A stretch of DNA of 64,000 nucleotides from Pyxidicoccus sp. MSG2 (GTDB lineage: Bacteria > Myxococcota > Myxococcia > Myxococcales > Myxococcaceae), in contig NZ_JAPNKC010000001.1 of NCBI RefSeq assembly GCF_026626705.1, forward strand, positions 9,628,001-9,692,000. The letters run 5' to 3'. A program made the position numbers and the translations under genes. Below the pieces are notes generated by a model. The model saw only the letters and a list, made by a program, of their open reading frames with translations, was not told the origin of the DNA and did not search any database. Below are positions 1-64,000 of the stretch, one piece after another; positions within the stretch are counted from its first letter, which is position 1, and each line of letters opens with the position of its first letter.

Positions 1-252
1 GGTGGTGTACTCAGCGGGCACCTGATCTCGCGGCTCTACAATGAGGCCAACTGGTGCTCCCGGGTCCGCTCAGAGGGACAGCGGGAGATGATGATGCTGG
101 CGCAGGAGCTGTCCATCATCGCCAGCGAAGTGACTGAATTGCTTCCGCAGGCCACGTCGGGAGCGGGCGACGCTCGCGCGGAGATCTCCAAGCACCTGGA
201 CCGCTTCGCGGCCATCGTCGGTGAAATCAACCAGCGCCCGCTCAAGCGCTGA
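1..252 (+). CDS. C-terminal end of an unidentified protein (5' end outside window)
   Basis: An open frame runs from the first base to a TGA at 250-252 and gives 83 residues ending in NQRPLKR. The visible part is mostly helical, with a Met-rich stretch (REMMMLAQE) and a helix that could pack in a coiled coil (ARAEISKHLDRFAAIVGEI). No family is recognisable from this tail. The next gene is convergent and ends 15 bases away. The start and any N-terminal domains lie upstream of the window. Confidence 0.6.
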   Translation, partial: GGVLSGHLISRLYNEANWCSRVRSEGQREMMMLAQELSIIASEVTELLPQATSGAGDARAEISKHLDRFAAIVGEINQRPLKR

Positions 253-267
253 AGCCCGCGCGCGGCT

Positions 268-651
268 TCAGCGTACGAAGCCCGCCACCGGGTTCTCGAA
301 CACCTTGCTCACGACGTTCATCGTCCGGAGCCAGGCGTGGGCCTCCTCGCCGAGCCGGCCGTACACCCGCACGTCGATGGGCTTCACGACGCCGAGGAGG
401 GCCTTGAACTCGGGCCAGCCGGAAATCATGTGGATGTGGTCCATGACCTGGCTGGAGTCGGCGAAGGTGATGATGGCGCCCGCTTCCGAGTCACCCGGGC
501 CCCCGTAGAACTGCACGCCGACGAGGCGGCTCACGCCCTCGATTTCCAACCGCCGCACCGCGGCGCGGAGGGTGGCCTCGAACACTGCGAAGGGCGCCGT
601 CAGCTCGAACACCTCCACGAGGGTGATGCGCTCACTGGCTGGGGGCTTCAT
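268..651 (-). CDS. Small conserved-looking protein, possible dimeric alpha/beta-barrel fold
   Basis: This 127-residue protein has no signal peptide or membrane segment. The ATG at 651 is supported by an AAGGAG eight bases upstream on the minus strand. The pattern of strands and helices (ITLVEVFELT, a central QFYGGPGD loop, DHIHMISGWPEF) is reminiscent of small ferredoxin-like or antibiotic-monooxygenase-like domains, but I see no diagnostic residues. It sits divergently to the beta-lactamase-like gene, whose ATG is only 43 bases away, so the two probably share a promoter region. Function unknown. Confidence 0.6.
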   Translation of the reverse strand: MKPPASERITLVEVFELTAPFAVFEATLRAAVRRLEIEGVSRLVGVQFYGGPGDSEAGAIITFADSSQVMDHIHMISGWPEFKALLGVVKPIDVRVYGRLGEEAHAWLRTMNVVSKVFENPVAGFVR

Positions 652-694
652 CTCTTCCGCTCCTTTGCCGTGCTCCTCTCTGCATAATCACGGC

Positions 695-1848
695 ATGGAG
701 CCACGAGCCATGTCCGTCCCCTCGCTTGTCGCCGTCGCCCTCCTCGCCCTGGTCGTCGGTTGTGCCGGCACCACCGCGAGCACCCGAGCGCTCCCTGCCC
801 CGGACGTGGGCACGGTGGATTCACTCTTCCGCGACTACTCCGGACCGGACAGTCCCGGCGCCAGCGTGGTGGTGATTCATGACGGGCAGGTCGCCCTCGA
901 ACGGGCGTACGGCCTGGCCGACCTGGACCAGCGAGCGCCCGCCACGCCCGAGAGCGACTACCGGCTCGCGTCGCTCTCCAAGCAGTTCACCGCCACGGCC
1001 ATCCTGCTGCTGGTACAGGACGGCAGGCTGCGCCTCGACGACCGCGTGGTGGATGTGCTCCCGGGCTTCCCGCCGTACCTGCGAGAGGTCCGCATCCAGC
1101 ACCTGCTCCAGCACACGTCGGGTATCTGGGACTACGAGGACTTCGTCCCGGCCACGCAGACGGTGCAGGTGAAGGACCGTGACGTGCTGGAGTTGCTCTC
1201 CCGCACGGAGCGCACGTACTTCCCGCCGGGGACGGCGGTGCGCTACAGCAACTCCGGCTACGCGGTGCTCGCGCTCGTGGTGCAGCAGGTCAGCGGGAGG
1301 TCCTTCGCCACTTTCCTGCACGAGCGCGTCTTCGCTCCGAGCGGCATGCCCTCCACCGTGGCGCATGAGGAGGCGTCTCCACGGTGCCCAGGCGCGCGTT
1401 TGGCTACGCCGTGGGGCCCCAGGGCTTCATCCCCAGGGACCAGAGCAACACCAGCGCCGTGCTGGGGGATGGCGGCATCTACACGTCCGTGGTGGACCTC
1501 GTGGCGTGGGACAGGGCGCTGGACTCGCATGGGCTCGTCAGCGCGCAAACCCAGACGCTGGCGTGGACGCCACCGACGCTTCCGGATGGCAAGGCCGGTA
1601 CGTATGGCTTTGGCTGGTTCGTCGACGACGACGGCGGCAGGAAGCGCCTGTCCCACCATGGCGAGACGTGTGGCTTCACCAACGCCATCGTGAAGTATCC
1701 CGAGCAGCGTCTCACGGTCATCGTCCTGACGAACCGCGCGGGCGGAGAACCGTGGCGGCTGGCTCAGCGAATCGCGGACCTCTGGCTCGGCACGTCGCTG
1801 CCCGCGAGCCGGCCCTGGCCGTTCGAGCACATGCCCAACGCGCATTGA
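695..1848 (+). pseudogene. Serine beta-lactamase-like hydrolase lipoprotein, broken by a one-base frameshift
   Basis: The N-terminal frame begins at ATG 695 with a lipoprotein signal (LLALVVGC) and carries the penicillin-binding/class C hallmarks S93-x-x-K96 (SLSK) and Y184-S-N (YSNSGY). After residue ~225 (HEE) the frame goes off; the third motif HHG and the C-terminal strand EQRLTVIVLTN continue in the frame starting near 1372 and ending at 1848. Adding one G in the run at 1369-1373 (GAGGAGGCG) would restore a single product of about 384 residues reading HEEGVSTVPRRAFGYAVG. Family members are periplasmic or envelope serine hydrolases (esterase, D-aminopeptidase or beta-lactamase). Either a true pseudogene or a sequencing error; everything on both sides of the shift looks intact. 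Confidence 0.8.
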
Positions 1849-2079
1849 TGTTTTGCCCGTTGGGCGCTCCTTCCTGGGCAAGGCCGACGACGGTGACCGG
1901 GAGGGCACGCTGGCGTGTTCCACCGGGGCTGCTCGCCTGGAAGTCAGGCGGCGTGGGGACGCTCAATCCCAGACGGGCCTTCGCTCGTGGGGCAGCCGGG
2001 CTACACCGCGAAGCAACCTCTTGAGTAGCGCGGAGCACGGCCTACGCAGCATGTATCCACGCAGCAGGAGGAAGCTCGC

Positions 2080-2934
2080 GTGGCCGAAGTCCCCGAAGTC
2101 GAAATCATCGTTCGAGACCTCCGGCAGGCTGTCGTGGGGCGGCGCTTCACGGATGCCGAGGTGCTGTCCCCGGTCGCCGTGCGCTTCCCCTCGCCGCCGG
2201 ACTTCATCGAGGTGCTGCGCGGGCGCACCGTTACCGGTGCGCAGCGGCGGGCGAAGTTCATCCTGCTGCCGCTCGATGACGGCCGGACGCTCGCCATCCA
2301 CTTCATGCTCTGGGGGGACTTGAAGCTGCGCCCCCAGGGCAGCGAGCGTGCTCCCGCGACGCTCGTCGTCTTCACGCTCGAAGGCGGCGAGGAACTGCAC
2401 CTCACCGACACGCTCGGCTACGCGCGCGTGGCGGTGGGGCGTGCTGCCGAGGTGGTCTCGCGCCTCAAGCTCGACGAGCTGGGGCCCGAGGCGCTCGATG
2501 ACACCTTCACCCCGGAGGTGCTCGCGCGGCAGCTCCGCAGCCGGAGGAGTCCGCTCAAGACGGTGCTGCTCAACCAGCGCGTCCTCGCGGGCCTGGGCAA
2601 CCGCGACGCGGACGAGAGCCTGTGGCAGGCGGGGTTGGACCCGCGCCGGCTCGCATCGTCCCTCACGCGAGAAGAGTTGGCCCGTCTGCACCGCGCCATC
2701 CGCGCAGTGCTGGAGGAGGGGCTGCGCCTTCGCGGGACGCAGAAGGACCTCTTCGGCGTGCAGGGCCAGGCGAAGCACCGTCGCAATGTCTTCGGCCGCA
2801 CGGGCGCGCCGTGTCCTCGCTGCACCACGCCCGTTTCGCATCTGCGCATTGGCGGGCGCAACACGCACTGGTGCGCCACCTGCCAGCCCGAGTCCGGCAC
2901 TCCCTCGGCGCCGGCGCAGGCCTCGCTGTTGTGA
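2080..2934 (+). CDS. Fpg/Nei-family DNA glycosylase with Ala in place of catalytic Pro2
   Basis: The 284-residue protein matches the Fpg/Nei fold: N-terminal EVPEVE block, lysine in RRAKF (K59), the helix-two-turn-helix signature GNRDADE (N174), and a C-terminal zinc finger with C245, C248, C265 and C268 and the DNA-binding arginine R260 (GGRNTHWC). Family members excise oxidised bases using the alpha-amine of Pro2 as nucleophile, with Glu3 assisting. Here the GTG start at 2080 (GGAGG eight to nine bases upstream) gives M-A-E-V-P, so Pro2 is Ala while Glu3 is kept. Other signature spots also differ: GNIYADE is GNRDADE and HLGM is HFMLWG. It may act through an Ala amine, as NEIL3 does with Val2, or be a binding-only paralogue. 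Confidence 0.88.
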   Translation: MAEVPEVEIIVRDLRQAVVGRRFTDAEVLSPVAVRFPSPPDFIEVLRGRTVTGAQRRAKFILLPLDDGRTLAIHFMLWGDLKLRPQGSERAPATLVVFTLEGGEELHLTDTLGYARVAVGRAAEVVSRLKLDELGPEALDDTFTPEVLARQLRSRRSPLKTVLLNQRVLAGLGNRDADESLWQAGLDPRRLASSLTREELARLHRAIRAVLEEGLRLRGTQKDLFGVQGQAKHRRNVFGRTGAPCPRCTTPVSHLRIGGRNTHWCATCQPESGTPSAPAQASLL

Positions 2935-3034
2935 ACGATTGACTGGGACGCGGAGCCGAGCAGTCGAATCCCGTGCTCACGCCGAGGCGGCACGGGCCTC
3001 GCTGTTGTGAGCCATCAGTCGGGACGCTGAGCCG
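2919..3034 (+). repeat. Imperfect 40-bp direct repeat over and after the glycosylase stop codon
   Basis: Copy one is 2919-2958 and copy two 2995-3034, 76 bases apart. Both begin GGCCTCGCTGTTGTGA and end GGGACGC-x-GAGCCG, with about six differences between them. The first copy supplies the last codons and stop of the glycosylase gene, so the second copy is a duplicated gene end lying in non-coding DNA. Confidence 0.7.
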
Positions 3035-3035
3035 T

Positions 3036-3063
3036 GCCGGGCCGGGTGTGCGCCGGGCCCGGC
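3036..3063 (+). terminator. GC hairpin between the glycosylase and the small Cys-rich gene
   Basis: GCCGGGCC (3036-3043) pairs perfectly with GGCCCGGC (3056-3063) around a 12-base loop. There is no T-run after it. The stem ends seven bases before the ATG of the next gene and covers the place where its ribosome site should be. It may end glycosylase transcription or limit translation of the small gene; the sequence does not decide. Confidence 0.4.
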
Positions 3064-3070
3064 CGCTGTT

Positions 3071-3319
3071 ATGAAGCACGGCGTGTCCGACGTCACCGAG
3101 CCGCCATCTCTCGATGCCGCGCTGGCCCGAGCCAGCGAGGAGCTGGGCTTCCCCAGCTACTACCAGTCCACCGTGCGCCCGCTGCTGCGCAACCCCGAGG
3201 GGCGCTGGCCCCGCTGCTGCGGCGGAGGCTGTGAGCCCTGCGCCCAGACGCTCATCCGCGTCGCACTCCGCGCGCTGGAATTGATGGGCACCCCGCGCCA
3301 GAGCCCCCTGCCGGACTGA
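3071..3319 (+). CDS. Small Cys-rich protein of unknown function
   Basis: An 82-residue cytoplasmic-looking protein. The centre has a compact cysteine cluster, PRCCGGGCEPCAQTL (Cys-Cys-x3-Cys-x2-Cys), that could bind zinc or an iron-sulfur cluster. The N-terminal half contains an aromatic patch (GFPSYYQST). The start is ATG 3071; no clear Shine-Dalgarno is visible because a strong hairpin lies just upstream. It ends 14 bases before the NtrC-type regulator and may be co-transcribed with it. No family recognised. Confidence 0.6.
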   Translation: MKHGVSDVTEPPSLDAALARASEELGFPSYYQSTVRPLLRNPEGRWPRCCGGGCEPCAQTLIRVALRALELMGTPRQSPLPD

Positions 3320-3333
3320 GCCTGGAGACACGC

Positions 3334-4707
3334 ATGCCCGCACCGCACCCGCTGCTGCTCGTGGATGACGACGCCGCCTTCCGCAAGGTGTACGGCGGCC
3401 TGCTGCGCGAGTCGGGCTACGAAGTCACGGAGGCCGCGGACCGCCCCTCCGCCCGCGCCGCCTTCGACGCCCGGGACTTCCCCCTCGTCCTGTTGGACCT
3501 GATGCTCCCGCCCGACGGCAGCGTGAAGGCGGGGCTGGAGGGGCTCGCCGCGCTGCTGAGCGCGAGGCCCGGCACCAAGGTCATCGTCACCTCCGGGGCA
3601 GGGGACACGCGCCACACGCTGGAGGCCGTTCGCCTGGGCGCCTACGACTTCCTGACCAAGCCGGTGGACCCGGACGTGCTGCTCGTCGTGGTACAGCGCG
3701 CCCTCGCCCGCGTGACGCTGGAGCGGCAGGTGGAGTCGCTGCGCACGTCGCTGGCGCGCGCTGGAGGCGACACCGCGTTGGTGGGGCAGAGCCCGCCATT
3801 CCTCGCGGCCGTGACCCTCGCCGAGCGCGTGGCCCCGAGCGACATCCCGGTGCTCGTCACGGGGGAGAACGGCACCGGCAAGGAGTTGCTCGCGCGAACG
3901 GTGCACCTCAAGAGCCGCCGCCATGCCGGGCCCTTCGTCCCCATCAACTGCGGCGCCCTGCCGGAGTCGCTGCTGGAGAGTGCCCTCTTCGGCCATGTGA
4001 AGGGCAGCTTCACCGGCGCGACGAAGGACCACCGCGGCCTCTTCGCGGAGGCGGACGGGGGCACGCTCTTCCTGGACGAATTGGGCGACATGACGCCGTC
4101 GCTCCAGGTCAAGGTGCTGCGCGCGCTGGAGACGGGCGACATCCTCCCGGTGGGCGCGGACCTGCCGGTGAAGGTGGACGTGCGGCTCATCTCCGCCACG
4201 CACCAGGACCTGGGCCGAATGCAACAGGAGGGCACCTTCCGCGAGGACCTCTACTGGCGCGTGAAGGGCGTGGAGATCCGCCTGCCACCGCTGCGCGAGC
4301 GCGCCTCGGACCTGCCGCTCCTGGCGAAGCACTTCCTCAACCAGTGCGCCCACCTGTGCCCGGACGGGCGCGCCCGGCTGCTGTCGGACGCGGCCGCCGA
4401 GGCGCTCGCCGCGCACGCCTGGCCCGGCAACCTGCGCGAGTTGCGGCACGAGATGCAGCGCGCCACCGTGCTCGCCGGAGAGCGCCGCGAAATCCAGCCC
4501 GAGGACCTGTCCTTCACCGGCAGCGAGCGGCCCCACGCCAGCGCGCCCGGCGCCCGCACGCTGGCGCAGAAGGTAGAAGCGCTGGAGCGGCGCGAAATCG
4601 AGGAGGCGCTGAAGCGCTGTGGCGGCAACCGCACGCACACGGCCGAGGCGCTCGGCCTGTCGCGACAGGGCCTGCTCAAGAAGCTGGAGCGCTTCGGCCT
4701 GACGTGA
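3334..4707 (+). CDS. Sigma-54-dependent response regulator (NtrC family)
   Basis: The 457 residues fall into three domains: receiver (1-122, phosphoacceptor D55 in VLLDLMLP, acidic pocket VDDDA), AAA+ activator (about 145-380) and a Fis-type helix-turn-helix (about 415-457, [21 protein letters not shown]). The Walker A is GENGTGKE (177-184). The sigma-54-contacting loop is GSFTGA (224-229) instead of the usual GAFTGA, a substitution that some active members tolerate. Walker B is [10 protein letters not shown]. Phosphorylation should trigger oligomerisation and promoter opening by RNA polymerase-sigma54. No histidine kinase lies next to it, so its partner is encoded elsewhere. Confidence 0.93.
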
Positions 4708-4708
4708 G

Positions 4709-5437
4709 TCAGAAGAGGCGCGCGCCCAGGCCCAGCTTCGTGGCCCAGCCCAGGCGCGTCTGGCCCTCGCCGGGCCGCTCGCGGAACGTCTCCAGCCCCA
4801 CCTGTCCCGCCGCCAGCACAGACAGGTTGGAGCCCAGGTACACCTCCACGCCGCCACCGCCGAGCGCCTGGAAGCGCCGCGCCTTCTCGCGCGACAGGCC
4901 GATGTCCAGCGGCAGGTCCACCAGTCCCAGCAGCGACACCGTGTCCGCGACGCGGTAAGCCGCCACCAGCCCCGGCGTCACCCGCAACAGCACGCCAGAG
5001 AAGTTGTCCTCGTCCATGTACGTGGCCCCGGAGTTGAGCACCACGCCCAGCCCCAGCGTTGGCGCCAGCGCCAGCGGCCCGCGCTCGTACACCTTGCGCC
5101 GCACCGCCAATTCCAGCGCCGCGGAGAGCTGGAACCACTGCAGCTTCCCGCGCGCCTCCAACTCGAAGCCGGCGATTCCCTGCCGGAAGCCCACGCCCAA
5201 TTCCGGCGCTCCGACGTAGCCGTAGAGGGCCGTGGTGCCGTCCGGCAGCGTCGCCGGCGCCACCACCGCGCCCAGCGGGTCCTGCTCCACCCCCTCGCTT
5301 CGCGCCGCGTCGGAGCGCGTGACGCGCTGCTCCCCGGTAGGGGCCGGAGACGCGGGGGCGGATTCCTGGCCGAAGGACTCCAGGGAGGCCAGCAGCAGCG
5401 CGGACACGAGCAGTCGGGACGGAGCGGAGCGCGTCAT
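4709..5437 (-). CDS. Secreted or outer-membrane beta-barrel-like protein of unknown function
   Basis: A 242-residue protein with a cleavable signal peptide (SRLLVSALLLASLESFGQ). The mature part alternates short hydrophobic strands rich in Gly and Tyr (LYGYVGAPELGVGFRQG, LQWFQLSAALELAVRR) and finishes with LGLGARLF, a C-terminal phenylalanine as in outer-membrane barrels. ATG 5437 was chosen; an in-frame GTG at 5446 would add three residues and has no better ribosome site. It converges with the sigma-54 regulator, with one base between the stop codons. Confidence 0.7.
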   Translation of the reverse strand: MTRSAPSRLLVSALLLASLESFGQESAPASPAPTGEQRVTRSDAARSEGVEQDPLGAVVAPATLPDGTTALYGYVGAPELGVGFRQGIAGFELEARGKLQWFQLSAALELAVRRKVYERGPLALAPTLGLGVVLNSGATYMDEDNFSGVLLRVTPGLVAAYRVADTVSLLGLVDLPLDIGLSREKARRFQALGGGGVEVYLGSNLSVLAAGQVGLETFRERPGEGQTRLGWATKLGLGARLF

Positions 5438-5542
5438 GGCGCGCACCCTACCTCGGGGCGTCCCGCCTCGAAACCCAACGATTCCGGGGGCTTGTACGGC
5501 GCCTTATGATCTGTCAGGCTTGCCTGGAAGAATACGGAATCC

Positions 5543-6826
5543 ATGGCTGCCGCCCACTCACAACCTTTCACGTCTGCTGAATCCGGCACCACCGCCTCGG
5601 CGGAGCCGCGTCGTCGCGCGTCACGCGGGCGCTCGCGAGTGCTGTTGGTGGACTCGGACGTGGGCGCGCAGACGGTGCTCGCGGCGGGGCTGGCGGAGGC
5701 GGGCTTCGAGGTGCTGATGGTGGGCGGCGCCCACGCTGCGCTGGAGGCGCTGGCGCAGGACGGCCGGCTCCCGCACCTGGTCCTCGCCGAGGTGGAGTTG
5801 CCGGACGGAGACGGCTTCAGCCTCTGCGGCCAGGTGCGTGCGGACGCGCGCACGGCGCACGTGCCGGTGGTGCTGCTGGCGCGGCGGCAGGAGGACTTCC
5901 ACAAGGACCTCGCCGGCGGCGTGGGCGCGGATGACTACCTGCCGCAGCCGGTGCTGGTGCAGGACGTGGTGGCGCTCGCGCGGCTGAAGGCGGGCCGGCG
6001 CATGGGTGACGGCGCCTACGAGTCCCACACCGCGCGGCTGTCGCTGGCGCACGTGGCGCGGGCGCTGCTGGCGGGCGTGCGCTCCGGCCGGGTGGTGCTC
6101 GCGGAGGGCGCGGGCTGGTTCGCCTTCCGCCACGGGCTGGTGGTGGACGCCGTCTTCCACGGTGAGCGCGGCAGCCTCGCCTTCCGGCGCATGCTGTGCT
6201 TCGGCAGCGGCGCGTACGCGGTGGCGCTCGGGCCGGAGTTGCACAAGGGCTCGTTCACCATGGACCGCGCGTACCTGTGCGACACGGTGCTGCCGGGCCT
6301 GGAGCGCTTCGACGCACTGCGCGCGCGCGGCCTGCCGCTGGCATCTCGGCTGACGGTGGACTTCGCGCGGCTGGCGGAGATGCTGTCCACGCTGCCCGAG
6401 GACGTGGGCGAGGTGGTGCGCCTGTTCGACGGCCGCCGCACGCTGCGCGCCATGCTGATGGAGTGCCCCTTCCCGGAGGCGGTGGCCTACGAGGCCTCCA
6501 CGCGGCTGTTCGCGCTCGGGGTGCTGGTGCCGGCCTGCCATGTGGAGGAGCGCGAGCGCGCCCGCTGCGGCTCCACCGTGCCCGGCTTCTTCGAGCCCGC
6601 GCCGTCCCTGGAGTCGGAGTCCCGGCCGGCCGCCATGGACACCGCGGCGCCGGACGCCTACGAGGCCTCGGTGGACCTCGCGGCGGACGGCCCTTCCGAG
6701 CTCCTCACGCTGGTGGGCGGTGCCCAGCCCCCGGTCATCCTGACGTTCCCCAAGCAGCCCGCGCGCACCGTGAGTGGACCGGGCGCGAGGGACCCGGGGG
6801 CCGTGCCGGACGACGCGGGGATGTGA
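5543..6826 (+). CDS. Degenerate receiver domain fused to a DUF4388 (PATAN-like) domain
   Basis: The 427-residue protein has a receiver-like domain at about 31-150 (VLLVDSD, D37 and D39), a DUF4388-type domain at about 165-250 (LARALLAGVRSGRVVLAEG) and a third helical region to about 345, then an acidic low-complexity tail. The expected phosphoacceptor aspartate is E83 (VLAEVELPDGDGF), so ordinary Asp phosphorylation is not possible; Glu may mimic the phosphorylated state. DUF4388 proteins are common in myxobacteria and linked to signalling and motility. ATG 5543 starts it, divergent from the barrel-like gene. It is 55 bases before yebC on the same strand. Confidence 0.85.
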   Translation: MAAAHSQPFTSAESGTTASAEPRRRASRGRSRVLLVDSDVGAQTVLAAGLAEAGFEVLMVGGAHAALEALAQDGRLPHLVLAEVELPDGDGFSLCGQVRADARTAHVPVVLLARRQEDFHKDLAGGVGADDYLPQPVLVQDVVALARLKAGRRMGDGAYESHTARLSLAHVARALLAGVRSGRVVLAEGAGWFAFRHGLVVDAVFHGERGSLAFRRMLCFGSGAYAVALGPELHKGSFTMDRAYLCDTVLPGLERFDALRARGLPLASRLTVDFARLAEMLSTLPEDVGEVVRLFDGRRTLRAMLMECPFPEAVAYEASTRLFALGVLVPACHVEERERARCGSTVPGFFEPAPSLESESRPAAMDTAAPDAYEASVDLAADGPSELLTLVGGAQPPVILTFPKQPARTVSGPGARDPGAVPDDAGM

Positions 6827-6881
6827 AGGGTTTGACTCGGCGGGCCGGGGTGGGCGAGAAGGCCCGCGAGAGGCCACACCC

Positions 6882-7631
6882 ATGTCCGGTCACAATCGGT
6901 GGTCGAAGATAAAGCGCCAGAAGGCAGCCATGGGCGCGACCAAGGGCAAGCTGTACTCCAAGGTCATCAAGGAAGTTACCGTCTCCGCGCGACTGGGCGG
7001 AGGAGACCCCGCCGGCAATGCCCGGCTGCGCGTCGCGCTCGCCCTGGCCAAAGAAGCGAACATCCCCAAGGACACCATCGAGCGTGCCATCAAGAAGGGC
7101 ACCGGTGAGCTGGAGGGGGAGAGCTACGAGGAGGTGACGTACGAGGGCTATGGCCCCGGTGGCGTCGCCATGCTGGTGGAGTGCCTCACCGACAACCGCA
7201 ACCGCACCGCCGCGGACGTGCGCTCCATCTTCGGCCGCTACGGCGGCAACCTGGGCGCCGAGGGCGCGGTGGCCTGGATGTTCCAGAAGAAGGGCGCGAT
7301 TACCGTCAAGCCGGGCCCCACCGAGGACCAGGTGATGGAGAAGGCCATCGACGCGGGCGCCGAGGACGTCCTCAACCATGGCGACGAGGGCTTCGAGGTG
7401 CGCACCGCGCCGGCGGACCTGCACACGGTGGCCACGCGCCTGGAGTCCGCGGGCCTGGCGCTGGGCGAGCAGAAGTGGACGTACCTGCCGCAGAACACCG
7501 TGCAGGTGGAGGGCGACAACGCGCGCGGCCTGCTGAAGCTGATGGACGTGCTCGAGGAGAATGACGACGTGCAGAACGTGCACGCGAACTTCGAGCTGGA
7601 CGACTCGGTGATGGAGTCCCTGTCGCAGTAG
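6882..7631 (+). CDS. yebC: YebC/PmpR family protein
   Basis: The protein is 249 residues, the usual size. It opens with the family signature SGHNRWSKIKRQKAAMGATK and contains the conserved GGNLGAEGAVAWMF block in the second domain. Members are cytoplasmic DNA/RNA-interacting proteins annotated as transcriptional regulators; some help ribosomes through difficult peptides such as polyproline. yebC stands immediately before ruvC and ruvA in many bacteria, as here (23 bases to ruvC), which supports co-transcription. Start ATG 6882 is fixed by the family N-terminus. Confidence 0.95.
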   Translation: MSGHNRWSKIKRQKAAMGATKGKLYSKVIKEVTVSARLGGGDPAGNARLRVALALAKEANIPKDTIERAIKKGTGELEGESYEEVTYEGYGPGGVAMLVECLTDNRNRTAADVRSIFGRYGGNLGAEGAVAWMFQKKGAITVKPGPTEDQVMEKAIDAGAEDVLNHGDEGFEVRTAPADLHTVATRLESAGLALGEQKWTYLPQNTVQVEGDNARGLLKLMDVLEENDDVQNVHANFELDDSVMESLSQ

Positions 7632-7654
7632 CGGCGGGGGAATGGAGAGGCAAC

Positions 7655-8233
7655 GTGCGCGTGCTCGGCGTGGACCCCGGCAGCCGGTTCATGGGCTACG
7701 GGGTGGTGGAGGAGAAGCGGGGCCGGCTGGTGCATGTGGGCCACGGCGTCATCAAGGTGGATGAGTCGGCGCCGCTGGCCTCCCGTCTCAAGGATTTGCA
7801 CGCCGCGCTGGTGGAGGCGCTGGCGCGCTACGCGCCGGACGCGGTGGCGGTGGAGGGGCTGTTCACCTTCCGCAACGCACGCAGCGCGCTGGTGCTGGGG
7901 CATGCGCGGGGTGTGGCGCTGCTGGCGGCGGCACAGGCGGGGCTGGTGGTGCACGAGTACGCACCGGCCAAGGTGAAGAAGTCGGTGGGCGCGGGCGGCG
8001 CGAGCGGCAAGGATGCGGTGGCGCGGATGGTGCGCACGTTCCTGTCGCTGGAGGCGTCGCAGTTCCAGCGCGCGGATGCGAGCGACGCGCTGGCGGTGGC
8101 GCTGTGCCACCTCAACCACGGCCGGGCCTCGGTGCCCACGGCCACGGCGGCGACGGGGAAGAAGCGCAAGGGCGCGGCGGGGCTGCTGGCGGACCGGCTG
8201 GCGTCCGCCTATCGGAAACCGGAGGCGAGATGA
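7655..8233 (+). CDS. ruvC: Holliday junction endonuclease RuvC
   Basis: A 192-residue RuvC with the four acidic catalytic residues of the RNase H fold: D7 (GVDPGS), E67 (AVEGLF), D141 and D144 (RADASDALAVAL). It cuts Holliday junctions symmetrically as a dimer during recombination repair, working with RuvA and RuvB. The start is GTG 7655 after GGAGAGG. The C-terminus has a basic extension (TGKKRKGAAGLL) beyond the usual end. Its stop overlaps the ruvA start by four bases (ATGA at 8230-8233), so translation is probably coupled. Confidence 0.97.
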   Translation: MRVLGVDPGSRFMGYGVVEEKRGRLVHVGHGVIKVDESAPLASRLKDLHAALVEALARYAPDAVAVEGLFTFRNARSALVLGHARGVALLAAAQAGLVVHEYAPAKVKKSVGAGGASGKDAVARMVRTFLSLEASQFQRADASDALAVALCHLNHGRASVPTATAATGKKRKGAAGLLADRLASAYRKPEAR

Positions 8234-8838
8234 TTTCGCGGTTGCGCGGGACGGTGCTGGAGAAGGACCTGGAGGACGCCACCATCGACGTGGGCGGCGT
8301 GGGCTACCGGGTGAACTTCTCCACGCTGGCGTTGGGCAAGCTGCCGGCGGACGGACAGCCGGTGGACGTGCGCGTGCGCACGGTGGTGCGCGAGGACGCC
8401 TTCGAGCTGTTCGGCTTCCTGTCGAAGGCCGAGGAGGACCTCTTCCAGATCCTCACCGCCGTGACGCGCGTGGGCCCCCGGCTGGCGCTCACCGTGCTGT
8501 CCGGCATGGAGGTGGCGGAGCTGGTGGCGGCGCTGTCTCGCGGCGAGGTGGCGCGGCTGTCGAAGATTCACGGCGTGGGGAAGAAGACCGCCGAGCGGCT
8601 GGTGCTGGAGCTGAAGGACAAGGTGAAGAACATCCACCTGGAGGCCGTGGCCCGTGGCACGGCGCCGGCCGCGGCCAGTGGCACCCGCTCCGACCTCGTC
8701 TCCGCGCTCCTCAACCTCGGGTATAAACAGCCCCAGGCGGAGAAGGCGGCGGAGGTCGCCAGCGAGCGGCTGGGCGCGGAGGCCACCTTCCAGGCCCTGT
8801 TCCGCGAGGCGCTCAAGGCCCTGCGCTCCGGCGGCTGA
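8230..8838 (+). CDS. ruvA: Holliday junction branch migration subunit RuvA
   Basis: The 202-residue protein has the RuvA order: N-terminal OB-fold (MISRLRGTVLEK to about 64, GGVGYRVNF), two helix-hairpin-helix motifs (TAVTRVGPRLALTVL and SKIHGVGKKTAERLVLEL) and a C-terminal RuvB-binding helical domain (LVSALLNLGYKQPQAEKA). RuvA tetramers clamp the four-way junction and load RuvB. It overlaps ruvC by four bases. ruvB is not adjacent but lies 4.2 kb downstream on the same strand. Confidence 0.97.
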   Translation: MISRLRGTVLEKDLEDATIDVGGVGYRVNFSTLALGKLPADGQPVDVRVRTVVREDAFELFGFLSKAEEDLFQILTAVTRVGPRLALTVLSGMEVAELVAALSRGEVARLSKIHGVGKKTAERLVLELKDKVKNIHLEAVARGTAPAAASGTRSDLVSALLNLGYKQPQAEKAAEVASERLGAEATFQALFREALKALRSGG

Positions 8839-8933
8839 GTGGACTACCTGGGGTGGGTGTGACCGCGCTGTGACGAGGAGCTTGGAGTTCCCCGCACAGT
8901 CCGCCGAAGCTCCCTTTCCCCAAGAAACCGAAT

Positions 8934-8955
8934 GGGTCCGCGGCCCGACGGACCC
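8934..8955 (+). terminator. Possible hairpin terminator after ruvA
   Basis: GGGTCCG (8934-8940) and CGGACCC (8949-8955) form a perfect seven-base stem with an eight-base loop, about 95 bases after the ruvA stop. No T-run follows. A separate ten-base palindrome TCTCGCGAGA lies at 8986-8995, before the next gene, and could be an operator. Confidence 0.35.
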
Positions 8956-9112
8956 GGTGTCTGACTGTCGGCACGGGTCGCCAAGTCTCGCGAGATGGCG
9001 GACAGCCTGAGCGATTTCCTACCCTGGTCTGAGTAGACTCTTACGACATGAGTATCACTTTTCAGCTCCGGCGGTGGTGCCCCCGCGCCACCGTGGACAA
9101 GGGGCTGCTCAC

Positions 9113-10645
9113 ATGAAGTCTTGGCGTGGCGTTCCGGTGCTGGTGTCCCTGCTCTCCGGGCTGGTGGTGGCGTGTGGGCCCGTACCGGAGGGCGAGGCGG
9201 AGGCGGTGGATGGGATTGCGCCCGTCCGCGAGTCGGAGCCTGCTGTCGGAGCGGTGACAGCGGAGGGGCTGGTGCCCCTGCCCGGCCCCGGCTGGGACGT
9301 CTGCGAGGACAGTGCGCAGCGCGTGCGGGACATCAATCCCCAGGGCAGCTCGAGCCCGGTGGAGCTGGTCGAAGCCAACGGGCGGCTGCTCTTCGTCGCG
9401 ACGGACCCGGCGCATGGCCGGGAGCTGTGGATGAGCGAGGGGCCGGGGCGGCCCACGTCGCTGGTGATGGATGTGAATCCGGGGGTTGGGCACTCGGTAC
9501 CGCGCGCGCTGACGGTGATGGGACGGTGGGTGTTCTTCGTCGCGGACGACGGAGCGCACGGCGTGGAGCTGTGGCGCACCGACGGGACGGAGCGGGGCAC
9601 GGAGCTGGTGAAGGACGTGCGGCCGGGAGTGGCGGGCTCGTTGCCGGACAAGCTCACGGTGGTGGACGGCACGCTCTACTTCACGGCGAACGACGGGCCG
9701 CACGGCCGCGAGCTGTGGCGCACCGACGGCACGGAAAAGGGCACGGAGCTGGCGTACGAGTTCGCGCCGGGCATGGGCTCCGCCGGATTCGACAGGCTGC
9801 TGGCCTGGGAGAAGGACCTGGCGCTGGTCGTCTACGACGGCACGACGCGGCTGACCACGCTCTGGACGGTGGACAAGTGGGGGCGGGTCGGCGCGCTCTT
9901 CACGTTGGACAACGGCGTGTTCCTGGAGCTGAAGCCCGCGGGCCGGCAGCTGTTCTTCACGGTGAACCCGGGCACGGACGAGGCGGACCTCTGGGTGACG
10001 CGGAGCGTGCCGGACACGGCCACCTGGCTGCGGCACTTCCCGGGGCAGGAGCCGAAGGGCCTCACGGCGATGGGCGACGCGGTGTACTTCGCGGCGGGCG
10101 GCGAGGGCTATTGGGGCGACCTCGGCGACCCGCAGCACGGGAGCGAGCTGTGGCGCAGTGACGGCACGGTATGGGGCACGCGGCTGCTGCGGGACATCAA
10201 TCCGGGCGCGGAGGGCGCGTTCTCTCCCTACCTGGATCCGGGCTTCGTGGTGGTGGACCGCACGCTGTACTTCGCCGCGGATGACGGCTGGTTCGGACGC
10301 GAGCTGTGGCGCAGTGACGGGACGCTGCTGGGCACGTGGATGGTGGCGGACCTGGAGCCCGGCCACGCCGGGAGCGACCCGCAGGACCTGAAGACGGACA
10401 CGGGCTGGCTGTTCTTCTCCGCGACCACGTCGGAGCACGGGAGCGAGCCCTGGTCCAGCGGCGGGCGGCTCTGGAACACGCGCTCGCTGGTGGACATCGC
10501 GCCGGGAATCGCGTCGTCCAACCCGAGGGGCTTCGTGCGCGCGGGCTGGAACGTCTTCTTCGCGGCCACCGACGGCGCGGGTGACCAGGAGCTGTGGTCC
10601 GTGTCGTTCCGGCCGGTGCGGTCCTGTGGAGCGCCGGCGTTCTGA
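9113..10645 (+). CDS. Lipoprotein made of ELWRTDGT repeats
   Basis: The 510-residue protein starts with a lipoprotein signal peptide (VSLLSGLVVAC, lipid on Cys ~19) and then consists of about seven to eight repeats of roughly 45-55 residues. The best-kept unit reads GRELWRTDGTEKGTEL followed by a D-x-x-PG-x-x-GS turn; later copies decay (GSEPWSSGGRLWNT). Such repeats fold as beta-propeller or beta-helix blades in secreted and surface proteins of myxobacteria and planctomycetes; their ligand is unknown. ATG 9113 is chosen because it directly precedes the signal peptide. It ends seven bases before the convergent MBL gene. Confidence 0.85.
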   Translation: MKSWRGVPVLVSLLSGLVVACGPVPEGEAEAVDGIAPVRESEPAVGAVTAEGLVPLPGPGWDVCEDSAQRVRDINPQGSSSPVELVEANGRLLFVATDPAHGRELWMSEGPGRPTSLVMDVNPGVGHSVPRALTVMGRWVFFVADDGAHGVELWRTDGTERGTELVKDVRPGVAGSLPDKLTVVDGTLYFTANDGPHGRELWRTDGTEKGTELAYEFAPGMGSAGFDRLLAWEKDLALVVYDGTTRLTTLWTVDKWGRVGALFTLDNGVFLELKPAGRQLFFTVNPGTDEADLWVTRSVPDTATWLRHFPGQEPKGLTAMGDAVYFAAGGEGYWGDLGDPQHGSELWRSDGTVWGTRLLRDINPGAEGAFSPYLDPGFVVVDRTLYFAADDGWFGRELWRSDGTLLGTWMVADLEPGHAGSDPQDLKTDTGWLFFSATTSEHGSEPWSSGGRLWNTRSLVDIAPGIASSNPRGFVRAGWNVFFAATDGAGDQELWSVSFRPVRSCGAPAF

Positions 10646-10652
10646 GTAAGCC

Positions 10653-11732
10653 CTATGCCGCGCGCCGTGCCGCGGGCGTGGGGCGCACGTCGCCGAAGTT
10701 GGGCGCGGGCAGGACGATGGTGGGCGCCAGGGCTGGCGCCATCAGGTGGGCCGTGAGCAGCGAGGACGGGTGGAAGTTGACGAACGCCCCCTCCACTGCG
10801 GACGTGCCCGCGAACAGCTTCTCCACCACCATGGACGTGTACTGGTCCAGCGAGTCCTCGCGGGTGTTGCCGTTGAGCACCACCTCCCAGCCCATGTGCT
10901 CGGCGTAGCGGCGCACGCCGGGGATGGCGGACTGCAGTGGCGTGTAGCACTCCGTGGCCACGCCATTCTCGCTGACGACGAACACCTCGCGCGACGTGGC
11001 GACGGCCAGCGACATGTTGCCCTGCGTGTGCCCCGGTGTGCTGAGGAGGGCCGCGCCCTGGCCCAGCCACACGTCACCGTCCAGCAGCACCACGCGCTCC
11101 GGCGGCACCTCCGCGCCGCCCGGCACGAACCACACCGTCTGCATCGGGTGCAGGTCCTTCACCATCTCCCACTCGGCGCGCTGCACCAGCAGCCTCGCGC
11201 GGGGGAAGTACGCGGGCAGGCCGTCTCCGCCCAGCCAGCCGCGCAGGTCCTGGATGTGCAGGTGGTCGAAGGCGAGGTAGTCCACGTCCGCGGGCGTCAG
11301 CCCCAGCGAGGCCAGGTGGCTCTGCACCGTGCCGTGGCGCTGGGACATCACCTTGTCGGAGACGAACGCGCCGTAGCGCTCGCGCAGCGCGCGGTAGAAG
11401 GGCGCCAGGTGGCCCTTCTCGTAGTCCGACGGGTTGAACAGCAGCGTGCGCCGCTCGCCCTCGCGGTCCACGAACTGCACCACCTGCATGCGGTTGGTCA
11501 TCATCACGTACGGCGCCGGAGACAGCGCCGCGCCGCTGAAGGCGAACTGCGCGGGGTACGGGAAGGTGATGAGCTCGCACGTGGCCACCGCCGCCACGGG
11601 GCCTTCCTTCACGAAGGCCTCGCGCGCATCCAGTGCCGCGCGGCGGAGCTTCTGCAGCTTCACGCCGGGCACGGACTCGGCGCGCGCACCGGCGAGGGAG
11701 GGGAGGGGACGGAACACAGGGCTCGTGTGCAT
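10653..11732 (-). CDS. Metallo-beta-lactamase-fold hydrolase with an atypical metal motif
   Basis: A 359-residue cytoplasmic protein. MBL features are the strand-loop FDHLHIQDLRGW, the STPGHTQGN block and a late ENGVATE segment. The usual HxHxDH signature is HLHIQD here: the aspartate is displaced by one position and the last His is absent. The metal site is therefore unusual, perhaps mononuclear. ATG 11732 was preferred over the in-frame GTG 11744 because a GGTGG precedes it. It begins five bases after the stop of the upstream dehydrogenase gene, so the two form an operon and may act on related substrates. Substrate unknown. Confidence 0.8.
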   Translation of the reverse strand: MHTSPVFRPLPSLAGARAESVPGVKLQKLRRAALDAREAFVKEGPVAAVATCELITFPYPAQFAFSGAALSPAPYVMMTNRMQVVQFVDREGERRTLLFNPSDYEKGHLAPFYRALRERYGAFVSDKVMSQRHGTVQSHLASLGLTPADVDYLAFDHLHIQDLRGWLGGDGLPAYFPRARLLVQRAEWEMVKDLHPMQTVWFVPGGAEVPPERVVLLDGDVWLGQGAALLSTPGHTQGNMSLAVATSREVFVVSENGVATECYTPLQSAIPGVRRYAEHMGWEVVLNGNTREDSLDQYTSMVVEKLFAGTSAVEGAFVNFHPSSLLTAHLMAPALAPTIVLPAPNFGDVRPTPAARRAA

Positions 11733-11737
11733 GGCAG

Positions 11738-12973
11738 TCACCACCGGGTCAGGTCGAAGACCGTCTTGACGGACTGGAATCTCGCACGTGCCAGATTGGC
11801 CTCAATGGCCTCCTGGTAGCGAGTCAGGGGGAAGGTGTGCGTGACGAGAACGGAACAGTCCGGCCCTTCCTTCCGGGCCAGCAGGTCCAGCACCAGGTCG
11901 AAGGTGTGCCGGCGCTCGCCCCGGAAGCTCTCCGGGCCGTACACGTAGGAGCCGAGCAGCGTCAGCTCGTTGCGCCACACGGTGGTCCAGTCCACCCGGT
12001 CCAGGATTCCCGCCGCGCCCACCAGCACCACCTTCCCCAGCGCGCGCGTGTAGCGCAGGGCGTCCTGCACCGAGGCCGCGCTGCCGATGCAGTCGATGGT
12101 CAGCTCGAAGCCGCCCGTCATCGCCGGAGGGCCAATCACCGGGCGGTACACCTTCGCCCCCGTGCGCCGCGCGACTTCCTCGGCCTCGTCCACGTCGCCC
12201 CGCACGCGGAAGGCGTCGTCCGCGCCCATCCGCTTCCCCAGCTCCAGTTGGTAGTCCTCCGCCGCCAGCAGCGTCACGTGGCAGCGGTGCCCCAGCGCCC
12301 GCAGCGCCCACAGCGTCGCGAAGGCCACCGGCCCGCCGCCGATGACGAGCACCCGGTCTTCATCCCGGGGCGGCGCCTTGAGCACCGCGTGCAGGCTCAC
12401 GGAGAGGGGCTCCACCAGCACGCCCGCCTTGTCGGAGACGCCGTCCGGCACCGGGTGGAGTTGCGAGGGGTGGGCCACCATCTCCGTGCCCATGCCGCCC
12501 GGCAGCTCGCGCTGGTAGCCGAGCATCTGTCCGGCCGCCAGGCACCCGTCCGCGGTGCGCTCGCAGCCGTTCTCCTGCCCCGCCGCGCACGGCTTGCACG
12601 GCGGGGAGATGCCCCGCAGCCGGCAGGGGAGCAGCGGGTCCACCGCCACTCGCTGGCCGACCTGCACGCCGCGCGTCTCGGGCCCCACCTCCGTCACCTC
12701 GGCGAGGATTTCGTGGCCCAGCACGGCGGGGAAGCTGTTGAAGGGCTCCAACTGCGGGCTGGCCTTGAAGAAGAGGGTGGCCATGTCCGAGCCGCACAGG
12801 CCGGTGAGCAGCGGCTTGAGCCGCACCCACTCCGGGCCGGGCGGGGTGGGGCGGGGGAGCTCGCGCAGGGAGAGACAGCTCCCGGCCCCGTAGTGAAGCT
12901 TCGGGTACAGGCCGCCCAGGCCCCGGGCCACGACGTACTTCGGGATGGAGAGGTCGAAGACGAGACCCTTCAT
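11738..12973 (-). CDS. Zinc-dependent medium-chain alcohol/polyol dehydrogenase
   Basis: The 411-residue protein is a medium-chain dehydrogenase. The catalytic zinc site is visible in GLCGSDM and LGHEILAEVTEVG, a cysteine loop (CRLRGISPPCKPCAAGQENGC) corresponds to the structural-zinc lobe, and the Rossmann nucleotide site is VLVIGGGPVAFATLWALRAL. It should oxidise an alcohol, sugar or threonine-like substrate with NAD(P). It is the first gene of a two-gene minus-strand operon with the MBL-fold protein and is divergent from ruvB, sharing a 99-base promoter gap. Confidence 0.88.
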   Translation of the reverse strand: MKGLVFDLSIPKYVVARGLGGLYPKLHYGAGSCLSLRELPRPTPPGPEWVRLKPLLTGLCGSDMATLFFKASPQLEPFNSFPAVLGHEILAEVTEVGPETRGVQVGQRVAVDPLLPCRLRGISPPCKPCAAGQENGCERTADGCLAAGQMLGYQRELPGGMGTEMVAHPSQLHPVPDGVSDKAGVLVEPLSVSLHAVLKAPPRDEDRVLVIGGGPVAFATLWALRALGHRCHVTLLAAEDYQLELGKRMGADDAFRVRGDVDEAEEVARRTGAKVYRPVIGPPAMTGGFELTIDCIGSAASVQDALRYTRALGKVVLVGAAGILDRVDWTTVWRNELTLLGSYVYGPESFRGERRHTFDLVLDLLARKEGPDCSVLVTHTFPLTRYQEAIEANLARARFQSVKTVFDLTRW

Positions 12974-13072
12974 GGCGATGGGCGCTCCCTGGCTGCTCGG
13001 CCTGCGGGCCGTCCGAGTCTAGCCCCGCCAGATGTGCGGCGACACGCGCGGCCTTCCTGTATAGGGTGCTGA

Positions 13073-14104
13073 ATGGCTATGGCGAGGAAGTCCGACACAC
13101 TCTCGGAAGACGTCCAGCCCGAGGACGTCCGGCTCGAGGCCTCCCTGCGTCCGCGCTCGTTCGACGAGTACGTGGGCCAGGGGCCCGTCGTCGAGAAGCT
13201 CAAGATCTACGTGCAGGCGGCCCGCAGCCGCGGTGACTCCCTGGACCACTGCCTCTTCTCCGGCCCCCCGGGCCTGGGCAAGACGTCGCTGGCGCACATC
13301 ATCGCGAACGAGTTGGGCGTGGGCATCCACGTCACCAGCGGTCCCGCCCTGGAGCGCAAGGGCGACCTGGCGGGCCTGCTCACCAACCTCAACGCCCGTG
13401 ACGTCCTCTTCATCGACGAAATCCACCGCCTCAACGCCGCCGTGGAGGAGTACCTCTACCCGGCCATGGAGGACTTCCGGCTGGACATCACCATCGACAC
13501 CGGGCCCGCCGCCCGGGCGATGAAGATTGACCTGCCGCCCTTCACGCTCATTGGCGCCACCACGCGCACGGGCCTGCTCACCTCTCCGCTGCGGGACAGG
13601 TTCCAGATCCAGGAGCGCCTGGAGTACTACGACGCCAAGGCGCTGGAGCTCATCCTCCACCGCTCCGCGCGCATCCTCGGCATCCCCCTGGACAAGGACG
13701 CCGCGCGCGAGGTGGCCAGCCGCTCGCGTGGCACGCCCCGCATCACCAACCGGCTGCTGCGCCGGCTGCGCGACTTCGCGGAAGTGGAAGGCGACGGGAA
13801 GATCACCCTGGAGCTGGCGAAGAAGTCACTGGACCGGCTGGGCGTGGACGCCAGCGGCCTGGACGCCATGGACCGGAAGATCCTGCTCACCATCATCGAC
13901 AAGTTCGGGGGCGGCCCGGTGGGCGTGGAGACCATCGCCGCCAGCGTGGGCGAGCAGCGGGACACGATTGAAGACGTGTACGAGCCCTTCCTGATGCAGG
14001 AGGGCTTCCTCCAGCGCACCCCCCGGGGGCGCATGGCCACGCACAGGACCTATCAGTACTTCAAGAAGCAGCCACCGGCCACGCCCCAGGGCAACCTGTT
14101 CTGA
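13073..14104 (+). CDS. ruvB: Holliday junction DNA helicase RuvB
   Basis: A 343-residue AAA+ motor with Walker [11 protein letters not shown], Walker [11 protein letters not shown], sensor and arginine-finger region [17 protein letters not shown], and the C-terminal winged helix ([16 protein letters not shown]) ending [16 protein letters not shown]. RuvB hexamers drive branch migration on RuvA-bound junctions. The start ATG 13073 gives the short N-terminal leader normal for the family. It is separated from ruvC-ruvA by three unrelated genes and has its own promoter region facing the dehydrogenase. Confidence 0.97.
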
Positions 14105-14123
14105 GACTAAGCTCTTACTCGCC

Positions 14124-15599
14124 ATGAGCCAGGACACGCCTCCCGCCTCACCCGCCACCGGACGTGACTTCTACGCGGACCTGATGCGCGCCTCCCAGAC
14201 GTCGCGCGCCGGGTTCCTCGCCGAGCGCGAGCGCTGGCTGCGCGGCGTGCCCGTGGAGGGCCGCGAGGAGCTGCTCTTCGAGTTCGAGATGCTCCTGCGC
14301 GCGGTGGAGCGCTACCTCAACCTCAACACCGTGGTGGACGCGCGCGACAGGCCGCTCGTCACGCGCGACTTCCATGAAGAGCTGGCGGACGTGCGCGACG
14401 CCATGGACCGCGCCATCCGCGTCGCGCGCCACCTGCAGGACCCGGACAGCGACCAGAAGATGGTCTTCCGCAAGTACGTGGAGACCCAGCTCGCGGACGA
14501 CCGCGTCCGGCGCGCCCTCATCGAGGAGCAGCTGGACCAGGAGACGCCCCCGGAGAGCCTCTTCGTGCTGCGCGAGGCCTTCGACGCGCTGAAGAACCTG
14601 CTGGACCACCTGCTCAAGCTGCCGGTGGCCAACCTCGGCCTCTTCCAGGACGTGGGCAAGCTGGCCCTGCGCGAAATCGTCCTCAACCGCTACTTCCGCC
14701 CCTTCCGCCCGCTGGAGTTCCGCGTCGAGTACGACCGGCTGCGCTCCGTGCGCCTGCTCGACACGCTGGGCACGCTCCCGGAGGACCAGCGCACCCTCTT
14801 CTCCACCGCCTTCCTCGGCCTCTTCCGCCTCCTGCACTACCTGGCCTACGTGGACGCGGAAGGACAGCCGCCGTACTCGCGCCGCGTGCGCGTGCTGCTG
14901 GCGCTGGTGCGCAGCGAGGCCACCTCGCTCGCCGCGTGGATGCACTCGGAGCTGTCCCCGAAGGCGGCCTCCAAGTCCCTCCAGGCCGCCACGCTGCGCG
15001 CCGCGCGCGACATCGCCCGCGAGACGGAGCGGGTGGCCCGCGAGGTGCTCGTCAACCTGGACCGCGACCTGGAGGCGCCCGCGCGCGCCGCCGTCGCCTT
15101 CACCTCGCTGCTGCGCACGCAGGTGGTGGTGCTGCTGGAGACGCTCGCCCCCAACGGCGGGCTCGCGGACGGTGTCTTCGACGAGCTGATGAGCCCGCAG
15201 GACGCCGCGCTCCGGCTGCGCAAGGACCTGTGGGTCTACGCCCAGCTGTGCCGCACGGCCGAGACGTACCTGCGCGCCGAGGACGTGCCCGCCGCCGAGC
15301 GCGCGCTGGACGCCCTCAAGTCCTTCCTCGACTATTTCCACGCCGGCGGCTACCAGTTGCTGCGCTACGCGGACTACGACGCCTTCGACCGCTTCACCGC
15401 GCTGCTGGTGGAGCTGCCCTGGCCGCCGGAAGGCCCCGGCATCCGCGCCCGCCTCGCGGAGGACCTGCGCCGCTTCGTCCAGACGCTGGAGACCACCTTC
15501 CACGCCGTCAGCCGGCGCACCCTCCTGCAGGGGCGCGGCTTCGACAGGCAGGAAGCGGAGGCCCTCCGGGACCGCTTCCTCTCCGCGCCCGCCCGCTGA
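14124..15599 (+). CDS. Large alpha-helical protein of unknown function
   Basis: A 491-residue protein with no signal peptide or membrane segment. Long amphipathic helices fill most of it (LRAVERYLNLNT, FDALKNLLDHLLKL, ARDIARETERVAREVL). No catalytic or binding motif stands out. It begins 19 bases after the ruvB stop at ATG 14124, which suggests co-transcription with ruvB. Codon use is like its neighbours. It may be a lineage-specific myxobacterial protein. Confidence 0.75.
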   Translation: MSQDTPPASPATGRDFYADLMRASQTSRAGFLAERERWLRGVPVEGREELLFEFEMLLRAVERYLNLNTVVDARDRPLVTRDFHEELADVRDAMDRAIRVARHLQDPDSDQKMVFRKYVETQLADDRVRRALIEEQLDQETPPESLFVLREAFDALKNLLDHLLKLPVANLGLFQDVGKLALREIVLNRYFRPFRPLEFRVEYDRLRSVRLLDTLGTLPEDQRTLFSTAFLGLFRLLHYLAYVDAEGQPPYSRRVRVLLALVRSEATSLAAWMHSELSPKAASKSLQAATLRAARDIARETERVAREVLVNLDRDLEAPARAAVAFTSLLRTQVVVLLETLAPNGGLADGVFDELMSPQDAALRLRKDLWVYAQLCRTAETYLRAEDVPAAERALDALKSFLDYFHAGGYQLLRYADYDAFDRFTALLVELPWPPEGPGIRARLAEDLRRFVQTLETTFHAVSRRTLLQGRGFDRQEAEALRDRFLSAPAR

Positions 15600-16072
15600 C
15601 GGCGGGACCGCGGCGCCCCACCTCCCCCACACGCTCCGTGCCAGGGCTCCCCCACCCGGGGTGGCTCCGGCGCGTTTGCGTCCAGCCGGTTCCTTGCGCT
15701 ATGGACGCGGCGGTGTTGCATGGAAGACACGCTGCGGCATGGCGGGGCAGGGTGAGGGGACGCGGATTCCGGGTTCTGACGAATCCCGGACATCGGTGTC
15801 ACGGTATCGGGCGAATCCTGCAGGCTTCACACCGGGGGGAGGGTGTCGGACCGGAGATGGCACCCACCACGACGCACCCAAAAGCCGAGCCATTCCAAGG
15901 AGTTGGAGCTGTTTCCACCTCCCCCGGCCCGGCCCCGCACGTCACGTGTCCGTGGCGTGCCGATTGCAGAATCACCGCGTCGCGTCAGATCACTGATGAA
16001 CGTTTACGGGTCCAACCGGCGGGACCCGGACCGGAAGTCCCGCAGCACGAGCAGCCACGAGGCGACACCGAC
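15600..16072. other. Intergenic region upstream of lpxC
   Basis: A gap of 473 bases between the helical protein and lpxC on the same strand. It contains a sigma-54-like element at 15953-15968 and an ACGTCACGTG-type partly palindromic stretch around 15940-15950. A possible 38-codon reading frame from ATG 15996 runs into lpxC out of frame but has no ribosome site. Nothing else is recognisable. Confidence 0.5.
15953..15968 (+). promoter_or_regulatory. Sigma-54-like promoter element upstream of lpxC
   Basis: TGGCGTG-N4-TTGCA matches the sigma-54 consensus TGGCACG-N4-TTGCW at nine of eleven positions, with the GG and GC dinucleotides correctly spaced. Transcription would begin near 15980, leaving a leader of about 90 bases before lpxC. 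Chance matches occur in GC-rich DNA, so this is a candidate only. Confidence 0.3.
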
Positions 16073-17017
16073 ATGCGACCGTCCTCCTACAACCAGCGCA
16101 CCGTTTCGATGACTGCCACCCTGCAGGGTGTGGGACTGCACTCGGGTGCCAAGGTGACGCTCACCCTGCGTCCGGCGCCCGCGGGCCACGGTATCGTCTT
16201 CGTGCGTACGGACCTGCCCCGGCCGGTGAGCATCCCCGCGCTGGCGGAGTTCGTGGTGGACACGTCGCTGGCGACCACGCTGGGCCGCGACGGCGTGCGC
16301 GTGGGCACGGTGGAGCACCTCATGTCGGCGCTGGCCGGCCTGGGCATCGACAACGTGCGCGTGGAGCTGGACGGGCCGGAAGTCCCCATCATGGACGGCA
16401 GCGCGGCGCCCTTCGCGGCCCTCGTCCAGGAGGCCGGCGTGCGCGAGCTGGACGCGCCCAAGGAGCTGCTCGTCATCCGCAAGCCGGTGTCCGTGGTGGA
16501 CGGTGACAAGCAGGCCTCGCTCACGCCGTCCAAGCACTTCCGCATCAGCTGCACCATCGACTTCGAGCACCCCGTCATCCAGGGCCAGTCCTTCGACCTG
16601 GACTTCAGCGACAGGGAGTTCTCGCGCGAAATCTCCCGCGCCCGCACCTTCGGCTTCCTGCGCGACGTGGAGAAGCTGAAGCAGCTGGGCCTGGCGCGCG
16701 GCGGCTCGCTGGAGAACGCCGTCGTCGTGGACGAGGTCTCCATCCTCAACCCGGACGGGCTGCGCTTCCCGGACGAGTTCGTGCGTCACAAGATTCTCGA
16801 CGCCATCGGCGACGTGTCGCTGTTCGGCCGCCAGGTCATCGGGCACATGACGGCGTACAAGACGGGCCACGCGCTCAACCACAAGCTGGTGCGCAAGGTG
16901 CTCTCGGACCCGAGCTGCTACGAGATCGTCCCCGCCCGTCGCCGCGAGCTGGAGGGGATGGACCTGGGCTTCACCGGCCTGACGGGGGCGCTGGAGCTGG
17001 AGCCCCTCGTCGCCTGA
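16073..17017 (+). CDS. lpxC: UDP-3-O-acyl-N-acetylglucosamine deacetylase LpxC
   Basis: The 314-residue enzyme catalyses the committed step of lipid A synthesis, a zinc-dependent deacetylation in the cytoplasm. Signature parts are LQGVGLHSG at the N-terminus, the zinc-ligand histidine in GTVEHLMSALAGLGIDN, the GSAAPF loop, and VRHKILDAIGDVSLFG, which carries the second metal His and Asp. ATG 16073 gives the normal N-terminus (RTVSMTATLQGVGLHSG). It stands 47 bases before the DsbA-like lipoprotein gene on the same strand. Confidence 0.96.
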   Translation: MRPSSYNQRTVSMTATLQGVGLHSGAKVTLTLRPAPAGHGIVFVRTDLPRPVSIPALAEFVVDTSLATTLGRDGVRVGTVEHLMSALAGLGIDNVRVELDGPEVPIMDGSAAPFAALVQEAGVRELDAPKELLVIRKPVSVVDGDKQASLTPSKHFRISCTIDFEHPVIQGQSFDLDFSDREFSREISRARTFGFLRDVEKLKQLGLARGGSLENAVVVDEVSILNPDGLRFPDEFVRHKILDAIGDVSLFGRQVIGHMTAYKTGHALNHKLVRKVLSDPSCYEIVPARRRELEGMDLGFTGLTGALELEPLVA

Positions 17018-17064
17018 AGCCATTTCCTTGCAGGTCAGGCTTAGCTCGACTAGGACGCGAGCTT

Positions 17065-18162
17065 ATGCTCAAGCCCACCCGAGTCATCCTCGCCGCTCTC
17101 CTGGCGGCCACCATCACCGCCGGCTGTAACAAGGAGAAGGCGCCGGTCACCGCTCAGGGGCCGGCCGCCACCGCTCAGCAGGCCAATGCGGGTGAGCCCG
17201 CGCCTGACGCTGTCGTCGCGACCTTCGGCGACGGGCAGAAGATCACGTACAAGGAGCTCAACGACAAGATCGCCGAGCCCCTCTCCAACCTCGAGAAGCA
17301 GAAGCACCAGCTGCGCAAGCGCGGCCTCGAGGGCATGGTGACGGAGAAGCTGGTCGACGCCGAGGCGAAGAAGAAGGGCATGACGCAGGAGCAGTTCCTG
17401 AAGGCGGAAATCGACGACAAGGTTCCCGCCCCGCCCGAGGAGAAGATCAAGGAGGTCTTCGACGGCGCCAAGGGCCAGCTGCCTCCCGGGTCCACCTACG
17501 AGCAGATGAAGCCGCAGATCGTGGACTTCCTCACCCAGCAGCCGAAGCAGGAGCGCGCGCAGGCGCTGTTCGCGGAGCTGCGCAAGAACGCGAACGTGCA
17601 GATCACCCTGCCCGAGCCCCCGCGCCCGCCCGCCGAGCGCAAGCAGGTGGCCGCCACGGGCGCCGCCAAGGGTGCCAAGGAAGGCGCGCCCATCACCATC
17701 GTCGAGTTCAGCGACTTCCAGTGCCCGTTCTGCAGCCGCGCCAACGCGTCCGTGGACCAGGTCATGAAGGAGTACCCCGACAAGGTCCGCCTGGTGTTCC
17801 GTCACTTCCCGCTGGAGTTCCACAAGGAGGCGCCGAAGGCCTCCGAGGCCGCGCTGTGCGCCGGCGACCAGGGCAAGTTCTGGGAGATGCACGACACGCT
17901 CTTCGCCAACCAGCAGAAGCTGGGCGTGGATGACCTGAAGAAGCACGCCGCGGACCTGAAGCTGGACACCGCGAAGTTCAACAAGTGCCTCGACTCGGGT
18001 GAGAAGGCCTCCGTCGTCCAGGCGGACCTGGCGGACGGCAAGAAGGTCGGCGTGTCCGGCACCCCGGCGTTCTTCATCAACGGCATCCTGCTGTCCGGGG
18101 CGCAGCCGTTCGAGGAGTTCAAGAGCATCATCGACGAGGAGCTGAAGACCGCGCAGAAGTAG
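17065..18162 (+). CDS. Lipoprotein with SurA-like N-terminus and DsbA-type thioredoxin domain
   Basis: The 365-residue protein has a lipoprotein signal (LLAATITAGC, Cys ~21). Residues about 45-190 resemble the helical peptidyl-prolyl isomerase/SurA N-terminal region (KITYKELNDKIAEPL, RGLEGMVTEKLVDAEAKKKG), but no parvulin catalytic domain follows. Residues about 205-365 are a thioredoxin-fold DsbA-like domain with C220-PF-C223 and the cis-proline loop GVSGTPAFFING. It should work in the periplasm as a disulfide oxidase or isomerase, perhaps with a chaperone arm. It follows lpxC by 47 bases. Confidence 0.85.
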   Translation: MLKPTRVILAALLAATITAGCNKEKAPVTAQGPAATAQQANAGEPAPDAVVATFGDGQKITYKELNDKIAEPLSNLEKQKHQLRKRGLEGMVTEKLVDAEAKKKGMTQEQFLKAEIDDKVPAPPEEKIKEVFDGAKGQLPPGSTYEQMKPQIVDFLTQQPKQERAQALFAELRKNANVQITLPEPPRPPAERKQVAATGAAKGAKEGAPITIVEFSDFQCPFCSRANASVDQVMKEYPDKVRLVFRHFPLEFHKEAPKASEAALCAGDQGKFWEMHDTLFANQQKLGVDDLKKHAADLKLDTAKFNKCLDSGEKASVVQADLADGKKVGVSGTPAFFINGILLSGAQPFEEFKSIIDEELKTAQK

Positions 18163-18191
18163 TCGCGCGCGTCATTCGGGGGGCACGGGCG

Positions 18192-19427
18192 GTGGCGTCC
18201 AAACCGAAGGCCACGCCTCGTGTCAGCGGTGAGCAGGCCTCGCTCGAGTTGGAGCGGCCGCTCACCGCCGGCCTGTCCCCCTCCCGTCCCCTCGCGGCCT
18301 GGTTCCATGGGCCCGAGGGGATGGTCCTCCTCCAGGAGCCGACCGGCTTCGCTGGCTTCCTCGCTGGCAGCCTGGGCACGCTCTCTGTCGAGGAGGTGTT
18401 CGCCCACGTCCTCTCCGGCATCCGCAGCGGCCTGCTGGCCGTGCAGGGCGGCACGGTGCGCCGCACGGTGTCCTTCCGGGACGGGCAGGTGGTGTTCGCC
18501 ACGTCCACGGAGCGCTGGGAGCGGCTGGGCGCGGTGCTGGTGCGGCTGGGCATGCTGAAGCAGGCGCAGCTCACCCAGGCGCTGTCGCGGGTGACGCCGT
18601 CGCGGCGCATCGGCCAGGTGCTGACGTCCGAGGGCCTGGTGTCCGAGGCCAACCTCTACAGCGCCATGACGTACGTGGTGCGTGAGGTGGTGCTCAGCCT
18701 CTTCGAGATGGTGGAGGGCAGCTTCCTCTTCGTGGAAGGCCCCGCGCCCATGGCGGACGTGGTGAAGCTGCCCGAGCGCACGCGGGAGCTGGTGCTCACC
18801 GGAATCAAGCGCTCGGAGGAGGTGTCGCGCCTGCGCCGCCGCTTCCCGGAGGACATGCGCGTGGAGCCCGGGCCGGCGGGTCCGCTGCCCGGCGAGGTGC
18901 GCCTCTTCACGGGCCTGGGCAAGGGCGGCCCCCTGGGCGAGCTGCGGACGCTCTACGAGGGCGGGCCCTACGCCTTCTACACGTGGCTGGACGAGGCCGT
19001 GCGTGGCGGCCACCTGGCGGTGCGGCCTCCCGCGCCGCCCCCGGTACCGGGCCCTTCCGTGGAGGGCATGGCCTGGGAGCTGCTCTCCGCCGAGGAGCGC
19101 TACAACCTGCTGCTGTCGCTGATTCACCGCGCGCTGCGCGACGCGGGCAAGGAGGAGGACCTGCTGAAGGGCTTCCTGGACGCGCCGCCCTCGGGCCTGG
19201 AGGACGCCTTCGCGGGGGTGACGCCGGGCCCGGACGGGCGGGTGGACGTGGCGCGCCTGCGCGCCAACCTCGCCGGTGGAGGAGAGGCCGTTGGGCGCGC
19301 CCTCACCCTGGAGGCGCTGGACGCCATTGTCTCCTACGCGCTCTTTTCAGCGCGCAACGCGCTTCCTCCCGACGTGGCGGAGCGGTTGTCCAACACCTAC
19401 CGCACACTCCAGGGGGGGCTGGCCTAG
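18192..19427 (+). CDS. DUF4388 domain protein
   Basis: A 411-residue soluble protein starting at GTG 18192. Residues about 55-170 form a DUF4388 (PATAN-like) domain: FLAGSLGTLSVEEVFAHVLSG, TVSFRDGQVVFATS, and the repeated RLGQ-type block RRIGQVLTSEGLVSE. The C-terminal half (about 290-411) is helical, with a possible dimerisation segment. DUF4388 proteins act as signalling adaptors in myxobacteria and thermophiles. The window has a second one at 5.5 kb fused to a receiver. It lies 29 bases after the DsbA-like gene. Confidence 0.75.
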   Translation: MASKPKATPRVSGEQASLELERPLTAGLSPSRPLAAWFHGPEGMVLLQEPTGFAGFLAGSLGTLSVEEVFAHVLSGIRSGLLAVQGGTVRRTVSFRDGQVVFATSTERWERLGAVLVRLGMLKQAQLTQALSRVTPSRRIGQVLTSEGLVSEANLYSAMTYVVREVVLSLFEMVEGSFLFVEGPAPMADVVKLPERTRELVLTGIKRSEEVSRLRRRFPEDMRVEPGPAGPLPGEVRLFTGLGKGGPLGELRTLYEGGPYAFYTWLDEAVRGGHLAVRPPAPPPVPGPSVEGMAWELLSAEERYNLLLSLIHRALRDAGKEEDLLKGFLDAPPSGLEDAFAGVTPGPDGRVDVARLRANLAGGGEAVGRALTLEALDAIVSYALFSARNALPPDVAERLSNTYRTLQGGLA

Positions 19428-19483
19428 GGGAGGCCCCGTGCCCACGTTGGCGTCCACTGCCTTTGCGGCGGGGGACGAGCGAC

Positions 19484-20128
19484 ATGGGCGCGATGCGGAA
19501 GCTGGGGTGGGGACTCCTGGTGCTGGGCACGGCCTGCGGAGGCTCCCGCGCGGCGGTGAAGGACTCCCGGGGCGAGGCCGTGAAGCACGAGCAGGTGCAG
19601 GGCGTGGGCGGCTCCGGTGATGCCGGCCGCTCCACCACCCGCCGCTACGTGGACGAGGACCTGGGCTTCGAAATCATCCGGCCCACGGCGGACTGGCAGC
19701 TCGACGAGACGAACGAGCGCACGCCGGAGGGACTCTCCATTCCCGTCATCCTCCGCCACAACACCTCCGGGGCGCAGGTGGTGCTGCAGGTGGCCCCGGC
19801 GGTGGCGTCCCCCACGCAGTTCGCCGAGCGGCTGACGGAGGGACTGCGCCAGCAGCCGGGCTTCACCACCACGGACCCGGTGCCGATTCCCCTGTCCGAG
19901 AATGCGGTGGGCTTCGACTTCACGGTGGGGGACGCGGTGCTGGGCCGCGTCGCCGTGCGCGAGGGCCGGCCGGGCCGCGTGCTGATGATGCTGGCCACGT
20001 GGCCGGCACAGTCGGCGGCGGACGTCACCCGGAGCGTGGACGCCCTCATCGAAGGCGTCCGTCCGCTCCCGGGGCCCGGGCCCGGCGCGGTACAGGCGGC
20101 GCCGGTGTCCCAGGCGTCGCGCCGGTAG
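19484..20128 (+). CDS. Small lipoprotein of unknown function
   Basis: A 214-residue lipoprotein (LLVLGTAC lipobox, ATG 19484). The mature region has a conserved-looking beta-rich domain at about 50-200 with LGFEIIRPTADWQLDETNE and VVLQVAPAVASPTQFAERL. This pattern recalls the PsbP/DcrB-like fold used by many bacterial lipoproteins that respond to envelope stress, but the match is by eye only. It follows the DUF4388 gene by 56 bases and abuts the convergent pepA stop codon with no gap. Confidence 0.6.
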   Translation: MGAMRKLGWGLLVLGTACGGSRAAVKDSRGEAVKHEQVQGVGGSGDAGRSTTRRYVDEDLGFEIIRPTADWQLDETNERTPEGLSIPVILRHNTSGAQVVLQVAPAVASPTQFAERLTEGLRQQPGFTTTDPVPIPLSENAVGFDFTVGDAVLGRVAVREGRPGRVLMMLATWPAQSAADVTRSVDALIEGVRPLPGPGPGAVQAAPVSQASRR

Positions 20129-21739
20129 CTACGCGCGCGAGGACTTCCGCGTGCCCTTGCCGCCCTTCGCCGCCTTGGGGGCCGGCGCCGCGGGCAGCGC
20201 GTAGGCCTCGGGATTCGCGGCCTGCGTCTGTGCGCGCAGCCGCACCCACTCCACCAGCGTGCGCACGCCGACGCCGGTGCCGCCCTTGCTCAGGTAGCCG
20301 CGCTCCTTGGGGCTGTTGGACGGGCCGGCGATGTCCAGGTGCACCCAGGGCGTCTCGCCGACGAACTCCTTGAGGAAGAGCGCGGCGTTGATGGAGCCGC
20401 CCCAGCGCTCGCCGGAGTTCTTCATGTCGGCCACCTCGGAGCGCAGCGCGTCCTTCTGCAGCTCGCTCACCGGCATGCGCCACATCTCCTCGCCCGCGGT
20501 GCGCGCGGCCTGGAGCACCTCGTTCACCGCGCCGTCGTGCTCGCCGAAGGCGCCGACGATGTAGTTGCCCAGCGCGATGACACACGCGCCCGTGAGGGTG
20601 GCCAGGTCGATGACGGCGGACGGCTTGTGCTCGCAGGCCCAGGTGAGGATGTCGCCCAGCACCAGGCGGCCTTCCGCGTCGGTGTTGGTGATTTCCACCG
20701 TCTTGCCCAGGCGCGAGGTGAGGATGTCACCGGGCTTGTACGCGTTGCCGGACGGCATGTTCTCGCACGCGCCGATGAAGGCGTGCACGGGGAAGGGCGG
20801 CTTGAGCGCGGCGATGACCTTCATCGCGCCCAGCACCGCGGCCGAGCCGGCCATGTCCGTCTTCATCTCCACCATGCCCTCGGTGGGCTTGAGGGACAGG
20901 CCGCCCGAGTCGAACGTAATCGCCTTGCCCACCAGCGCCAGCGGCGGGCGCTTCGCGTCACGCGCGTTCTTCGGCGTGTAGGCGACGTGGATGAGGCGCG
21001 GCTCCTCGGTGCTCCCGGCGGTGACGCCCAGGAACATGCCCATGTTGAGCTTCTCGATTTCGCGCTGGCCTCCGATGGTGACCTGCAGGCCGCCTTCCTT
21101 CGCCGCCTGCCGCGCGGCCTCGGCCAGCGCCTTGGGGGTCACCGCGTTGGGCGGCTCGTTGACCAGGTCTCGCGCCCAGTTGGTGGCGTCCGCGATGCGC
21201 TTGCCCAGCGCCAGCGCGTCGTCCAGGGCCTTCGACTTCTCGGTGCCGTCGGGCAGCACCAGGGCCACCTTCGTCACCTTCGCCGGGTTCTTCTCCTCGC
21301 GGGCGGAGGACTTGTACTTGTCGAAGCGGTAGAGGCCCAGCCCCAGGCCCTCCACCGCCGCGCGCACGGCGCTCTCCGCCGCGTCCGTGGCCGGCAGCAC
21401 GAAGGCGACCGAGCCCACCTTCAGCCGCTGCGCCGCCTTCACCGCGCGGCCGGCGGCCAGGCGCAGCACCTCGGGCTGGAAGCGGGCGCGGTTGCCCAGG
21501 CCCAGCAGCAGCACGCGCTCCGCGGTGGCGCGGCCGTGCGTGTGCATCAGGAAGGACTGCTCTGCCTTGGCCTTGAAGCCCTCCTGGGTGGCGGCGCCGC
21601 GCAGGCGCCCCTCCAGGGCGGAGTCGGCCGCGGCCAGGGAGGACGGGGCGGTGTCTCCCAGCTCGCCCTCGAAGAGGGGAATGACGAGCAGCTCGCCGCT
21701 CGCCTTCGTGACATCGCCGGAGACGAAGCTGAAATTCAT
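20129..21739 (-). CDS. pepA: Leucyl aminopeptidase (M17 family)
   Basis: A 536-residue cytosolic aminopeptidase. The M17 signature NTDAEGRLVLGDIL, the catalytic lysine block GKAITFDSGGLSLKP and the metal-binding DMAGSAAVLGAM are all present. It removes N-terminal residues, preferring leucine, as a hexamer with two metal ions. The C-terminus carries a short Ala/Lys-rich extension (APAPKAAKGGKGTRKSSRA) beyond the usual catalytic end. Start ATG 21739 gives the normal N-terminal macro-like domain. Confidence 0.95.
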   Translation of the reverse strand: MNFSFVSGDVTKASGELLVIPLFEGELGDTAPSSLAAADSALEGRLRGAATQEGFKAKAEQSFLMHTHGRATAERVLLLGLGNRARFQPEVLRLAAGRAVKAAQRLKVGSVAFVLPATDAAESAVRAAVEGLGLGLYRFDKYKSSAREEKNPAKVTKVALVLPDGTEKSKALDDALALGKRIADATNWARDLVNEPPNAVTPKALAEAARQAAKEGGLQVTIGGQREIEKLNMGMFLGVTAGSTEEPRLIHVAYTPKNARDAKRPPLALVGKAITFDSGGLSLKPTEGMVEMKTDMAGSAAVLGAMKVIAALKPPFPVHAFIGACENMPSGNAYKPGDILTSRLGKTVEITNTDAEGRLVLGDILTWACEHKPSAVIDLATLTGACVIALGNYIVGAFGEHDGAVNEVLQAARTAGEEMWRMPVSELQKDALRSEVADMKNSGERWGGSINAALFLKEFVGETPWVHLDIAGPSNSPKERGYLSKGGTGVGVRTLVEWVRLRAQTQAANPEAYALPAAPAPKAAKGGKGTRKSSRA

Positions 21740-21847
21740 GGGCCGATGAACTCCTGAACGGATGGAAGGGGATGCTGGAGGTCGCGGACTGTAACGCCCA
21801 CCCTGTCGAGCGCAAAGCGCTCGATTTCATTCGAGCATTGCAATGAC

Positions 21848-22768
21848 GTGAGCCACTGGATAGCAGTGTGGGGAATGCCCACGCTGCTGATGCATCTGAC
21901 CGCCATCGAACGGATGGCCGCCAATCCGGGCGACCTGCCGGCGGACTGGGTGCGCGCGCTCGCCGAGGACCTCCCGTATGCGCGCTTCGGCGCGGCGCTG
22001 CCGGACCTGCCGCTGTGTGAAGGCGTGCGCGGAGGGCTGTCGGCCTTCCTCCCGGAGCGGGAGCGGCCGCACTTCGCCCGCCTGTACCACGAGCGCGCGC
22101 CGGTGGGCTTCGGCCTGAAGATGGCGGAGCTCGTCGCCGCCGGCGCGCTGGTGGGCAACGAGGCGGGGCTCGCGCTGTTGGCGGGCTATTTCACGCACCT
22201 GTGTCTGGACCGCCGGCTGTATCCGGTCGTGGACAGGCTGGTGAGCCGCCACCGCCGCCGCGGCGAGCAGGCACGCGACGCGCACCGCGACATCGAGTGG
22301 GCGCAGACGCTCTTCTATCTGCGCGAGCTGCACGGCGTGGAGCTGATGGGCACGCCGCGCATCCGCGAGAAGTGTCAGGTGGTGAAGAGCCCGGGCTTCC
22401 CGTGGCGCGGCATCGGCCGAGGCATCTACGAGCTGGTGCGCCTGTCGTCGCAGGAGCGCGTGGGCCAGTCGCCGTCCAAGGCGGACGTGGACGGCTGGGT
22501 GCGCGGGCTGTACGTCTCCGGACTCTTCCTCTCCAGCCCCATGGGGCGCATGCGCTCGCTGCCGGCCTACGCGCACCTGTCCTTCCATGAGCTGTACCGC
22601 AACGACACCCTCGACTTCGCCGCCGAGGTGGAGGGCGCGCTGGAGTCCGCGCGCGGCGTGTTGCGCAGGCTGCACGGCTACATGGCCCGGGGGACGTTCA
22701 CCCCCCGGACGCGCGCGCGTTTCCTCGAGGTGTTTCCCGAGGGCACACTCGGCGCGTGTGCCGCATAG
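21848..22768 (+). CDS. Protein resembling zinc-dependent phospholipase C domains
   Basis: A 306-residue protein without signal peptide. The opening MPTLLMHLTAIERMA, the FGAALPDLPL turn and AGYFTHLCLDRRLYPVVDRL resemble the H, PD and GYxxHxxxD blocks of bacterial zinc-dependent phospholipase C-like domains, where His and Asp bind metals. I judge this from memory of the family, so confidence is modest. It is divergent from pepA with a 108-base gap. Function in the cell unknown. Confidence 0.5.
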   Translation: MSHWIAVWGMPTLLMHLTAIERMAANPGDLPADWVRALAEDLPYARFGAALPDLPLCEGVRGGLSAFLPERERPHFARLYHERAPVGFGLKMAELVAAGALVGNEAGLALLAGYFTHLCLDRRLYPVVDRLVSRHRRRGEQARDAHRDIEWAQTLFYLRELHGVELMGTPRIREKCQVVKSPGFPWRGIGRGIYELVRLSSQERVGQSPSKADVDGWVRGLYVSGLFLSSPMGRMRSLPAYAHLSFHELYRNDTLDFAAEVEGALESARGVLRRLHGYMARGTFTPRTRARFLEVFPEGTLGACAA

Positions 22769-22893
22769 CGTCCATGCGTACTGGCTGACAGCACACAGTT
22801 CCTCGCGCGCAGGGCAGGCATCCTGGCGAGCATTTTCCCCAGAGGGGAATGCCGCTGTCCGAACCAGGGGACCGCTCCTATCCTCGTGGAGGA

Positions 22894-23676
22894 ATGACGG
22901 TCCTACTCCTCATGGTGACGGGCGGCCTCGCGGGCTCTCTCGGGGCGATGCTTGGCATTGGAGGAGGCATCGTCCTCGTCCCGGTGATGGTGTTGTTTTT
23001 CGGCATCCCCCTCGAGGAGGCGGTACCGGCCAGCCTCATGTGCGTGGTGGCCAACTCGTGCGCGGCGGCCGCGGGCTACGTGCACAATCACCTGAGTGAC
23101 ATCCGGCTGGGGCTGACGCTGGAGCTGGCCACGGTGATGGGCGCCATCGCCGGTGGCGTGGTGGCGGCGATGGTGGCCCCGGCGATGGTGGCGGTGGTGT
23201 TCGGCCTGTTCACCCTCTACGTCTCCCTGCAGATGCTGCTCTTGCGCTCGCCGCGGCGGGAGCCGGCGACGCTGGATGACTACACGCCGATGAACTACCC
23301 GCTGGGCATCTCCGGCTCCTTCATCGCGGGCGGGCTGTCCTCGCTGCTGGGCGTGGGCGGCGGCCCGCTGAAGGTGCCGCTGATGAGCTACGGCATGCGG
23401 GTGCCGTTCAAGGTCGCCAGCGCCACCAGCAACATGATGGTGGGCGTGACGGGGGCCGCGAGCGTGGCCGCCTACGCACTGCACGGGCATCTCAAGCTGG
23501 CGCTGGTGTCTCCGCTGGTGGTGGGGGTGCTGTTCGGCGCGTACGTCGGCGGCCGGCTGATGCCCAAGGTTCCCACCGCCGTGCTCAAGCGGCTCTTCGC
23601 GGTGGTGCTGCTGGTGGTGGCGAGCCAGATGTTGTGGAAGGGAGGGGCGGGACTGTGGCCGAGCATGGTGAAGTGA
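22894..23676 (+). CDS. TauE/SafE (TSUP) family membrane transporter
   Basis: A 260-residue polytopic membrane protein of seven to eight helices arranged as two repeats. The family glycine motifs are clear: GSLGAMLGIGGGIVLVPVM in the first half and GLSSLLGVGGGPLKVPLM in the second. Members export or import small anions such as sulfite, sulfoacetate or organosulfonates. ATG 22894 follows GTGGAGGA; an in-frame ATG 45 bases earlier would add a polar leader and is less likely. It overlaps the next gene by 22 bases. Confidence 0.9.
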   Translation: MTVLLLMVTGGLAGSLGAMLGIGGGIVLVPVMVLFFGIPLEEAVPASLMCVVANSCAAAAGYVHNHLSDIRLGLTLELATVMGAIAGGVVAAMVAPAMVAVVFGLFTLYVSLQMLLLRSPRREPATLDDYTPMNYPLGISGSFIAGGLSSLLGVGGGPLKVPLMSYGMRVPFKVASATSNMMVGVTGAASVAAYALHGHLKLALVSPLVVGVLFGAYVGGRLMPKVPTAVLKRLFAVVLLVVASQMLWKGGAGLWPSMVK

Positions 23677-24161
23677 GCGAGCCGGAATCAGCCGGCGCCA
23701 AGGCGCATGTGGTGTCCGCGGCGGTGATGGCGGACACGCACCGTGCCCACAACGCGGTGGTGAACACGGCGCGGCCGGAGTCGCTGGCGCCGGAAGTGGA
23801 ACCGGAGCCCATCACCCACCCCGGGTTCGACACGACGCCCGGGGCGCGTGCGCGGCGTCGGGACCTCGCGGTGGCTGGAGACCGGTGGATTGCCCGGGTG
23901 CTGCGCGGCGGCGCGGTGCTCAGCGGCGGCATGTTCGTGGTGTCGCTCGGCCTGGAGGCCCTGCCGCGCTCGGAGGACGTGCACGTCACCATCGACCTGC
24001 TGCGCAAGGGCGCGGCGTCGCTGCTGCTGGTGACGCCGGTGGCGCGCCTCGCGGTGGCGGGTACGCTGCTCGGGCTCAAGGGCGAGTGGCGCTACACCGT
24101 CATCGCCGCGGGCGTGCTGGGCCTGCTGGCGATTGCGGTGGGTGCCGGCATCCAGGCCTGA
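23655..24161 (+). CDS. DUF1634 membrane protein, partner of the TSUP transporter
   Basis: The 168-residue protein has a polar N-terminal 75 residues and three predicted membrane helices (GAVLSGGMFVVSLGLEAL, ASLLLVTPVARLAVAG, YTVIAAGVLGLLAIAVGAGI), the DUF1634 layout. Genes of this family usually sit directly beside TauE/SafE transporters, so it is likely an accessory subunit. GTG 23655 was chosen because GGAGGGG lies eight to nine bases upstream; the start is inside the end of the transporter gene. Confidence 0.8.
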   Translation: MAEHGEVSEPESAGAKAHVVSAAVMADTHRAHNAVVNTARPESLAPEVEPEPITHPGFDTTPGARARRRDLAVAGDRWIARVLRGGAVLSGGMFVVSLGLEALPRSEDVHVTIDLLRKGAASLLLVTPVARLAVAGTLLGLKGEWRYTVIAAGVLGLLAIAVGAGIQA

Positions 24162-24176
24162 CGTGACGCAGGTGCG

Positions 24177-24207
24177 GCGCTCTTCCCCTGGAGCAGGGGA
24201 GGAGCGC
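24177..24207 (+). terminator. Strong hairpin between convergent genes
   Basis: Thirteen base pairs (one G-T) form between 24177-24189 and 24195-24207 around the loop GGAGC, followed on the plus strand by TTCGTATTT. It lies 15 bases after the DUF1634 stop and 8 bases from the stop of the convergent TPR gene. This is the best terminator-like element in the window and may work for both directions. Confidence 0.65.
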
Positions 24208-24215
24208 TTCGTATT

Positions 24216-25088
24216 TCAGACGCCGCGCGCGGCGAAGTGGGCCAGCACGTTGCGGACCTTGGCGACCTCGTCCGCGCGGCCCTGCTCCTCGTACAGCGGC
24301 AGCACCGTCTCGAACTGGGCGCGGGCCGCGGCGAAGTCCTGCAGGTAGTAGCAGGACAGGCCCAGGTCCCACCGGGCGCGGGCCTCGTACACGTGGTCGT
24401 GCAGCTCCTTGTAGAGCTCCACCGCCCGCAAGAGGTGGGGGCGGGCGCCGTCGTGGTTGCCCAGCAGGCCCTCGGACTCGCCCAGCAGCAGGTGGCCCTG
24501 CGCGAGCGCCTCCGGGTCCTCGCCCTGCTCCAGCAGCGGCACGGCCTCCAGGAAGCGCTTGCGGGCGGGCTCGTACTCGCCCTTCTCCATGCGGATGTCG
24601 CCGATGTCGAGCAGCAGCCGCGCGATGCGGTCGGGGTTGCGCGTCTGGCGCAGGAGGATGAGCGCCTCCTGGTACTTCTCCTCGGCGGCCTCCGGCTGGC
24701 CCAGCGCGCGCAGGGACTCGCCGATGCAGGCGCGGGCCAGGGCCTCGCCCTCGCGGTCCTTCGCCTCGTTGAAGAGCAGGGCCGCCTGGGCGATGTGCTC
24801 AATCGCGCCGCGGTGATCCTCGAAGTTCGCCTTCACGATGCCCAGGCCGAGCAACGCCTGCGCCTGGCCGGGCTTGTACTTCGCCTGCTGGAAGAGGCCG
24901 AGCGCCTCCTCGTAGAACTCGCGGCTCGCGGCATGGTCCTCCAGCAGGCCGTGCAGCTCCGCGAGGCTCACCAGCCCCTGGCCCACCTCGGTGGGCGAGC
25001 CGGTGATGCGCAGCGGGGCCAGCGCGTTCTTCTGCTTCTGGATGGCGTCGAGGATGTGGGCGCGTTGGGAGTCGTCGGTCGGGTGCAT
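24216..25088 (-). CDS. Tetratricopeptide repeat protein
   Basis: A 290-residue soluble protein made of about seven TPR-type helix pairs (for example EFYEEALGLFQQAKYKPGQAQALLGLG and the following LGNHDGARPHLLRAVELY unit). TPR solenoids bind other proteins; no catalytic domain is present. ATG 25088 begins seven bases after the stop of the upstream XRE regulator on the same strand, so the two are probably co-transcribed and may act together. Confidence 0.85.
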   Translation of the reverse strand: MHPTDDSQRAHILDAIQKQKNALAPLRITGSPTEVGQGLVSLAELHGLLEDHAASREFYEEALGLFQQAKYKPGQAQALLGLGIVKANFEDHRGAIEHIAQAALLFNEAKDREGEALARACIGESLRALGQPEAAEEKYQEALILLRQTRNPDRIARLLLDIGDIRMEKGEYEPARKRFLEAVPLLEQGEDPEALAQGHLLLGESEGLLGNHDGARPHLLRAVELYKELHDHVYEARARWDLGLSCYYLQDFAAARAQFETVLPLYEEQGRADEVAKVRNVLAHFAARGV

Positions 25089-25095
25089 GCGAACC

Positions 25096-26766
25096 TCAGG
25101 CGTCGCCACCCTTGCGGCGCCGGGGCGCCTTGTCCAACGAATCGTCCTTCTCGCTGATGTGAGTCCCGTTGACGGGGACCTCGAGCGGGCCATTCACGGG
25201 GCGCACCTGCACGCCGCCCCCGTGCGCATGGGCCGGGCCTCCGTCCGCCGAGTGATGCACGCGCTCCGCCTTGTCGCCCTGCTCGTGGACGAGCAGCGGG
25301 GAGAAGAAGCAGTCCTTCTTCGTGTACTCGTCGAAGGCGAAGGCGAAGCGGTAGCTGGCGGCCGCGCGCTGGTTGCAGTCCGTGCGCTCGCAGAAGCGGC
25401 AGGAGATGCCGGACGGAATCGCGTCCTTGCGCAGGTCCGTCGTGGGCAGGCCGTAGGCCAGGTACTTCGCGTTCTCCGCGTGGGTGCCCAGGCCGATGGA
25501 GTAGGCCGTGCCCTTCACGATGGAGCCCTCAATCGGCTGCAGCTGCACCTTGGCGAAGCAGAAGTACGTCGTGCCGTCCGGCATGATCGAATACTGACGG
25601 GTGATCTGGGACGGGTTGAGGAAGGCCAGGTGCACGGCCCACTTCGCGCAGCTTCCGCCGCCGGTGGCGAAGCGGATGCCGGTGCCGCTGTAGCGCTTGG
25701 AGATGTTGCCGGCGATGTCCGCGCGCAGGAAGTGGAAGGGGATGCCCGGGCGCTTCGGGTCCGACAGGTTGCAGAGCCGGTGCGCCACCGTCTCGTAGGT
25801 GGAGCCGAAGATGCTGGAGAGCAGCTCCACGTCGTAGCGCGTGCGCTGCACCTCCTTGAAGAAGTCCCCGTAGGGCAGCATCAGCGCGCCGGCGAAGTAG
25901 TTGGCCAGGTTGACCTTGATGAGCCGCTCCGTCTCGCCGTGCCGCATGCGGCCCGCCACGAGGATGCGCTCCACCAGCTTCTCGCGGTCCATGACGAGCA
26001 GGCCGATGGACGCGGCAATCTGGAACTTCAGCGGCTGCTCGGTGAGGAAGGGCGACAGGGTGAGCGTCTTCTCCTCCGGGTCCAGCCGCCGCACCACGGA
26101 CGAGCCACTGGGCGCCGGGTCGTCGAAGAGGACGCGGTAGCCGAAGCGCTCCTCCAGCAGCCGGATGAGCTGGCCGCTGGTGAGCTGGCGCTCCAGGCTC
26201 ATGTCGCGCCGCATCGCCTCCGCCTGCTCCTCCAGCTCCGGGAAGTAGTTGCGGTGCTTCTCCAGGAAGTCGCTGACCTCGTCGAAGGGCGAGTAGTCGA
26301 AGCGAACACCCGGCACCGTGCCGTTCTGCGCGCCGCCCTGCGCCCGCGTGCGCTCCTCCACGTTGAGCTGCGCGAGCACGTTCTCCAGCTGCGTGCGCGT
26401 GTTCTTGTAGAGGTTGAAGAGCGCGGCCACCGTGCCGGCCAGCTTCGGCTCGGCCGACAGCGACTGGAGCGACTCGGGGTCGATGTCGAGGCTCTTGAGC
26501 AGTGGCTCATCCAGCAGCTTCGCCAGCGCCTCGTCCACGCGGCCCTCGCCCAGCGTGGACATGAACTGCTCGGGGTCCTGGTCGAAGTAGCGCAGGGCCT
26601 TCCAGAGCAGCGGGAAGGGCATCACCCGCTTCCCCTTCTCGATGAGGTTCAGGTACGCGGGGGACACCCCCAGATCCTTGGCCGCGTCTGCCTGCTTGAT
26701 GTTGCGTGCAAGCCGCAGCCCACGGAGCTTCAGGCCCACGTTGGCGTTCAGTGCGTTGTCGTTCAT
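25096..26766 (-). CDS. XRE-type regulator of the short-chain acyl-CoA (ScfR/RamB-like) family
   Basis: The 556-residue protein opens with an XRE helix-turn-helix (KLRGLRLARNIKQADAAKDL, AYLNLIEKGKR, residues about 10-65). A central region corresponds to the IrrE/ImmA-like domain (LKFQIAASIGLLVM ... LANYFAGALMLPYGDFF), and the C-terminal half carries the cysteine-bearing DUF2083-like block SGISCRFCERTDCNQRAAAS. Relatives such as RamB and MccR sense acyl-CoAs and control acetate, propionate or glyoxylate metabolism. The HExxH motif of active IrrE peptidases is absent (AASIG at that place), so it is a sensor, not a protease. Palindromes upstream suggest autoregulation. ATG 26766. Confidence 0.85.
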   Translation of the reverse strand: MNDNALNANVGLKLRGLRLARNIKQADAAKDLGVSPAYLNLIEKGKRVMPFPLLWKALRYFDQDPEQFMSTLGEGRVDEALAKLLDEPLLKSLDIDPESLQSLSAEPKLAGTVAALFNLYKNTRTQLENVLAQLNVEERTRAQGGAQNGTVPGVRFDYSPFDEVSDFLEKHRNYFPELEEQAEAMRRDMSLERQLTSGQLIRLLEERFGYRVLFDDPAPSGSSVVRRLDPEEKTLTLSPFLTEQPLKFQIAASIGLLVMDREKLVERILVAGRMRHGETERLIKVNLANYFAGALMLPYGDFFKEVQRTRYDVELLSSIFGSTYETVAHRLCNLSDPKRPGIPFHFLRADIAGNISKRYSGTGIRFATGGGSCAKWAVHLAFLNPSQITRQYSIMPDGTTYFCFAKVQLQPIEGSIVKGTAYSIGLGTHAENAKYLAYGLPTTDLRKDAIPSGISCRFCERTDCNQRAAASYRFAFAFDEYTKKDCFFSPLLVHEQGDKAERVHHSADGGPAHAHGGGVQVRPVNGPLEVPVNGTHISEKDDSLDKAPRRRKGGDA

Positions 26767-26828
26767 GGCCGAATCGGTGGCCCTTCTGGATCGCGCCGGA
26801 CCTCGCGCTCCTCGGGCCTGGGGCCACT

Positions 26829-26854
26829 TTGCAAATCGATTTACCGATTTGCAA
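26829..26854 (-). promoter_or_regulatory. Palindromic operator candidate with TTTGCAAA-like arms
   Basis: TTGCAAATCG (26829-26838) and CGATTTGCAA (26845-26854) are perfect ten-base arms around ATTTAC. The element is 62 bases upstream of the XRE regulator start. The core TTTGCAAA resembles the operator word reported for actinobacterial RamB, a member of the same regulator family, which fits autoregulation. Confidence 0.55.
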
Positions 26855-27014
26855 TGAACGTTTTGGGGTGGGGGCACCCCTGTCTGGCGGGCGACGGAAC
26901 AGCTGCCCACCGGTCCGACAGGTCAGCAGAAACCGCCGTAAGCCTATATAATCACACTGCTTTCGGCCTACGGGCGTGTGGGCTCCAGCAGGCCTTCGCC
27001 GCACCTTGTCAAAG

Positions 27015-27060
27015 GTTTACTGGCGCACTGCGACATCGGACCTGTAGCACGTCAGTAAAC
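27015..27060 (-). promoter_or_regulatory. Second inverted repeat, GTTTACTG / CAGTAAAC
   Basis: Perfect eight-base arms at 27015-27022 and 27053-27060 with 30 bases between them. A similar half-site GTTTACA lies at 27072-27078. The word TTTAC is also the spacer of the palindrome 160 bases away. It may be a distal operator of the same regulator; as a hairpin the loop is too long for a terminator. Confidence 0.35.
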
Positions 27061-27105
27061 AGGATTTCACGGTTTACAAAGAGAGAACTGGCGAAGGGCG
27101 AAGGC

Positions 27106-28350
27106 TCAGTCGGCCGAGCGCCGGAACACGAGTGACACATTGGTGCCGCCGAAGCCGAACGAGTTGCTCATGACGGCGTCGACGCGGGCCTCGCGGGCGG
27201 TGTGGGGCACGCAGTCCAGGGTGATTCGCGGGTCCTTGTTCCGGAGGTTGATGGTGGGCGGGAGCACGCCGCGGGTGAGGGCGAGCACGCTGATGACGGC
27301 CTCGGCGGCGCCGGCCGCGCCGTTCATGTGGCCCGTCATGGACTTGGTGGAGGACACGGCGAGCGAGCGTGCGGCGTCGCCGAAGACGCGGGCAATGCCC
27401 TGCATCTCCAGCACGTCGCCGATGTCCGTCGAGGTGCCGTGCGCGTTGACGTAGCCGATGTCCGCGGGAGTGAGGCCCGCGTCCTTCAGGGCGGCGCGCA
27501 TGCTGCGCTGGGCGCCCTCGTGCTCGGGTGCGGGCGAGGTGACGTGATGCGCGTCGGAGCTGGCGCCATAGCCGGACAGCTCCGCGTAGATGCGCGCGCC
27601 CCTCGCCCGGGCCTGCTCCCACTCCTCGAGCACCACCATGCCGGCGCCCTCGGCGAGCACGAAGCCGTCGCGGTCCGCGTCGAACGGGCGGCTGGCCTCC
27701 TGGGGCGCGTCGTTGCGCGTGGACAGGGCCTTCATCGCCGCGAAGCCGCCCACGCCCAGCAGGGAGATGGGGGCCTCGGAGCCGCCGGCCACCGCCGCGT
27801 CGAACTCGCCGCGTTGGATTCCGCGCATCGCCTCGCCAATGGAGTGGGCGCTGGTGGAGCAGGCGGAGTTGGTGGACCAGGAGGGCCCCTTGATTCCGTG
27901 GCGCATGGTGACGTAGCCGGGCGCCATGTTGATGATCATCTGGAGGATGAAGAACGGGCTGATGCGGTCCGGCCCCTTCTCCAGCGCCTTGCGGTAGGTC
28001 TCCTCCATGCTGGCGATACCGCCGATGCCGGAGCCGATGATGGCGGCCACGCGCTCGGCGTTCTCCGGGGTGATTTTCAGCCCCGAGTCCGCCAGGGCCA
28101 TGTCCGCCGCCACCACCGCGAACTGCGCGAAGCGGTCCATCCGCCGCACCTCGCGCCGCTCGATGTAGTCCTCGGGCTCGAAGTCCTTCACCTCCCCGGC
28201 GATGCGGCAGTCGAGCCGGCTCGCGTCGAAGAGGGTGATGGGCCCCACGCCGCTCCGCCCGTTCACCAGGGCGTCCCAGCTCTTCTCCACGCCCGTGCCA
28301 CAGGGGCTGATGAGCCCCAGCCCCGTCACCGCGACTCGCCGCTTCTGCAT
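27106..28350 (-). CDS. fabF: 3-oxoacyl-[ACP] synthase II (FabF type)
   Basis: A 414-residue condensing enzyme with the KAS II triad: Cys in [16 protein letters not shown], His in [11 protein letters not shown] and His in [15 protein letters not shown] with its lysine. It elongates acyl-ACP with malonyl-ACP in fatty acid synthesis. ATG 28350 ([18 protein letters not shown]) is the canonical N-terminus. No acpP or other fab gene is adjacent, so this may be an accessory KAS. It is divergent from a PaaI thioesterase gene. Confidence 0.92.
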
Positions 28351-28454
28351 GGCCTTGCTCTCCCTGCACGCCTGGGAGGAGGCGATGAACGGGCCGGACG
28401 CCCGGACCCCCGCTTCCCGTGTGCGCTCACCAGGTCTTTTTATTATGTGCATCA

Positions 28455-28467
28455 TGCCATCATGGCA
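28455..28467. promoter_or_regulatory. Palindrome in the fabF / thioesterase divergent promoter
   Basis: TGCCAT-C-ATGGCA is a perfect 13-base palindrome in the 194-base gap between the two divergent starts, next to an AT-rich TTTTTATTAT stretch at 28437-28446. A TetR gene lies two genes downstream, so this is a plausible operator for it controlling both directions. Confidence 0.4.
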
Positions 28468-28544
28468 AGCAGATGTGTGCCGGGGTTGCAGGCCTGGCTG
28501 AAGTATTGGATGACGAGCATCATTCCAACCGGGAGGAAGCACCG

Positions 28545-29069
28545 ATGAGTGAGGGGAGCGCTGGGCACCGGACTCGCACCGTGACGTGGAGGGACCCGCG
28601 CGAGGGCGTGGCGGCGGCGAAGACGCTGTCCGGCCTGGAGTACCTGCGCGCCATCATCAAGGGTGAGGTGCCCGGGGCGCCCATCGCGGAGCTGATGGGC
28701 TTCGCGCCGGTGGAGGTGTCGGAGGGGCGGGCGGTGTTCGCGGTGGAGCCGGCGGAGTACCACTACAACCCCATTGGCACGGTGCACGGTGGGCTGGCGG
28801 CCACGTTGCTGGACTCGGCGCTGGCGTGCGCGGTGCACTCCACGCTGCCGGCGGGCTCCGGGTACACGACGCTGGAGCTGCACGTGAATCTGGTGCGCGC
28901 CATCGCCCATGACACGGGGCGGCTGACGTGTACGGGGGAAGTGGTGCACGTGGGCGGGCGGGTGGCCACGGCGCAGGCGAAGCTGACGGATGCCTCGGGG
29001 AAGCTGTATGCCCACGGCACGACCACGTGCATGCTGTTCCGGCCCCCCGGCGCCGGAGGCCGCGAGTAG
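28545..29069 (+). CDS. PaaI-type hotdog-fold thioesterase
   Basis: A 174-residue hotdog protein with the PaaI signature [24 protein letters not shown] (split here for length by eye) and a second strand block [13 protein letters not shown]. Members hydrolyse acyl-CoA or aromatic acyl-CoA thioesters as tetramers in the cytoplasm. ATG 28545 follows GGGAGGAAG. It is 12 bases before the TetR gene, so the two are co-transcribed, and it faces fabF, which suggests a shared fatty-acid context. Confidence 0.88.
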
Positions 29070-29081
29070 GAGACGCAAGCG

Positions 29082-29705
29082 ATGCGGTATGGACCGGAGC
29101 ACAAGCAGGCCACGCGCGAGCGAATCCTGACCGCGGCGGAGAACCTCTTCCGCAAGCAGGGCTTCGAGGGCGCGAGCGTGGAGCGTGTCATGCGCGCGGC
29201 GGGGCTGACGGTGGGCGGCTTCTATGCCCACTTCACGTCGAAGGACTCCCTGCTCGCGGAGTCCGTCCGCGCGTTCTTCCAGCGCAACGGCGAGCGGTGG
29301 CTGGGCGGGCTGGAAGAACTGCGGGGCGCGGAGTGGCTGAGCCACTTCGTGCGCCGGTACCTCAACCGGCACATCCGCGACAACATGGAGACGGGCTGTG
29401 TGATGCCGTCCATCTTGTCGGACCTGGCGCGGGGCACGCCCGAGGCGCGCGAGGTCTTCGCCGAGGGAATCGACGGGCTGGCGAAGGAGATGGCCGCGCA
29501 CGTGCCGGGCGAGGACGGCGTCACCGCGCGGAAGCGGGCGCTGGCGACGGTGACGTTCGTCATCGGCGCGATGACGCTGGCCCGGGCGACGAAGGGACTG
29601 CCGCTGTCGGATGAAATCCTGGAAGCGGCGCGGGAGTTCCTGCTCGCGGGCGGGAAGGGGACGGAGGCGGCTCCGGCTCCGGCCTCGGGGAAGAAGTCAC
29701 ACTGA
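29082..29705 (+). CDS. TetR/AcrR family transcriptional regulator
   Basis: A 207-residue regulator with the N-terminal TetR DNA-binding domain (RERILTAAENLFRKQGF, MRAAGLTVGGFYAHFTSKDSL, residues about 10-55) and a helical ligand-binding domain with a TetR_C-like segment (NRHIRDNMETGCVMPS). Such proteins repress neighbouring genes until a small hydrophobic ligand binds. Its position after a thioesterase and near fabF suggests an acyl ligand. The last 20 residues are Ala/Pro/Lys-rich and likely disordered. Confidence 0.9.
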   Translation: MRYGPEHKQATRERILTAAENLFRKQGFEGASVERVMRAAGLTVGGFYAHFTSKDSLLAESVRAFFQRNGERWLGGLEELRGAEWLSHFVRRYLNRHIRDNMETGCVMPSILSDLARGTPEAREVFAEGIDGLAKEMAAHVPGEDGVTARKRALATVTFVIGAMTLARATKGLPLSDEILEAAREFLLAGGKGTEAAPAPASGKKSH

Positions 29706-29719
29706 GTTTGGGGTGGTGC

Positions 29720-30049
29720 TCACCACCACCGGAGGCCGCCGCGTGGGCCCCGGCGCATCGTGTTCCGCCACAGCGCGTGCGCGCCCACGGCGAGCAGCAG
29801 CCAGAGCAGGCCGAAGCCCGTCAGGCGCATGCCCATGAGCACGGCGGCGAGGACGTACCAGTGGAAGTGCTCCTTCCAGCGCCACCGGGGGCGAGTGCCG
29901 GCGACCTCGCTCACCGGCCGCCAGGGCTCCGACTCGGAGAGACGAATCTGGTCCGTGGGATCCACGAGGCCCGTCGTCAGTGCCTGACGGACCTCGTCCA
30001 ATCCTCGGTAGGACATCTCGCCATCAGGCGTCCGGATGGTGACGGGCAT
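29720..30049 (-). CDS. Small membrane protein with a GYF-2-like N-terminal segment
   Basis: The 109-residue protein begins with a compact domain, PVTIRTPDGEMSYRGLDEVRQALTTG ending in RLSESEPWRPVSEV, which resembles the short GYF-2/DUF4339-like modules found before membrane helices. One or two helices follow (YVLAAVLMGMRLTGFGLLWLLLAVGAHALW) and a basic tail. Start ATG 30049. It converges with the TetR gene, 14 bases away. Function unknown. Confidence 0.65.
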   Translation of the reverse strand: MPVTIRTPDGEMSYRGLDEVRQALTTGLVDPTDQIRLSESEPWRPVSEVAGTRPRWRWKEHFHWYVLAAVLMGMRLTGFGLLWLLLAVGAHALWRNTMRRGPRGGLRWW

Positions 30050-30271
30050 GGCGCGCGACTCTAGGGCAGCGCCGCTCGCGTGAGCCATCCGCGCCCGGTG
30101 AAGAATGGCCGGGGAGTGGCGGGAGCCATCCATGCCCGGTGAGCGCTGTTCGTGGCGTGGCGGCACGGACGGCCTCGCGCATTGGCGTATTCTCGCGACC
30201 GCTGGCGCAGCGCTTCGAGGTGACGCGTGGGACGCAGACTGGATGAAAGCACTGCTTCGGCGCGCGCCTGG

Positions 30272-31693
30272 ATGGGGCGCTCACGGTCGGCCGCACTGCT
30301 CCTGCTCGCGCTCGCGGCGCTGTCCTGCCAGACACCCGCACGCACGCGTCCGGAGGGAGACCCGGCGGCGCTCCGCTACAACATCACCTACGTGCGCGAG
30401 CCGGAGCACTCGCTCGACGTGGAGGTGGTGCTCGTGCGTGGCTCGCCCCGCGAGTTCCTCTTCAGCGAGCCCGGCGGCGTGGACTCCGTGCAGGTCTGGA
30501 GCGACGACGGCGAGGTGCGCTCGCTACCTGTCCGCAGCGGCGCGGTGAGCCTGCCCTCCGGTACGCGCTTCCTGCGCTACCGCTACGCGCTGGACGCGCG
30601 CATCCGCACAGAGGGGCCGGGCTTCTTCTCCGGCATCGGTGACGGTGACGCGCGCCACGTGGCCGGGCGCGAGTACCTCATCCGCCCGCGTGTGGTGCCC
30701 CCGGAGCTGCGCGTGGAGTTGTACGTGGAGGGCGCGGACGCGCTGCTTCCGTGGACGCCGGGGGAGGGTGGCCTCTACCGGCTGCGCGGCGAGGACCTGG
30801 TGGACTCGGGCTTCCATGGCTTCGGCGGGCGCAGGTGTCAGGTCCAGCTTCCCGACGCGGTGCTGGACGTCGGCATCCTCGGGCACTTCACGCACCTGAC
30901 CGACGCGGAAATCTGCGAGTGGCTGCGCCAGGCCGCGGAGGAGGTGCGCACCGTGCGCCGCGCCTTTCCGTACCCGCGCATCTCCGTGCGTGTCATCCCC
31001 GTGGCCGCGCGCCGCGGCTCCAGTCTCTTCGGCATGGTGCAGTGGAGCTCGCCGCCCAGCATCTCCATCCTCGTCGGCCGCGACACCGAGGCCGCCGCCT
31101 TCCAGCGCGACTGGGTCGCCGTGCACGAGATGCTTCACCTCGCCCACCCCGTCATCCTCCCGCGCGTGCCCTGGCTCTCGGAGGGACTGGCCACCTACTT
31201 CACCGAATTGGCGCGCGCGCGCTCCGGGCGGCAGAGCGCGGAGCGCGCGTGGGAGGAGCTCGCGGACGGCTTCTCTCGCGCGCGCGCACGGTCCGGTGAC
31301 AGGACGATGGAGGAGGTCATCGCAGGCAGCCCGTTCTCCCTCGGCGTCTACTGGACGGGCGCCCTGTTCGCCCTGCGCCTCGATGTGGAATTGCGCCGTA
31401 TCACTGGAAACAAGCGCCGGCTGGAGGACGTGCTGGAGCTGCTGGCGGAGCGCGGGCCTACGTCCACCTTCGGCGCATTTGGCTCGGCGGTGGATGCTGT
31501 CGCGGGACAGCCCCTCTTCAATGCGCTGCTGTCGCGGCACCTCCAGCGACCTTCTTTTGCGGAGGTGGAAGGTCTGCTAGAAACCCTGGGGGTCAGGGCT
31601 GACACGGGCGGAAGAGTCAAGCTGGTGCCGGCCCCGGACAGCCTGTTGCGTGAGGCGATGGACGGTCGGCGCACCCGCGGCGCTGGCTTCTGA
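30272..31693 (+). CDS. Lipoprotein metalloprotease-like protein (gluzincin, M61-like)
   Basis: A 473-residue lipoprotein (LLLLALAALSC lipobox, ATG 30272). The N-terminal half is beta-rich, with an aromatic segment YNITYVREPEHSLDVEV typical of M61 aminopeptidase N-domains. The C-terminal half has a zinc site: H285-E286-M-L-H289 and the third ligand E304 in WLSEGLATYF. It should be a periplasmic or outer-membrane zinc peptidase. An in-frame ATG 45 bases earlier would spoil the signal peptide. Confidence 0.85.
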   Translation: MGRSRSAALLLLALAALSCQTPARTRPEGDPAALRYNITYVREPEHSLDVEVVLVRGSPREFLFSEPGGVDSVQVWSDDGEVRSLPVRSGAVSLPSGTRFLRYRYALDARIRTEGPGFFSGIGDGDARHVAGREYLIRPRVVPPELRVELYVEGADALLPWTPGEGGLYRLRGEDLVDSGFHGFGGRRCQVQLPDAVLDVGILGHFTHLTDAEICEWLRQAAEEVRTVRRAFPYPRISVRVIPVAARRGSSLFGMVQWSSPPSISILVGRDTEAAAFQRDWVAVHEMLHLAHPVILPRVPWLSEGLATYFTELARARSGRQSAERAWEELADGFSRARARSGDRTMEEVIAGSPFSLGVYWTGALFALRLDVELRRITGNKRRLEDVLELLAERGPTSTFGAFGSAVDAVAGQPLFNALLSRHLQRPSFAEVEGLLETLGVRADTGGRVKLVPAPDSLLREAMDGRRTRGAGF

Positions 31694-31786
31694 ACGAAGG
31701 TGGCGGGACGGACGGTGTAACCGGCGGACGGAAGCTGCGTACCGGATGCATCCGCGAACTTCCGACACCCGTAAATGAGGTCCAAC

Positions 31787-32410
31787 ATGTCACCCCGTTT
31801 CCTCGCGCTCGTCGCCCTCCTGTCCCTGCCCGCGCTCGCCGCGGAGCCCGCCGCCACGACGCAGGCCTTCGTCTTCAATGACCCGAACAGCCGCGACACC
31901 GTGGCCTTCATGCTGGACGCGCCGCTGGAGGTCATCAACGGCCTGTCCAACCAGGTGAAGGGCCGCGTCGAGGTGAAGGGCAACAAGGCGAGCGGGAAGT
32001 TCCAGGTGCCCGTGAAGTCCATCAAGACGGGCAACGAGACGCGCGATGGGCACCTCCAGAATGACCGCTGGCTGGACGCCGCGAAGTCCCCGGACATCAC
32101 CTTCGAGTTCGCCGACCTGGCGCTCCCCGCCGCGCTGGAGCCGGGCAAGCCGCTGAAGGTGCAGGGCAAGGGCCGCTTCACCGTGCACGGAGTCACGCGC
32201 GAGGAGCCGGTGGAAGTCACGGCCACGTACTTCAAGGAGTCCGCCGAGACGAAGAATCGCGCCGCCGGTGACCTGCTGCGCGTGCGCGCGAAGTTCCAGA
32301 TTCCGCTCGAGGCCTACGGCATCAAGCGGACGGAAGCGTTGGTGCTCAAGGTGGGCGAGACCGCCGAGGTCTCTGTCGACGCCTGGGGTTCCACGCAGTT
32401 CAAGCTGTAG
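31787..32410 (+). CDS. YceI family periplasmic protein
   Basis: A 207-residue secreted protein with a signal peptide (FLALVALLSLPALAAEP) and a lipocalin-like YceI domain: NSRDTVAFMLDAPLEVINGL, the WLDAAKSPDITFEF strand and the terminal VSVDAWGSTQFKL. YceI proteins bind isoprenoid or other lipophilic molecules in the periplasm. ATG 31787 has GAGG eight bases upstream; ATG 31775 lacks one. The next gene, a Cys-repeat peptide, starts 52 bases downstream, so it may belong to the same transcription unit as the MNIO cluster. Confidence 0.88.
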   Translation: MSPRFLALVALLSLPALAAEPAATTQAFVFNDPNSRDTVAFMLDAPLEVINGLSNQVKGRVEVKGNKASGKFQVPVKSIKTGNETRDGHLQNDRWLDAAKSPDITFEFADLALPAALEPGKPLKVQGKGRFTVHGVTREEPVEVTATYFKESAETKNRAAGDLLRVRAKFQIPLEAYGIKRTEALVLKVGETAEVSVDAWGSTQFKL

Positions 32411-32462
32411 CAACTCGAGCCGTACCTCACCCCCCAAAGCAGTCTCGAAAGGAAGCAACACC

Positions 32463-32732
32463 ATGAACGTCAAGACCCTCGCGGCGATCGTCGGCACCCT
32501 CTCCCTGTCCGCGCTGGCCACCGGCTGTGCGTCCACCAAGTCCGCGGAGGCCCAGCCGGCCACCGCCGAGAAGGGCGCCGAGGGCAGCTGCGGCGCGAAG
32601 GCCACCGAGGCGAAGGGCGCCGAGGGCGGCTGCAGCGGCCAGAAGCAGGAGGGCGCTGCTCCCGCCGCGACCCCGGAGAAGGGCGCCGAGGGCAGCTGCG
32701 GCTCCGGTTCCTGTGGCGGCGCGAAGAAGTAA
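32463..32732 (+). CDS. HvfA/bufferin-like precursor peptide with EGSCG repeats
   Basis: An 89-residue protein with a Sec signal and possible lipobox (LSALATGC, C22). The mature part repeats a KGAEG-x-C unit three times: KGAEGSCG (37-44), KGAEGGCS (51-58) and KGAEGSCG (73-80), plus a final GSCGG (82-86); cysteines are 22, 43, 57, 79 and 84. In Haemophilus HvfA the Cys in EGKCG repeats are turned into oxazolone/thioamide groups by HvfB with HvfC. The two downstream genes encode such partners, so this is inferred to be the substrate, a ribosomally made and modified, metal-binding peptide. Lys of EGKCG is Ser or Gly here. It begins 52 bases after yceI. Confidence 0.85.
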   Translation: MNVKTLAAIVGTLSLSALATGCASTKSAEAQPATAEKGAEGSCGAKATEAKGAEGGCSGQKQEGAAPAATPEKGAEGSCGSGSCGGAKK

Positions 32733-32838
32733 TCGCGCTTCATGCCGGGGGCCGGTGAATGCCGGCCTCTGATCGCGGGCGGTGGGAGGAATGCTCCCGC
32801 CGCCCGTGTCGTTCGTACCCCCTGAGGAGGAGTCCCCG

Positions 32839-33687
32839 GTGGTTGCAACCTACGCGAGCCGACACGGGCTGAAGCCGCTGGGCGCGGGCATCGGGTTGAG
32901 GCGGAGCTTCTACGAGGAGCTGCCCCGCACCGAGCGCTCGCTCGACTGGGTGGAAATCATCCCGGAGAACTTCCTCACGCTGGGAGGAAGGCCGCAGCGC
33001 ACCCTGGACGCCTGCGCGGAGCGGTGGCCGGTGCTGCCGCATGGCGTGGGGCTCGACATCGGCGGGCCGGATGCGCTGGACGGGGACTACGTCACCCGGC
33101 TGGCGGCGCTGGTGGCGCGCGTGGATGCGCCGTTCTTCTCGGACCACCTCTGCTACTCACGGCTGGACGGCGTGTACCTGCACGACCTGTTGCCGCTGCC
33201 CTTCACCGAGGCCGCCGTGGAGCACGTGGTGCCGCGCGTGCGTGAAGTCATGGCGCGCGTGGGCCGGCCCTTCCTGCTGGAGAACCCGAGCTACTACGCG
33301 AACATGCCGGGCGGCACGCTGCCCGAGGCGGACTTCCTGCGGCACGTGGTGGAAGAGGCGGACTGCGGCCTGCTGCTGGACGTGAACAACGTCTACGTCA
33401 ACGCGCTCAACCACGGGTACGACGCGCGCGCCTTCGTGGACGCGCTGCCGCTGGAGCGGGTGGTGCAGGTCCACCTGGCCGGCCACACGCGCTACCCGGA
33501 CGTCATCATCGACACGCACGGCGACCGCGTCTGCGGCGACGTGTGGTCGCTTTATGAGTACGTGCTGCGACGCACCGGTCCGGTGGCGACGCTCATCGAG
33601 TGGGACCAGGACATCCCCTCGCTGGACGCGGTGCTGGACGAGGCGGACGTGGCGCGCGCCGCGCTGCGGAAGGTGGCGGAGCGATGA
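32839..33687 (+). CDS. DUF692 / MNIO (multinuclear non-heme iron-dependent oxidase), HvfB/BufB-like
   Basis: A 282-residue TIM-barrel protein of the DUF692 family. Likely metal ligands by family analogy are H68 (LPHGV), H103 (FFSDHLCYS), E148 (LLENPS), D181 and N184 (LLLDVNNVYV), H212 (VHLAGH), D225 and H227 (IIDTHGD) and E254 (TLIEWDQD). Members oxidise cysteines of a partner peptide using two or three iron ions and oxygen. GTG 32839 was chosen since GAGGAGG lies eight bases upstream; an earlier in-frame ATG at 32791 would add 16 residues but has its purine run touching the codon. It follows the precursor gene by 106 bases and overlaps the next gene by four. Confidence 0.9.
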   Translation: MVATYASRHGLKPLGAGIGLRRSFYEELPRTERSLDWVEIIPENFLTLGGRPQRTLDACAERWPVLPHGVGLDIGGPDALDGDYVTRLAALVARVDAPFFSDHLCYSRLDGVYLHDLLPLPFTEAAVEHVVPRVREVMARVGRPFLLENPSYYANMPGGTLPEADFLRHVVEEADCGLLLDVNNVYVNALNHGYDARAFVDALPLERVVQVHLAGHTRYPDVIIDTHGDRVCGDVWSLYEYVLRRTGPVATLIEWDQDIPSLDAVLDEADVARAALRKVAER

Positions 33688-34421
33688 AGCCGGGGCTGAA
33701 GCACTTCTTCGACAGCATGGGCGCGTACTTCGCCCGCCCCGGCGCGCAGTCGCTGGACGCGCTGTACGCGGAGCACCCCGGCTGGGACGCGCCGCGCGGC
33801 CGTGTCTCCGTCTATGGCGACTTCGTGCGCGGGCACGTGCGCGGCGTGCTGGACAAGGTCTTCCCGCTGGTGCGCAAGGCGGTGGAGGCCGAGCCCTGGG
33901 ACGCCCTGGTGGAGGCCTACACGCTGACGCGGCCGGCGCGGCACCACGAATTGAACCACCTGGCCGAGGGCTTCCCGGCCTTCGTCGCGGACGCGGCGGC
34001 GCCGCGGGGGCTCGCGGCCTTCGTGCCGGCGCTGGCCCGCTTCGAGTGGACGGACTTCGCGGTGTTCGCCTCCGAGGCCCCGCCGGAGCGGGTGGAGCGA
34101 CTGACGGCCAACCCCACGCTCGCGGTGCTGGAGCACCCCTACCGGCTCTGCGCGTACGTGCGCGCGCAGGGGACGCTGCCGGAGCCGGAGGCGGGGGAGG
34201 AACTGGCCCTGCTGTGGCGTCACCCGGAGCACCTGGTGACGTACTACGTGGAGGCCACGCCGCCCGCGCTGCTGGTGCTGAAGATGGCGGTGGAGGGACT
34301 GGCCGTCGCCGACGTGGCCGCGGCCACCGGCATGCCCGAGGCGGAGCTGCGGGGCGCGGTGGAGCGCTTCTCCCGCGACGGCCTGGTGCTGGCTCCGGCT
34401 CCGGGTGGCTCCAGGGACTGA
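33684..34421 (+). CDS. DUF2063 protein, HvfC/BufC-like peptide-recognition partner
   Basis: A 245-residue protein with the DUF2063 N-terminal region (SVYGDFVRGHVRGVLDKVFPLVRKAV) and a C-terminal part about 150-245 that includes a winged-helix-like segment (GLAVADVAAATGMPEAELRGAVERFSRDGLVL). In MNIO systems the DUF2063 protein binds the oxidase and the leader of the precursor peptide. The start ATG overlaps the MNIO stop (ATGA at 33684-33687), so the two are translationally coupled. No DoxX gene follows; the next gene is convergent, nine bases away. Confidence 0.88.
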   Translation: MKPGLKHFFDSMGAYFARPGAQSLDALYAEHPGWDAPRGRVSVYGDFVRGHVRGVLDKVFPLVRKAVEAEPWDALVEAYTLTRPARHHELNHLAEGFPAFVADAAAPRGLAAFVPALARFEWTDFAVFASEAPPERVERLTANPTLAVLEHPYRLCAYVRAQGTLPEPEAGEELALLWRHPEHLVTYYVEATPPALLVLKMAVEGLAVADVAAATGMPEAELRGAVERFSRDGLVLAPAPGGSRD

Positions 34422-34430
34422 AGTCCCCGC

Positions 34431-37217
34431 CTACTGTGCCGAGTACCGCGCCACACCCTTCGGGGTGGCGATGTAGCGGACACCCTCCGGCGTCGCGAGC
34501 AGTGCGCGCACGTCCGAGTCGGGCAGCCCCTCGTTGGTGCCGAACGGGGTGACGATGTCGGCGGCCACGTCGTAGCGCACCAGCCCGTCCCTCGTGCCGG
34601 CCCACAGCACGTCGCGCGTGCCGGCCTCCGTGGTCCGCCGCTCGAAGTGGAGCGCCGTCACCCGCTCGTCCGACAACTCCCACGGCGCGGCGCGCAGCGC
34701 GGGGCCAGGGCTGCCCAGCGCGCTGAAGCCCCTGCGCGTCCCCACGAAGACCTGCCCCTCCGGGCCCACCGCCACGGACAGCACGTCCAGGTCAGGCACC
34801 TCGGGCGGCACGTGGAACGCCACCGAGACGTCGGCGAGCGCCGGCTCGAAGTCGTTCCCCGCGGTCAGGGTCAGCTCGGCCAGGCCGGCGGATGTCGCGG
34901 CCCAGGCCTTCACTCGCGTGGATGTGGACCGGGGTGAGAAGACCACCTGCCGCACCACGCGCCCCTCCAGCAGTCGCTGGCCGACGATGGTGCCGGCGCG
35001 CCCACCCGCGGAGGGGTTGCTCGCGCGGGTGAGGATGAGCCCCCGGCCCGTGCCCAGCAGCAGCAGGTCCGGAGCCTCCCTCACGGCCATCGCCGTCACG
35101 CGGTCTTCCGTGGCGCCCAGCGGCCCGCCCGTGAAGCGCGTGCACGTATTCTCCACGCACCGGTGCACGCCGCCACCGTCCGTGCCCACGAAGAGCACCT
35201 CGCCGGTGGAGGTGCGCAGGGTGGACAGCGCCAGGGCCGGCGCGCTCACGGCCAGCGTCCCCACGGAAGGCTCCGTGCTGAACACCGAGGCCGCGGCGCC
35301 GTCCACGAAGCGCAGCCCGCCGCCGAAATACGCCAGCGCCATGGCGGACTCATTCGCGCCCGTCACGACGTCCATCAACCGAGGCCGCCCGGTGGGAAGC
35401 ACCGTGAAGGAGGCCGCGGCCCGGCCCACCGCGCCGTCGCGGACCTCGGCGAGCAGCATCACCGTGTGCCGGCCCACGCCGGGCGCGGTGAGGGTGACGA
35501 CGGGGCTGTTGCCCGCGCCCACCTCCACCTGGCCGCCCAGGCTGTCCAGCCACGCCAGCCTCGAGAGGGCAGTCGGAACTTTCAGGTCGTTCACGGAGCC
35601 GGTGGCGATGATGGGCTGCCCCTCGCGGCACGGCTCCTCGAGGCAGTCGGTGTCGCCCTGGCGCAGGGCCTCCACGCGGACCTCGGGCGCCCCGTTCACC
35701 GTCACGGAGACGGTGGCGGCGCAGGCCAGGCCCCAGGGGTCCGTCACGGTGAGCGTCAGCACGTGCGTGCCCGGGGTGGTCAGCCGGTTGGTGGTGGTGC
35801 CCGCACCTCTCGCCAGCGCCCCGTCACGCGAGGACGTCCAGACGAAGCGCAAATCTCCCTGCGGGTCCTCCGCGTCCGTGGCCGAGCCCGCCAGCGTCAG
35901 CGTCCGCCCGGCATTCCCCACCGCGCCTGGACGGGGCGCCTGGATGGCGCAGCCCGAAGGGGCCGAGTTGACGATGACGCGCACCTGTTGCCGCGCGCAG
36001 CCGCGCAGCGTCGCGTCCTCCGGGTCCACCGCGCAGGCGGTGAGCGTCTGCGCGCCGGCCACGGTGAAGACGGTGTCCAGGACCTCGCCCGTGCCCAGCG
36101 GCGTGGAGGACACGCTGGTGGCCCAGGTGGGTGCCACCGTCGCGCCCGTCTCCGGGTCCACGCACCGGCCGCGCAGCGTACTGGACGCGCCCCGAAGCAG
36201 CCGCGCACTGGCGAGCGGCGCGTCGATTTCGCACCACGGGGGCAGGTTGGTGACGAGCCGGATGCGGACGCTGTCGGTGGCCGCGTTGCCCTGGCCGTCC
36301 ACCGCGCGCGCCGTCACCGTGTACTCACCGGGCTCGGTGAAGGTGTGCTCCAGGGAGGGCCCTTCGCCGAGCTCGATGCTCCCCGGCTCCAGCACCCACC
36401 GGATGACGCCGTCCAGGTTGCCCGCGCCGCTGTCGGCGTTGAAGTCCTGCGCCGTGGCGCGGAAGAGGAGGGTGGACGCGAAGGGCACCGGCTCGCCCGT
36501 CTTCACGTACACCTCCGCCTGCTCGGGGCGGGTGATGAGCACCGACGGCGCCCGGGTGGCGCGCACGGTGACGCGCACGGTGGCGGTGGTGCTGACGCCC
36601 GTGTCCGGGTCCGTCGCGGTGCAGGTGAGGGTGTCCTCGCCCGCCACCCGCAGCGTGGTCCGCGCCGTCTCGCCCGGGGGCAGCGGCCCCGTCAGGGCGG
36701 ACGTCCAGTGCACCGCGCCGCCCGTCAGCCGCAAGCCGCCGACGGTGCGGGCCTCGCACTCCAGATCCAGCGGCTCACCCAGGTTGAAGGCGCTGCCGGC
36801 CGCGGGGCGGAGCACGCTCGCGGCGGGCGCGCCCGTGCCCAGGACATTCAGCCTCAGCGACGCGCTGGAGACCTGGCCACCCGAGTCCACCACCGTGGCC
36901 GTCAGCGTCACGTCGCCCTCCTCGCGGAAGGTGGCGGTGGCGCGCACGCCTCGGGTGAGCTGCCCTTCCCGCGAGGACACCCAGAGCACGCTGTCGCCCA
37001 GCGCGTCGCCGTCCTCCGCGTCCTCGACGTGCGCCTCGAACTCCACGGGCTGGCCCACGCGCAGCCCCGTCGCGGCTTCCGGACGGAGGATGCGCAGCAC
37101 GGGCGCGGCGTTGGGGGCGGGCTGCGACGGGCCCGGGGGCGTGTCACAGGCCCAGAGGCTGGCGGAGACGAGGGCTACCAGGGCCAGCCGGGCACGAAGG
37201 TGGGGCCGGGGATTCAC
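34431..37217 (-). CDS. Large lipoprotein with Ig/PKD-like repeats and a propeller-like C-terminus
   Basis: A 928-residue lipoprotein (SASLWAC lipobox). About residues 35-600 hold six or so immunoglobulin/PKD-like repeats of about 95 residues, each with a F/V-x-W-x-S core such as DALGDSVLWVSSREGQLTRG and a closing SVTVN-type strand. From about 610 to the end, motifs such as VLFVGTDGGGVHRC, LLLGTGRGLILTR, VFVGTRRGFSALG, VLWAGTRDGLVRYD and RYIATPKGVARY form blades of a two-component-regulator-type beta-propeller. It is probably an outer-membrane sensor or adhesion scaffold. It is the last gene of the five-gene sigma-factor operon, three bases after the previous stop. Confidence 0.85.
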   Translation of the reverse strand: MNPRPHLRARLALVALVSASLWACDTPPGPSQPAPNAAPVLRILRPEAATGLRVGQPVEFEAHVEDAEDGDALGDSVLWVSSREGQLTRGVRATATFREEGDVTLTATVVDSGGQVSSASLRLNVLGTGAPAASVLRPAAGSAFNLGEPLDLECEARTVGGLRLTGGAVHWTSALTGPLPPGETARTTLRVAGEDTLTCTATDPDTGVSTTATVRVTVRATRAPSVLITRPEQAEVYVKTGEPVPFASTLLFRATAQDFNADSGAGNLDGVIRWVLEPGSIELGEGPSLEHTFTEPGEYTVTARAVDGQGNAATDSVRIRLVTNLPPWCEIDAPLASARLLRGASSTLRGRCVDPETGATVAPTWATSVSSTPLGTGEVLDTVFTVAGAQTLTACAVDPEDATLRGCARQQVRVIVNSAPSGCAIQAPRPGAVGNAGRTLTLAGSATDAEDPQGDLRFVWTSSRDGALARGAGTTTNRLTTPGTHVLTLTVTDPWGLACAATVSVTVNGAPEVRVEALRQGDTDCLEEPCREGQPIIATGSVNDLKVPTALSRLAWLDSLGGQVEVGAGNSPVVTLTAPGVGRHTVMLLAEVRDGAVGRAAASFTVLPTGRPRLMDVVTGANESAMALAYFGGGLRFVDGAAASVFSTEPSVGTLAVSAPALALSTLRTSTGEVLFVGTDGGGVHRCVENTCTRFTGGPLGATEDRVTAMAVREAPDLLLLGTGRGLILTRASNPSAGGRAGTIVGQRLLEGRVVRQVVFSPRSTSTRVKAWAATSAGLAELTLTAGNDFEPALADVSVAFHVPPEVPDLDVLSVAVGPEGQVFVGTRRGFSALGSPGPALRAAPWELSDERVTALHFERRTTEAGTRDVLWAGTRDGLVRYDVAADIVTPFGTNEGLPDSDVRALLATPEGVRYIATPKGVARYSAQ

Positions 37218-37220
37218 GGG

Positions 37221-38312
37221 TCAGCGCTTCGCCCGGCAGACGCGGCCGACGGCGGAGTCCAGACAGCGCAGTGAGCCCGGGCACTCACGGTCCGAGCTGC
37301 ACGCGACGGTGCACGCACCCTCCACGCAGAGCCCGTCGGACAGCCCCTGGTCCCTGCATCGGGCATCGCCGTCGCAGGGCATGTCGAGCCCCAGCAGGGC
37401 GTGGCACCCCGCGAAGCGCGCCGCGTCCGGCAGGCACCGGCCGGACTGACAGGTGAAGCCCGGCTCACAACCCTTCTCCGGGGCTACCTCATCGCCGCAC
37501 TCCGCCACGCACGCCGCGCCGCCCTCGGGCAGGTCCTGGCAGCTCGTGCCCTCCTTGCACTTCCAGTCCCCGTCGCACGGGGAGCACTGGGGACCGGCGC
37601 CCTCGCAGCGGAAGCCCTTGCAGGACAGGCCCCCGGCGCACTGCGCGTCCTCGTAGCACTCCACGCACTTGTTGTTGGTGGGCGCACACGTCAGGCCGTC
37701 CGCGCAGCCCGTCACCGCGCAGCCGCGGTTGACGTACTCCGGGTCGGCCTCCAGGGTGACCTTGAGCTCCTTCTTCTCCCCGGCGCCCACGCACGCCTCG
37801 GCCTGCGTCAGAGGGAAGCCGGTGGCGGACACCGTCACGCCGTAGCACCCGTCCGGCAGCGGCCCCACGCGCAGGCGCCCCGAGTCGTCCAGCAGCAGCC
37901 GCTGGAAGGGCGTGCCCACGACGGACACCTGCGCGCCCGTCAAGCGCTCGCCCTGCGAGGCCTTCACCCGCATGTCGAAGAAGCCCGCGGCGTTGGGCGC
38001 AACACCCTTCACTTCAATGGACTGGCCGCCCTGCACCGTGATGCCGACGCGCAGCGCCTTCTCCGCGGTGGCCACGATGAACAGCTCCGCGGGGCCCGCG
38101 GGCACACCCTCGAGCACGAAGCGCCCTTCGGCGTCCACGTTGCTGCGCACGCCGGGCTGGCCCACCAGCGACACCAGCGCCACGGCGGCGTCGAACTCGG
38201 TGAGCTGCCCGCGCACGGTGCCCACACGGAACGGGTCGTTCTGGATGTTGCCGCACGCGCCCGTCATCAGGGCGAGCAGCGCGGCCATCGCGATGTGGAA
38301 AGTCGTGCGCAT
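37221..38312 (-). CDS. Cys-rich lipoprotein with carboxypeptidase-regulatory-like domains
   Basis: A 363-residue lipoprotein (LLALMTGAC lipobox). Residues about 25-190 form two small beta-sandwich modules of the carboxypeptidase-regulatory type ([39 protein letters not shown]). The C-terminal half is a run of EGF-like or disulfide-knotted units with many cysteines, for example [21 protein letters not shown] and [16 protein letters not shown], a pattern typical of myxobacterial surface proteins. The start ATG overlaps the caspase gene stop by one base (TGATG), so translation is coupled. Confidence 0.85.
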
Positions 38313-39958
38313 CAGAACCGATACCCCGCGCCGGCCCATCCGCCGGTGAAGCCCACGGCCTGTCCCCGCCCGTCCACCACCACGTACGTCAGCATGAGCT
38401 GGGCCTGCGACATCAGCTCCAGCCGCTCACCGACACGCCACACCACGCCACCCACCACGCCGGGGCTCACCGTGAAGAAACTCTGGCTTCCCGCGAAGGC
38501 CTCCACGTCGAAAGACCGCCCCAGGTACAGAGCGGCCACACGCGGGCCGGCGAACAGCGTCACCCGCTCCCAGCGCCAGAGGTAGGGCAGGGCGGCGCCG
38601 GTGGTCAGTGTCGTGTAGCCAAAAGGCACCTCGCTGCCCGGCGCCACCCGCAGCTTCTGCTTCCCGGTGCTGAAGGCCACGTCGAAGAGCAGCGCCCAGT
38701 CCTGGAGCGGCTGGTCCTCCAGCCGCAGCGACAGCGCCACCTCCGGCGCCCGCGGCAGCAGCTCCCTGCGGCTGTTCGCATCCGCGAAGGTGAACATGCC
38801 GCCCAACAGCGACAGCGAGCGGCGGGGGAAGGCCTCCGACAGCAGACGCTCCAGCGGGAGGCGCTCGCCGGCGGTGATTTCCACCTCGCGCCGCACCAGC
38901 ACCGAGTCGCCCTTGGTCAGCTCCACCGTCCGCTTGCCCGGCACCACCGCCGCGCCGCCCGGCAGGTCCGTGCGGGGCTCTCCGTCCACCTTGAGGGTGA
39001 AGCCGTCCAGCCGGGGGTTGTAGGAGAACAGCTCCGGCCGTCCCATGCGGGAGATGCTGCCCGACAGCACCACGGGGTCCGCGCCCACCTCCAGGATTTC
39101 CGCCGAGGGCCGCTGGCGTCCCTCCGTGAAGGCGAAGGTGCGGCGGCGCGCGTAGTCATGCGCCTCCGTGGCGGTGACGGCCCCGTCCACGTTGCGGTCC
39201 GCGGAGCCGCCCAGGCCGTCGATGAGGAAGTGGGTGTAGATGTCGTTGCGCAGGCCCTCGTCCTCGCGCGCCGTCTCGCCCCAGTCGCAGGCGGCGAACA
39301 CCAGCGACGCGCGCGACGACTCCTCCAGCGGCCGCGCGTAGAAGCCGGACTTGATGCCGGCCAGCTCCGCCTCCAGCTCCTTGGGCAAGAGCGACTTGCC
39401 GCTGCCGCTGTGACAGGTGGCCAGCACCAGCAGCCGCCGCCGGCTGGTCAGCCCGTCGAACTCCGCCTTCAGCGCGTCCATGGACAGCGCCGTCTGGGGG
39501 ATGGCGCGGTAGGACGCGTCGCGCGTCACCAGGTAGCGCCGCAGCTCGCCCTGGTTGTCGCGCGCCAGCGTGCCGTGCGCGGAGAAGTAGACCACCACCA
39601 CGTCGTCGGGCCGGTGCGCCTCCTTCCGCAGCTGCCGCAGCGCCGCGAGGATGGAGGCGCGCGTCGTCTCCTCCGGGCGCGAGAGCACGCGCACCTGGTC
39701 GAACCGGCCCCGCGCGGGGTCTCTCAGCGCGTCCGCCAGGTCCGAGGCGTCCTTCGTCGTGTAGCGCAGGCCCCGCCAGTGCGGGTCGTCGACCTCGGAG
39801 ATGCCCACCAGCAGCGCCATGCGCCGCGGGGTGTAGGCACTGGACAGCGCCTCCTCATCGAGCCGCAGCGGCACGACGCCGCCCTTCTCCACGGACGTGG
39901 AGCTCGCGCACGCGACGAGGCCCGCCAGCAGAATGGGGAGGAGGTGCTTCACGGTCAT
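38312..39958 (-). CDS. Caspase-family (C14) lipoprotein protease
   Basis: A 548-residue lipoprotein (LLAGLVAC, lipid on C17). Residues about 45-285 are a caspase/metacaspase-like domain with the dyad H128 ([10 protein letters not shown]) and C182 ([14 protein letters not shown]) and the core [20 protein letters not shown]. After a PEGA-like beta module (about 305-365), the last 170 residues alternate short strands and end in GAGYRF, a C-terminal Phe, which suggests an outer-membrane barrel or periplasmic beta-domain. As a lipoprotein its protease faces the periplasm or cell surface. The ECF sigma and anti-sigma-like genes lie directly upstream, and both gaps are one to three bases or overlaps. 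Confidence 0.9.
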
Positions 39959-39961
39959 GGG

Positions 39962-40777
39962 TCAGCGGGGATTCTGACCGCTTCCCACACTGACGTCGAA
40001 CCGGGTGACGGCCAGTCGGTTCTGTTCCCAGGCCGTACTTCCGCCCACCAACACTTCCCGTACCGCCTCCGGCGTCGGCTCCTGCCCGCCGGCCGCGCCC
40101 ACCAGCCAGAGCGTCACCGGACCGGACTCGCCCTCCAGGCTCACTCCGGCCAGGCCCTGCGGACCCTCCAGGTCATGTGTCCCCGCCTCGAGCGGGAAGC
40201 GGCCGAGCAGCTCCGGCCCCTGTCCGGCCCGCTGCTGGAAGAGCAGGGCGGTGCCGGCCTCGGTGGCGTGGTAGCGCAGGAGCAGCACGTCCGCGTCCTC
40301 GACGGGCGACTCCGAGTCCAGCCGTCGCAGGCCGCCGTCCGCGGCCCGCGCCACCACCGCCAGCTCCAGGGCGATGTTGCCGCTCGGGCCCTTCACGCCG
40401 TTCCAGTCCGTGTCCGCGCCGGTGTCCGTGGCGGGGGTGGGGGCGCGCAGGCGGGGCACCAGCACCACCGCCAGGAGGCTGGCGGCGATGGCTCCCGCGA
40501 CGAGTCCCCAGCGGCGCGCGTCCGGTCGGCCCTGGCGCAGGCCGCGCCGCACGCGCGCCAGGCCCACCTCGTCCAGTGGGGCGTCCTGCTTCGCGACCGG
40601 GCCCAGGCCCAGCAGCAGTGCGTCCACCTGCCCGTCGAGCACGTCGGGTCCGGAGTTCGTGGCGAGGAACTGCTCACAGGTTTCGCAGGAGGTGCCCAGG
40701 TGCTCGCGGAAGTACGCGACGGCCTCCGGCTCCCGGCGGGCCAGGGCGCTCAGCGCGTCGGCATTCAGGTGTCTCAT
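39962..40777 (-). CDS. Zinc-finger anti-sigma-like membrane protein
   Basis: The 271-residue protein begins with an anti-sigma type zinc motif H26-x4-C31-x2-C34 ([17 protein letters not shown]; the classic spacing is x3), followed by a cytoplasmic linker and one membrane helix at about 90-108 ([18 protein letters not shown]). The C-terminal 160 residues are periplasmic and of unknown fold. It probably holds the ECF sigma factor inactive until an envelope signal arrives. ATG 40777 is preceded in frame by GTG; it begins six bases after the sigma stop. Confidence 0.85.
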
Positions 40778-40783
40778 CACGTC

Positions 40784-41359
40784 TCACTCCCACCGACCGG
40801 CGAGCACCCGCCGGAGCAACTCGCGCTTGATGCGGGAGCGGAACCGCTCCAGCCGCATCGTCACCGCGCTCTTTCCCACGCCGAGCTTCTCGGCAATCTC
40901 TCGCGCGGACAGCTCGCCCTCAATGTAGAAGAGCTGCACCGTCCGCTTCTCCTCGCCCTCCGGCAGCTCCGCGATGAGCCGCCGCACCACCTCGATGTCG
41001 CGCTCCAGTTGGAGCGCCTCCGGAATGTGCGGAACCGAGTCCGGCTCCGGGTCCGCGACATCGTCCTCCAGCCGTCGCGTGCTCGACTTGCGCTCCAGCC
41101 GCGTCCGCGCGCGGTTGCGGGCGATGGAGAGGAGCCAGGCCTCGAAGGCCCCCACCTCCTTCAGCCTCGGGAGCGCCCGGAAGGCCCGGACGAAGGTCTC
41201 CTGGATGACGTCCTCCACCTCGTCGGGGTCCAGGGGGGCGAACCCCGCCACCAGCCTGGCCACCATGGGCCGGGAGCGTCGATACAGCTCACTGTAGGCG
41301 GACGCCTCCCCTCGGGACGCCCGCAGTACCCATTCCGTCAACCCCTCCGAGGAACCCAC
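40784..41359 (-). CDS. ECF-type RNA polymerase sigma factor
   Basis: A 191-residue sigma-70 family member with region 2 ([34 protein letters not shown]) and region 4 ([49 protein letters not shown], helix-turn-helix). There is no region 1.1 or 3, as expected for ECF factors. The start is taken as GTG 41359, with GGAGG four bases upstream; the frame is open further upstream over the opposite serC gene but without a start signal. It should direct transcription of envelope genes, possibly its own operon. Confidence 0.85.
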
Positions 41360-41524
41360 CTGACCTCCAGACCCGCCGAATCCCCCGGCGGCCACACACG
41401 TTTCCTGGAAAAAACCGTCCCCCCGCACCACGAGCGGGCAGCCAACCACCTTCGCGCTGGCCCCCGGGGGGCCTCCAGGGGGAAGAATGCCGCCACGGCC
41501 GTTCATTTTCCAAAGGACAAAGCC

Positions 41525-42616
41525 ATGCGCGTCATCAACTTCAACCCCGGACCCGCTGGACTGCCCCTCCCCGCGCTGGAGCGCGCCCGGGACGAGCTGC
41601 TCGAGTTCCAGGGCTCCGGCATGTCCATCATGGAGCACAGCCACCGGGGCAAGGAGTACGAGGCCGTCCACGACGAGGCCATCTCCCTCCTGACGGGGTT
41701 GCTCGGCATTCCCGCCACCCACCAGGTCCTCTTCCTCACCGGTGGCGCATCGCAGCAGTTCGCCCAGGTGCCGATGAACTTCCTCACCCCGGAAGCCGCC
41801 AGCGCGGACTACCTCATGACGGGGGTGTGGAGCGAGAAGGCCTTCGACGAGGCGAAGTACTACGGCAAGCCCCGCGTCGCGGCGACCACCGTCCAGCCCG
41901 ACAAGCACTACACGCGCGTGCCCCGTCAGGACGAGCTGAACCTGGACCCGAAGGCCGCCTACGTCCACATCACCAGCAACAACACCATCTACGGCACCCA
42001 GTGGCACACCTTCCCGGACGTGGGGAGCGTGCCGCTCGTGGCGGACATGAGCTCGGACTTCCTGTGGAAGGCCATGGACGTGAGCCGCTTCGGGCTCATC
42101 TACGCCGGCGCGCAGAAGAACCTGGGCCCGTCGGGGGTGACGCTGGTGGTGGCCGACAAGGGCTTCATCGCCCGGGGCCGCAAGGACATCCCCAAGGTCT
42201 TCCGCTACAGCACCCACGCGGAGAACAACTCGCTCTACAACACGCCCCCCACCCTCGCCATCTACCTGGTGCGCAACGTGCTGGCGTGGGTGAAGGACGT
42301 GGGCGGCCTGGCGCAGCTGGAGAAGTGGAACCGCGAGAAGGCGGCGCTGCTCTACGGCGCCATCGACCGCAACGCGGGCTTCTACCGTGGGCCCGTGGAG
42401 CGCGAGTCCCGTTCAGTGATGAACGTTGTCTTCCACCTGCCCACCGAGGAGCTGAACACCACCTTCGTCGCCGAGGCGAAGAAGGCGGGCATGGTGGGAC
42501 TGAAGGGACACCGCACCGCGGGCGGCATCCGCGTTTCCACGTACAACGCCGTCACGGTGGAGAATGTGCGTACGCTGGCCACCTTCATGGATCACTTCGT
42601 GAAGATGCGCGGCTAG
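41525..42616 (+). CDS. serC: Phosphoserine aminotransferase
   Basis: A 363-residue PLP enzyme that turns 3-phosphohydroxypyruvate and glutamate into phosphoserine in the serine pathway, with a second role in pyridoxal phosphate synthesis. Signature elements are [28 protein letters not shown], the PLP lysine block [10 protein letters not shown], and MRG at the very end. ATG 41525. It stands alone on the plus strand, divergent from the sigma-factor gene with a 165-base gap. Confidence 0.95.
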
Positions 42617-42664
42617 GCTGCGTCCAACCCGCACGGATTTGATTTCCCACTTGGAGGTCGTCAC

Positions 42665-43231
42665 ATGAAAGCCACGCTGTCCGCCGTTGCGCTGACCCTG
42701 ATGCTCGCCGCTCCCGCGTTCGCCAAGGAGGTTGAGGTTGCCGGGGTGAAGTACCCGGAAACGGCCACGGTGGAGGGCAAGGAGCTGAAGCTCAACGGGG
42801 TGGGCCTGCGCACCAAGGTCGTCTTCAAGGTCTACACCGCGGGGTTGTACGTGGAGAACCCGTCGTCGGACGGGGCGCAGATCATCAGCTCGGATCAGAT
42901 CAAGCGCGTGCGCATGTACATGCTGCGGGATTTGGAGAAGAAGACCATCGCCGACGCCATGTCCGACGGCTTCAAGAAGAACGCCGGCACGAAGATGGCG
43001 GAGCTCCAGCCCAAGCTGGACACCTTCACCTCGGCCCTCACCGACGCGAAGAAGGGTGACGAAATCATCCTCACCTACGTCCCCGGCCAGGGCACCCGGG
43101 TACAGAGCGCCAAGGGCGGCCAGCAGATCACCGTCGAGGGCAAGGACTTCGCGGACGCGCTCTTCTCCGTCTTCGTGGGGAAGAACCCCGTGGACGGTGG
43201 CCTCAAGGACGGGATGCTCGGCAAGGACTGA
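42665..43231 (+). CDS. Periplasmic chalcone-isomerase-like protein
   Basis: A 188-residue protein with a signal peptide (LMLAAPAFAKEV) and a chalcone-isomerase-like domain: VEGKELKLNGVGLRTKVVFKVYTAGLYVENPS and DEIILTYVPGQGTRV. Bacterial members rarely have the plant catalytic residues and probably bind fatty acids or other hydrophobic ligands. ATG 42665 follows TTGGAGGTCGTC. It is 48 bases after serC and may be read through from it. Confidence 0.85.
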   Translation: MKATLSAVALTLMLAAPAFAKEVEVAGVKYPETATVEGKELKLNGVGLRTKVVFKVYTAGLYVENPSSDGAQIISSDQIKRVRMYMLRDLEKKTIADAMSDGFKKNAGTKMAELQPKLDTFTSALTDAKKGDEIILTYVPGQGTRVQSAKGGQQITVEGKDFADALFSVFVGKNPVDGGLKDGMLGKD

Positions 43232-43404
43232 GCGGGCTGACGCTTCGTGGCCCTGGCGCCCCGTGTCTCCCATGAGAGGCACGGGGCGTCGCCGTTCAGG
43301 GCCCGTGGAGATGCAATTCCCGGACGTTTCGTGCGTAGGGAGGGGCGTGTCCGGCTGCACGGCGGTGCCAGGTCTGATAGCAACCGGTGGGCAAGGAGGA
43401 CGTC

Positions 43405-43653
43405 ATGGGAATCTGCGCGTGGCTGGCGTTGGGCGGAATCGCGGGCTGGCTGGCCAGCATCATCAAGGGCACCAACGCCCGGATGGGGATGTTCGCGAAC
43501 ATCGCCACCGGAATCGTGGGCTCGATGATTGGCGGCTGGCTGTTCAGCCTGATTGGCGGCAGGGGTGTGACGGGCTTCAACCTCTACTCGCTGGCGGTGG
43601 CCACGGTGGGGGCCGTCATCCTCATCACCATCGTCCAGGCCATCCGAAAATAG
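43405..43653 (+). CDS. GlsB/YeaQ/YmgE (transglycosylase-associated) family membrane protein
   Basis: An 82-residue membrane protein of three helices with the family glycine pattern GGIAGWLASIIKG, GIVGSMIGGWLFSLIG and AVGAVILI-type last helix. Despite the name, members have no known catalytic role and are usually induced by stress. ATG 43405 has AAGGAGGA five to seven bases upstream. It ends 12 bases before the convergent radical SAM gene. Confidence 0.88.
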   Translation: MGICAWLALGGIAGWLASIIKGTNARMGMFANIATGIVGSMIGGWLFSLIGGRGVTGFNLYSLAVATVGAVILITIVQAIRK

Positions 43654-43665
43654 GGCCCGAGCGCC

Positions 43666-44706
43666 TCAGAACAGGCTGAGCTGGGGCGTGGGCGGAGGCT
43701 TGCGCTCCGGGCGCCGGAAGGTGTCCGGAGCGTCGGGCTCGGTGACGGAGGACGTGCGGATTCCGGCCTTCCTCGCCGCCGTATGGAAGAGGCGGTGGAT
43801 GGTCTCCGCGTAGAGCCCCTCGCCGCGCATGCGGTGCTTGAAGCGCGAGTCGGTGAGCTCCCCGCCGCGCGTCTCGCGGATGCGGTGCAGCACGCGCTCG
43901 GCGCGCAGGGGCAGCTTCGTGCGCAGGCGCTCCTCGAAGACCTGCTGCACCGGGCCGGGCAGGCGCACCAGCGTGTGGTGCGCGCGGGTGGCGCCGGCCT
44001 CGCGCGCGGAGGCCAGCACCCGGTGGATGTCCTCGTCGTTGAGCCCGGGGATGATGGGAGACACGGACACCGCCACGTCGATGCCGGCCTCGGTGAGCCG
44101 CTGAATCGCGAGCAGCCGCCGGCTCGGTGACGCCGCGTAGGGCTCCATGGCGCGCGCCAGTTCCGCGTTGTGGAAGGGCAGGCTGATGCTCACCCACAGC
44201 CGCGCGTCCCGCGCCAGGCGCTGGAGCACGTCGATGTCCCGCTCAATCAGCACGCCCTTGGTGATGATGCCCACCGGGTTGCGGTACTCGGCGCAGACCT
44301 CCAGGCACCCGCGCGTCAGGCGCATCGAGGCCTCCAGCGGCTGGTAGCAGTCGGTGACGCCGCTGAAGACCACAGTCTCGCCCTTCCAGGACGGCTTGTC
44401 GAAGGCCTCGCGCAGCAACTCCGGCGCACGCGGCTTCACCACCAGCTTCGTCTCGAAGTCCGTGCCGGCGCCCATGTCCAGGTACTGGTGCGTGGGCCTC
44501 GCGTAGCAGTACGCGCAGGCGTGGAGGCAGCCCCGGTACGGGTTGACGCTCCAGGTGAAGCACACGTCCGGGCTGTCGTTGCGCGACACCACCTGCCGGC
44601 TGTGGTCCTCGAACACCTCCAGCTTCGAGGGCGGAATCTCGTCCAGGTACTCCACCGCGGTGCTCGCCCAGGGGTTGGGCGGATTGTCGACGGGACGGGC
44701 CTTCAC
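43666..44706 (-). CDS. Radical SAM protein (SPL-like, Rv2578c/PA0069 family)
   Basis: A 346-residue radical SAM enzyme with the cluster-binding motif C-x3-C-x2-C in RGCLHACAYCYAR and a GITKG-type strand (PVGIITKGVLIERDID). This family includes proteins related to spore photoproduct lyase but of unproven reaction. Its start ATG 44706 gives the typical N-terminal NPW-rich leader. The C-terminal 40 residues are Pro-rich and end SLF. No partner gene is evident. Confidence 0.85.
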   Translation of the reverse strand: MKARPVDNPPNPWASTAVEYLDEIPPSKLEVFEDHSRQVVSRNDSPDVCFTWSVNPYRGCLHACAYCYARPTHQYLDMGAGTDFETKLVVKPRAPELLREAFDKPSWKGETVVFSGVTDCYQPLEASMRLTRGCLEVCAEYRNPVGIITKGVLIERDIDVLQRLARDARLWVSISLPFHNAELARAMEPYAASPSRRLLAIQRLTEAGIDVAVSVSPIIPGLNDEDIHRVLASAREAGATRAHHTLVRLPGPVQQVFEERLRTKLPLRAERVLHRIRETRGGELTDSRFKHRMRGEGLYAETIHRLFHTAARKAGIRTSSVTEPDAPDTFRRPERKPPPTPQLSLF

Positions 44707-44782
44707 GCGCTCAAAGTGAACCTGAAAGCGCGTTCAGTCAAGGGCTCGCCTGCTTCCTGGTGGGGCCTGCTCACCCGAAGGG

Positions 44783-45238
44783 TCAGCCCTTCGTGCCCAC
44801 GCGCAACATCATGAAGCCCGAGTCGGGGTCATTGCCTGTCATCTCGACGCGGCCACGGGTGGACCACTCATGCCGTGCGTAGTAGCCCTGGAACGAGGGC
44901 TGGATGTCGGTGGGCAGGCGCACCTGGCCTTCGAACACCTTCGTCTCGTTGGCACCGAGCGTAAAGGCCGGAGCGATGGGGACCTGCTGCTCGAAGCTGA
45001 CGTGTGAGGAGTTTCCGGGCTGTTGGCTCGTGGCCACGGGCAGGTGCACCGTCTCGATTGCGCGCAGGTCCACGAAGACGCCACCCGACTTCACCGGTGC
45101 GCCGGTGGAGGTGGCGGTGACGCGTACGGAGAGGACATCTCCGGGAAGCGCAACGCTCGGCTGATATTCAAGGGAGACGCGGGCGGCGCCACCCGACACC
45201 GAATGGGCCGCGCCCTTCAACTTGTCCAGGAGTCCCAT
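44783..45238 (-). CDS. Arrestin-fold/Spo0M-like protein
   Basis: A 151-residue protein with an N-terminal amphipathic helix (GLLDKLKGAAHSV) and one beta-sandwich of arrestin type (LPGDVLSVRVTATSTGAPVKS, VFVDLRAIETVHLPV). Spo0M and arrestin-like proteins act as adaptor or regulatory proteins. ATG 45238 was chosen because AAGGA lies seven bases upstream; ATG 45244 is too near to it. Single gene, divergent from a Ser/Thr kinase. Confidence 0.55.
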   Translation of the reverse strand: MGLLDKLKGAAHSVSGGAARVSLEYQPSVALPGDVLSVRVTATSTGAPVKSGGVFVDLRAIETVHLPVATSQQPGNSSHVSFEQQVPIAPAFTLGANETKVFEGQVRLPTDIQPSFQGYYARHEWSTRGRVEMTGNDPDSGFMMLRVGTKG

Positions 45239-45547
45239 GGCCATGTCCTTTGCGTAGAGGGGAGGAGGGCGGACAGGCTCCAGCGTTCCACCCTCTCCAA
45301 GGGGTCGAGTCGCCCGCACCTCGTTGTGATGCCCGACACGTTGCTTGAAGCGAGCGCGGGCAGGGGAGATGCCCGTGGCCAGGACCCGGCTGGCCGCTCC
45401 CGGCACCCAACGATGATTCCCGCATGGCGCGAAGAGGCCCGTCGTCGGCGCATGGAAGCGACGCCCCACCCAGGGGATTGCGCTGACACGGGCCAATGCG
45501 GAGGGTAGGCTTGCCGCGAGCGCAGCGACTCCTCTCGTGGGGCACCC
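45239..45547. other. Divergent promoter region, arrestin-like gene / kinase
   Basis: A 309-base gap between two divergent genes, both of which need promoters here. I see no clear promoter box, repeat or small gene in it. Confidence 0.4.
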
Positions 45548-46990
45548 ATGCAGCCTGGCCACCTGAATCCGTCATGCCTCCCGTCGGGGACGAGGGTGGG
45601 GCCGTGGCGCGTGATGGAGCGGAGGGGCTATGGAGCCTACGGCGCCGTCTACCGCGCCTTCAGCGTTGAGGGCGGGTCCGGACCCGTCGCCCTCAAGCTG
45701 GCCCTGCGCCCCGGAGATGAGCGCTTCGCACGAGAAGTGGAGCTGCTCTCCCGCATCCGCCACCCGAGCGTCCCGCGCCTCATTGGCAGTGGGAGCTGGC
45801 AATCGCCGTGGGGCCTCCTCCATCCCTGGCTCGCGATGGAGTGGGTCGAGGGCCTGTCCCTGTACGAATGGGCACAGGTGGTGAGCCCCACCTCCCGCCA
45901 GGTGCTCCACACCTTCGCCCGCCTCGCGCGGGCCCTGGCGGCCACTCATGCCGTTGAAGGCGTTCACAGAGACGTGAAGGGTGACAACGTCCTCGTGAGC
46001 GCCACGGATGGCCAGGTCTTCCTCACCGACTTCGGCTGCGGACACTACGTGGGTGCCGTCCCACTGACGTCGCCGCCATTTCCTCCCGGGACTCCGCCCT
46101 ACCGCTCGCCGGAGGCCTTGCGCTCCGTGCGGCTCCCCATCCTCGAGTCGACCCCGGCCTACGCGCCCGGGCCGGCGGATGATGTCTTCGCATTGGGGGT
46201 GACTGCATACCGGCTGGTGACTGGCGAATACCCTCCCTCGGTGGCGCCGCTGGACAAGGACTCCCAAGTCTGGAGCCCGGAGGGGGCGGGCCCGCGGCCT
46301 GCACGCGTCGTCAACGTCCGCTGCTGCGCGGAGCTGAGCGCGCTCGTGTCGCGGATGCTTTCGGTGCGGCCTGAGGCACGTGGCAGTGCCCGCGAGCTGG
46401 CCGAGGCTTTGGAGCGGGCCGCGAGGAAGGCGGGGCCGGAAGCAGAGGTGCCTCTCTTCGCGAGGGAGGAGGCCTGGTCCAAGGATGTATGGGCCGTCCC
46501 CCGGCACGTCGTGCCACGGACGCCGGGGCGCCTCAATCGCTCATGGCTCGCTGCGGCCAGCCTGGGAGGTGCCGTGGCTCTGGCAGCCGGGGGAATGATG
46601 CTGAGCGTGCAGCTCGGAGAAGAGACCGAGACGCGACACGCGTCAGCGCCCGAGGATGCAAAGGATGCCGGCACCGTGGCGGTCGGAGACACCGCGTTGA
46701 CGGCCCCGGTGCCGCTGGTGCGGGCGCCTTCCGCGTGGTCGACCATCGCGGTGGACGTGCCCCCCAGGCCGCTTCCAGGACAGGCGCGACCGGATGCAAC
46801 GGGCCGCTGTCCCGGCAGGGGGGTTCCCATCAATGGTGGGTGCTGGCTGAAGCTGGAGCTTGGCGTGAAGGATTGTGAAGACGACTACAACAATTACGTG
46901 TTCAAGGGCGCATGTTACGGCCCCGCATTTCCGAAGCCGCGTCCGTCCACCTCGGGTTCCTCGGAGCACGTCGGAGACGACGGCCCATAG
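45548..46990 (+). CDS. Membrane-anchored Ser/Thr protein kinase with a Cys-rich periplasmic tail
   Basis: A 480-residue protein. Residues about 15-295 are a Hanks-type kinase: glycine loop ERRGYGAYGAVYRAF, catalytic loop HRDVKGDN, DFG in LTDFGCGHYV, and PPYRSPEALR as the APE equivalent. The kinase contains several extra cysteines. A membrane helix lies at about 340-360 (LAAASLGGAVALAAGGMML). The outside tail of ~120 residues ends in a small cysteine module (GRCPGRGVPINGGCWLK, KDCEDDYNNYVFKGACYG) that could sense an envelope ligand. Substrates are unknown. Confidence 0.9.
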   Translation: MQPGHLNPSCLPSGTRVGPWRVMERRGYGAYGAVYRAFSVEGGSGPVALKLALRPGDERFAREVELLSRIRHPSVPRLIGSGSWQSPWGLLHPWLAMEWVEGLSLYEWAQVVSPTSRQVLHTFARLARALAATHAVEGVHRDVKGDNVLVSATDGQVFLTDFGCGHYVGAVPLTSPPFPPGTPPYRSPEALRSVRLPILESTPAYAPGPADDVFALGVTAYRLVTGEYPPSVAPLDKDSQVWSPEGAGPRPARVVNVRCCAELSALVSRMLSVRPEARGSARELAEALERAARKAGPEAEVPLFAREEAWSKDVWAVPRHVVPRTPGRLNRSWLAAASLGGAVALAAGGMMLSVQLGEETETRHASAPEDAKDAGTVAVGDTALTAPVPLVRAPSAWSTIAVDVPPRPLPGQARPDATGRCPGRGVPINGGCWLKLELGVKDCEDDYNNYVFKGACYGPAFPKPRPSTSGSSEHVGDDGP

Positions 46991-47103
46991 CGCGAGGTGC
47001 GGAAAGCCGAAGACAAAGGAGTCGCTGGAAGAATTTGAACGCATCCGCTCCACCGGCGCGCGGCGCTTCGGCTGTGCGGCGGACACGCTATCGTCGCGCG
47101 AAG

Positions 47104-47823
47104 ATGGGCTCTCTCGACTTCACTTCATTGCGTGGTCTCGTGGCGACGCTGGCCAGCCTCGTGCTGGTGTCGCTGGTCGTCGTCGGCATCCGCCTGCTGG
47201 TGATGCAGACCGTGCAGCGCCGACGAGAACGCGAGAACCGCCAGATCAACGAGCGGCTGAGGACGCTGATTGCGGCGTACAAGACGCTCGGCGGCTCGTT
47301 CACCGGTGAGCTCGTCGTGGACCCGACCCACCTGCGCGACCTGCGTCGGCGGCTCGCGGCTGGCGAGCCGCTCGAGCAGGAACCGGACCCAGGCCTCGGG
47401 CTTGCGTCGCCGCTCGAGCACCCGGCGCACGAGCGCCGCCGGCGCATCCGCGACGCGGTCGAGGCGGCGCTGTCGGACGTGGTCCTGCTCGGTACCGAGG
47501 AGCAGGTGCGGCTCGCCGCCGAGGCTGCGGCGGACATGGTCGCCGGGCGCAAGGTCGGCACCGCGCGGCTGGTCGTGTCGCTGCGCGATTTCATCCGTCG
47601 GGCGCTCGACCTCGAGCCCATCCCCTACGGGCTCGCCATCCCCGACCAGGGGCCGGTGCGCCCCGGGGGCGGGGGCAAGGGCGGCGACAAAGGCGGCGGA
47701 AAAGGTGGTGGCGGCGGGGCGGGTGGCGGTGGGGCCGGTGGCGGTGGTGCTGGCGAGGCCGGAATGGGCGGAGCAGGCGTCCATGCGGACACCGACGACC
47801 CTGACGACGTCCACCGCGGTTGA
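47104..47823 (+). CDS. Membrane-anchored protein of unknown function with a Gly-rich tail
   Basis: A 239-residue protein with one N-terminal membrane helix (GLVATLASLVLVSLVVVGIRLLV), then a coiled basic stretch (RRRERENRQINERL) and a helical domain of about residues 45-180 (AVEAALSDVVLLGTEEQVRLAAEAAADMVAG). The last 60 residues are almost all Gly, Lys and Ala (GGGGKGGDKGGGKGGG). It recalls uncharacterised proteins of proteobacteria. ATG 47104. Unlike most neighbours it has no myxobacterial context and opens a short block of likely acquired genes. Confidence 0.75.
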   Translation: MGSLDFTSLRGLVATLASLVLVSLVVVGIRLLVMQTVQRRRERENRQINERLRTLIAAYKTLGGSFTGELVVDPTHLRDLRRRLAAGEPLEQEPDPGLGLASPLEHPAHERRRRIRDAVEAALSDVVLLGTEEQVRLAAEAAADMVAGRKVGTARLVVSLRDFIRRALDLEPIPYGLAIPDQGPVRPGGGGKGGDKGGGKGGGGGAGGGGAGGGGAGEAGMGGAGVHADTDDPDDVHRG

Positions 47824-48024
47824 ACCGGGCGAGCGCTTCCCGCGTCGAACGCACGGCCGCTGACGCTGGCTGGCCAGCAGGCGCTCCAGGGCGCGCCAGA
47901 GCGCGTCGGCGGATTTCTGGGGGGACATGTCGATCCTTGCCAGGCTTTTTCGTCGCCATTTTGAAAGAGGGCGCGGATGGTCATTCCGACCGGGGCGTCC
48001 TCCCCAACCGAAAGGAGCACGACG

Positions 48025-48459
48025 ATGCGAGTCATGGTGCTGATCAAGGCGACGAAGAACTCCGAGGCCGGCGTGATGCCTGGCGAGAAGCTGCTCGCCG
48101 ACATGGGCAACTTCAACGAGGAGCTGGTCAAGGCCGGCATCATGCTGGCAGGCGAAGGCCTCCACCCGAGCCGCAAGGGCAAGCGGGTGCGGTTCTCGGG
48201 CGGGAAGAAGAGCGTCCTCGACGGTCCGTTCGCCGAGACCAAGGAACTGCTCGCCGGCTATTGGGTCTGGCAGGTGAAGTCGATGGAGGAGGCCGTGGAA
48301 TGGGTTCGCCGCTGCCCTGACCCCATGCCCGGCGAGGACGCGGAGATCGAGATCCGTCCCATCTTCGAGGCCGAGGACTTCGGCGCCGAGTTCACGCCGG
48401 AGCTGCGCGCCCAGGAGGATCGGCTGCGCGCCGAGCTCGAGCGGCCGCGCGGTTCTTGA
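48025..48459 (+). CDS. YciI-like (YCII domain) protein
   Basis: A 144-residue protein with the YCII/DGPF-type core: MRVMVLIKATKNSE at the N-terminus and the GPFAETKELLAGYWVWQVKS strand-turn, which holds the Asp-Gly-Pro-Phe motif. Many such proteins are dimeric ferredoxin-like folds of unknown reaction; in other genomes they often stand next to an ECF sigma gene, which is missing here. ATG 48025 has AAAGGAG upstream. The C-terminus (PELRAQEDRLRAELERP) is a helical extension. Confidence 0.88.
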   Translation: MRVMVLIKATKNSEAGVMPGEKLLADMGNFNEELVKAGIMLAGEGLHPSRKGKRVRFSGGKKSVLDGPFAETKELLAGYWVWQVKSMEEAVEWVRRCPDPMPGEDAEIEIRPIFEAEDFGAEFTPELRAQEDRLRAELERPRGS

Positions 48460-48601
48460 CGCGCGCGGTCCTGTTCGGCCTGCGCAACCCCGAGGCGCTC
48501 GCCAGCCCCGAGGTGCCGTTGTGGCACCCGCTGGAGCTCCTCATGCAGGGCACCAACCCCGGTGGCATGTGGCGCCTGCCCTCGGCTGGGAGCGGGCCGC
48601 T

Positions 48602-49258
48602 CTACTTGACGGCCGCCACCGGGGTTCCTGCTCCTGACTCCTGGCCGGACATGAGCATGGCCTCGTGGCGCGCCTCGGCCATGTCAAAGTAGGGAATCTT
48701 CGGCTCCAGTCCCAGGCCGCGCGCGTACTGCGCCAGCGCTCCCCGGTGATGCGCCGTGTGGTCGATCATGATCTCGAAGACATGGGCTGCCGTGAACCAC
48801 GGAGGGAAGATGGGAGTGGGGGGCAGGGGCACCTGCACGAGCTCTTCCATCGTCCTGGCGCCGAACAGCGCGCTGGCGGAATCCATCGACCGGTCGAACA
48901 ACTCCGCCGCCTTCTTGAGCGAGCGGCCAGCCTCCTGCACCTCGGGAGAAGTGTTCCGCTCCTCGAGGCCGATGTTGGCGCCCTCCGTCCATGACATGTC
49001 GACGAAGCCCGGCTGGCGCTGCGACATCGGAGACCAGCCCTCGAACACGCCGAACAAGCCCGAGAGGAAGAACTCGATGGCCGCCGCCGCATGCAGCACC
49101 TGGCCCGCGGCGGTCATGGCCGCCGGAGTCACTCGGGAGCTTGCGTCTTCATCCCTGAAACATTCCAGGGTGCGGTGAAAGAACTCCCGGTGCATGCGGA
49201 GCTTCCGGACGAAGGGGTGAGGTTGGGCCGGGCTCTCGGCGGTCTGGGAGGTATCCAT
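48602..49258 (-). CDS. DinB-like four-helix bundle protein
   Basis: A 218-residue protein of the DinB/DUF664-like superfamily. Helix-borne histidines fit the three-His metal site of the family (MHREFFHRT, AAIEFFLSG, and IDHTAHHRGALAQYARGLG with HxxxHR-type spacing). Members are cytoplasmic metal-binding proteins linked to stress, some transferring thiols. ATG 49258 has AAGGAG six bases upstream. It is on the opposite strand to the YciI gene and ends 142 bases after it. Confidence 0.8.
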   Translation of the reverse strand: MDTSQTAESPAQPHPFVRKLRMHREFFHRTLECFRDEDASSRVTPAAMTAAGQVLHAAAAIEFFLSGLFGVFEGWSPMSQRQPGFVDMSWTEGANIGLEERNTSPEVQEAGRSLKKAAELFDRSMDSASALFGARTMEELVQVPLPPTPIFPPWFTAAHVFEIMIDHTAHHRGALAQYARGLGLEPKIPYFDMAEARHEAMLMSGQESGAGTPVAAVK

Positions 49259-49430
49259 GGACTGCTCCTTGGCAGCATCAGAGGGCGCATATTCATGACA
49301 TGGCCCTCTGACAGGCGGCCGCGCCACAAACCGCCCTGGACGCGTTGTCCACCTTCGCCTTCGTGCTCCAGCCCGCCACCCTCAACAGCGTCCCCAACCG
49401 TCTTGGGCTCATGCTCCTCGGGCCTCTTCC

Positions 49431-50399
49431 TCACATCGCGATGACCAGCTTCCCTCGCGTGCGTCTGGCTTCGAGATGCCGGATGGCGTCGGGGACGTCG
49501 CTCAGCGGGAAGCGCCGGTCGATGAACGGGACGACCTTGCGGGCCTCGAGGAGCTCCTTGACGAAGGTCAGGTTCTCCCGGTTCGGCATCGACAGGTAGT
49601 TGCGGAACTTCCTGCCCTTCGAGCTCGACCTCAGCGGGCCGAGGAGCATGGCCTGGAAGAGTGAACCGGTGGAGCCTCCCGCCACGACGTAGGTCCCCGT
49701 GGGGCTCAGGGCACGCTTGAAGTCGAAGATGGAGCGATAGGCCGCGGCGTCGAGGATGAGGTCGTACGCGTGCCCGTTCCGGGTGACATCCTCCCGGGTG
49801 TAGTCGATGACGTGGTCCGCGCCGAGAGCGCGCACCATGTCCTGCTTCCCGCTGCCGCAAGCCGCGGTGACCTCCGCTCCGAGCGCCTTGGCGAGCTGCA
49901 CGGCGAACGAGCCCACTCCGCCCGATGCGCCGTGGATGAGGACGTGTTGGCCCGCCTGAATCCGTCCGGCGCCGCGCAGGCCCTCGAGCGCGGTGACGGC
50001 GGCCATGGGCACGGCGGCCGTTTCCTCGAAGGTCAGGTTCGCCGGCTTCGGCAACAGCTTCGCCTCGCGCGCGCAGACGTACTCGGCGAAGGAGCCGAAG
50101 CCGCAGTCGGAGATGTCTCCGAAGACCTCCTCGCCTGGCCGAAGCCGCGTGACATTCTTCCCGACGGCGACGACCTGCCCCGCGACATCCGCGCCGAGGA
50201 TTGCGAACTTCGGTCCCCGGAACCCCATGGCGAGACGCATGAGGTATGGGTCCCCTCGCATGAGGTGCCAGTCGGCTGCGTTCACCGAGGCCGCACGAAC
50301 GGCAATCAGGACTTCGTCGTCGCGTGGGGCCGGCTTCTCGACCTCTTCGAGCCGGAGGACGTCGGGAGGACCGTATCGGGGACAGACGATGGCTTTCAT
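49431..50399 (-). CDS. NAD(P)-dependent quinone oxidoreductase-like alcohol dehydrogenase
   Basis: A 322-residue medium-chain dehydrogenase of the zinc-free quinone oxidoreductase type: N-terminal PRYGPPDVLRLEEVEKPAP, NAADWHLMRGDPY, and the Rossmann motif HGASGGVGSFAVQLAKALG. The zinc cysteine cluster of classical dehydrogenases is missing, as expected. It should reduce quinones or enals with NADPH. Directly upstream on the same strand stands the C-terminal remnant of a TetR gene. Confidence 0.9.
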   Translation of the reverse strand: MKAIVCPRYGPPDVLRLEEVEKPAPRDDEVLIAVRAASVNAADWHLMRGDPYLMRLAMGFRGPKFAILGADVAGQVVAVGKNVTRLRPGEEVFGDISDCGFGSFAEYVCAREAKLLPKPANLTFEETAAVPMAAVTALEGLRGAGRIQAGQHVLIHGASGGVGSFAVQLAKALGAEVTAACGSGKQDMVRALGADHVIDYTREDVTRNGHAYDLILDAAAYRSIFDFKRALSPTGTYVVAGGSTGSLFQAMLLGPLRSSSKGRKFRNYLSMPNRENLTFVKELLEARKVVPFIDRRFPLSDVPDAIRHLEARRTRGKLVIAM

Positions 50400-50529
50400 G
50401 GAACCCCCTACGTACACCGGCAGGTCTCATTTCAGGAGACACGGCCTGGGACGACCTTGCGCCAGCTCGCCACCGGGCGTCCATGCCTCCGCGCCGCGTG
50501 CTCCATCTCCGGCGGTGCGGAGGGACAGC

Positions 50530-50685
50530 TCAGCGCCGCAGCACGAGATAGCCCTCGACCGCGGTGGTGAAGGCCTCTTCGAGCGCTGACTCGCCGGTGG
50601 CCGGTGGCTCGAGCACCGCGGAGTGCACCAGCGCCTCGACCATGCTCAGCGCCATGTGCATCGCGAGGTTGTACCGCACCAGATT
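50530..50685 (-). pseudogene. C-terminal remnant of a TetR-family regulator
   Basis: Reading the minus strand into the stop at 50530-50532 gives about 49 residues of TetR-like C-terminus: VRYNLAMHMALSMVEALV, then LEEAFTTAVEGYLVLRR. Upstream of about 50680 the frame loses any likeness and meets a stop near 50708, so the DNA-binding domain is gone. A transposase fragment begins 50 bases further on, suggesting an insertion plus deletion removed the front of the gene. The intact gene may have controlled the dehydrogenase that follows. Confidence 0.55.
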
Positions 50686-50733
50686 ATTGAGACACCAGGT
50701 TGGCCGTAATCAGGCTGCTTGCTTCTGTATCAG

Positions 50734-50886
50734 CTATCGCCGGGCCTGACTCGGCGAGAGGAAGTCGTGGCGATCCAGCAGCCAGTGCTTGTTGTACCGG
50801 TAGGCCTGCTCCAACAGGGCCCGTCGGAGTTCCTCCACCGAGACGGGAAATGTGGACGGCCATACCCAGGGAATGGCCGCCCCCAT
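50734..50886 (-). mobile_element. C-terminal fragment of an IS3-type transposase (integrase core end)
   Basis: A 50-residue frame, ATG 50886 to TAG 50734, reads PWVWPSTFPVSVEELRRALL, then YRYNKHWLLDRHDFLSPSQA. The VEELRRAL-x-AYRYN-x-WLLDRH pattern is the end of the rve integrase domain in IS3-type elements. The DDE acids and the rest of the element are missing, so it is a dead remnant. Its stop is 50 bases from the truncated TetR gene, and a small secreted-protein gene begins 13 bases on the other side. No clear terminal repeats remain. Confidence 0.55.
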
Positions 50887-50898
50887 CTCAGGGACGGC

Positions 50899-51153
50899 TC
50901 ACCACGCGTAGCCCTGGTTGTTGTAGGTGAACGCGCCCCCGCCGCTAGGGCCCTGGCCGCACAACATGAATGCATACTGAGTGCACTGTTCCAGGGTGGC
51001 TGCGTAGATCGTGTTCGCAGCCCCGTTGTCACATTGCACGGCGCAAATGTTATTGGAGGGGGGGCCGGCGGGTGCGGGACCCGAGGCCAACAGCGCAACG
51101 GGAACCAGGGTCGCGAACACGGGACGGCGTAGCAAGGCGATCAACTTCAGCAT
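50899..51153 (-). CDS. Small secreted Cys-containing protein
   Basis: An 84-residue protein with a signal peptide (LVPVALLASGPAPAGP) and a mature part of about 50 residues with four cysteines (ICAVQCDNGAANTIYAATLE, CTQYAFMLCGQGP), probably two disulfides. ATG 51153 has GGAGG five bases upstream; ATG 51165 is inside the leader and less favoured. It stands next to the IS fragment. Unknown function; possibly a short secreted peptide. Confidence 0.6.
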   Translation of the reverse strand: MLKLIALLRRPVFATLVPVALLASGPAPAGPPSNNICAVQCDNGAANTIYAATLEQCTQYAFMLCGQGPSGGGAFTYNNQGYAW

Positions 51154-51381
51154 GAGAGCCTCCATGGAGCGTGTGCACGTCGACGACGCGCGGAAGCATG
51201 CGGTGCGGCATGGTGTAATTGCAACTCAGTCACGTCAAAAGTCATGACAACGCCCGTGAATGGCATTGGGAGGCGACCGCTGACGAGCAGCGTCCTCTGC
51301 GTCCCCCTTGCGAACTCTCCATCAACAACAGGGAACCATGCACCTGCGGAAGCACCCAGAGCGCATGCGCCGCGTCAGGCG

Positions 51382-52290
51382 CTACTTCGACCGGGGAAAC
51401 ACGATGGGCTCGAGCTGGTACACGCCCGTGGAAGGGTCGATGTCCAGCGGCGGTGCCCCCGCCGGAAGCATCGGAGCGCCGAGCACGTGTTCCGCGGGCT
51501 CCTTCGGATTGAACCGCACCCCGATTTCCTGCCCGCTCGAAAGCAGCCGGAAGCCCTGCTCCTGCCGCCGCGCCAGGGCCAGATGGGCCCGCCGCCGCTT
51601 CCGTGAGGCCTGGGGCGAGTGGTCGCTCGGGGTCATCCGCGAGATGGGCGGCACGGTCTTCACCGCGAACACGTACGAAGTCCCGCCCACCTCGTAGCGG
51701 TAGTGCGCATATTCCGCTTCGCCGCGTCCCACCAGCCCCCCGAACCGGGCCACCGCGGGTGTCCACTCCGCCGTCTGGGACACATCCTGGGGCACCAGAT
51801 ACCGTCCACGACGAAGGTAGCGCAGCCGCTCGTCCCAGCGGTCGATGTCGCGGAGGACTTCCTCCGCGGTCGCCGTGAGCGGGCGGGCCACGGCGGCGCG
51901 AGTCCCCAGGTAGCGGTACGGTCGCTCCATCATCGACCGCAGCAGCGGGTCGACCATCTCGTGCCGCTCGGGCGCCGAGACGGAGTAGCGCACCCGGAAG
52001 GCGCGCGGCATCACCAGGCCGTCGTACCACTCGTTGGGGGACGTGCCGTTCAGGGCGCGGTGCACCTCGTCCCACGGCGTGTCATAGAGGAAGCAGTACT
52101 CGTCCTCCCCCACGCAGTAGCCATAGAGGAACAGCGTCTCGTCCGCATAGCCCAGCTCGCCATAGAGCAGCGCATCCGCCTCCACCGTATGTCCTGTCAG
52201 CGGGGCGAAGTGATGGACCGGCAATCGAAAATGCCAGGTGGTGAGCTCCGACAGGAGCGTGCGGACATCGGACGGGAGTTCAGCGGACAT
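51382..52290 (-). CDS. Unidentified soluble protein
   Basis: A 302-residue protein with no signal peptide or membrane segment. It is rich in Tyr, Trp and Arg (TLFLYGYCVGEDEYCFLYD, DIDRWDERLRYLRRGRYLV). No family recognised. The C-terminal end contains a beta-like DIDPSTGVYQLEPI segment. ATG 52290 is plausible. It is alone on the minus strand, in the accessory-looking region, 183 bases from the divergent next gene. Confidence 0.65.
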   Translation of the reverse strand: MSAELPSDVRTLLSELTTWHFRLPVHHFAPLTGHTVEADALLYGELGYADETLFLYGYCVGEDEYCFLYDTPWDEVHRALNGTSPNEWYDGLVMPRAFRVRYSVSAPERHEMVDPLLRSMMERPYRYLGTRAAVARPLTATAEEVLRDIDRWDERLRYLRRGRYLVPQDVSQTAEWTPAVARFGGLVGRGEAEYAHYRYEVGGTSYVFAVKTVPPISRMTPSDHSPQASRKRRRAHLALARRQEQGFRLLSSGQEIGVRFNPKEPAEHVLGAPMLPAGAPPLDIDPSTGVYQLEPIVFPRSK

Positions 52291-52473
52291 GGGCGGGGAC
52301 CCTGGCGTTGAGCTTCCATCAAGCCCTGGACGCGGCAGCCCGTCCAGCCAGGGTGCCCCCTCACTTCAGACCCGCGGACCTTGAGCCAGGTCGCGGAAGC
52401 GCTCAGGGGCAGGTGGGCCCGGGCTCCACGGTCACCACCCACGTGAGGCTGAAGCGGGTTAGAAGGCGCCGCG

Positions 52474-53688
52474 ATGACCTCACCCACCTGCTTCCAGCAT
52501 CCCGACACCGCCGCGACCACCCGCTGTGGCGGCTGTGACAAGTCCCTCTGTACGAAGTGCGCCACCTTCGACGGCGGCAAGGACCGCTGCGCGGCCTGCG
52601 TCGCGCGCTACCACCAGGGGAAGAAGACCCGCGCGGTGGTGATGGGCGCGGTGCTCGTCCTGGCCGCTGGTGGCGTCGGAGGCTGGTTCGCGCTGCGCCC
52701 ACCCGGCGCGGCGTCCTCCGAGGCCCAGGCCTTCGACCACGGCAAGAAGGGCATGTTCATCCGCCATCTGAAGGACGAGCTGGGCCGCCAGCCCTGCGAC
52801 AAGGCGAAGGGCCGCGAGTATGCCCAGGCCCTGTTCGAGGCCGGAGACCTGCGGGGCGTCATCCAGGCCGGTGACGACTTCATCGCGCAGTGCGGGAAGT
52901 CCACCGCGCTCCGGCAGCTCACCTACACGGCGCACGTCCAGCTCCAGGAGTTCGACCTCGCCGCCAGGGACGTGACGGAGCTCATCGAAGGCGCTCCGAG
53001 CAACGCGGGCTACTTCATCTGGCGCGGCATGGCGTACGAGGCGGCCAGCGCGCTGGACAAGGCGACAGCGGACTTCCACCAGGCCTTCCTCCTCAAGCCG
53101 AGCGAGGCCCAGGTCACCAACCTCCTGGCCACCGCCGCCATGCGGGAGGGCCGGGCCTGCGACGCCCGGATGACGGTCCTGGAGCACTTCCAGTCGCAGC
53201 CCGGCAAGGCGCGGGATCCGAAGATGGAGCAGCGGCTGGCGGAGCTCTCCAGCGCGGGCCGGTGCGGGAGCGACGGGCGGGGCCGCGCGGAGCTGTCCTT
53301 CCCGGCCAAGGCCCCCCGTATCGTGGAGTTCCCGGTGGAGGGCGGGGCGCCAGGCCGCTTGCTGGTGGACACCGACTCGGCGCGCGTCGTGCTGTCGAAG
53401 GCGTTCGCCCAGCGGCTGGGCCTGTCGCTCGAGGGCGCGCGCACCGTCCGGCTCCAGGCGGCCCATGACGTCCTCACCGTCCAGTTGACGGAGGTGTCCG
53501 AGCTCGCGCTGCAAGGAGCGAAGGCCACCCACGTCGAGGTGGGCGTGGCCGACACGCTGCCCGACGGCGTGGATGGGCTGCTCGGGCTCAACTTTCTCGC
53601 TCGCTTCGACGTGAAGGAGGACGCGAAGGCGGGCCGCCTGACGCTCACCGAGCGCGCCCCCGCCCCCCGGGCCGCCGCTACGCCCTGA
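52474..53688 (+). CDS. Zinc-ribbon / TPR / retropepsin-like aspartic protease fusion
   Basis: A 404-residue membrane protein with an unusual order. Residues 1-50 hold a zinc-binding cysteine array (CFQHPDTAATTRCGGCDKSL, CTKC, DRCAAC), a B-box-like N-terminal zinc finger. A membrane helix lies at about 52-72. Residues about 85-260 are TPR-like helices, and the C-terminal 120 residues form a retropepsin-like domain (RLLVDTDSARVVLSKAFAQRLGL and DGLLGLNFLARFDV). The catalytic motif is D-T-D instead of D-T-G/S, which would be unusual for an active protease. The protease domain should face the periplasm. Confidence 0.8.
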   Translation: MTSPTCFQHPDTAATTRCGGCDKSLCTKCATFDGGKDRCAACVARYHQGKKTRAVVMGAVLVLAAGGVGGWFALRPPGAASSEAQAFDHGKKGMFIRHLKDELGRQPCDKAKGREYAQALFEAGDLRGVIQAGDDFIAQCGKSTALRQLTYTAHVQLQEFDLAARDVTELIEGAPSNAGYFIWRGMAYEAASALDKATADFHQAFLLKPSEAQVTNLLATAAMREGRACDARMTVLEHFQSQPGKARDPKMEQRLAELSSAGRCGSDGRGRAELSFPAKAPRIVEFPVEGGAPGRLLVDTDSARVVLSKAFAQRLGLSLEGARTVRLQAAHDVLTVQLTEVSELALQGAKATHVEVGVADTLPDGVDGLLGLNFLARFDVKEDAKAGRLTLTERAPAPRAAATP

Positions 53689-53793
53689 GCCCGGGTTCCC
53701 GGGCCGCGGGGTGTACCCCGGTGTGCGTCCTACCGGGGAGTGAATAGACGGCGAGCGCGGCCGTCGAATCGCGCATCTCCACGAGGTGCCGCT

Positions 53794-55080
53794 GTGTCGC
53801 GAATCCGGAGTGCGCTCATTGCCCTCGCGCTCGTTGCGCCAGCCGCCTTCGCGGAGGGCATCGACACTCGCAGCAAGAAGCCGGACACGCCGTCGCGGGT
53901 GCACGGGCTCACCACGATGCTGCCCATGCCCAACGGCGGATTCCTCTCCGTGGGCGGCTCGAACCTCCGGATGCTCGCGCCGGGCGGGCGGCAGTTCACC
54001 TCGCTCCACCGGATTCCGAAGGACAACCTGTACCGCGTCGCCTCGAACGAGGCCGGCGACGTGCTCGCCGCGTGGGAGCAGGACGCGTCGCTGCACTACT
54101 TCACCGGCGCGCCGCGACGGCACGTCACCCTCCCCAAGCCGAAGCCGCCCACGGACGAGATCTGGGGTTTCCAGGTCGGGTCCCTGGCTTTCCTCGAGAA
54201 TGGACGCGACGTGCTGGTCCACATGGAAGGGCGCAAGAAGCCGCGCGGCCAGGTGAGCGTCGCCTACCGGGTTCCGCTCGACGGTGGCGCGCCCGAGCTC
54301 CTGTACCGCGTCGATGAGGGACGGCAGCTGGACAGGAGCCGCGACGTCGCCCTGTACGTGATACCGGAGCGGCCCGATCAACCGTGTGAGCACCGCACCT
54401 GCAATCCCGTCCGCGCGGTCGTTGCCTACGAGGTGACCGGGCAGGGCGTGAAGCACACCGTCCTGCTCGACGGTAGGGACACGCCGGTGGGCAACGCCCG
54501 GATGATCTGGGGGAACACCGACGAGCAGGTGTTCCTCGAGCTGAGCCTCGCGCGTAACGAGCGCGCCGTGCTGCGGTGGAGGCCGGGACAGCCGAAGGCG
54601 GACATCCGCCCGTTCCCGAAGTTCGCCTCGTTCAACGAGCGCCTCTTCTCGACGAACTCCGGCGACGTGCTCCAGGTGCTCGACCATCAAGAGGAGGCGC
54701 TGGTCATCCACCGCCACACGCCGGACGGGAGGCAGGACATGATCCGGCTGCCGGCGTCCAACGACCCAGACACCATCGACAGCAATCTCCATGCGCTGGG
54801 GATGCGGAAGAACGGCGCGCTGTGGATGCACTGGGGCGACTTCGTGCTGCTGTTCGAACGCAACCTGGCCCGGAACCCGCGCGCCTACAGCGTCGAGCCG
54901 CTGCTCACGCGCCGGACGGAGTGGGCGGACGTGGCGGTGTACGTCCAGGAGCCAGAGGCGCTGTGGATTGGCATCGAGGTGGGACGCGGCCGCGACTTCG
55001 CGCGGGTGGGTTTCGCCGAGATGGAGAAGCACGCGAAGCCCTGGCGCGCGGTGCGGACCACGAGCACCGAGTTCGACTGA
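53794..55080 (+). CDS. Secreted protein of unknown function (propeller-like)
   Basis: A 428-residue exported protein with signal peptide (ALIALALVAPAAFAEG), start GTG 53794 with GAGG eight bases upstream. The body is beta-rich with many aromatic residues; motifs such as DVLAAWEQDASLHYFTG and GALWMHWGDFVLLFERN look like propeller blades, but no family is certain. It follows the retropepsin gene by 105 bases. One Cys pair (CEHRTC) may form a disulfide. Confidence 0.65.
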   Translation: MSRIRSALIALALVAPAAFAEGIDTRSKKPDTPSRVHGLTTMLPMPNGGFLSVGGSNLRMLAPGGRQFTSLHRIPKDNLYRVASNEAGDVLAAWEQDASLHYFTGAPRRHVTLPKPKPPTDEIWGFQVGSLAFLENGRDVLVHMEGRKKPRGQVSVAYRVPLDGGAPELLYRVDEGRQLDRSRDVALYVIPERPDQPCEHRTCNPVRAVVAYEVTGQGVKHTVLLDGRDTPVGNARMIWGNTDEQVFLELSLARNERAVLRWRPGQPKADIRPFPKFASFNERLFSTNSGDVLQVLDHQEEALVIHRHTPDGRQDMIRLPASNDPDTIDSNLHALGMRKNGALWMHWGDFVLLFERNLARNPRAYSVEPLLTRRTEWADVAVYVQEPEALWIGIEVGRGRDFARVGFAEMEKHAKPWRAVRTTSTEFD

Positions 55081-55232
55081 ACGCGCACGGCCTCGCGGAG
55101 CGATACACGCCTTTGCAACGCTTCACCCTCCCACTCACGGCAGTCTCACTCCCATCGCTTCAGGGGTGCGCTCGCCACAGGCTCGTTCTCAGCCCGCGGC
55201 GAGCGGTGGCCCCGTGCTGCTGAAGCCTGCTG

Positions 55233-56828
55233 TCAGTAGTTGCCGGAGATGACCTTGGGCAGCACCTTGCGCAGGTCGGGCAGGGGGCCAATCTGCCGGG
55301 TGTCCGCGGCCTGGGCGGTGCCGCTGCTGCGCAGCAGTCCGCGCATCTGTACGGACGTCAGGCGGCTGCCATTGGCGAGCGCCACCCCCTGCGCGCTGGC
55401 GGCCGCGCCCGTGACGATGGGCGAGGCGCTGGAGGTGCCGCTGAAGGTGGCCGTGTAGTACTGGTTGACGCCAAGGGTGGAGCCGAACAGGTCGCCGTAG
55501 CCCATCGAGGCCACGCGCTCACCCCAGCCATGGACGTCCACGCGGTCGCCGAAGTTGGTCCAGCACATGGGGACGCGCGTGGTGGCCGTGCTCGCGCCGA
55601 CGATGATGGCGCCCGAGTCGCGTGTGGCGCGGTTGAAGCGCCCACCGTAGGCCGCGGCATCCAGGTTGGCGCTGCCGTTGCCGGCCGCCTCCACGACGAT
55701 GACGCCGTTGGCGGTGGCGTTGCGGATGATGTCGTATTCGGCCTGCCAGTACTCCACGGCGATGTAGTTGCACTGGCTGGTGTTGCACGTGCACGCCGTG
55801 CCGTCATTGGGGCCCAGGCGGTGGACCTCGACGAGCACGATGCCGCCCGGGCCCGCCGCGGTGACGGCCTTGGAGAGGGCACTCGTCAGGCCTTGCGGCG
55901 TGTGGGATTCGACGCCCATCTGGGCCCCGTGGGTGATGCCCGTCACGCCGTACGCGTTCTGCGCCGCCACCAGCTCTCCGAGCACGGCGGTGCCGTGGTC
56001 GCTGACCGTCCCCGCGACGCCCACGTAGAAGAGGGTGGGCATGTCCTCATGCGACCGGTTCCAGCCCGTCTCCACGTCCACGATGCGCACGCCCGTGCCG
56101 GTTCCGCCGGCCACCGTCCACGCGTAGGTCGCATCGATGCCGCCCGGGGCCACGTTGAGGTAGCCCTGGTTGGCCGTATACAGCGGCGTGGTGGGCGGGA
56201 GGTCGGCGGCGGCCAGCACGCCCCGCAGCGCCGCGTCCAGGCCCGTGTTCACCGCGGCGTCCTCGACAGGAGGTTCGGCGTAGGCCACCTCCACGGTGTC
56301 CAGTGCGTTGAGCGCGGCGACGACGTCCGCCACGCGCTCGGAAGTGGTGCCCGGCAGCAGCGGCACCTGGAAGTACAGGTTGAGGTCCGCCAGTTGCTCA
56401 CCGCTCAGCGTCTCACCGGAGGTCTTGCGCGCCTCCAGCGTGGCCTCGTCTTCCTGGAGCAACCGCTGCGGGCGTCGGGTCCGCGGCGCGCGGTCCAGCA
56501 AGGCCTCCACGGAGCGCAGGTCCTCCGTGAGCCGGGCTTCGGACATCCCACGGCCGAAGAACAGATTGCGTTCGGAGGAGGAGCGCTCGGAGATGAGGGC
56601 CACCAGGGCATTGTCTCGGAGGCGAACGCGGCTGCCCTCGTGGAACTTCACCACCAGACGCTCCACGGGCGTTCCCGAGGGCAGTTCGCGCCCGGTGTGC
56701 TTCACCACGGCGGCGCGCGGCGCCAGGGCCCGCGGAGCCGCTCCGGCAGCGGGGGCCAGGGCCACCAGGGCCAGGCCCGCCAGCGCGCCACGTAGCGGGC
56801 GCAGGGCAGGGGAAGAGGTCTTCGGCAT
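55233..56828 (-). CDS. Subtilisin-like serine protease (S8), secreted
   Basis: A 531-residue preproprotein. Signal peptide ALAGLALVALAPAAGA, a propeptide of about 30-200, then the subtilase domain with D251 (IVDVETGWNRSH), H278 (VSDHGTAVLGEL), oxyanion N384 (EAAGNGSAN) and S466 (FSGTSSASPIVTG). The typical D-T/S-G motif is DVETG. Cys pairs near residues 355-363 (CTCNTSQC) suggest an extra disulfide loop. Likely a secreted protease. ATG 56828; a longer open frame upstream overlaps the divergent gene and is not coding. Confidence 0.92.
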   Translation of the reverse strand: MPKTSSPALRPLRGALAGLALVALAPAAGAAPRALAPRAAVVKHTGRELPSGTPVERLVVKFHEGSRVRLRDNALVALISERSSSERNLFFGRGMSEARLTEDLRSVEALLDRAPRTRRPQRLLQEDEATLEARKTSGETLSGEQLADLNLYFQVPLLPGTTSERVADVVAALNALDTVEVAYAEPPVEDAAVNTGLDAALRGVLAAADLPPTTPLYTANQGYLNVAPGGIDATYAWTVAGGTGTGVRIVDVETGWNRSHEDMPTLFYVGVAGTVSDHGTAVLGELVAAQNAYGVTGITHGAQMGVESHTPQGLTSALSKAVTAAGPGGIVLVEVHRLGPNDGTACTCNTSQCNYIAVEYWQAEYDIIRNATANGVIVVEAAGNGSANLDAAAYGGRFNRATRDSGAIIVGASTATTRVPMCWTNFGDRVDVHGWGERVASMGYGDLFGSTLGVNQYYTATFSGTSSASPIVTGAAASAQGVALANGSRLTSVQMRGLLRSSGTAQAADTRQIGPLPDLRKVLPKVISGNY

Positions 56829-56880
56829 GGGATTGCTCCAGTTCGAATGACGAGGGACGTGAGCACGGCCCGCGGGGACA

Positions 56881-56897
56881 CTCCGTTCCCCACGGAG
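56881..56897 (-). promoter_or_regulatory. Small hairpin in the leader of the subtilase gene
   Basis: CTCCGT (56881-56886) and ACGGAG (56892-56897) pair around TCCCC. It lies 53 bases upstream of the subtilase start, in a 213-base divergent promoter gap. A TATAAT word at 56917-56922 is the only AT-rich promoter-like box here; its strand is unclear. Confidence 0.25.
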
Positions 56898-57041
56898 CCG
56901 CCTCACTGGTATTTCATATAATACTCGTCTGACGTGGAGTCCTGTTTTCAGGCTGCGGAGTGCAAGCGTATCGAAATGCGGCGGCAGGTCCGGTGGTAAC
57001 GTCTGCTCACGAGTCGTCATGCTCCGCTTCGAGGTCGCCCG

Positions 57042-58349
57042 ATGGTGAAGGCTCTCTGCCTGACGCTGTTGTTGCCAGCCATGCTGCTGGGCGGCATCCC
57101 CGACCTGCGCCGCCCCGTCACGGACCCGGACGGCTTCCTGTCCCCCGAGGACACGGAAGCCGTCGCGTCCCGCCTGGTGCGCCTGCGCGCGGAGACGGGC
57201 GTGCAGATGGCGGCGCTCGTCGTGCGCACGACGGGCGGCGTGCCCATCGAGGACTACGCGATTCAAGCCGCGGAGGCGTGGAAGGGCGGGGCGAAGGGGC
57301 GGGACGACGGCGTGCTGCTGGTGGTCGCGGTGAAGGACCGACGCATGCGGCTGGAGACGGGATACGGCGTGGAGGAGCACCTGCCGGATGGCACGGTGCG
57401 GAGCCTGCTCGACGCGCAGGGGCCGCTGATGCGCGCGAGGAACTACCGGGGCGCGCTGCTCGCCATCATCGACGGCGTGGGAGCGCGGCTGCCGGGGAAC
57501 GTCCCGACTCCGGTGGCGGCGACTCCAGGCACGGACACCGTGCGCGAGCCGACACCCGTTGAAGACGACGGCGACACCACGGCCCCGCCGTCCGAGGTAC
57601 CTGACGCCGTGGCGGGCTCGGAGCACGACGTCGAGTCTGTGCCCGGGGTCGTCTCTCCTCCCGAGCCCTCGCACGAGGGGCGCGTGGCGTTCCTGTGGGT
57701 GACGTTGTCGGCGCTCGGGATGGGGCTGGTCCTGCTCATCGGCTTCGGGGCCTGGGAGGAGCGGCTCGGCTCCACCGTCGTGGCCGTCGCGAATGTGGCG
57801 CTGTTCCTCGCCCCGCCCATCCTCATCTCCTGGCTGCGCCCCGCGTCCGGCGTGGCCATCTTCTTCGGCTACGCGGGCGTGTTCGCGGCGCTCTTCGGGG
57901 GCATCCGGGCGTGGCAGCAGGGGCCCGGCACGGGGGCCCGGCCCATGGGGGCCATCGTCCTGGGCGGCGTCGCCGTGGGCCTGGTGTGCGCGGTGGTGAT
58001 GGGTGACCCCTCCAGCCTGGAGTCGCTCCTCAACAGGGCGTTCCTCTTCAGCCTGATGGCGGTGGTTCCGGTGTCGCTCGCGGTGGTGGTGTTCACCGTG
58101 TCCAGTGCGCCGCCGTCGGATGGAGGACTCCTCGGCAACTCCTACGGCTTCCGCTCGGACGACGAGGAGGATGAGGAGGAGCGGCGCGCGTCGAGGCGGC
58201 GCCACTCCTCGCACTCTTCCTCCGTGTTCTCTGACTCCAGCGACTCGTCGTCGTCCTCCTCCAGCTCCTCTTCCAGCTCCCACTCGGATGACTCGTGGAA
58301 GGGTGGCGGCGGCAGCTTCGGCGGAGGCGGCTCCAGTTCGTCCTGGTAG
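57042..58349 (+). CDS. TPM-domain membrane protein
   Basis: A 435-residue protein with signal peptide (LTLLLPAMLLGG), a TPM domain at about 25-150 (DPDGFLSPEDTEAVASRLVR, LETGYGVEEHLPDGTVRSLL), a Pro/Glu/Asp-rich linker, about four membrane helices at 220-365, and a Ser-rich tail with a long Ser run ending in GGSFGGGGSSSSW. Such TPM proteins have a periplasmic phosphatase-like domain; some are linked to photosystem II or cell-envelope maintenance. ATG 57042. Confidence 0.85.
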   Translation: MVKALCLTLLLPAMLLGGIPDLRRPVTDPDGFLSPEDTEAVASRLVRLRAETGVQMAALVVRTTGGVPIEDYAIQAAEAWKGGAKGRDDGVLLVVAVKDRRMRLETGYGVEEHLPDGTVRSLLDAQGPLMRARNYRGALLAIIDGVGARLPGNVPTPVAATPGTDTVREPTPVEDDGDTTAPPSEVPDAVAGSEHDVESVPGVVSPPEPSHEGRVAFLWVTLSALGMGLVLLIGFGAWEERLGSTVVAVANVALFLAPPILISWLRPASGVAIFFGYAGVFAALFGGIRAWQQGPGTGARPMGAIVLGGVAVGLVCAVVMGDPSSLESLLNRAFLFSLMAVVPVSLAVVVFTVSSAPPSDGGLLGNSYGFRSDDEEDEEERRASRRRHSSHSSSVFSDSSDSSSSSSSSSSSSHSDDSWKGGGGSFGGGGSSSSW

Positions 58350-58487
58350 TTCCGCTTCGCGAGCCCACCGTCACGGCAGGTGTCCAAGGCCACCTGCCGT
58401 GCGGCGCTTCGGGCCGTCGCATTCCTGGCTGACCGCGGACAGGCCCGGTACCCTGCGCACCCCTCTCTCTCGAAGGAGCTGCACCCG

Positions 58488-59042
58488 GTGTCCATCCGCA
58501 GAACGACCGCCAGCACCCGCAACGCCACCGTCAGCGCCATGCTCGACCCGGCCCTGGGCAGCGCGCGCGACGCGCTCCAGACCTTCCTCGAGAAGGCCCT
58601 GCGCGCCCAGTTCGGCGCCGACTGGCAGGCGACGCTGGAGCGCGACCGGATGGCGCAGGGCCGCCCCGCGAGCGAGCGCTGGGACTGGGGCAGCATCAGC
58701 TACCGCCTCGGACACTTCCGCTCCCCGCAGGCTACGGGCAGCGGCGCGGTCACCGAGCCGCTCGTCGCGCTCGCTCGGCTTGCCAAGGCCTACCGCAACC
58801 TCTTCCAGCACGAGGAGCTCACGGACGCGCAGGTGCGCCACGCCATGGAGGGGCTCGCGCTGTTGCAGGACGCGCTGGGCAACAAGACGCGCGCGGCCGA
58901 GACGCGCGCCGCGCTCGAGGTGTGGGCGGGCCCAGCTCGCGCCGCGAAGCGCCCGGCGCGCAAGGTCCCCTCGGCCGCCAGCCGCGCGAAGAAGCCCGCG
59001 GCGAAGAAGAAGGCTCCGAAGGCGAAGAGCGCCCGACGCTAG
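58488..59042 (+). CDS. HEPN-like (Swt1-type) protein with a basic tail
   Basis: A 184-residue protein. Residues about 20-130 resemble Swt1-type HEPN domains: LEKALRAQFGADWQATLERD, RWDWGSISYRLGHFRS and KAYRNLFQHEELTDAQ, which carries the R103-N104-x3-H108 motif of HEPN ribonucleases. The last 45 residues are Lys/Ala-rich (KRPARKVPSAASRAKKPAAK), like histone H1-type tails, so it may bind nucleic acid. GTG 58488 was chosen with AAGGAG ten bases upstream. No nucleotidyltransferase or toxin partner is adjacent. Confidence 0.6.
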   Translation: MSIRRTTASTRNATVSAMLDPALGSARDALQTFLEKALRAQFGADWQATLERDRMAQGRPASERWDWGSISYRLGHFRSPQATGSGAVTEPLVALARLAKAYRNLFQHEELTDAQVRHAMEGLALLQDALGNKTRAAETRAALEVWAGPARAAKRPARKVPSAASRAKKPAAKKKAPKAKSARR

Positions 59043-59135
59043 CGAGCGCAATTCCAATGAAGTTCCACTCTCAGGCCTTGCCCTACGAAGAAGCCTGACC
59101 CGCGACGGTGCGGCCGCGCTGCCACCCCGCCCGCA

Positions 59136-62100
59136 TCAGTTCGCCGCCCGCGCGTTGCGTCGAGCCGCCTGCCGCTGGTGGATGGCCCGGCGCAGCTTCG
59201 CGATGAGCACCTCCACGTTCGCCGGCCGCATCAGCACGTCATCCGCTCCCGCCTCCAACGCCGCGGTGACCACGGCCGGGTCCTCCTTGTCGAGGATGAG
59301 GTACACCGGCAGGTCCTCGGTGGCCGCGTTCTTCCGCAGCGCGCGAAGGATGGTGTACAGGTCCCCATCCGGCAGCGGGTCCGCGAGGATGGCCGCCTGC
59401 ACTCCCGCTCCCAGCGCCTGCTCCACCTCGGCGCGGCTCTGCGTGCGCACCGTGGCCAGCCCCTCGGCCATCAACCGTATCTGCAGCGTCATCGCGTTGG
59501 CGGCATCCGTCTCCGCCACCATCACCCGTGGTGCCGTCTTGTCCTGCCCCACCGCGCTCGCGGTCAGCTCGGCGGCGAGTGCCTCCAGGGCCGCCGGTGG
59601 CAGGCGTGGGTCCTGGCGAAGCGCCTGGAGCGCGAGGGCCGCGTCCGCCGGATTCGGCTGTGCGCTCTGCGCCTGGAGCACGAAGCTGGCCGAGCACAGC
59701 AGCGCGCCAGCGGCACGACCCGCGGGCGCCGGAGTCTCACTCCCTTCGGCCAGCACGGCGGTGAGCAGCTCCACCACCTCCGGCAGACCGCTGCCCACCA
59801 GGGCCAGGGCCCGCGCACGAGAGGGGAGGATGAAGCGACACGGCTCCTCCAGCCGCGCCGCCAGCGCCAGCGCGGAGGCCGCCGTGCCGATGAGGGACTC
59901 CTCCACGCTGCCGGCGCCCAGCCGCGCGGCAATCCTCCGCGCCAGCTGGGTGACGAAGGGCGCCAGCACCGCGCTCCCTCCCAGCATGGACATCACGCCC
60001 TCGAGCAGCCTCATCTGCAATGCGCCCAGCCGCGCCAGCGGTCCACCCTCGCCCATCAGCGCCGCGCTGTAGGAGGGCAGCACGCGCACCTCCACCCGGG
60101 GATGCGCGGCACGCAGCCGCTGGGCCATGCCCGCCGCGTCCTCCAGGCCGTCCTCGAGCACGAGCACCAGGTCATACCCACCCAGCGAGAGCGCCCGCTC
60201 CGCCTCGGCCGCGGGGCTCGTCGCGGCCGCGAGCCCTTCCATCAGCAGCAGCCTCACGGCGGCCTCCCGGGGCTCCGACGGCTCCGCCACCACCAGCACC
60301 ATGCGCGCGCGGGCGTCGCTCCGGGGGGGAGGCGCCCGACGGCTCGCGGCCTCGGAGGGCGCGGGTGTCCGCGGCTCGGGTTCCTCGTCCCCGGAGAGCT
60401 CTCGCTCGCCGAGCACGGCACGCCCGGTGAACCGCTCCTCGAACTGGAGCATGCGCGCGCGTCCCGTGGAGTCGGTGGACTCCATTCCGACGCGCGTCTC
60501 CATCTCTCCACCCGGGTAGAAGCGGCGGATGGCCCGGCGGATGGCGTGCTCCGTGGCGAAGAGGCCCTGCACCGCCACGGCGCGCGCGGAGAACTTCAGC
60601 GCGTCGGTGACCTGCACGTCGCGCGGGTCCAGCACGGCGCAGAACAGCTCGCGCCCTCGCAGGGCCACCGGCACGGCACACAGCTTCTCGCACAGCTCGC
60701 GGGGAACCTGCCGCAGCAGCTCCTCCGGCACCGGCACGGACTGGAGCTTCTCGTCGGTGATGTGGGGCAGCCCCGACTGCTCGGACAGGGCGCGCACCAG
60801 GTTCTCCGGCTCCAGCTTCCGCTCCACCACGAGCAGCTGTCCCAACCGCCCGCCGCGTTGCTTCTGGAGCGACAGCGCCTCCTCCAGCGATTGCGGCGTC
60901 ACCATGCCGCGCGCCACGAGGATTGCGCCGAGCTGCTGGCGGGTCCTCGCACGAGGCCCGGGAGGCGGAGGCGGCACGGCAGGGCCACGGGCCGGAGGCG
61001 CCATCGCCAGGGCCGGTGAAGGCGGCGAGGAAGGGCTGCGGGCCGGAGGCGCCATCGCCAGGGCCGGCGGAGGCGGAGGGCTCGCGGGAGGCCGCGCCAC
61101 CGCCACGGGCGCTGCCACCCCGGGAGGTGGAGGCATTCCCGCCGGACGCAGCATGGGCGGCGGTCCCGGCGGCGGACGCCGTGCGTCCCGGGCCGGCGGG
61201 CCCTGGACGCGTGGGAGCTCCTCGCCCTCCAGACGAATCTCCTCACCGGGCATCCCCTCCAGGTCCGCCAGCGGCGAGCGGCGGTCCGGAAACGCGCGGC
61301 CGAAGAGGCCGGCGATGTCCGCTGCGCCCACGCGCAGCCGGTGGTCGAAGAGGAAGCTCTGCATGGACTCGGAGAACTCGCGCGCCGTCTGGAACCGGGC
61401 GGAGGGGGCCGCGGCCAGCGAGCGCAGCAGGATGGCCCACAGCGGCGCGGGCACGCCGGGGAGTGGCTCCAGCGTGTGCTCGTCGAAGTTGCCCAGCGCG
61501 TGGATGATTTGCGGATACGAGCCGTCGAAGAGCCTGCGGCCGGCAAGCATCTCGTACAGCAGCAGCCCCAGCAGGAAGATGTCGCTGCGCTGGTCCACGG
61601 GGCGACCCTGGACCTGCTCGGGGGACAGGTAGTTGATCTTCCCCTTGAGCACGCCGGCCTGTGTCTCCTGGTGCGCGCCGGCCACCTTGGCGATACCGAA
61701 GTCGGCCAGCTTCACGCCTCCAATGCTGGAGACCATGACGTTGGACGGGTTGATGTCACGATGGATGATGTCGAGCGGCGCGCCGGCCCGGTCCGTGCGG
61801 CCGTGCGCGTAGGCGAGCCCGTCCGCCACCTGCTGGGCGATGAAGCACACCTCGCGCAGGCCCATGGGGAGCTGGCGCTGCGAGGCCGCCCTCAGGAGCG
61901 TGCGGAGGTTCTCCCCGTCCACGAACTCCATCACCATGTAGTACTGGCCGGTGCTCGTCCCCAGGTCCATCACCTGCACGACGTTGCCGTGCTGGAGCGC
62001 GACGGACACCTTCGCCTCGCGCAGGAACAGCTCCACGAAGGCGGCGTCCTGCACGTACGAGGGAAGGATGCGCTTGACGGCCACGGGCTTCTCGAAGCCC

Positions 62101-62180
62101 TCCGCACCCACCACCTTCCCCAGGAACACCTCGGCCATGCCGCCAGCGGCCAGCTTCTTCACAATCCGGTAGGTCCCCAC
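59136..62180 (-). CDS. Multidomain Ser/Thr kinase with MshEN and receiver-like domains
   Basis: A 1014-residue protein. The kinase domain (about 1-280) has GTYRIVKKLAAGGMAEVF, the VAVKRIL lysine, HRDINPSN and LADFGIAKV. A Pro-rich hinge (about 325-415) leads to an MshEN/GspE-N-like domain (about 415-560: RQQLGAILVARGMVTPQSLE, LGQLLVVERKLEPENLVRAL), which in other proteins binds cyclic di-GMP. Two receiver-like domains follow (about 640-720 and 890-1010); the last keeps an aspartate (AAILADPLPDGD) but has Arg for the switch Lys. GTG 62180 has GGAG upstream. Possibly a signalling hub for surface motility. Confidence 0.85.
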   Translation of the reverse strand: MGTYRIVKKLAAGGMAEVFLGKVVGAEGFEKPVAVKRILPSYVQDAAFVELFLREAKVSVALQHGNVVQVMDLGTSTGQYYMVMEFVDGENLRTLLRAASQRQLPMGLREVCFIAQQVADGLAYAHGRTDRAGAPLDIIHRDINPSNVMVSSIGGVKLADFGIAKVAGAHQETQAGVLKGKINYLSPEQVQGRPVDQRSDIFLLGLLLYEMLAGRRLFDGSYPQIIHALGNFDEHTLEPLPGVPAPLWAILLRSLAAAPSARFQTAREFSESMQSFLFDHRLRVGAADIAGLFGRAFPDRRSPLADLEGMPGEEIRLEGEELPRVQGPPARDARRPPPGPPPMLRPAGMPPPPGVAAPVAVARPPASPPPPPALAMAPPARSPSSPPSPALAMAPPARGPAVPPPPPGPRARTRQQLGAILVARGMVTPQSLEEALSLQKQRGGRLGQLLVVERKLEPENLVRALSEQSGLPHITDEKLQSVPVPEELLRQVPRELCEKLCAVPVALRGRELFCAVLDPRDVQVTDALKFSARAVAVQGLFATEHAIRRAIRRFYPGGEMETRVGMESTDSTGRARMLQFEERFTGRAVLGERELSGDEEPEPRTPAPSEAASRRAPPPRSDARARMVLVVAEPSEPREAAVRLLLMEGLAAATSPAAEAERALSLGGYDLVLVLEDGLEDAAGMAQRLRAAHPRVEVRVLPSYSAALMGEGGPLARLGALQMRLLEGVMSMLGGSAVLAPFVTQLARRIAARLGAGSVEESLIGTAASALALAARLEEPCRFILPSRARALALVGSGLPEVVELLTAVLAEGSETPAPAGRAAGALLCSASFVLQAQSAQPNPADAALALQALRQDPRLPPAALEALAAELTASAVGQDKTAPRVMVAETDAANAMTLQIRLMAEGLATVRTQSRAEVEQALGAGVQAAILADPLPDGDLYTILRALRKNAATEDLPVYLILDKEDPAVVTAALEAGADDVLMRPANVEVLIAKLRRAIHQRQAARRNARAAN

Positions 62181-62402
62181 GGTGTCTCCGGAGCCACGCT
62201 GTGGTCTCAGCGGTGTCGGAGAGTGAGGAAAGGTCAGAAAAGAGCGTTCCGAAGACGAGGGCCGGCGGAATGCGGTCGCATCGTTCTGCACCCAACTCTT
62301 GCAGCGCGGGTCACTGTTGTATTCCAGATACCTGAGGGCCGTGCCCCACAACCCGGCGCGTCCGCCGGGGAGTGGCCTTCGCCGACACGGTGAAGGCCGT
62401 GG

Positions 62403-63575
<1,173 letters not shown>

Positions 63576-63587
63576 GGTGTGGGGTCC

Positions 63588-64000
63588 TCAGGCCTTCTCG
63601 CGTTTGCTTCCGTTCGACTTCTCGATCTCAGCGCCGACTTGTCCGGCGAGCCCTCGCAGGAGCTTGAACAACTGCTTCTGCTCCGAGGGCTCCATGGCGT
63701 TGAGGGCTCGTCGCAGGATGGCCCAGGGCGCCACGTCCACCTGCCGGGCAATCCTGCTCCCGTGCTCGGTCAACCGGACGCGCCAGACGCGACGGTCCTC
63801 CTGGGACTGCTCGCGCTTCACCAGCCCGGCCTCGACCATCCGGTCGACGATGCCCGTCACAGTGGAGTTCTGGGTCGCCAGCCGGCGCCCCAGCTCCGAG
63901 CAGGTCAGCGCCTCGATCTGATCGAGCAGCATGATCACGTTGAGCTGCGTCGGGCTGACGCCCACGCGCTCGCATTCGCTGCGGGCCAGCCGGCGCCCCT
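63588..64000 (-). CDS. MarR family transcriptional regulator (N-terminus beyond window)
   Basis: The frame is open to the window end and gives 137 residues. The winged-helix core is clear: SPTQLNVIMLLDQIEALTCS, ELGRRLATQNSTVTGIVDRM and VKREQSQEDRRVWRVRLTEHG, the DxRxxRVxLT wing of MarR. It probably represses the acyl-CoA dehydrogenase gene directly downstream in response to an acyl or aromatic ligand. The first helices lie outside the window; the internal GTG at 63965 is not the true start. Confidence 0.88.
   Translation of the reverse strand, partial: GRRLARSECERVGVSPTQLNVIMLLDQIEALTCSELGRRLATQNSTVTGIVDRMVEAGLVKREQSQEDRRVWRVRLTEHGSRIARQVDVAPWAILRRALNAMEPSEQKQLFKLLRGLAGQVGAEIEKSNGSKREKA

Follow-up and report, generated by a model that had tools for sequence, protein, structure and literature searches.

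The analysed stretch of DNA (64,000 nucleotides of the Pyxidicoccus sp. MSG2 genome, here referred to as the window) likely carries a Myxococcaceae RiPP operon of the oxazolin/captophorin kind, for which we propose a biosynthetic pathway and sigma-F regulation. The product is probably a small, membrane-anchored peptide, related to known copper-binding peptides, in which an iron enzyme would oxidatively convert Cys residues to rings that bind metal. This reading is based on gene content and order, enzyme families and predicted folds, the Cys pattern, a lipobox, and a promoter element and its distribution.

The open reading frames of three genes, encoding a Cys-repeat peptide, a DUF692/MNIO enzyme and a DUF2063 partner, were recovered on the forward strand; the frames, the Pfam matches and the gene overlap all bore out the original prediction that these genes are real. 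The precursor gene (32463 to 32732; frame 32463 to 32729 plus stop) encodes 89 residues. The MNIO gene (32839 to 33687) has its longest open reading frame from 32782, but its start is probably the GTG at 32839, yielding 282 amino acids, because homologues such as that of locus L006 begin at VVATYA. It shares 4 bp (ATGA, 33684 to 33687) with the DUF2063 gene (33684 to 34421). The first gene of the operon is probably one encoding a YceI-like secreted protein of 211 amino acids (31775 to 32410, forward strand; PF04264, 79.2 bits, cut-off 23.7); position 31787, where the originally predicted interval began, is an alternative Met start at codon 5 of this gene, which the original proposal leaves unmentioned. 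A promoter-like element of the ECF16/sigma-F type (TGTAACC-N15-CGTA, 31716 to 31741, forward strand) probably belongs to the operon as well. DoxX was ruled out as a missing partner, since all nine DoxX matches in the genome lie elsewhere and none at the operon.

To define orthologous loci, we took the 69 that were retrieved with an MNIO identity above 70% among the matches listed, leaving out L001, L072, L077, L079 and L080 as repeats of loci already included. In 69/69 of them, the gene for the peptide precedes that for the MNIO, with a DUF2063 match on the same strand. The gene cluster is therefore conserved in myxobacteria above chance, in support of the earlier proposal that MNIO, DUF2063 and a secreted Cys-repeat precursor form one operon in a myxobacterium. 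A YceI match was found in 25 of the 69 loci among the matches listed; the gene is a remnant in L124 and is cut by the contig end in L128. YceI genes are also paired with orphan peptide genes in L140, L144 and L145 and lie beside a contig-end peptide in L147. Such pairs occur away from any MNIO gene and with the promoter element.

Inspection of the peptide frame confirmed an 89-residue product, putatively secreted, with three KGAEG-x-C units (Cys43, Cys57 and Cys79) and GSCGG (Cys84), as initially described. The corresponding pentads, EGSCG, EGGCS, EGSCG and SGSCG, include no repeated EGKCG, and the peptide reached 16.6 bits with the HvfA/oxazolin precursor model NF050188, below its cut-off of 95. 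The suggestion of a new EGSCG type did not hold, however. Since same-slot orthologues carry EGKCGEGKCG, with repeated EGKCG in L035, L041, L042 and L129, the "lysine-free" repeats are, as judged from the aligned peptides, not a separate type; they belong to the oxazolin/captophorin kind, as a variant of this lineage. Among 261 core Cys residues of the 69 orthologous peptides in the matches listed, the preceding residue was S in 159 cases, G in 48, K in 20, N in 11, T in 9, A in 7 and Q in 7, and Ser followed Cys in 57 cases, including Cys57 of the window peptide. When 38 relatives were scanned, 13 matched NF050188 and 10 matched KCGExKCG_twice (E up to 1). The last two Cys are five residues apart in 69/69 orthologous peptides among the matches listed. 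For comparison, FonBC is reported to have needed a two-repeat substrate with Cys five apart, and to have tolerated Ala, Arg and Thr at repeat position 3 (PMC13097082). After Cys, however, it is reported to have admitted no residue other than Gly or Ala (PMC13097082), which speaks against the assignment in view of the 57 Cys followed by Ser in this family. Among the papers listed for EGSCG, none dealt with MNIOs as judged from title and abstract opening; as PMC13097082 charts 6,906 repeat-bearing precursors, peptides of this kind may be included there.

The N-terminal part of the peptide, a predicted signal peptide, contains a putative lipobox, LATG followed by Cys22 (codon 32526 to 32528, forward strand). 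The pattern applied, similar to PROSITE PS51257, fits 69/69 orthologous peptides among the matches listed, and by this pattern the precursor would classify as a RiPP-lipoprotein hybrid with a signal peptidase II lipobox. The earlier idea that the peptide may be a lipoprotein is thus strengthened. A membrane-anchored form has a precedent in NedA, a lipidated oxazolin already made in E. coli (PMC12636315). The window system shares with NedABC of Neisseria dentiae a lipoprotein signal, EG-x-CG repeats and an MNIO with its partner; NedA, in contrast, has EGKCG repeats, and its triacylation and modification were demonstrated, whereas both are predicted for the window peptide (PMC12636315).

Profile searches at E up to 0.001 matched the peptide in 62 of 92 window-family genomes, clearly in 60 and weakly in two. 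Seven genomes contain homologues without an adjacent MNIO gene, and one further peptide lies at a contig end. Peptide homologues without MNIO neighbours had been named as an observation that would speak against the original proposal, and literally they exist, yet each of the seven genomes also has an MNIO locus of the same family. These orphans, together with the score far below the NCBI HvfA cut-off, could be taken to mean that the lipopeptide stays unmodified, with a metal-binding or structural role, and that the MNIO/DUF2063 pair has another substrate. We consider this very improbable, given that the peptide gene directly precedes the MNIO gene in all 69 orthologous loci among the matches listed, that every orphan-bearing genome retains such a locus, and that stand-alone bufferin precursor genes are known (PMC12452194).

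The MNIO protein (P0002) matched PF05114 with 344.5 bits (cut-off 25), which places it in the MNIO superfamily, and its predicted fold, an MNIO-type TIM barrel, superposed on 3bww (E 3.3e-24, rmsd 1.9) and also matched TglH and MbnB. It exceeded the cut-off of the BufB model NF050167 (321.1 versus 310 bits) but not that of the HvfB equivalog NF003818 (286 versus 360). The full likely metal-ligand set originally noted in this protein was recognised as H87, H122, E167, D200, H231, D244, H246 and E273 (P0002 numbering), which align with 3bww, TglH and MbnB and are invariant in 30/30 aligned MNIOs; by this conservation, these eight residues likely bind iron. At the position presumed to correspond to FonB Phe250, 44 of 45 orthologous MNIOs have Gln and that of L047 has Ala; in the window MNIO the residue is Gln257, numbered from the GTG at 32839. 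The motif GLRR is present in 44 of 45, with GLRK in that of L010; this alignment comprised 45 of the 69 loci, the other 24 having been retrieved later. As read from the alignment, the replacement of the published substrate-facing Phe by Gln in this MNIO clade is new here. The partner (P0003) matched PF09836 with 54.1 bits (cut-off 27.2), in agreement with the predicted DUF2063 protein overlapping the MNIO. Its predicted fold matched 3dee (E 2.8e-6, TMt 0.75) and TglI (8hi7_A, E 2.5e-5), the C-terminal domain being of the RRE type by fold match, so that it corresponds to PME-type-1 proteins (DUF2063 plus RRE, the two-domain fold of NGO1945); with the HvfC equivalog NF050145 it reached 59.9 bits, below the cut-off of 142.

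The window system thus resembles oxazolin (HvfABC) and the captophorins fontiphorin and gonophorin in its Sec-secreted Cys-repeat precursor, MNIO and DUF2063 proteins, pentad-spaced Cys and MNIO Arg pair. Unlike them, its family has mostly Lys-free repeats and Gln at the Phe250 position, and the window operon lacks DoxX, has YceI in front and falls below the HvfA and HvfC cut-offs. The conversion of Cys to oxazolone/thioamide groups, which the original prediction had adopted from HvfABC, has since been reassigned to 5-thiooxazole formation (PMC13097082, PMC13419390). Could the same cluster and substrate yield another product or serve another role, through a different Cys oxidation or a metal or oxidant other than copper? 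MNIO chemistry is described as differing between subfamilies (PMC12452194), the active-site surroundings differ in the window clade because of the Gln at the Phe250 position, and Caulobacter sigma-F also answers chromium and cadmium (PMC3511200, PMC8224329). Nevertheless, such a divergence appears unlikely, as all characterised MNIO-PME1 cases are described as installing 5-thiooxazoles (PMC13097082) and the terminal pentad-spaced Cys pair is retained throughout the orthologues.

With respect to regulation of the operon, 58 bp separate the first base of GTAACC in the promoter-like element from the start codon of YceI, and TGTAACC-N15-CGTA has one match in the window against 0.02 expected. Among 45 orthologous loci the element was present exactly in 23 and with up to one mismatch in 27, whereas 299 permuted motifs reached at most 10 loci each and reversed or reverse-complemented sequences none. 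The element is conserved as TGTAACC-N15/16-CGTA, and its −10 CGTA is one base off the CGAA of the tGTAACc-N16-CGAA type. The element was not enriched genome-wide (4 sites versus 4 in the reversed-pattern control), and for two of these sites the genes that follow have no evident link to the peptide system; the promoter claim therefore rests on conservation at orthologous loci. In Caulobacter, sigma-F promoters of the form GTAACC-N16-CGAA precede two MNIO operons, Cu induces the regulon, and mutation of sigF makes the cells sensitive to Cu (PMC3511200, PMC8224329). Those bufferin-type operons likewise place MNIO and DUF2063 behind a GTAACC-type promoter in a genome with sigF and nrsF; in contrast, their precursor is of the DUF2282 type, their −10 is CGAA, and their sigF is itself preceded by a promoter of this type (PMC3511200, PMC8224329), which was not found here, where sigF-nrsF lies about 2 Mb from the operon.

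The only NrsF gene of the window genome (P0007; 26.3 bits versus a cut-off of 26.8, and 27.1 over the frame) lies next to a gene for an ECF sigma factor and a further copy of the element. This copy precedes DUF1223 next to sigF-nrsF, an arrangement present in 5/5 loci with DUF1223 detected, including the window genome; the element was not found at the remaining 25 of the 30 sigma loci, and near matches at sigF in L081 numbered 3 versus 2.2 expected by chance. In L050, L065, L136, L137 and L139, sigF-nrsF is near an MNIO gene; the element was not found in the last four. Of 53 genomes that carry the sigma gene, 48 have the element at a peptide unit (45 at the MNIO locus itself), compared with 0/9 genomes that lack the gene. 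For these counts, G025 was moved to the element-present group because it has only a remnant of YceI, with the element in front of the peptide, as were G036, G038 and G039 because the element lies at a separate YceI-peptide pair; L128 (G021) was omitted from the promoter table because its YceI runs off the contig. The draft genome G021 has no strong sigma match (best E 3.6e-46), and coding it as sigma-present or sigma-absent gives one or two sigma changes on the tree, respectively. Second MNIO copies, counted apart, had the element in 0/6 cases. M. xanthus AM003 (L156) also carries the operon and lacks the element. The nine sigma-less genomes, which retain the operon, form one clade, and sigma and element loss hence count as a single co-loss event; as only one independent pair was available, the sign test was without significance.

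The conserved element might instead be read by another ECF sigma factor, the link to sigma-F being accidental. The genome-wide count equal to the control, the failure to find the element at sigF itself, the retention of the operon in nine sigma-less genomes and the five genomes with a sigma gene and no element (G037 and the clade G061, G069, G071 and G072) are all in line with this explanation. We judge it quite unlikely, since the element is missing from every sigma-less genome, accompanies DUF1223 wherever this is detected next to nrsF, travels with the separate YceI-peptide pairs in L140, L144 and L145, and resembles the ECF16 consensus. CorE might instead act as the operon regulator. Nevertheless, the motif suggests that the operon is activated by a stress sigma factor of the kind governing such peptides in other bacteria. 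The predicted operon promoter, with its resemblance to the sigma-F/ECF16 element at related operons in Caulobacter, is new here.

We propose that, under metal or oxidant stress, transcription of the operon from the ECF16/sigma-F promoter is driven in trans by the sigma factor whose gene accompanies the single NrsF anti-sigma gene of the genome. The DUF2063 protein would bind the precursor and present it to the diiron MNIO, which in the cytoplasm would convert core Cys residues to 5-thiooxazoles through four-electron oxidations, each with a loss of 4 Da, the invariant pair Cys79/Cys84 being the main candidate targets. Following Sec export and lipidation at Cys22, the product would stay at the cell envelope, where it would bind copper or a similar soft metal, with YceI as a putative co-expressed envelope protein. 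Against this scheme stands a Microbulbifer EGKCG cluster that is reported as not copper-responsive (PMC12538549). A more specific version of this scheme, which we regard as tentative and rather doubtful, is a sigma-F-controlled myxobacterial envelope stress module that combines a lipid-anchored 5-thiooxazole peptide with YceI and an MNIO that has a Glu-reading Arg pair and Gln in place of the Lys-facing Phe, an exchange that would therefore allow Glu-x-Ser-Cys repeats to be accepted.

The Buf_EGKCG/oxazolin family, which likewise has a secreted precursor carrying EG-x-CG repeats, followed by an MNIO and its PME-type-1 partner, is described as mostly Pseudomonadota with EGKCG (PMC12452194), and the word Myxococcota is absent from the main text of that MNIO landscape study. 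A word search among the papers listed returned zero mentions of YceI together with MNIO. Our analysis would thus place a RiPP lipopeptide system of the metal-binding type in 60 of 92 window-family genomes, beyond the Pseudomonadota for which EGKCG systems have mainly been described. It would also offer a natural test of MNIO specificity, as closely related enzymes that have Gln at the Phe250 position encounter either Ser-Cys or Lys-Cys repeats. Finally, it predicts that the operon is under sigF-type control and points to a possible link of YceI to MNIO chemistry.

The ORF listing of the window contained the three genes of the original prediction, all on the plus strand: a precursor peptide gene (32463-32732), a DUF692/MNIO gene ending at 33687, and a DUF2063 partner gene (33684-34421), the last two joined by an ATGA overlap. 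The MNIO gene probably begins at the GTG at 32839, a start shared with homologues such as that of locus L006. A YceI gene (31775-32410, plus strand) stops 52 bp before the peptide start, and the next long downstream frame (34431-37217, minus strand) runs opposite to the operon. In a family scan, the MNIO matched PF05114 (344.5 bits) and passed the BufB model (321.1 bits versus a cutoff of 310), with a score below the HvfB cutoff (286 versus 360 bits). The partner passed the DUF2063 model (54.1 versus 27.2 bits) and scored below the HvfC cutoff (59.9 versus 142), the YceI protein passed its model (79.2 versus 23.7), and the peptide scored below the HvfA cutoff (16.6 versus 95). Residues 91 to 240 of the DUF2063 protein also gave a hit below the cutoff (53 versus 350 bits) to the N-terminal part of TIGR04082, the model for the radical-SAM maturase SbtM, and the two perhaps have a recognition domain in common.

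AlphaFold models were computed from alignments of the window proteins with those of its loci; the mean pLDDT was 93.9 for the MNIO and 93.4 for the partner. In Foldseek searches, the MNIO model matched 3bww (E value of 3.3e-24, rmsd of 1.9), as well as TglH and MbnB, and the partner model matched 3dee/NGO1945 (E value of 2.8e-6; weak at the sequence level, 0.024) and TglI (2.5e-5). The likely iron-binding residues were unchanged in all 30 aligned MNIOs.

Of 96 genomes searched in the window's family, 86 gave an MNIO match. Among the matches listed, we examined 69 loci (63 primary and 6 second copies) whose MNIO was more than 70% identical to that of the window, and every one had a homologous peptide gene upstream of the MNIO gene and a DUF2063 match on the same strand. 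Named relatives with the locus included Pyxidicoccus caerfyrddinensis, Myxococcus xanthus, Corallococcus, Archangium, Hyalangium, and Citreicoccus; in a set of 80 named loci, the peptide profile matched 28 and DUF2063 matched 61. The names of these relatives suggest that the searched family is the Myxococcaceae. A Myxococcus-like locus with 87% MNIO identity was also found in a record titled Comamonas sp. KCTC 72670, probably a naming error.

The suggestion that the peptide may be a lipoprotein held up at the pattern level, as a lipobox-type pattern was matched by all 69 peptides, with Ala (67/69) or Val (2/69) after Cys22. Cys22, Cys79, and Cys84 were invariant in a 38-row alignment, and the last two Cys kept a five-residue spacing in 69/69 peptides. 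Counting every Cys after the first as core (261 in 69 peptides, 67 of them different), the preceding residue was S in 159 cases, G in 48, K in 20, N in 11, T in 9, A in 7, and Q in 7, and the following residue was G in 186, S in 57, N in 8, K in 6, A in 3, and H in 1. The most frequent pentads were EGSCG (48), AGSCG (26), and EGKCG (15). A separate EGSCG type, as originally proposed, was not borne out: orthologues with repeated EGKCG (L035, L041, L042, and L129) fell within one MNIO tree with the Lys-free peptides, and both forms are therefore variants of one orthologous precursor.

In the available part of the study on the characterized captophorin (fontiphorin) MNIO FonB, Arg15 and Arg16 adjoin the substrate Glu, Phe250 adjoins Lys at position 3 and Gly at position 5, Cys-Lys MNIOs have Asp at the Phe250 place, and FonBC, the enzyme with its partner, tolerates Ala, Arg, and Thr at position 3 (PMC13097082). 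We mapped these residues onto the window MNIO by inference from 3bww. Of 45 orthologues, 44 carried GLRR (GLRK in L010), and Gln stood in for Phe250 in 44, with Ala in L047. At these sites, the paralogue at L074, with its EGKCG and EF-hand-like precursor, had RR and Phe. At the 11 loci from L055 to L066 without L058, the second residue was never Arg, and the Phe250 place held Glu or Asp in 10 (Thr in L055); six-Cys precursors, which we take to be Buf2-like, were seen at nine of them and not at L057 or L063. Gln at this place is compatible with looser recognition of positions 3 and 5; it permits and does not dictate the repeat type, because the EGKCG orthologues also have it. Cys57 (EGGCS) would be the least certain modification site, because Ala is the sole alternative to Gly that FonBC tolerates at position 5, according to the same available part (PMC13097082).

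Other MNIO loci offered further precursor forms. L050 (3656-3926) and L051 to L053, at 53 to 57% identity, had repeats reading KGSEKSCKGD, GEKSCSGEKGCSG, or similar. In two other genera, second copies of the MNIO (L045, L046, L048, and L133 to L135) came with longer Cys repeats and lacked a sigma-F-type element; upstream of those at L046 and L048 lay a gene for a small secreted, presumably ricin-like protein. A precursor-like ORF at a further MNIO locus in the window genome (L069, 3400-3796 in minus-strand coordinates) and in genome G054 (L073) combined a twin-arginine-like RRNFMK start with CPNCGLGG, a sequence that resembles the CPACGM motif in ChrH-type precursors. Before the MNIO gene, L054 and L058 had a possible large precursor, a lipoprotein-like ORF that repeats GCPAGCPA motifs and is about 200 residues long. 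At L074 (3381-3933, minus-strand coordinates), in the same bacterial family, EGKCG repeats were fused to the EF-hand-like sequence (labeled by eye), and the MNIO was of the HvfB class (411.9 versus 360 bits).

The promoter-like element TGTAACC-N15-CGTA occurred once in the window (31716-31741, plus strand; 0.02 expected). Up to 300 bp from the first gene, an exact GTAACC-N15/16-CGTA was present in 23 of 45 loci, and 27 had it with at most one mismatch, versus maxima of 1 and 10 for 299 permuted motifs; reversed and reverse-complemented sequences of the 45 loci gave none. Where found, it preceded YceI if that gene was intact and otherwise the peptide gene. The ECF group 16 element is described as tGTAACc-N16-CGAA (PMC3420878, consulted in part), and the accessible sections of two Caulobacter studies report that two DUF2282-DUF692-DUF2063 operons of the sigma-F regulon carry GTAACC-N16-CGAA (PMC3511200), that copper induces this regulon, and that a sigF mutant is sensitive to the metal (PMC8224329).

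In the window genome, TGTAACC-N15/16-CGTA occurred four times, equal to the reversed-pattern control, so that the count by itself proves nothing. One site was that of the MNIO operon. A second lay a short way downstream of the single NrsF match in this genome; the matching gene overlaps an ECF sigma gene, and a DUF1223 gene comes next, behind the element. The genes behind the other two sites had no evident link. Five of 30 sigma loci, one of them that of the window genome, gave a DUF1223 match, and each of these five had the element; the remaining 25 did not. Whereas Caulobacter sigF has its own element, none was found before sigF in these 30 loci, which trimmed our confidence slightly. A sigF-nrsF pair also lay near an MNIO gene in five other loci, L050, L065, L136, L137, and L139, of which only L050 had a related element before the peptide gene (GTAACC-N16-CGTC, with CGTC as the -10). 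Leaving G021 aside, the element stood at a peptide unit in 48 of the 53 genomes that carried the sigma gene (45 at the MNIO locus), and it was absent from all nine genomes of the window's genus (9.0 to 9.5 Mb) that lacked a sigma orthologue, the best match being a paralogue (E values of 1.2e-41 to 3.0e-45). As these nine form a single clade, they count as one supporting event. The tree shows three losses of the element, and the operon occurred without it in M. xanthus AM003 and M. vastator.

A peptide-profile search found homologues away from MNIO genes in seven genomes and one at a contig end. Six of the seven orphans had the element, before the peptide gene in L141, L142, and L146 and before an upstream YceI gene in L140, L144, and L145; none was found at L143, and the contig-end homologue L147 had it before YceI. 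The window genome had six YceI matches in 13.3 Mb. YceI-like genes also lay within about 3 kb of the six-Cys MNIO loci L060, L062 (by eye), L064, and L066, a possible second YceI association with MNIO clusters.

Collectively, the operon is probably a lineage variant of the already known oxazolin/captophorin kind, with a lipoprotein-like precursor. Foremost among its new features are a putative link to sigma-F, the Gln substitution accompanying mostly Lys-free repeats, and the pairing of YceI with the peptide.
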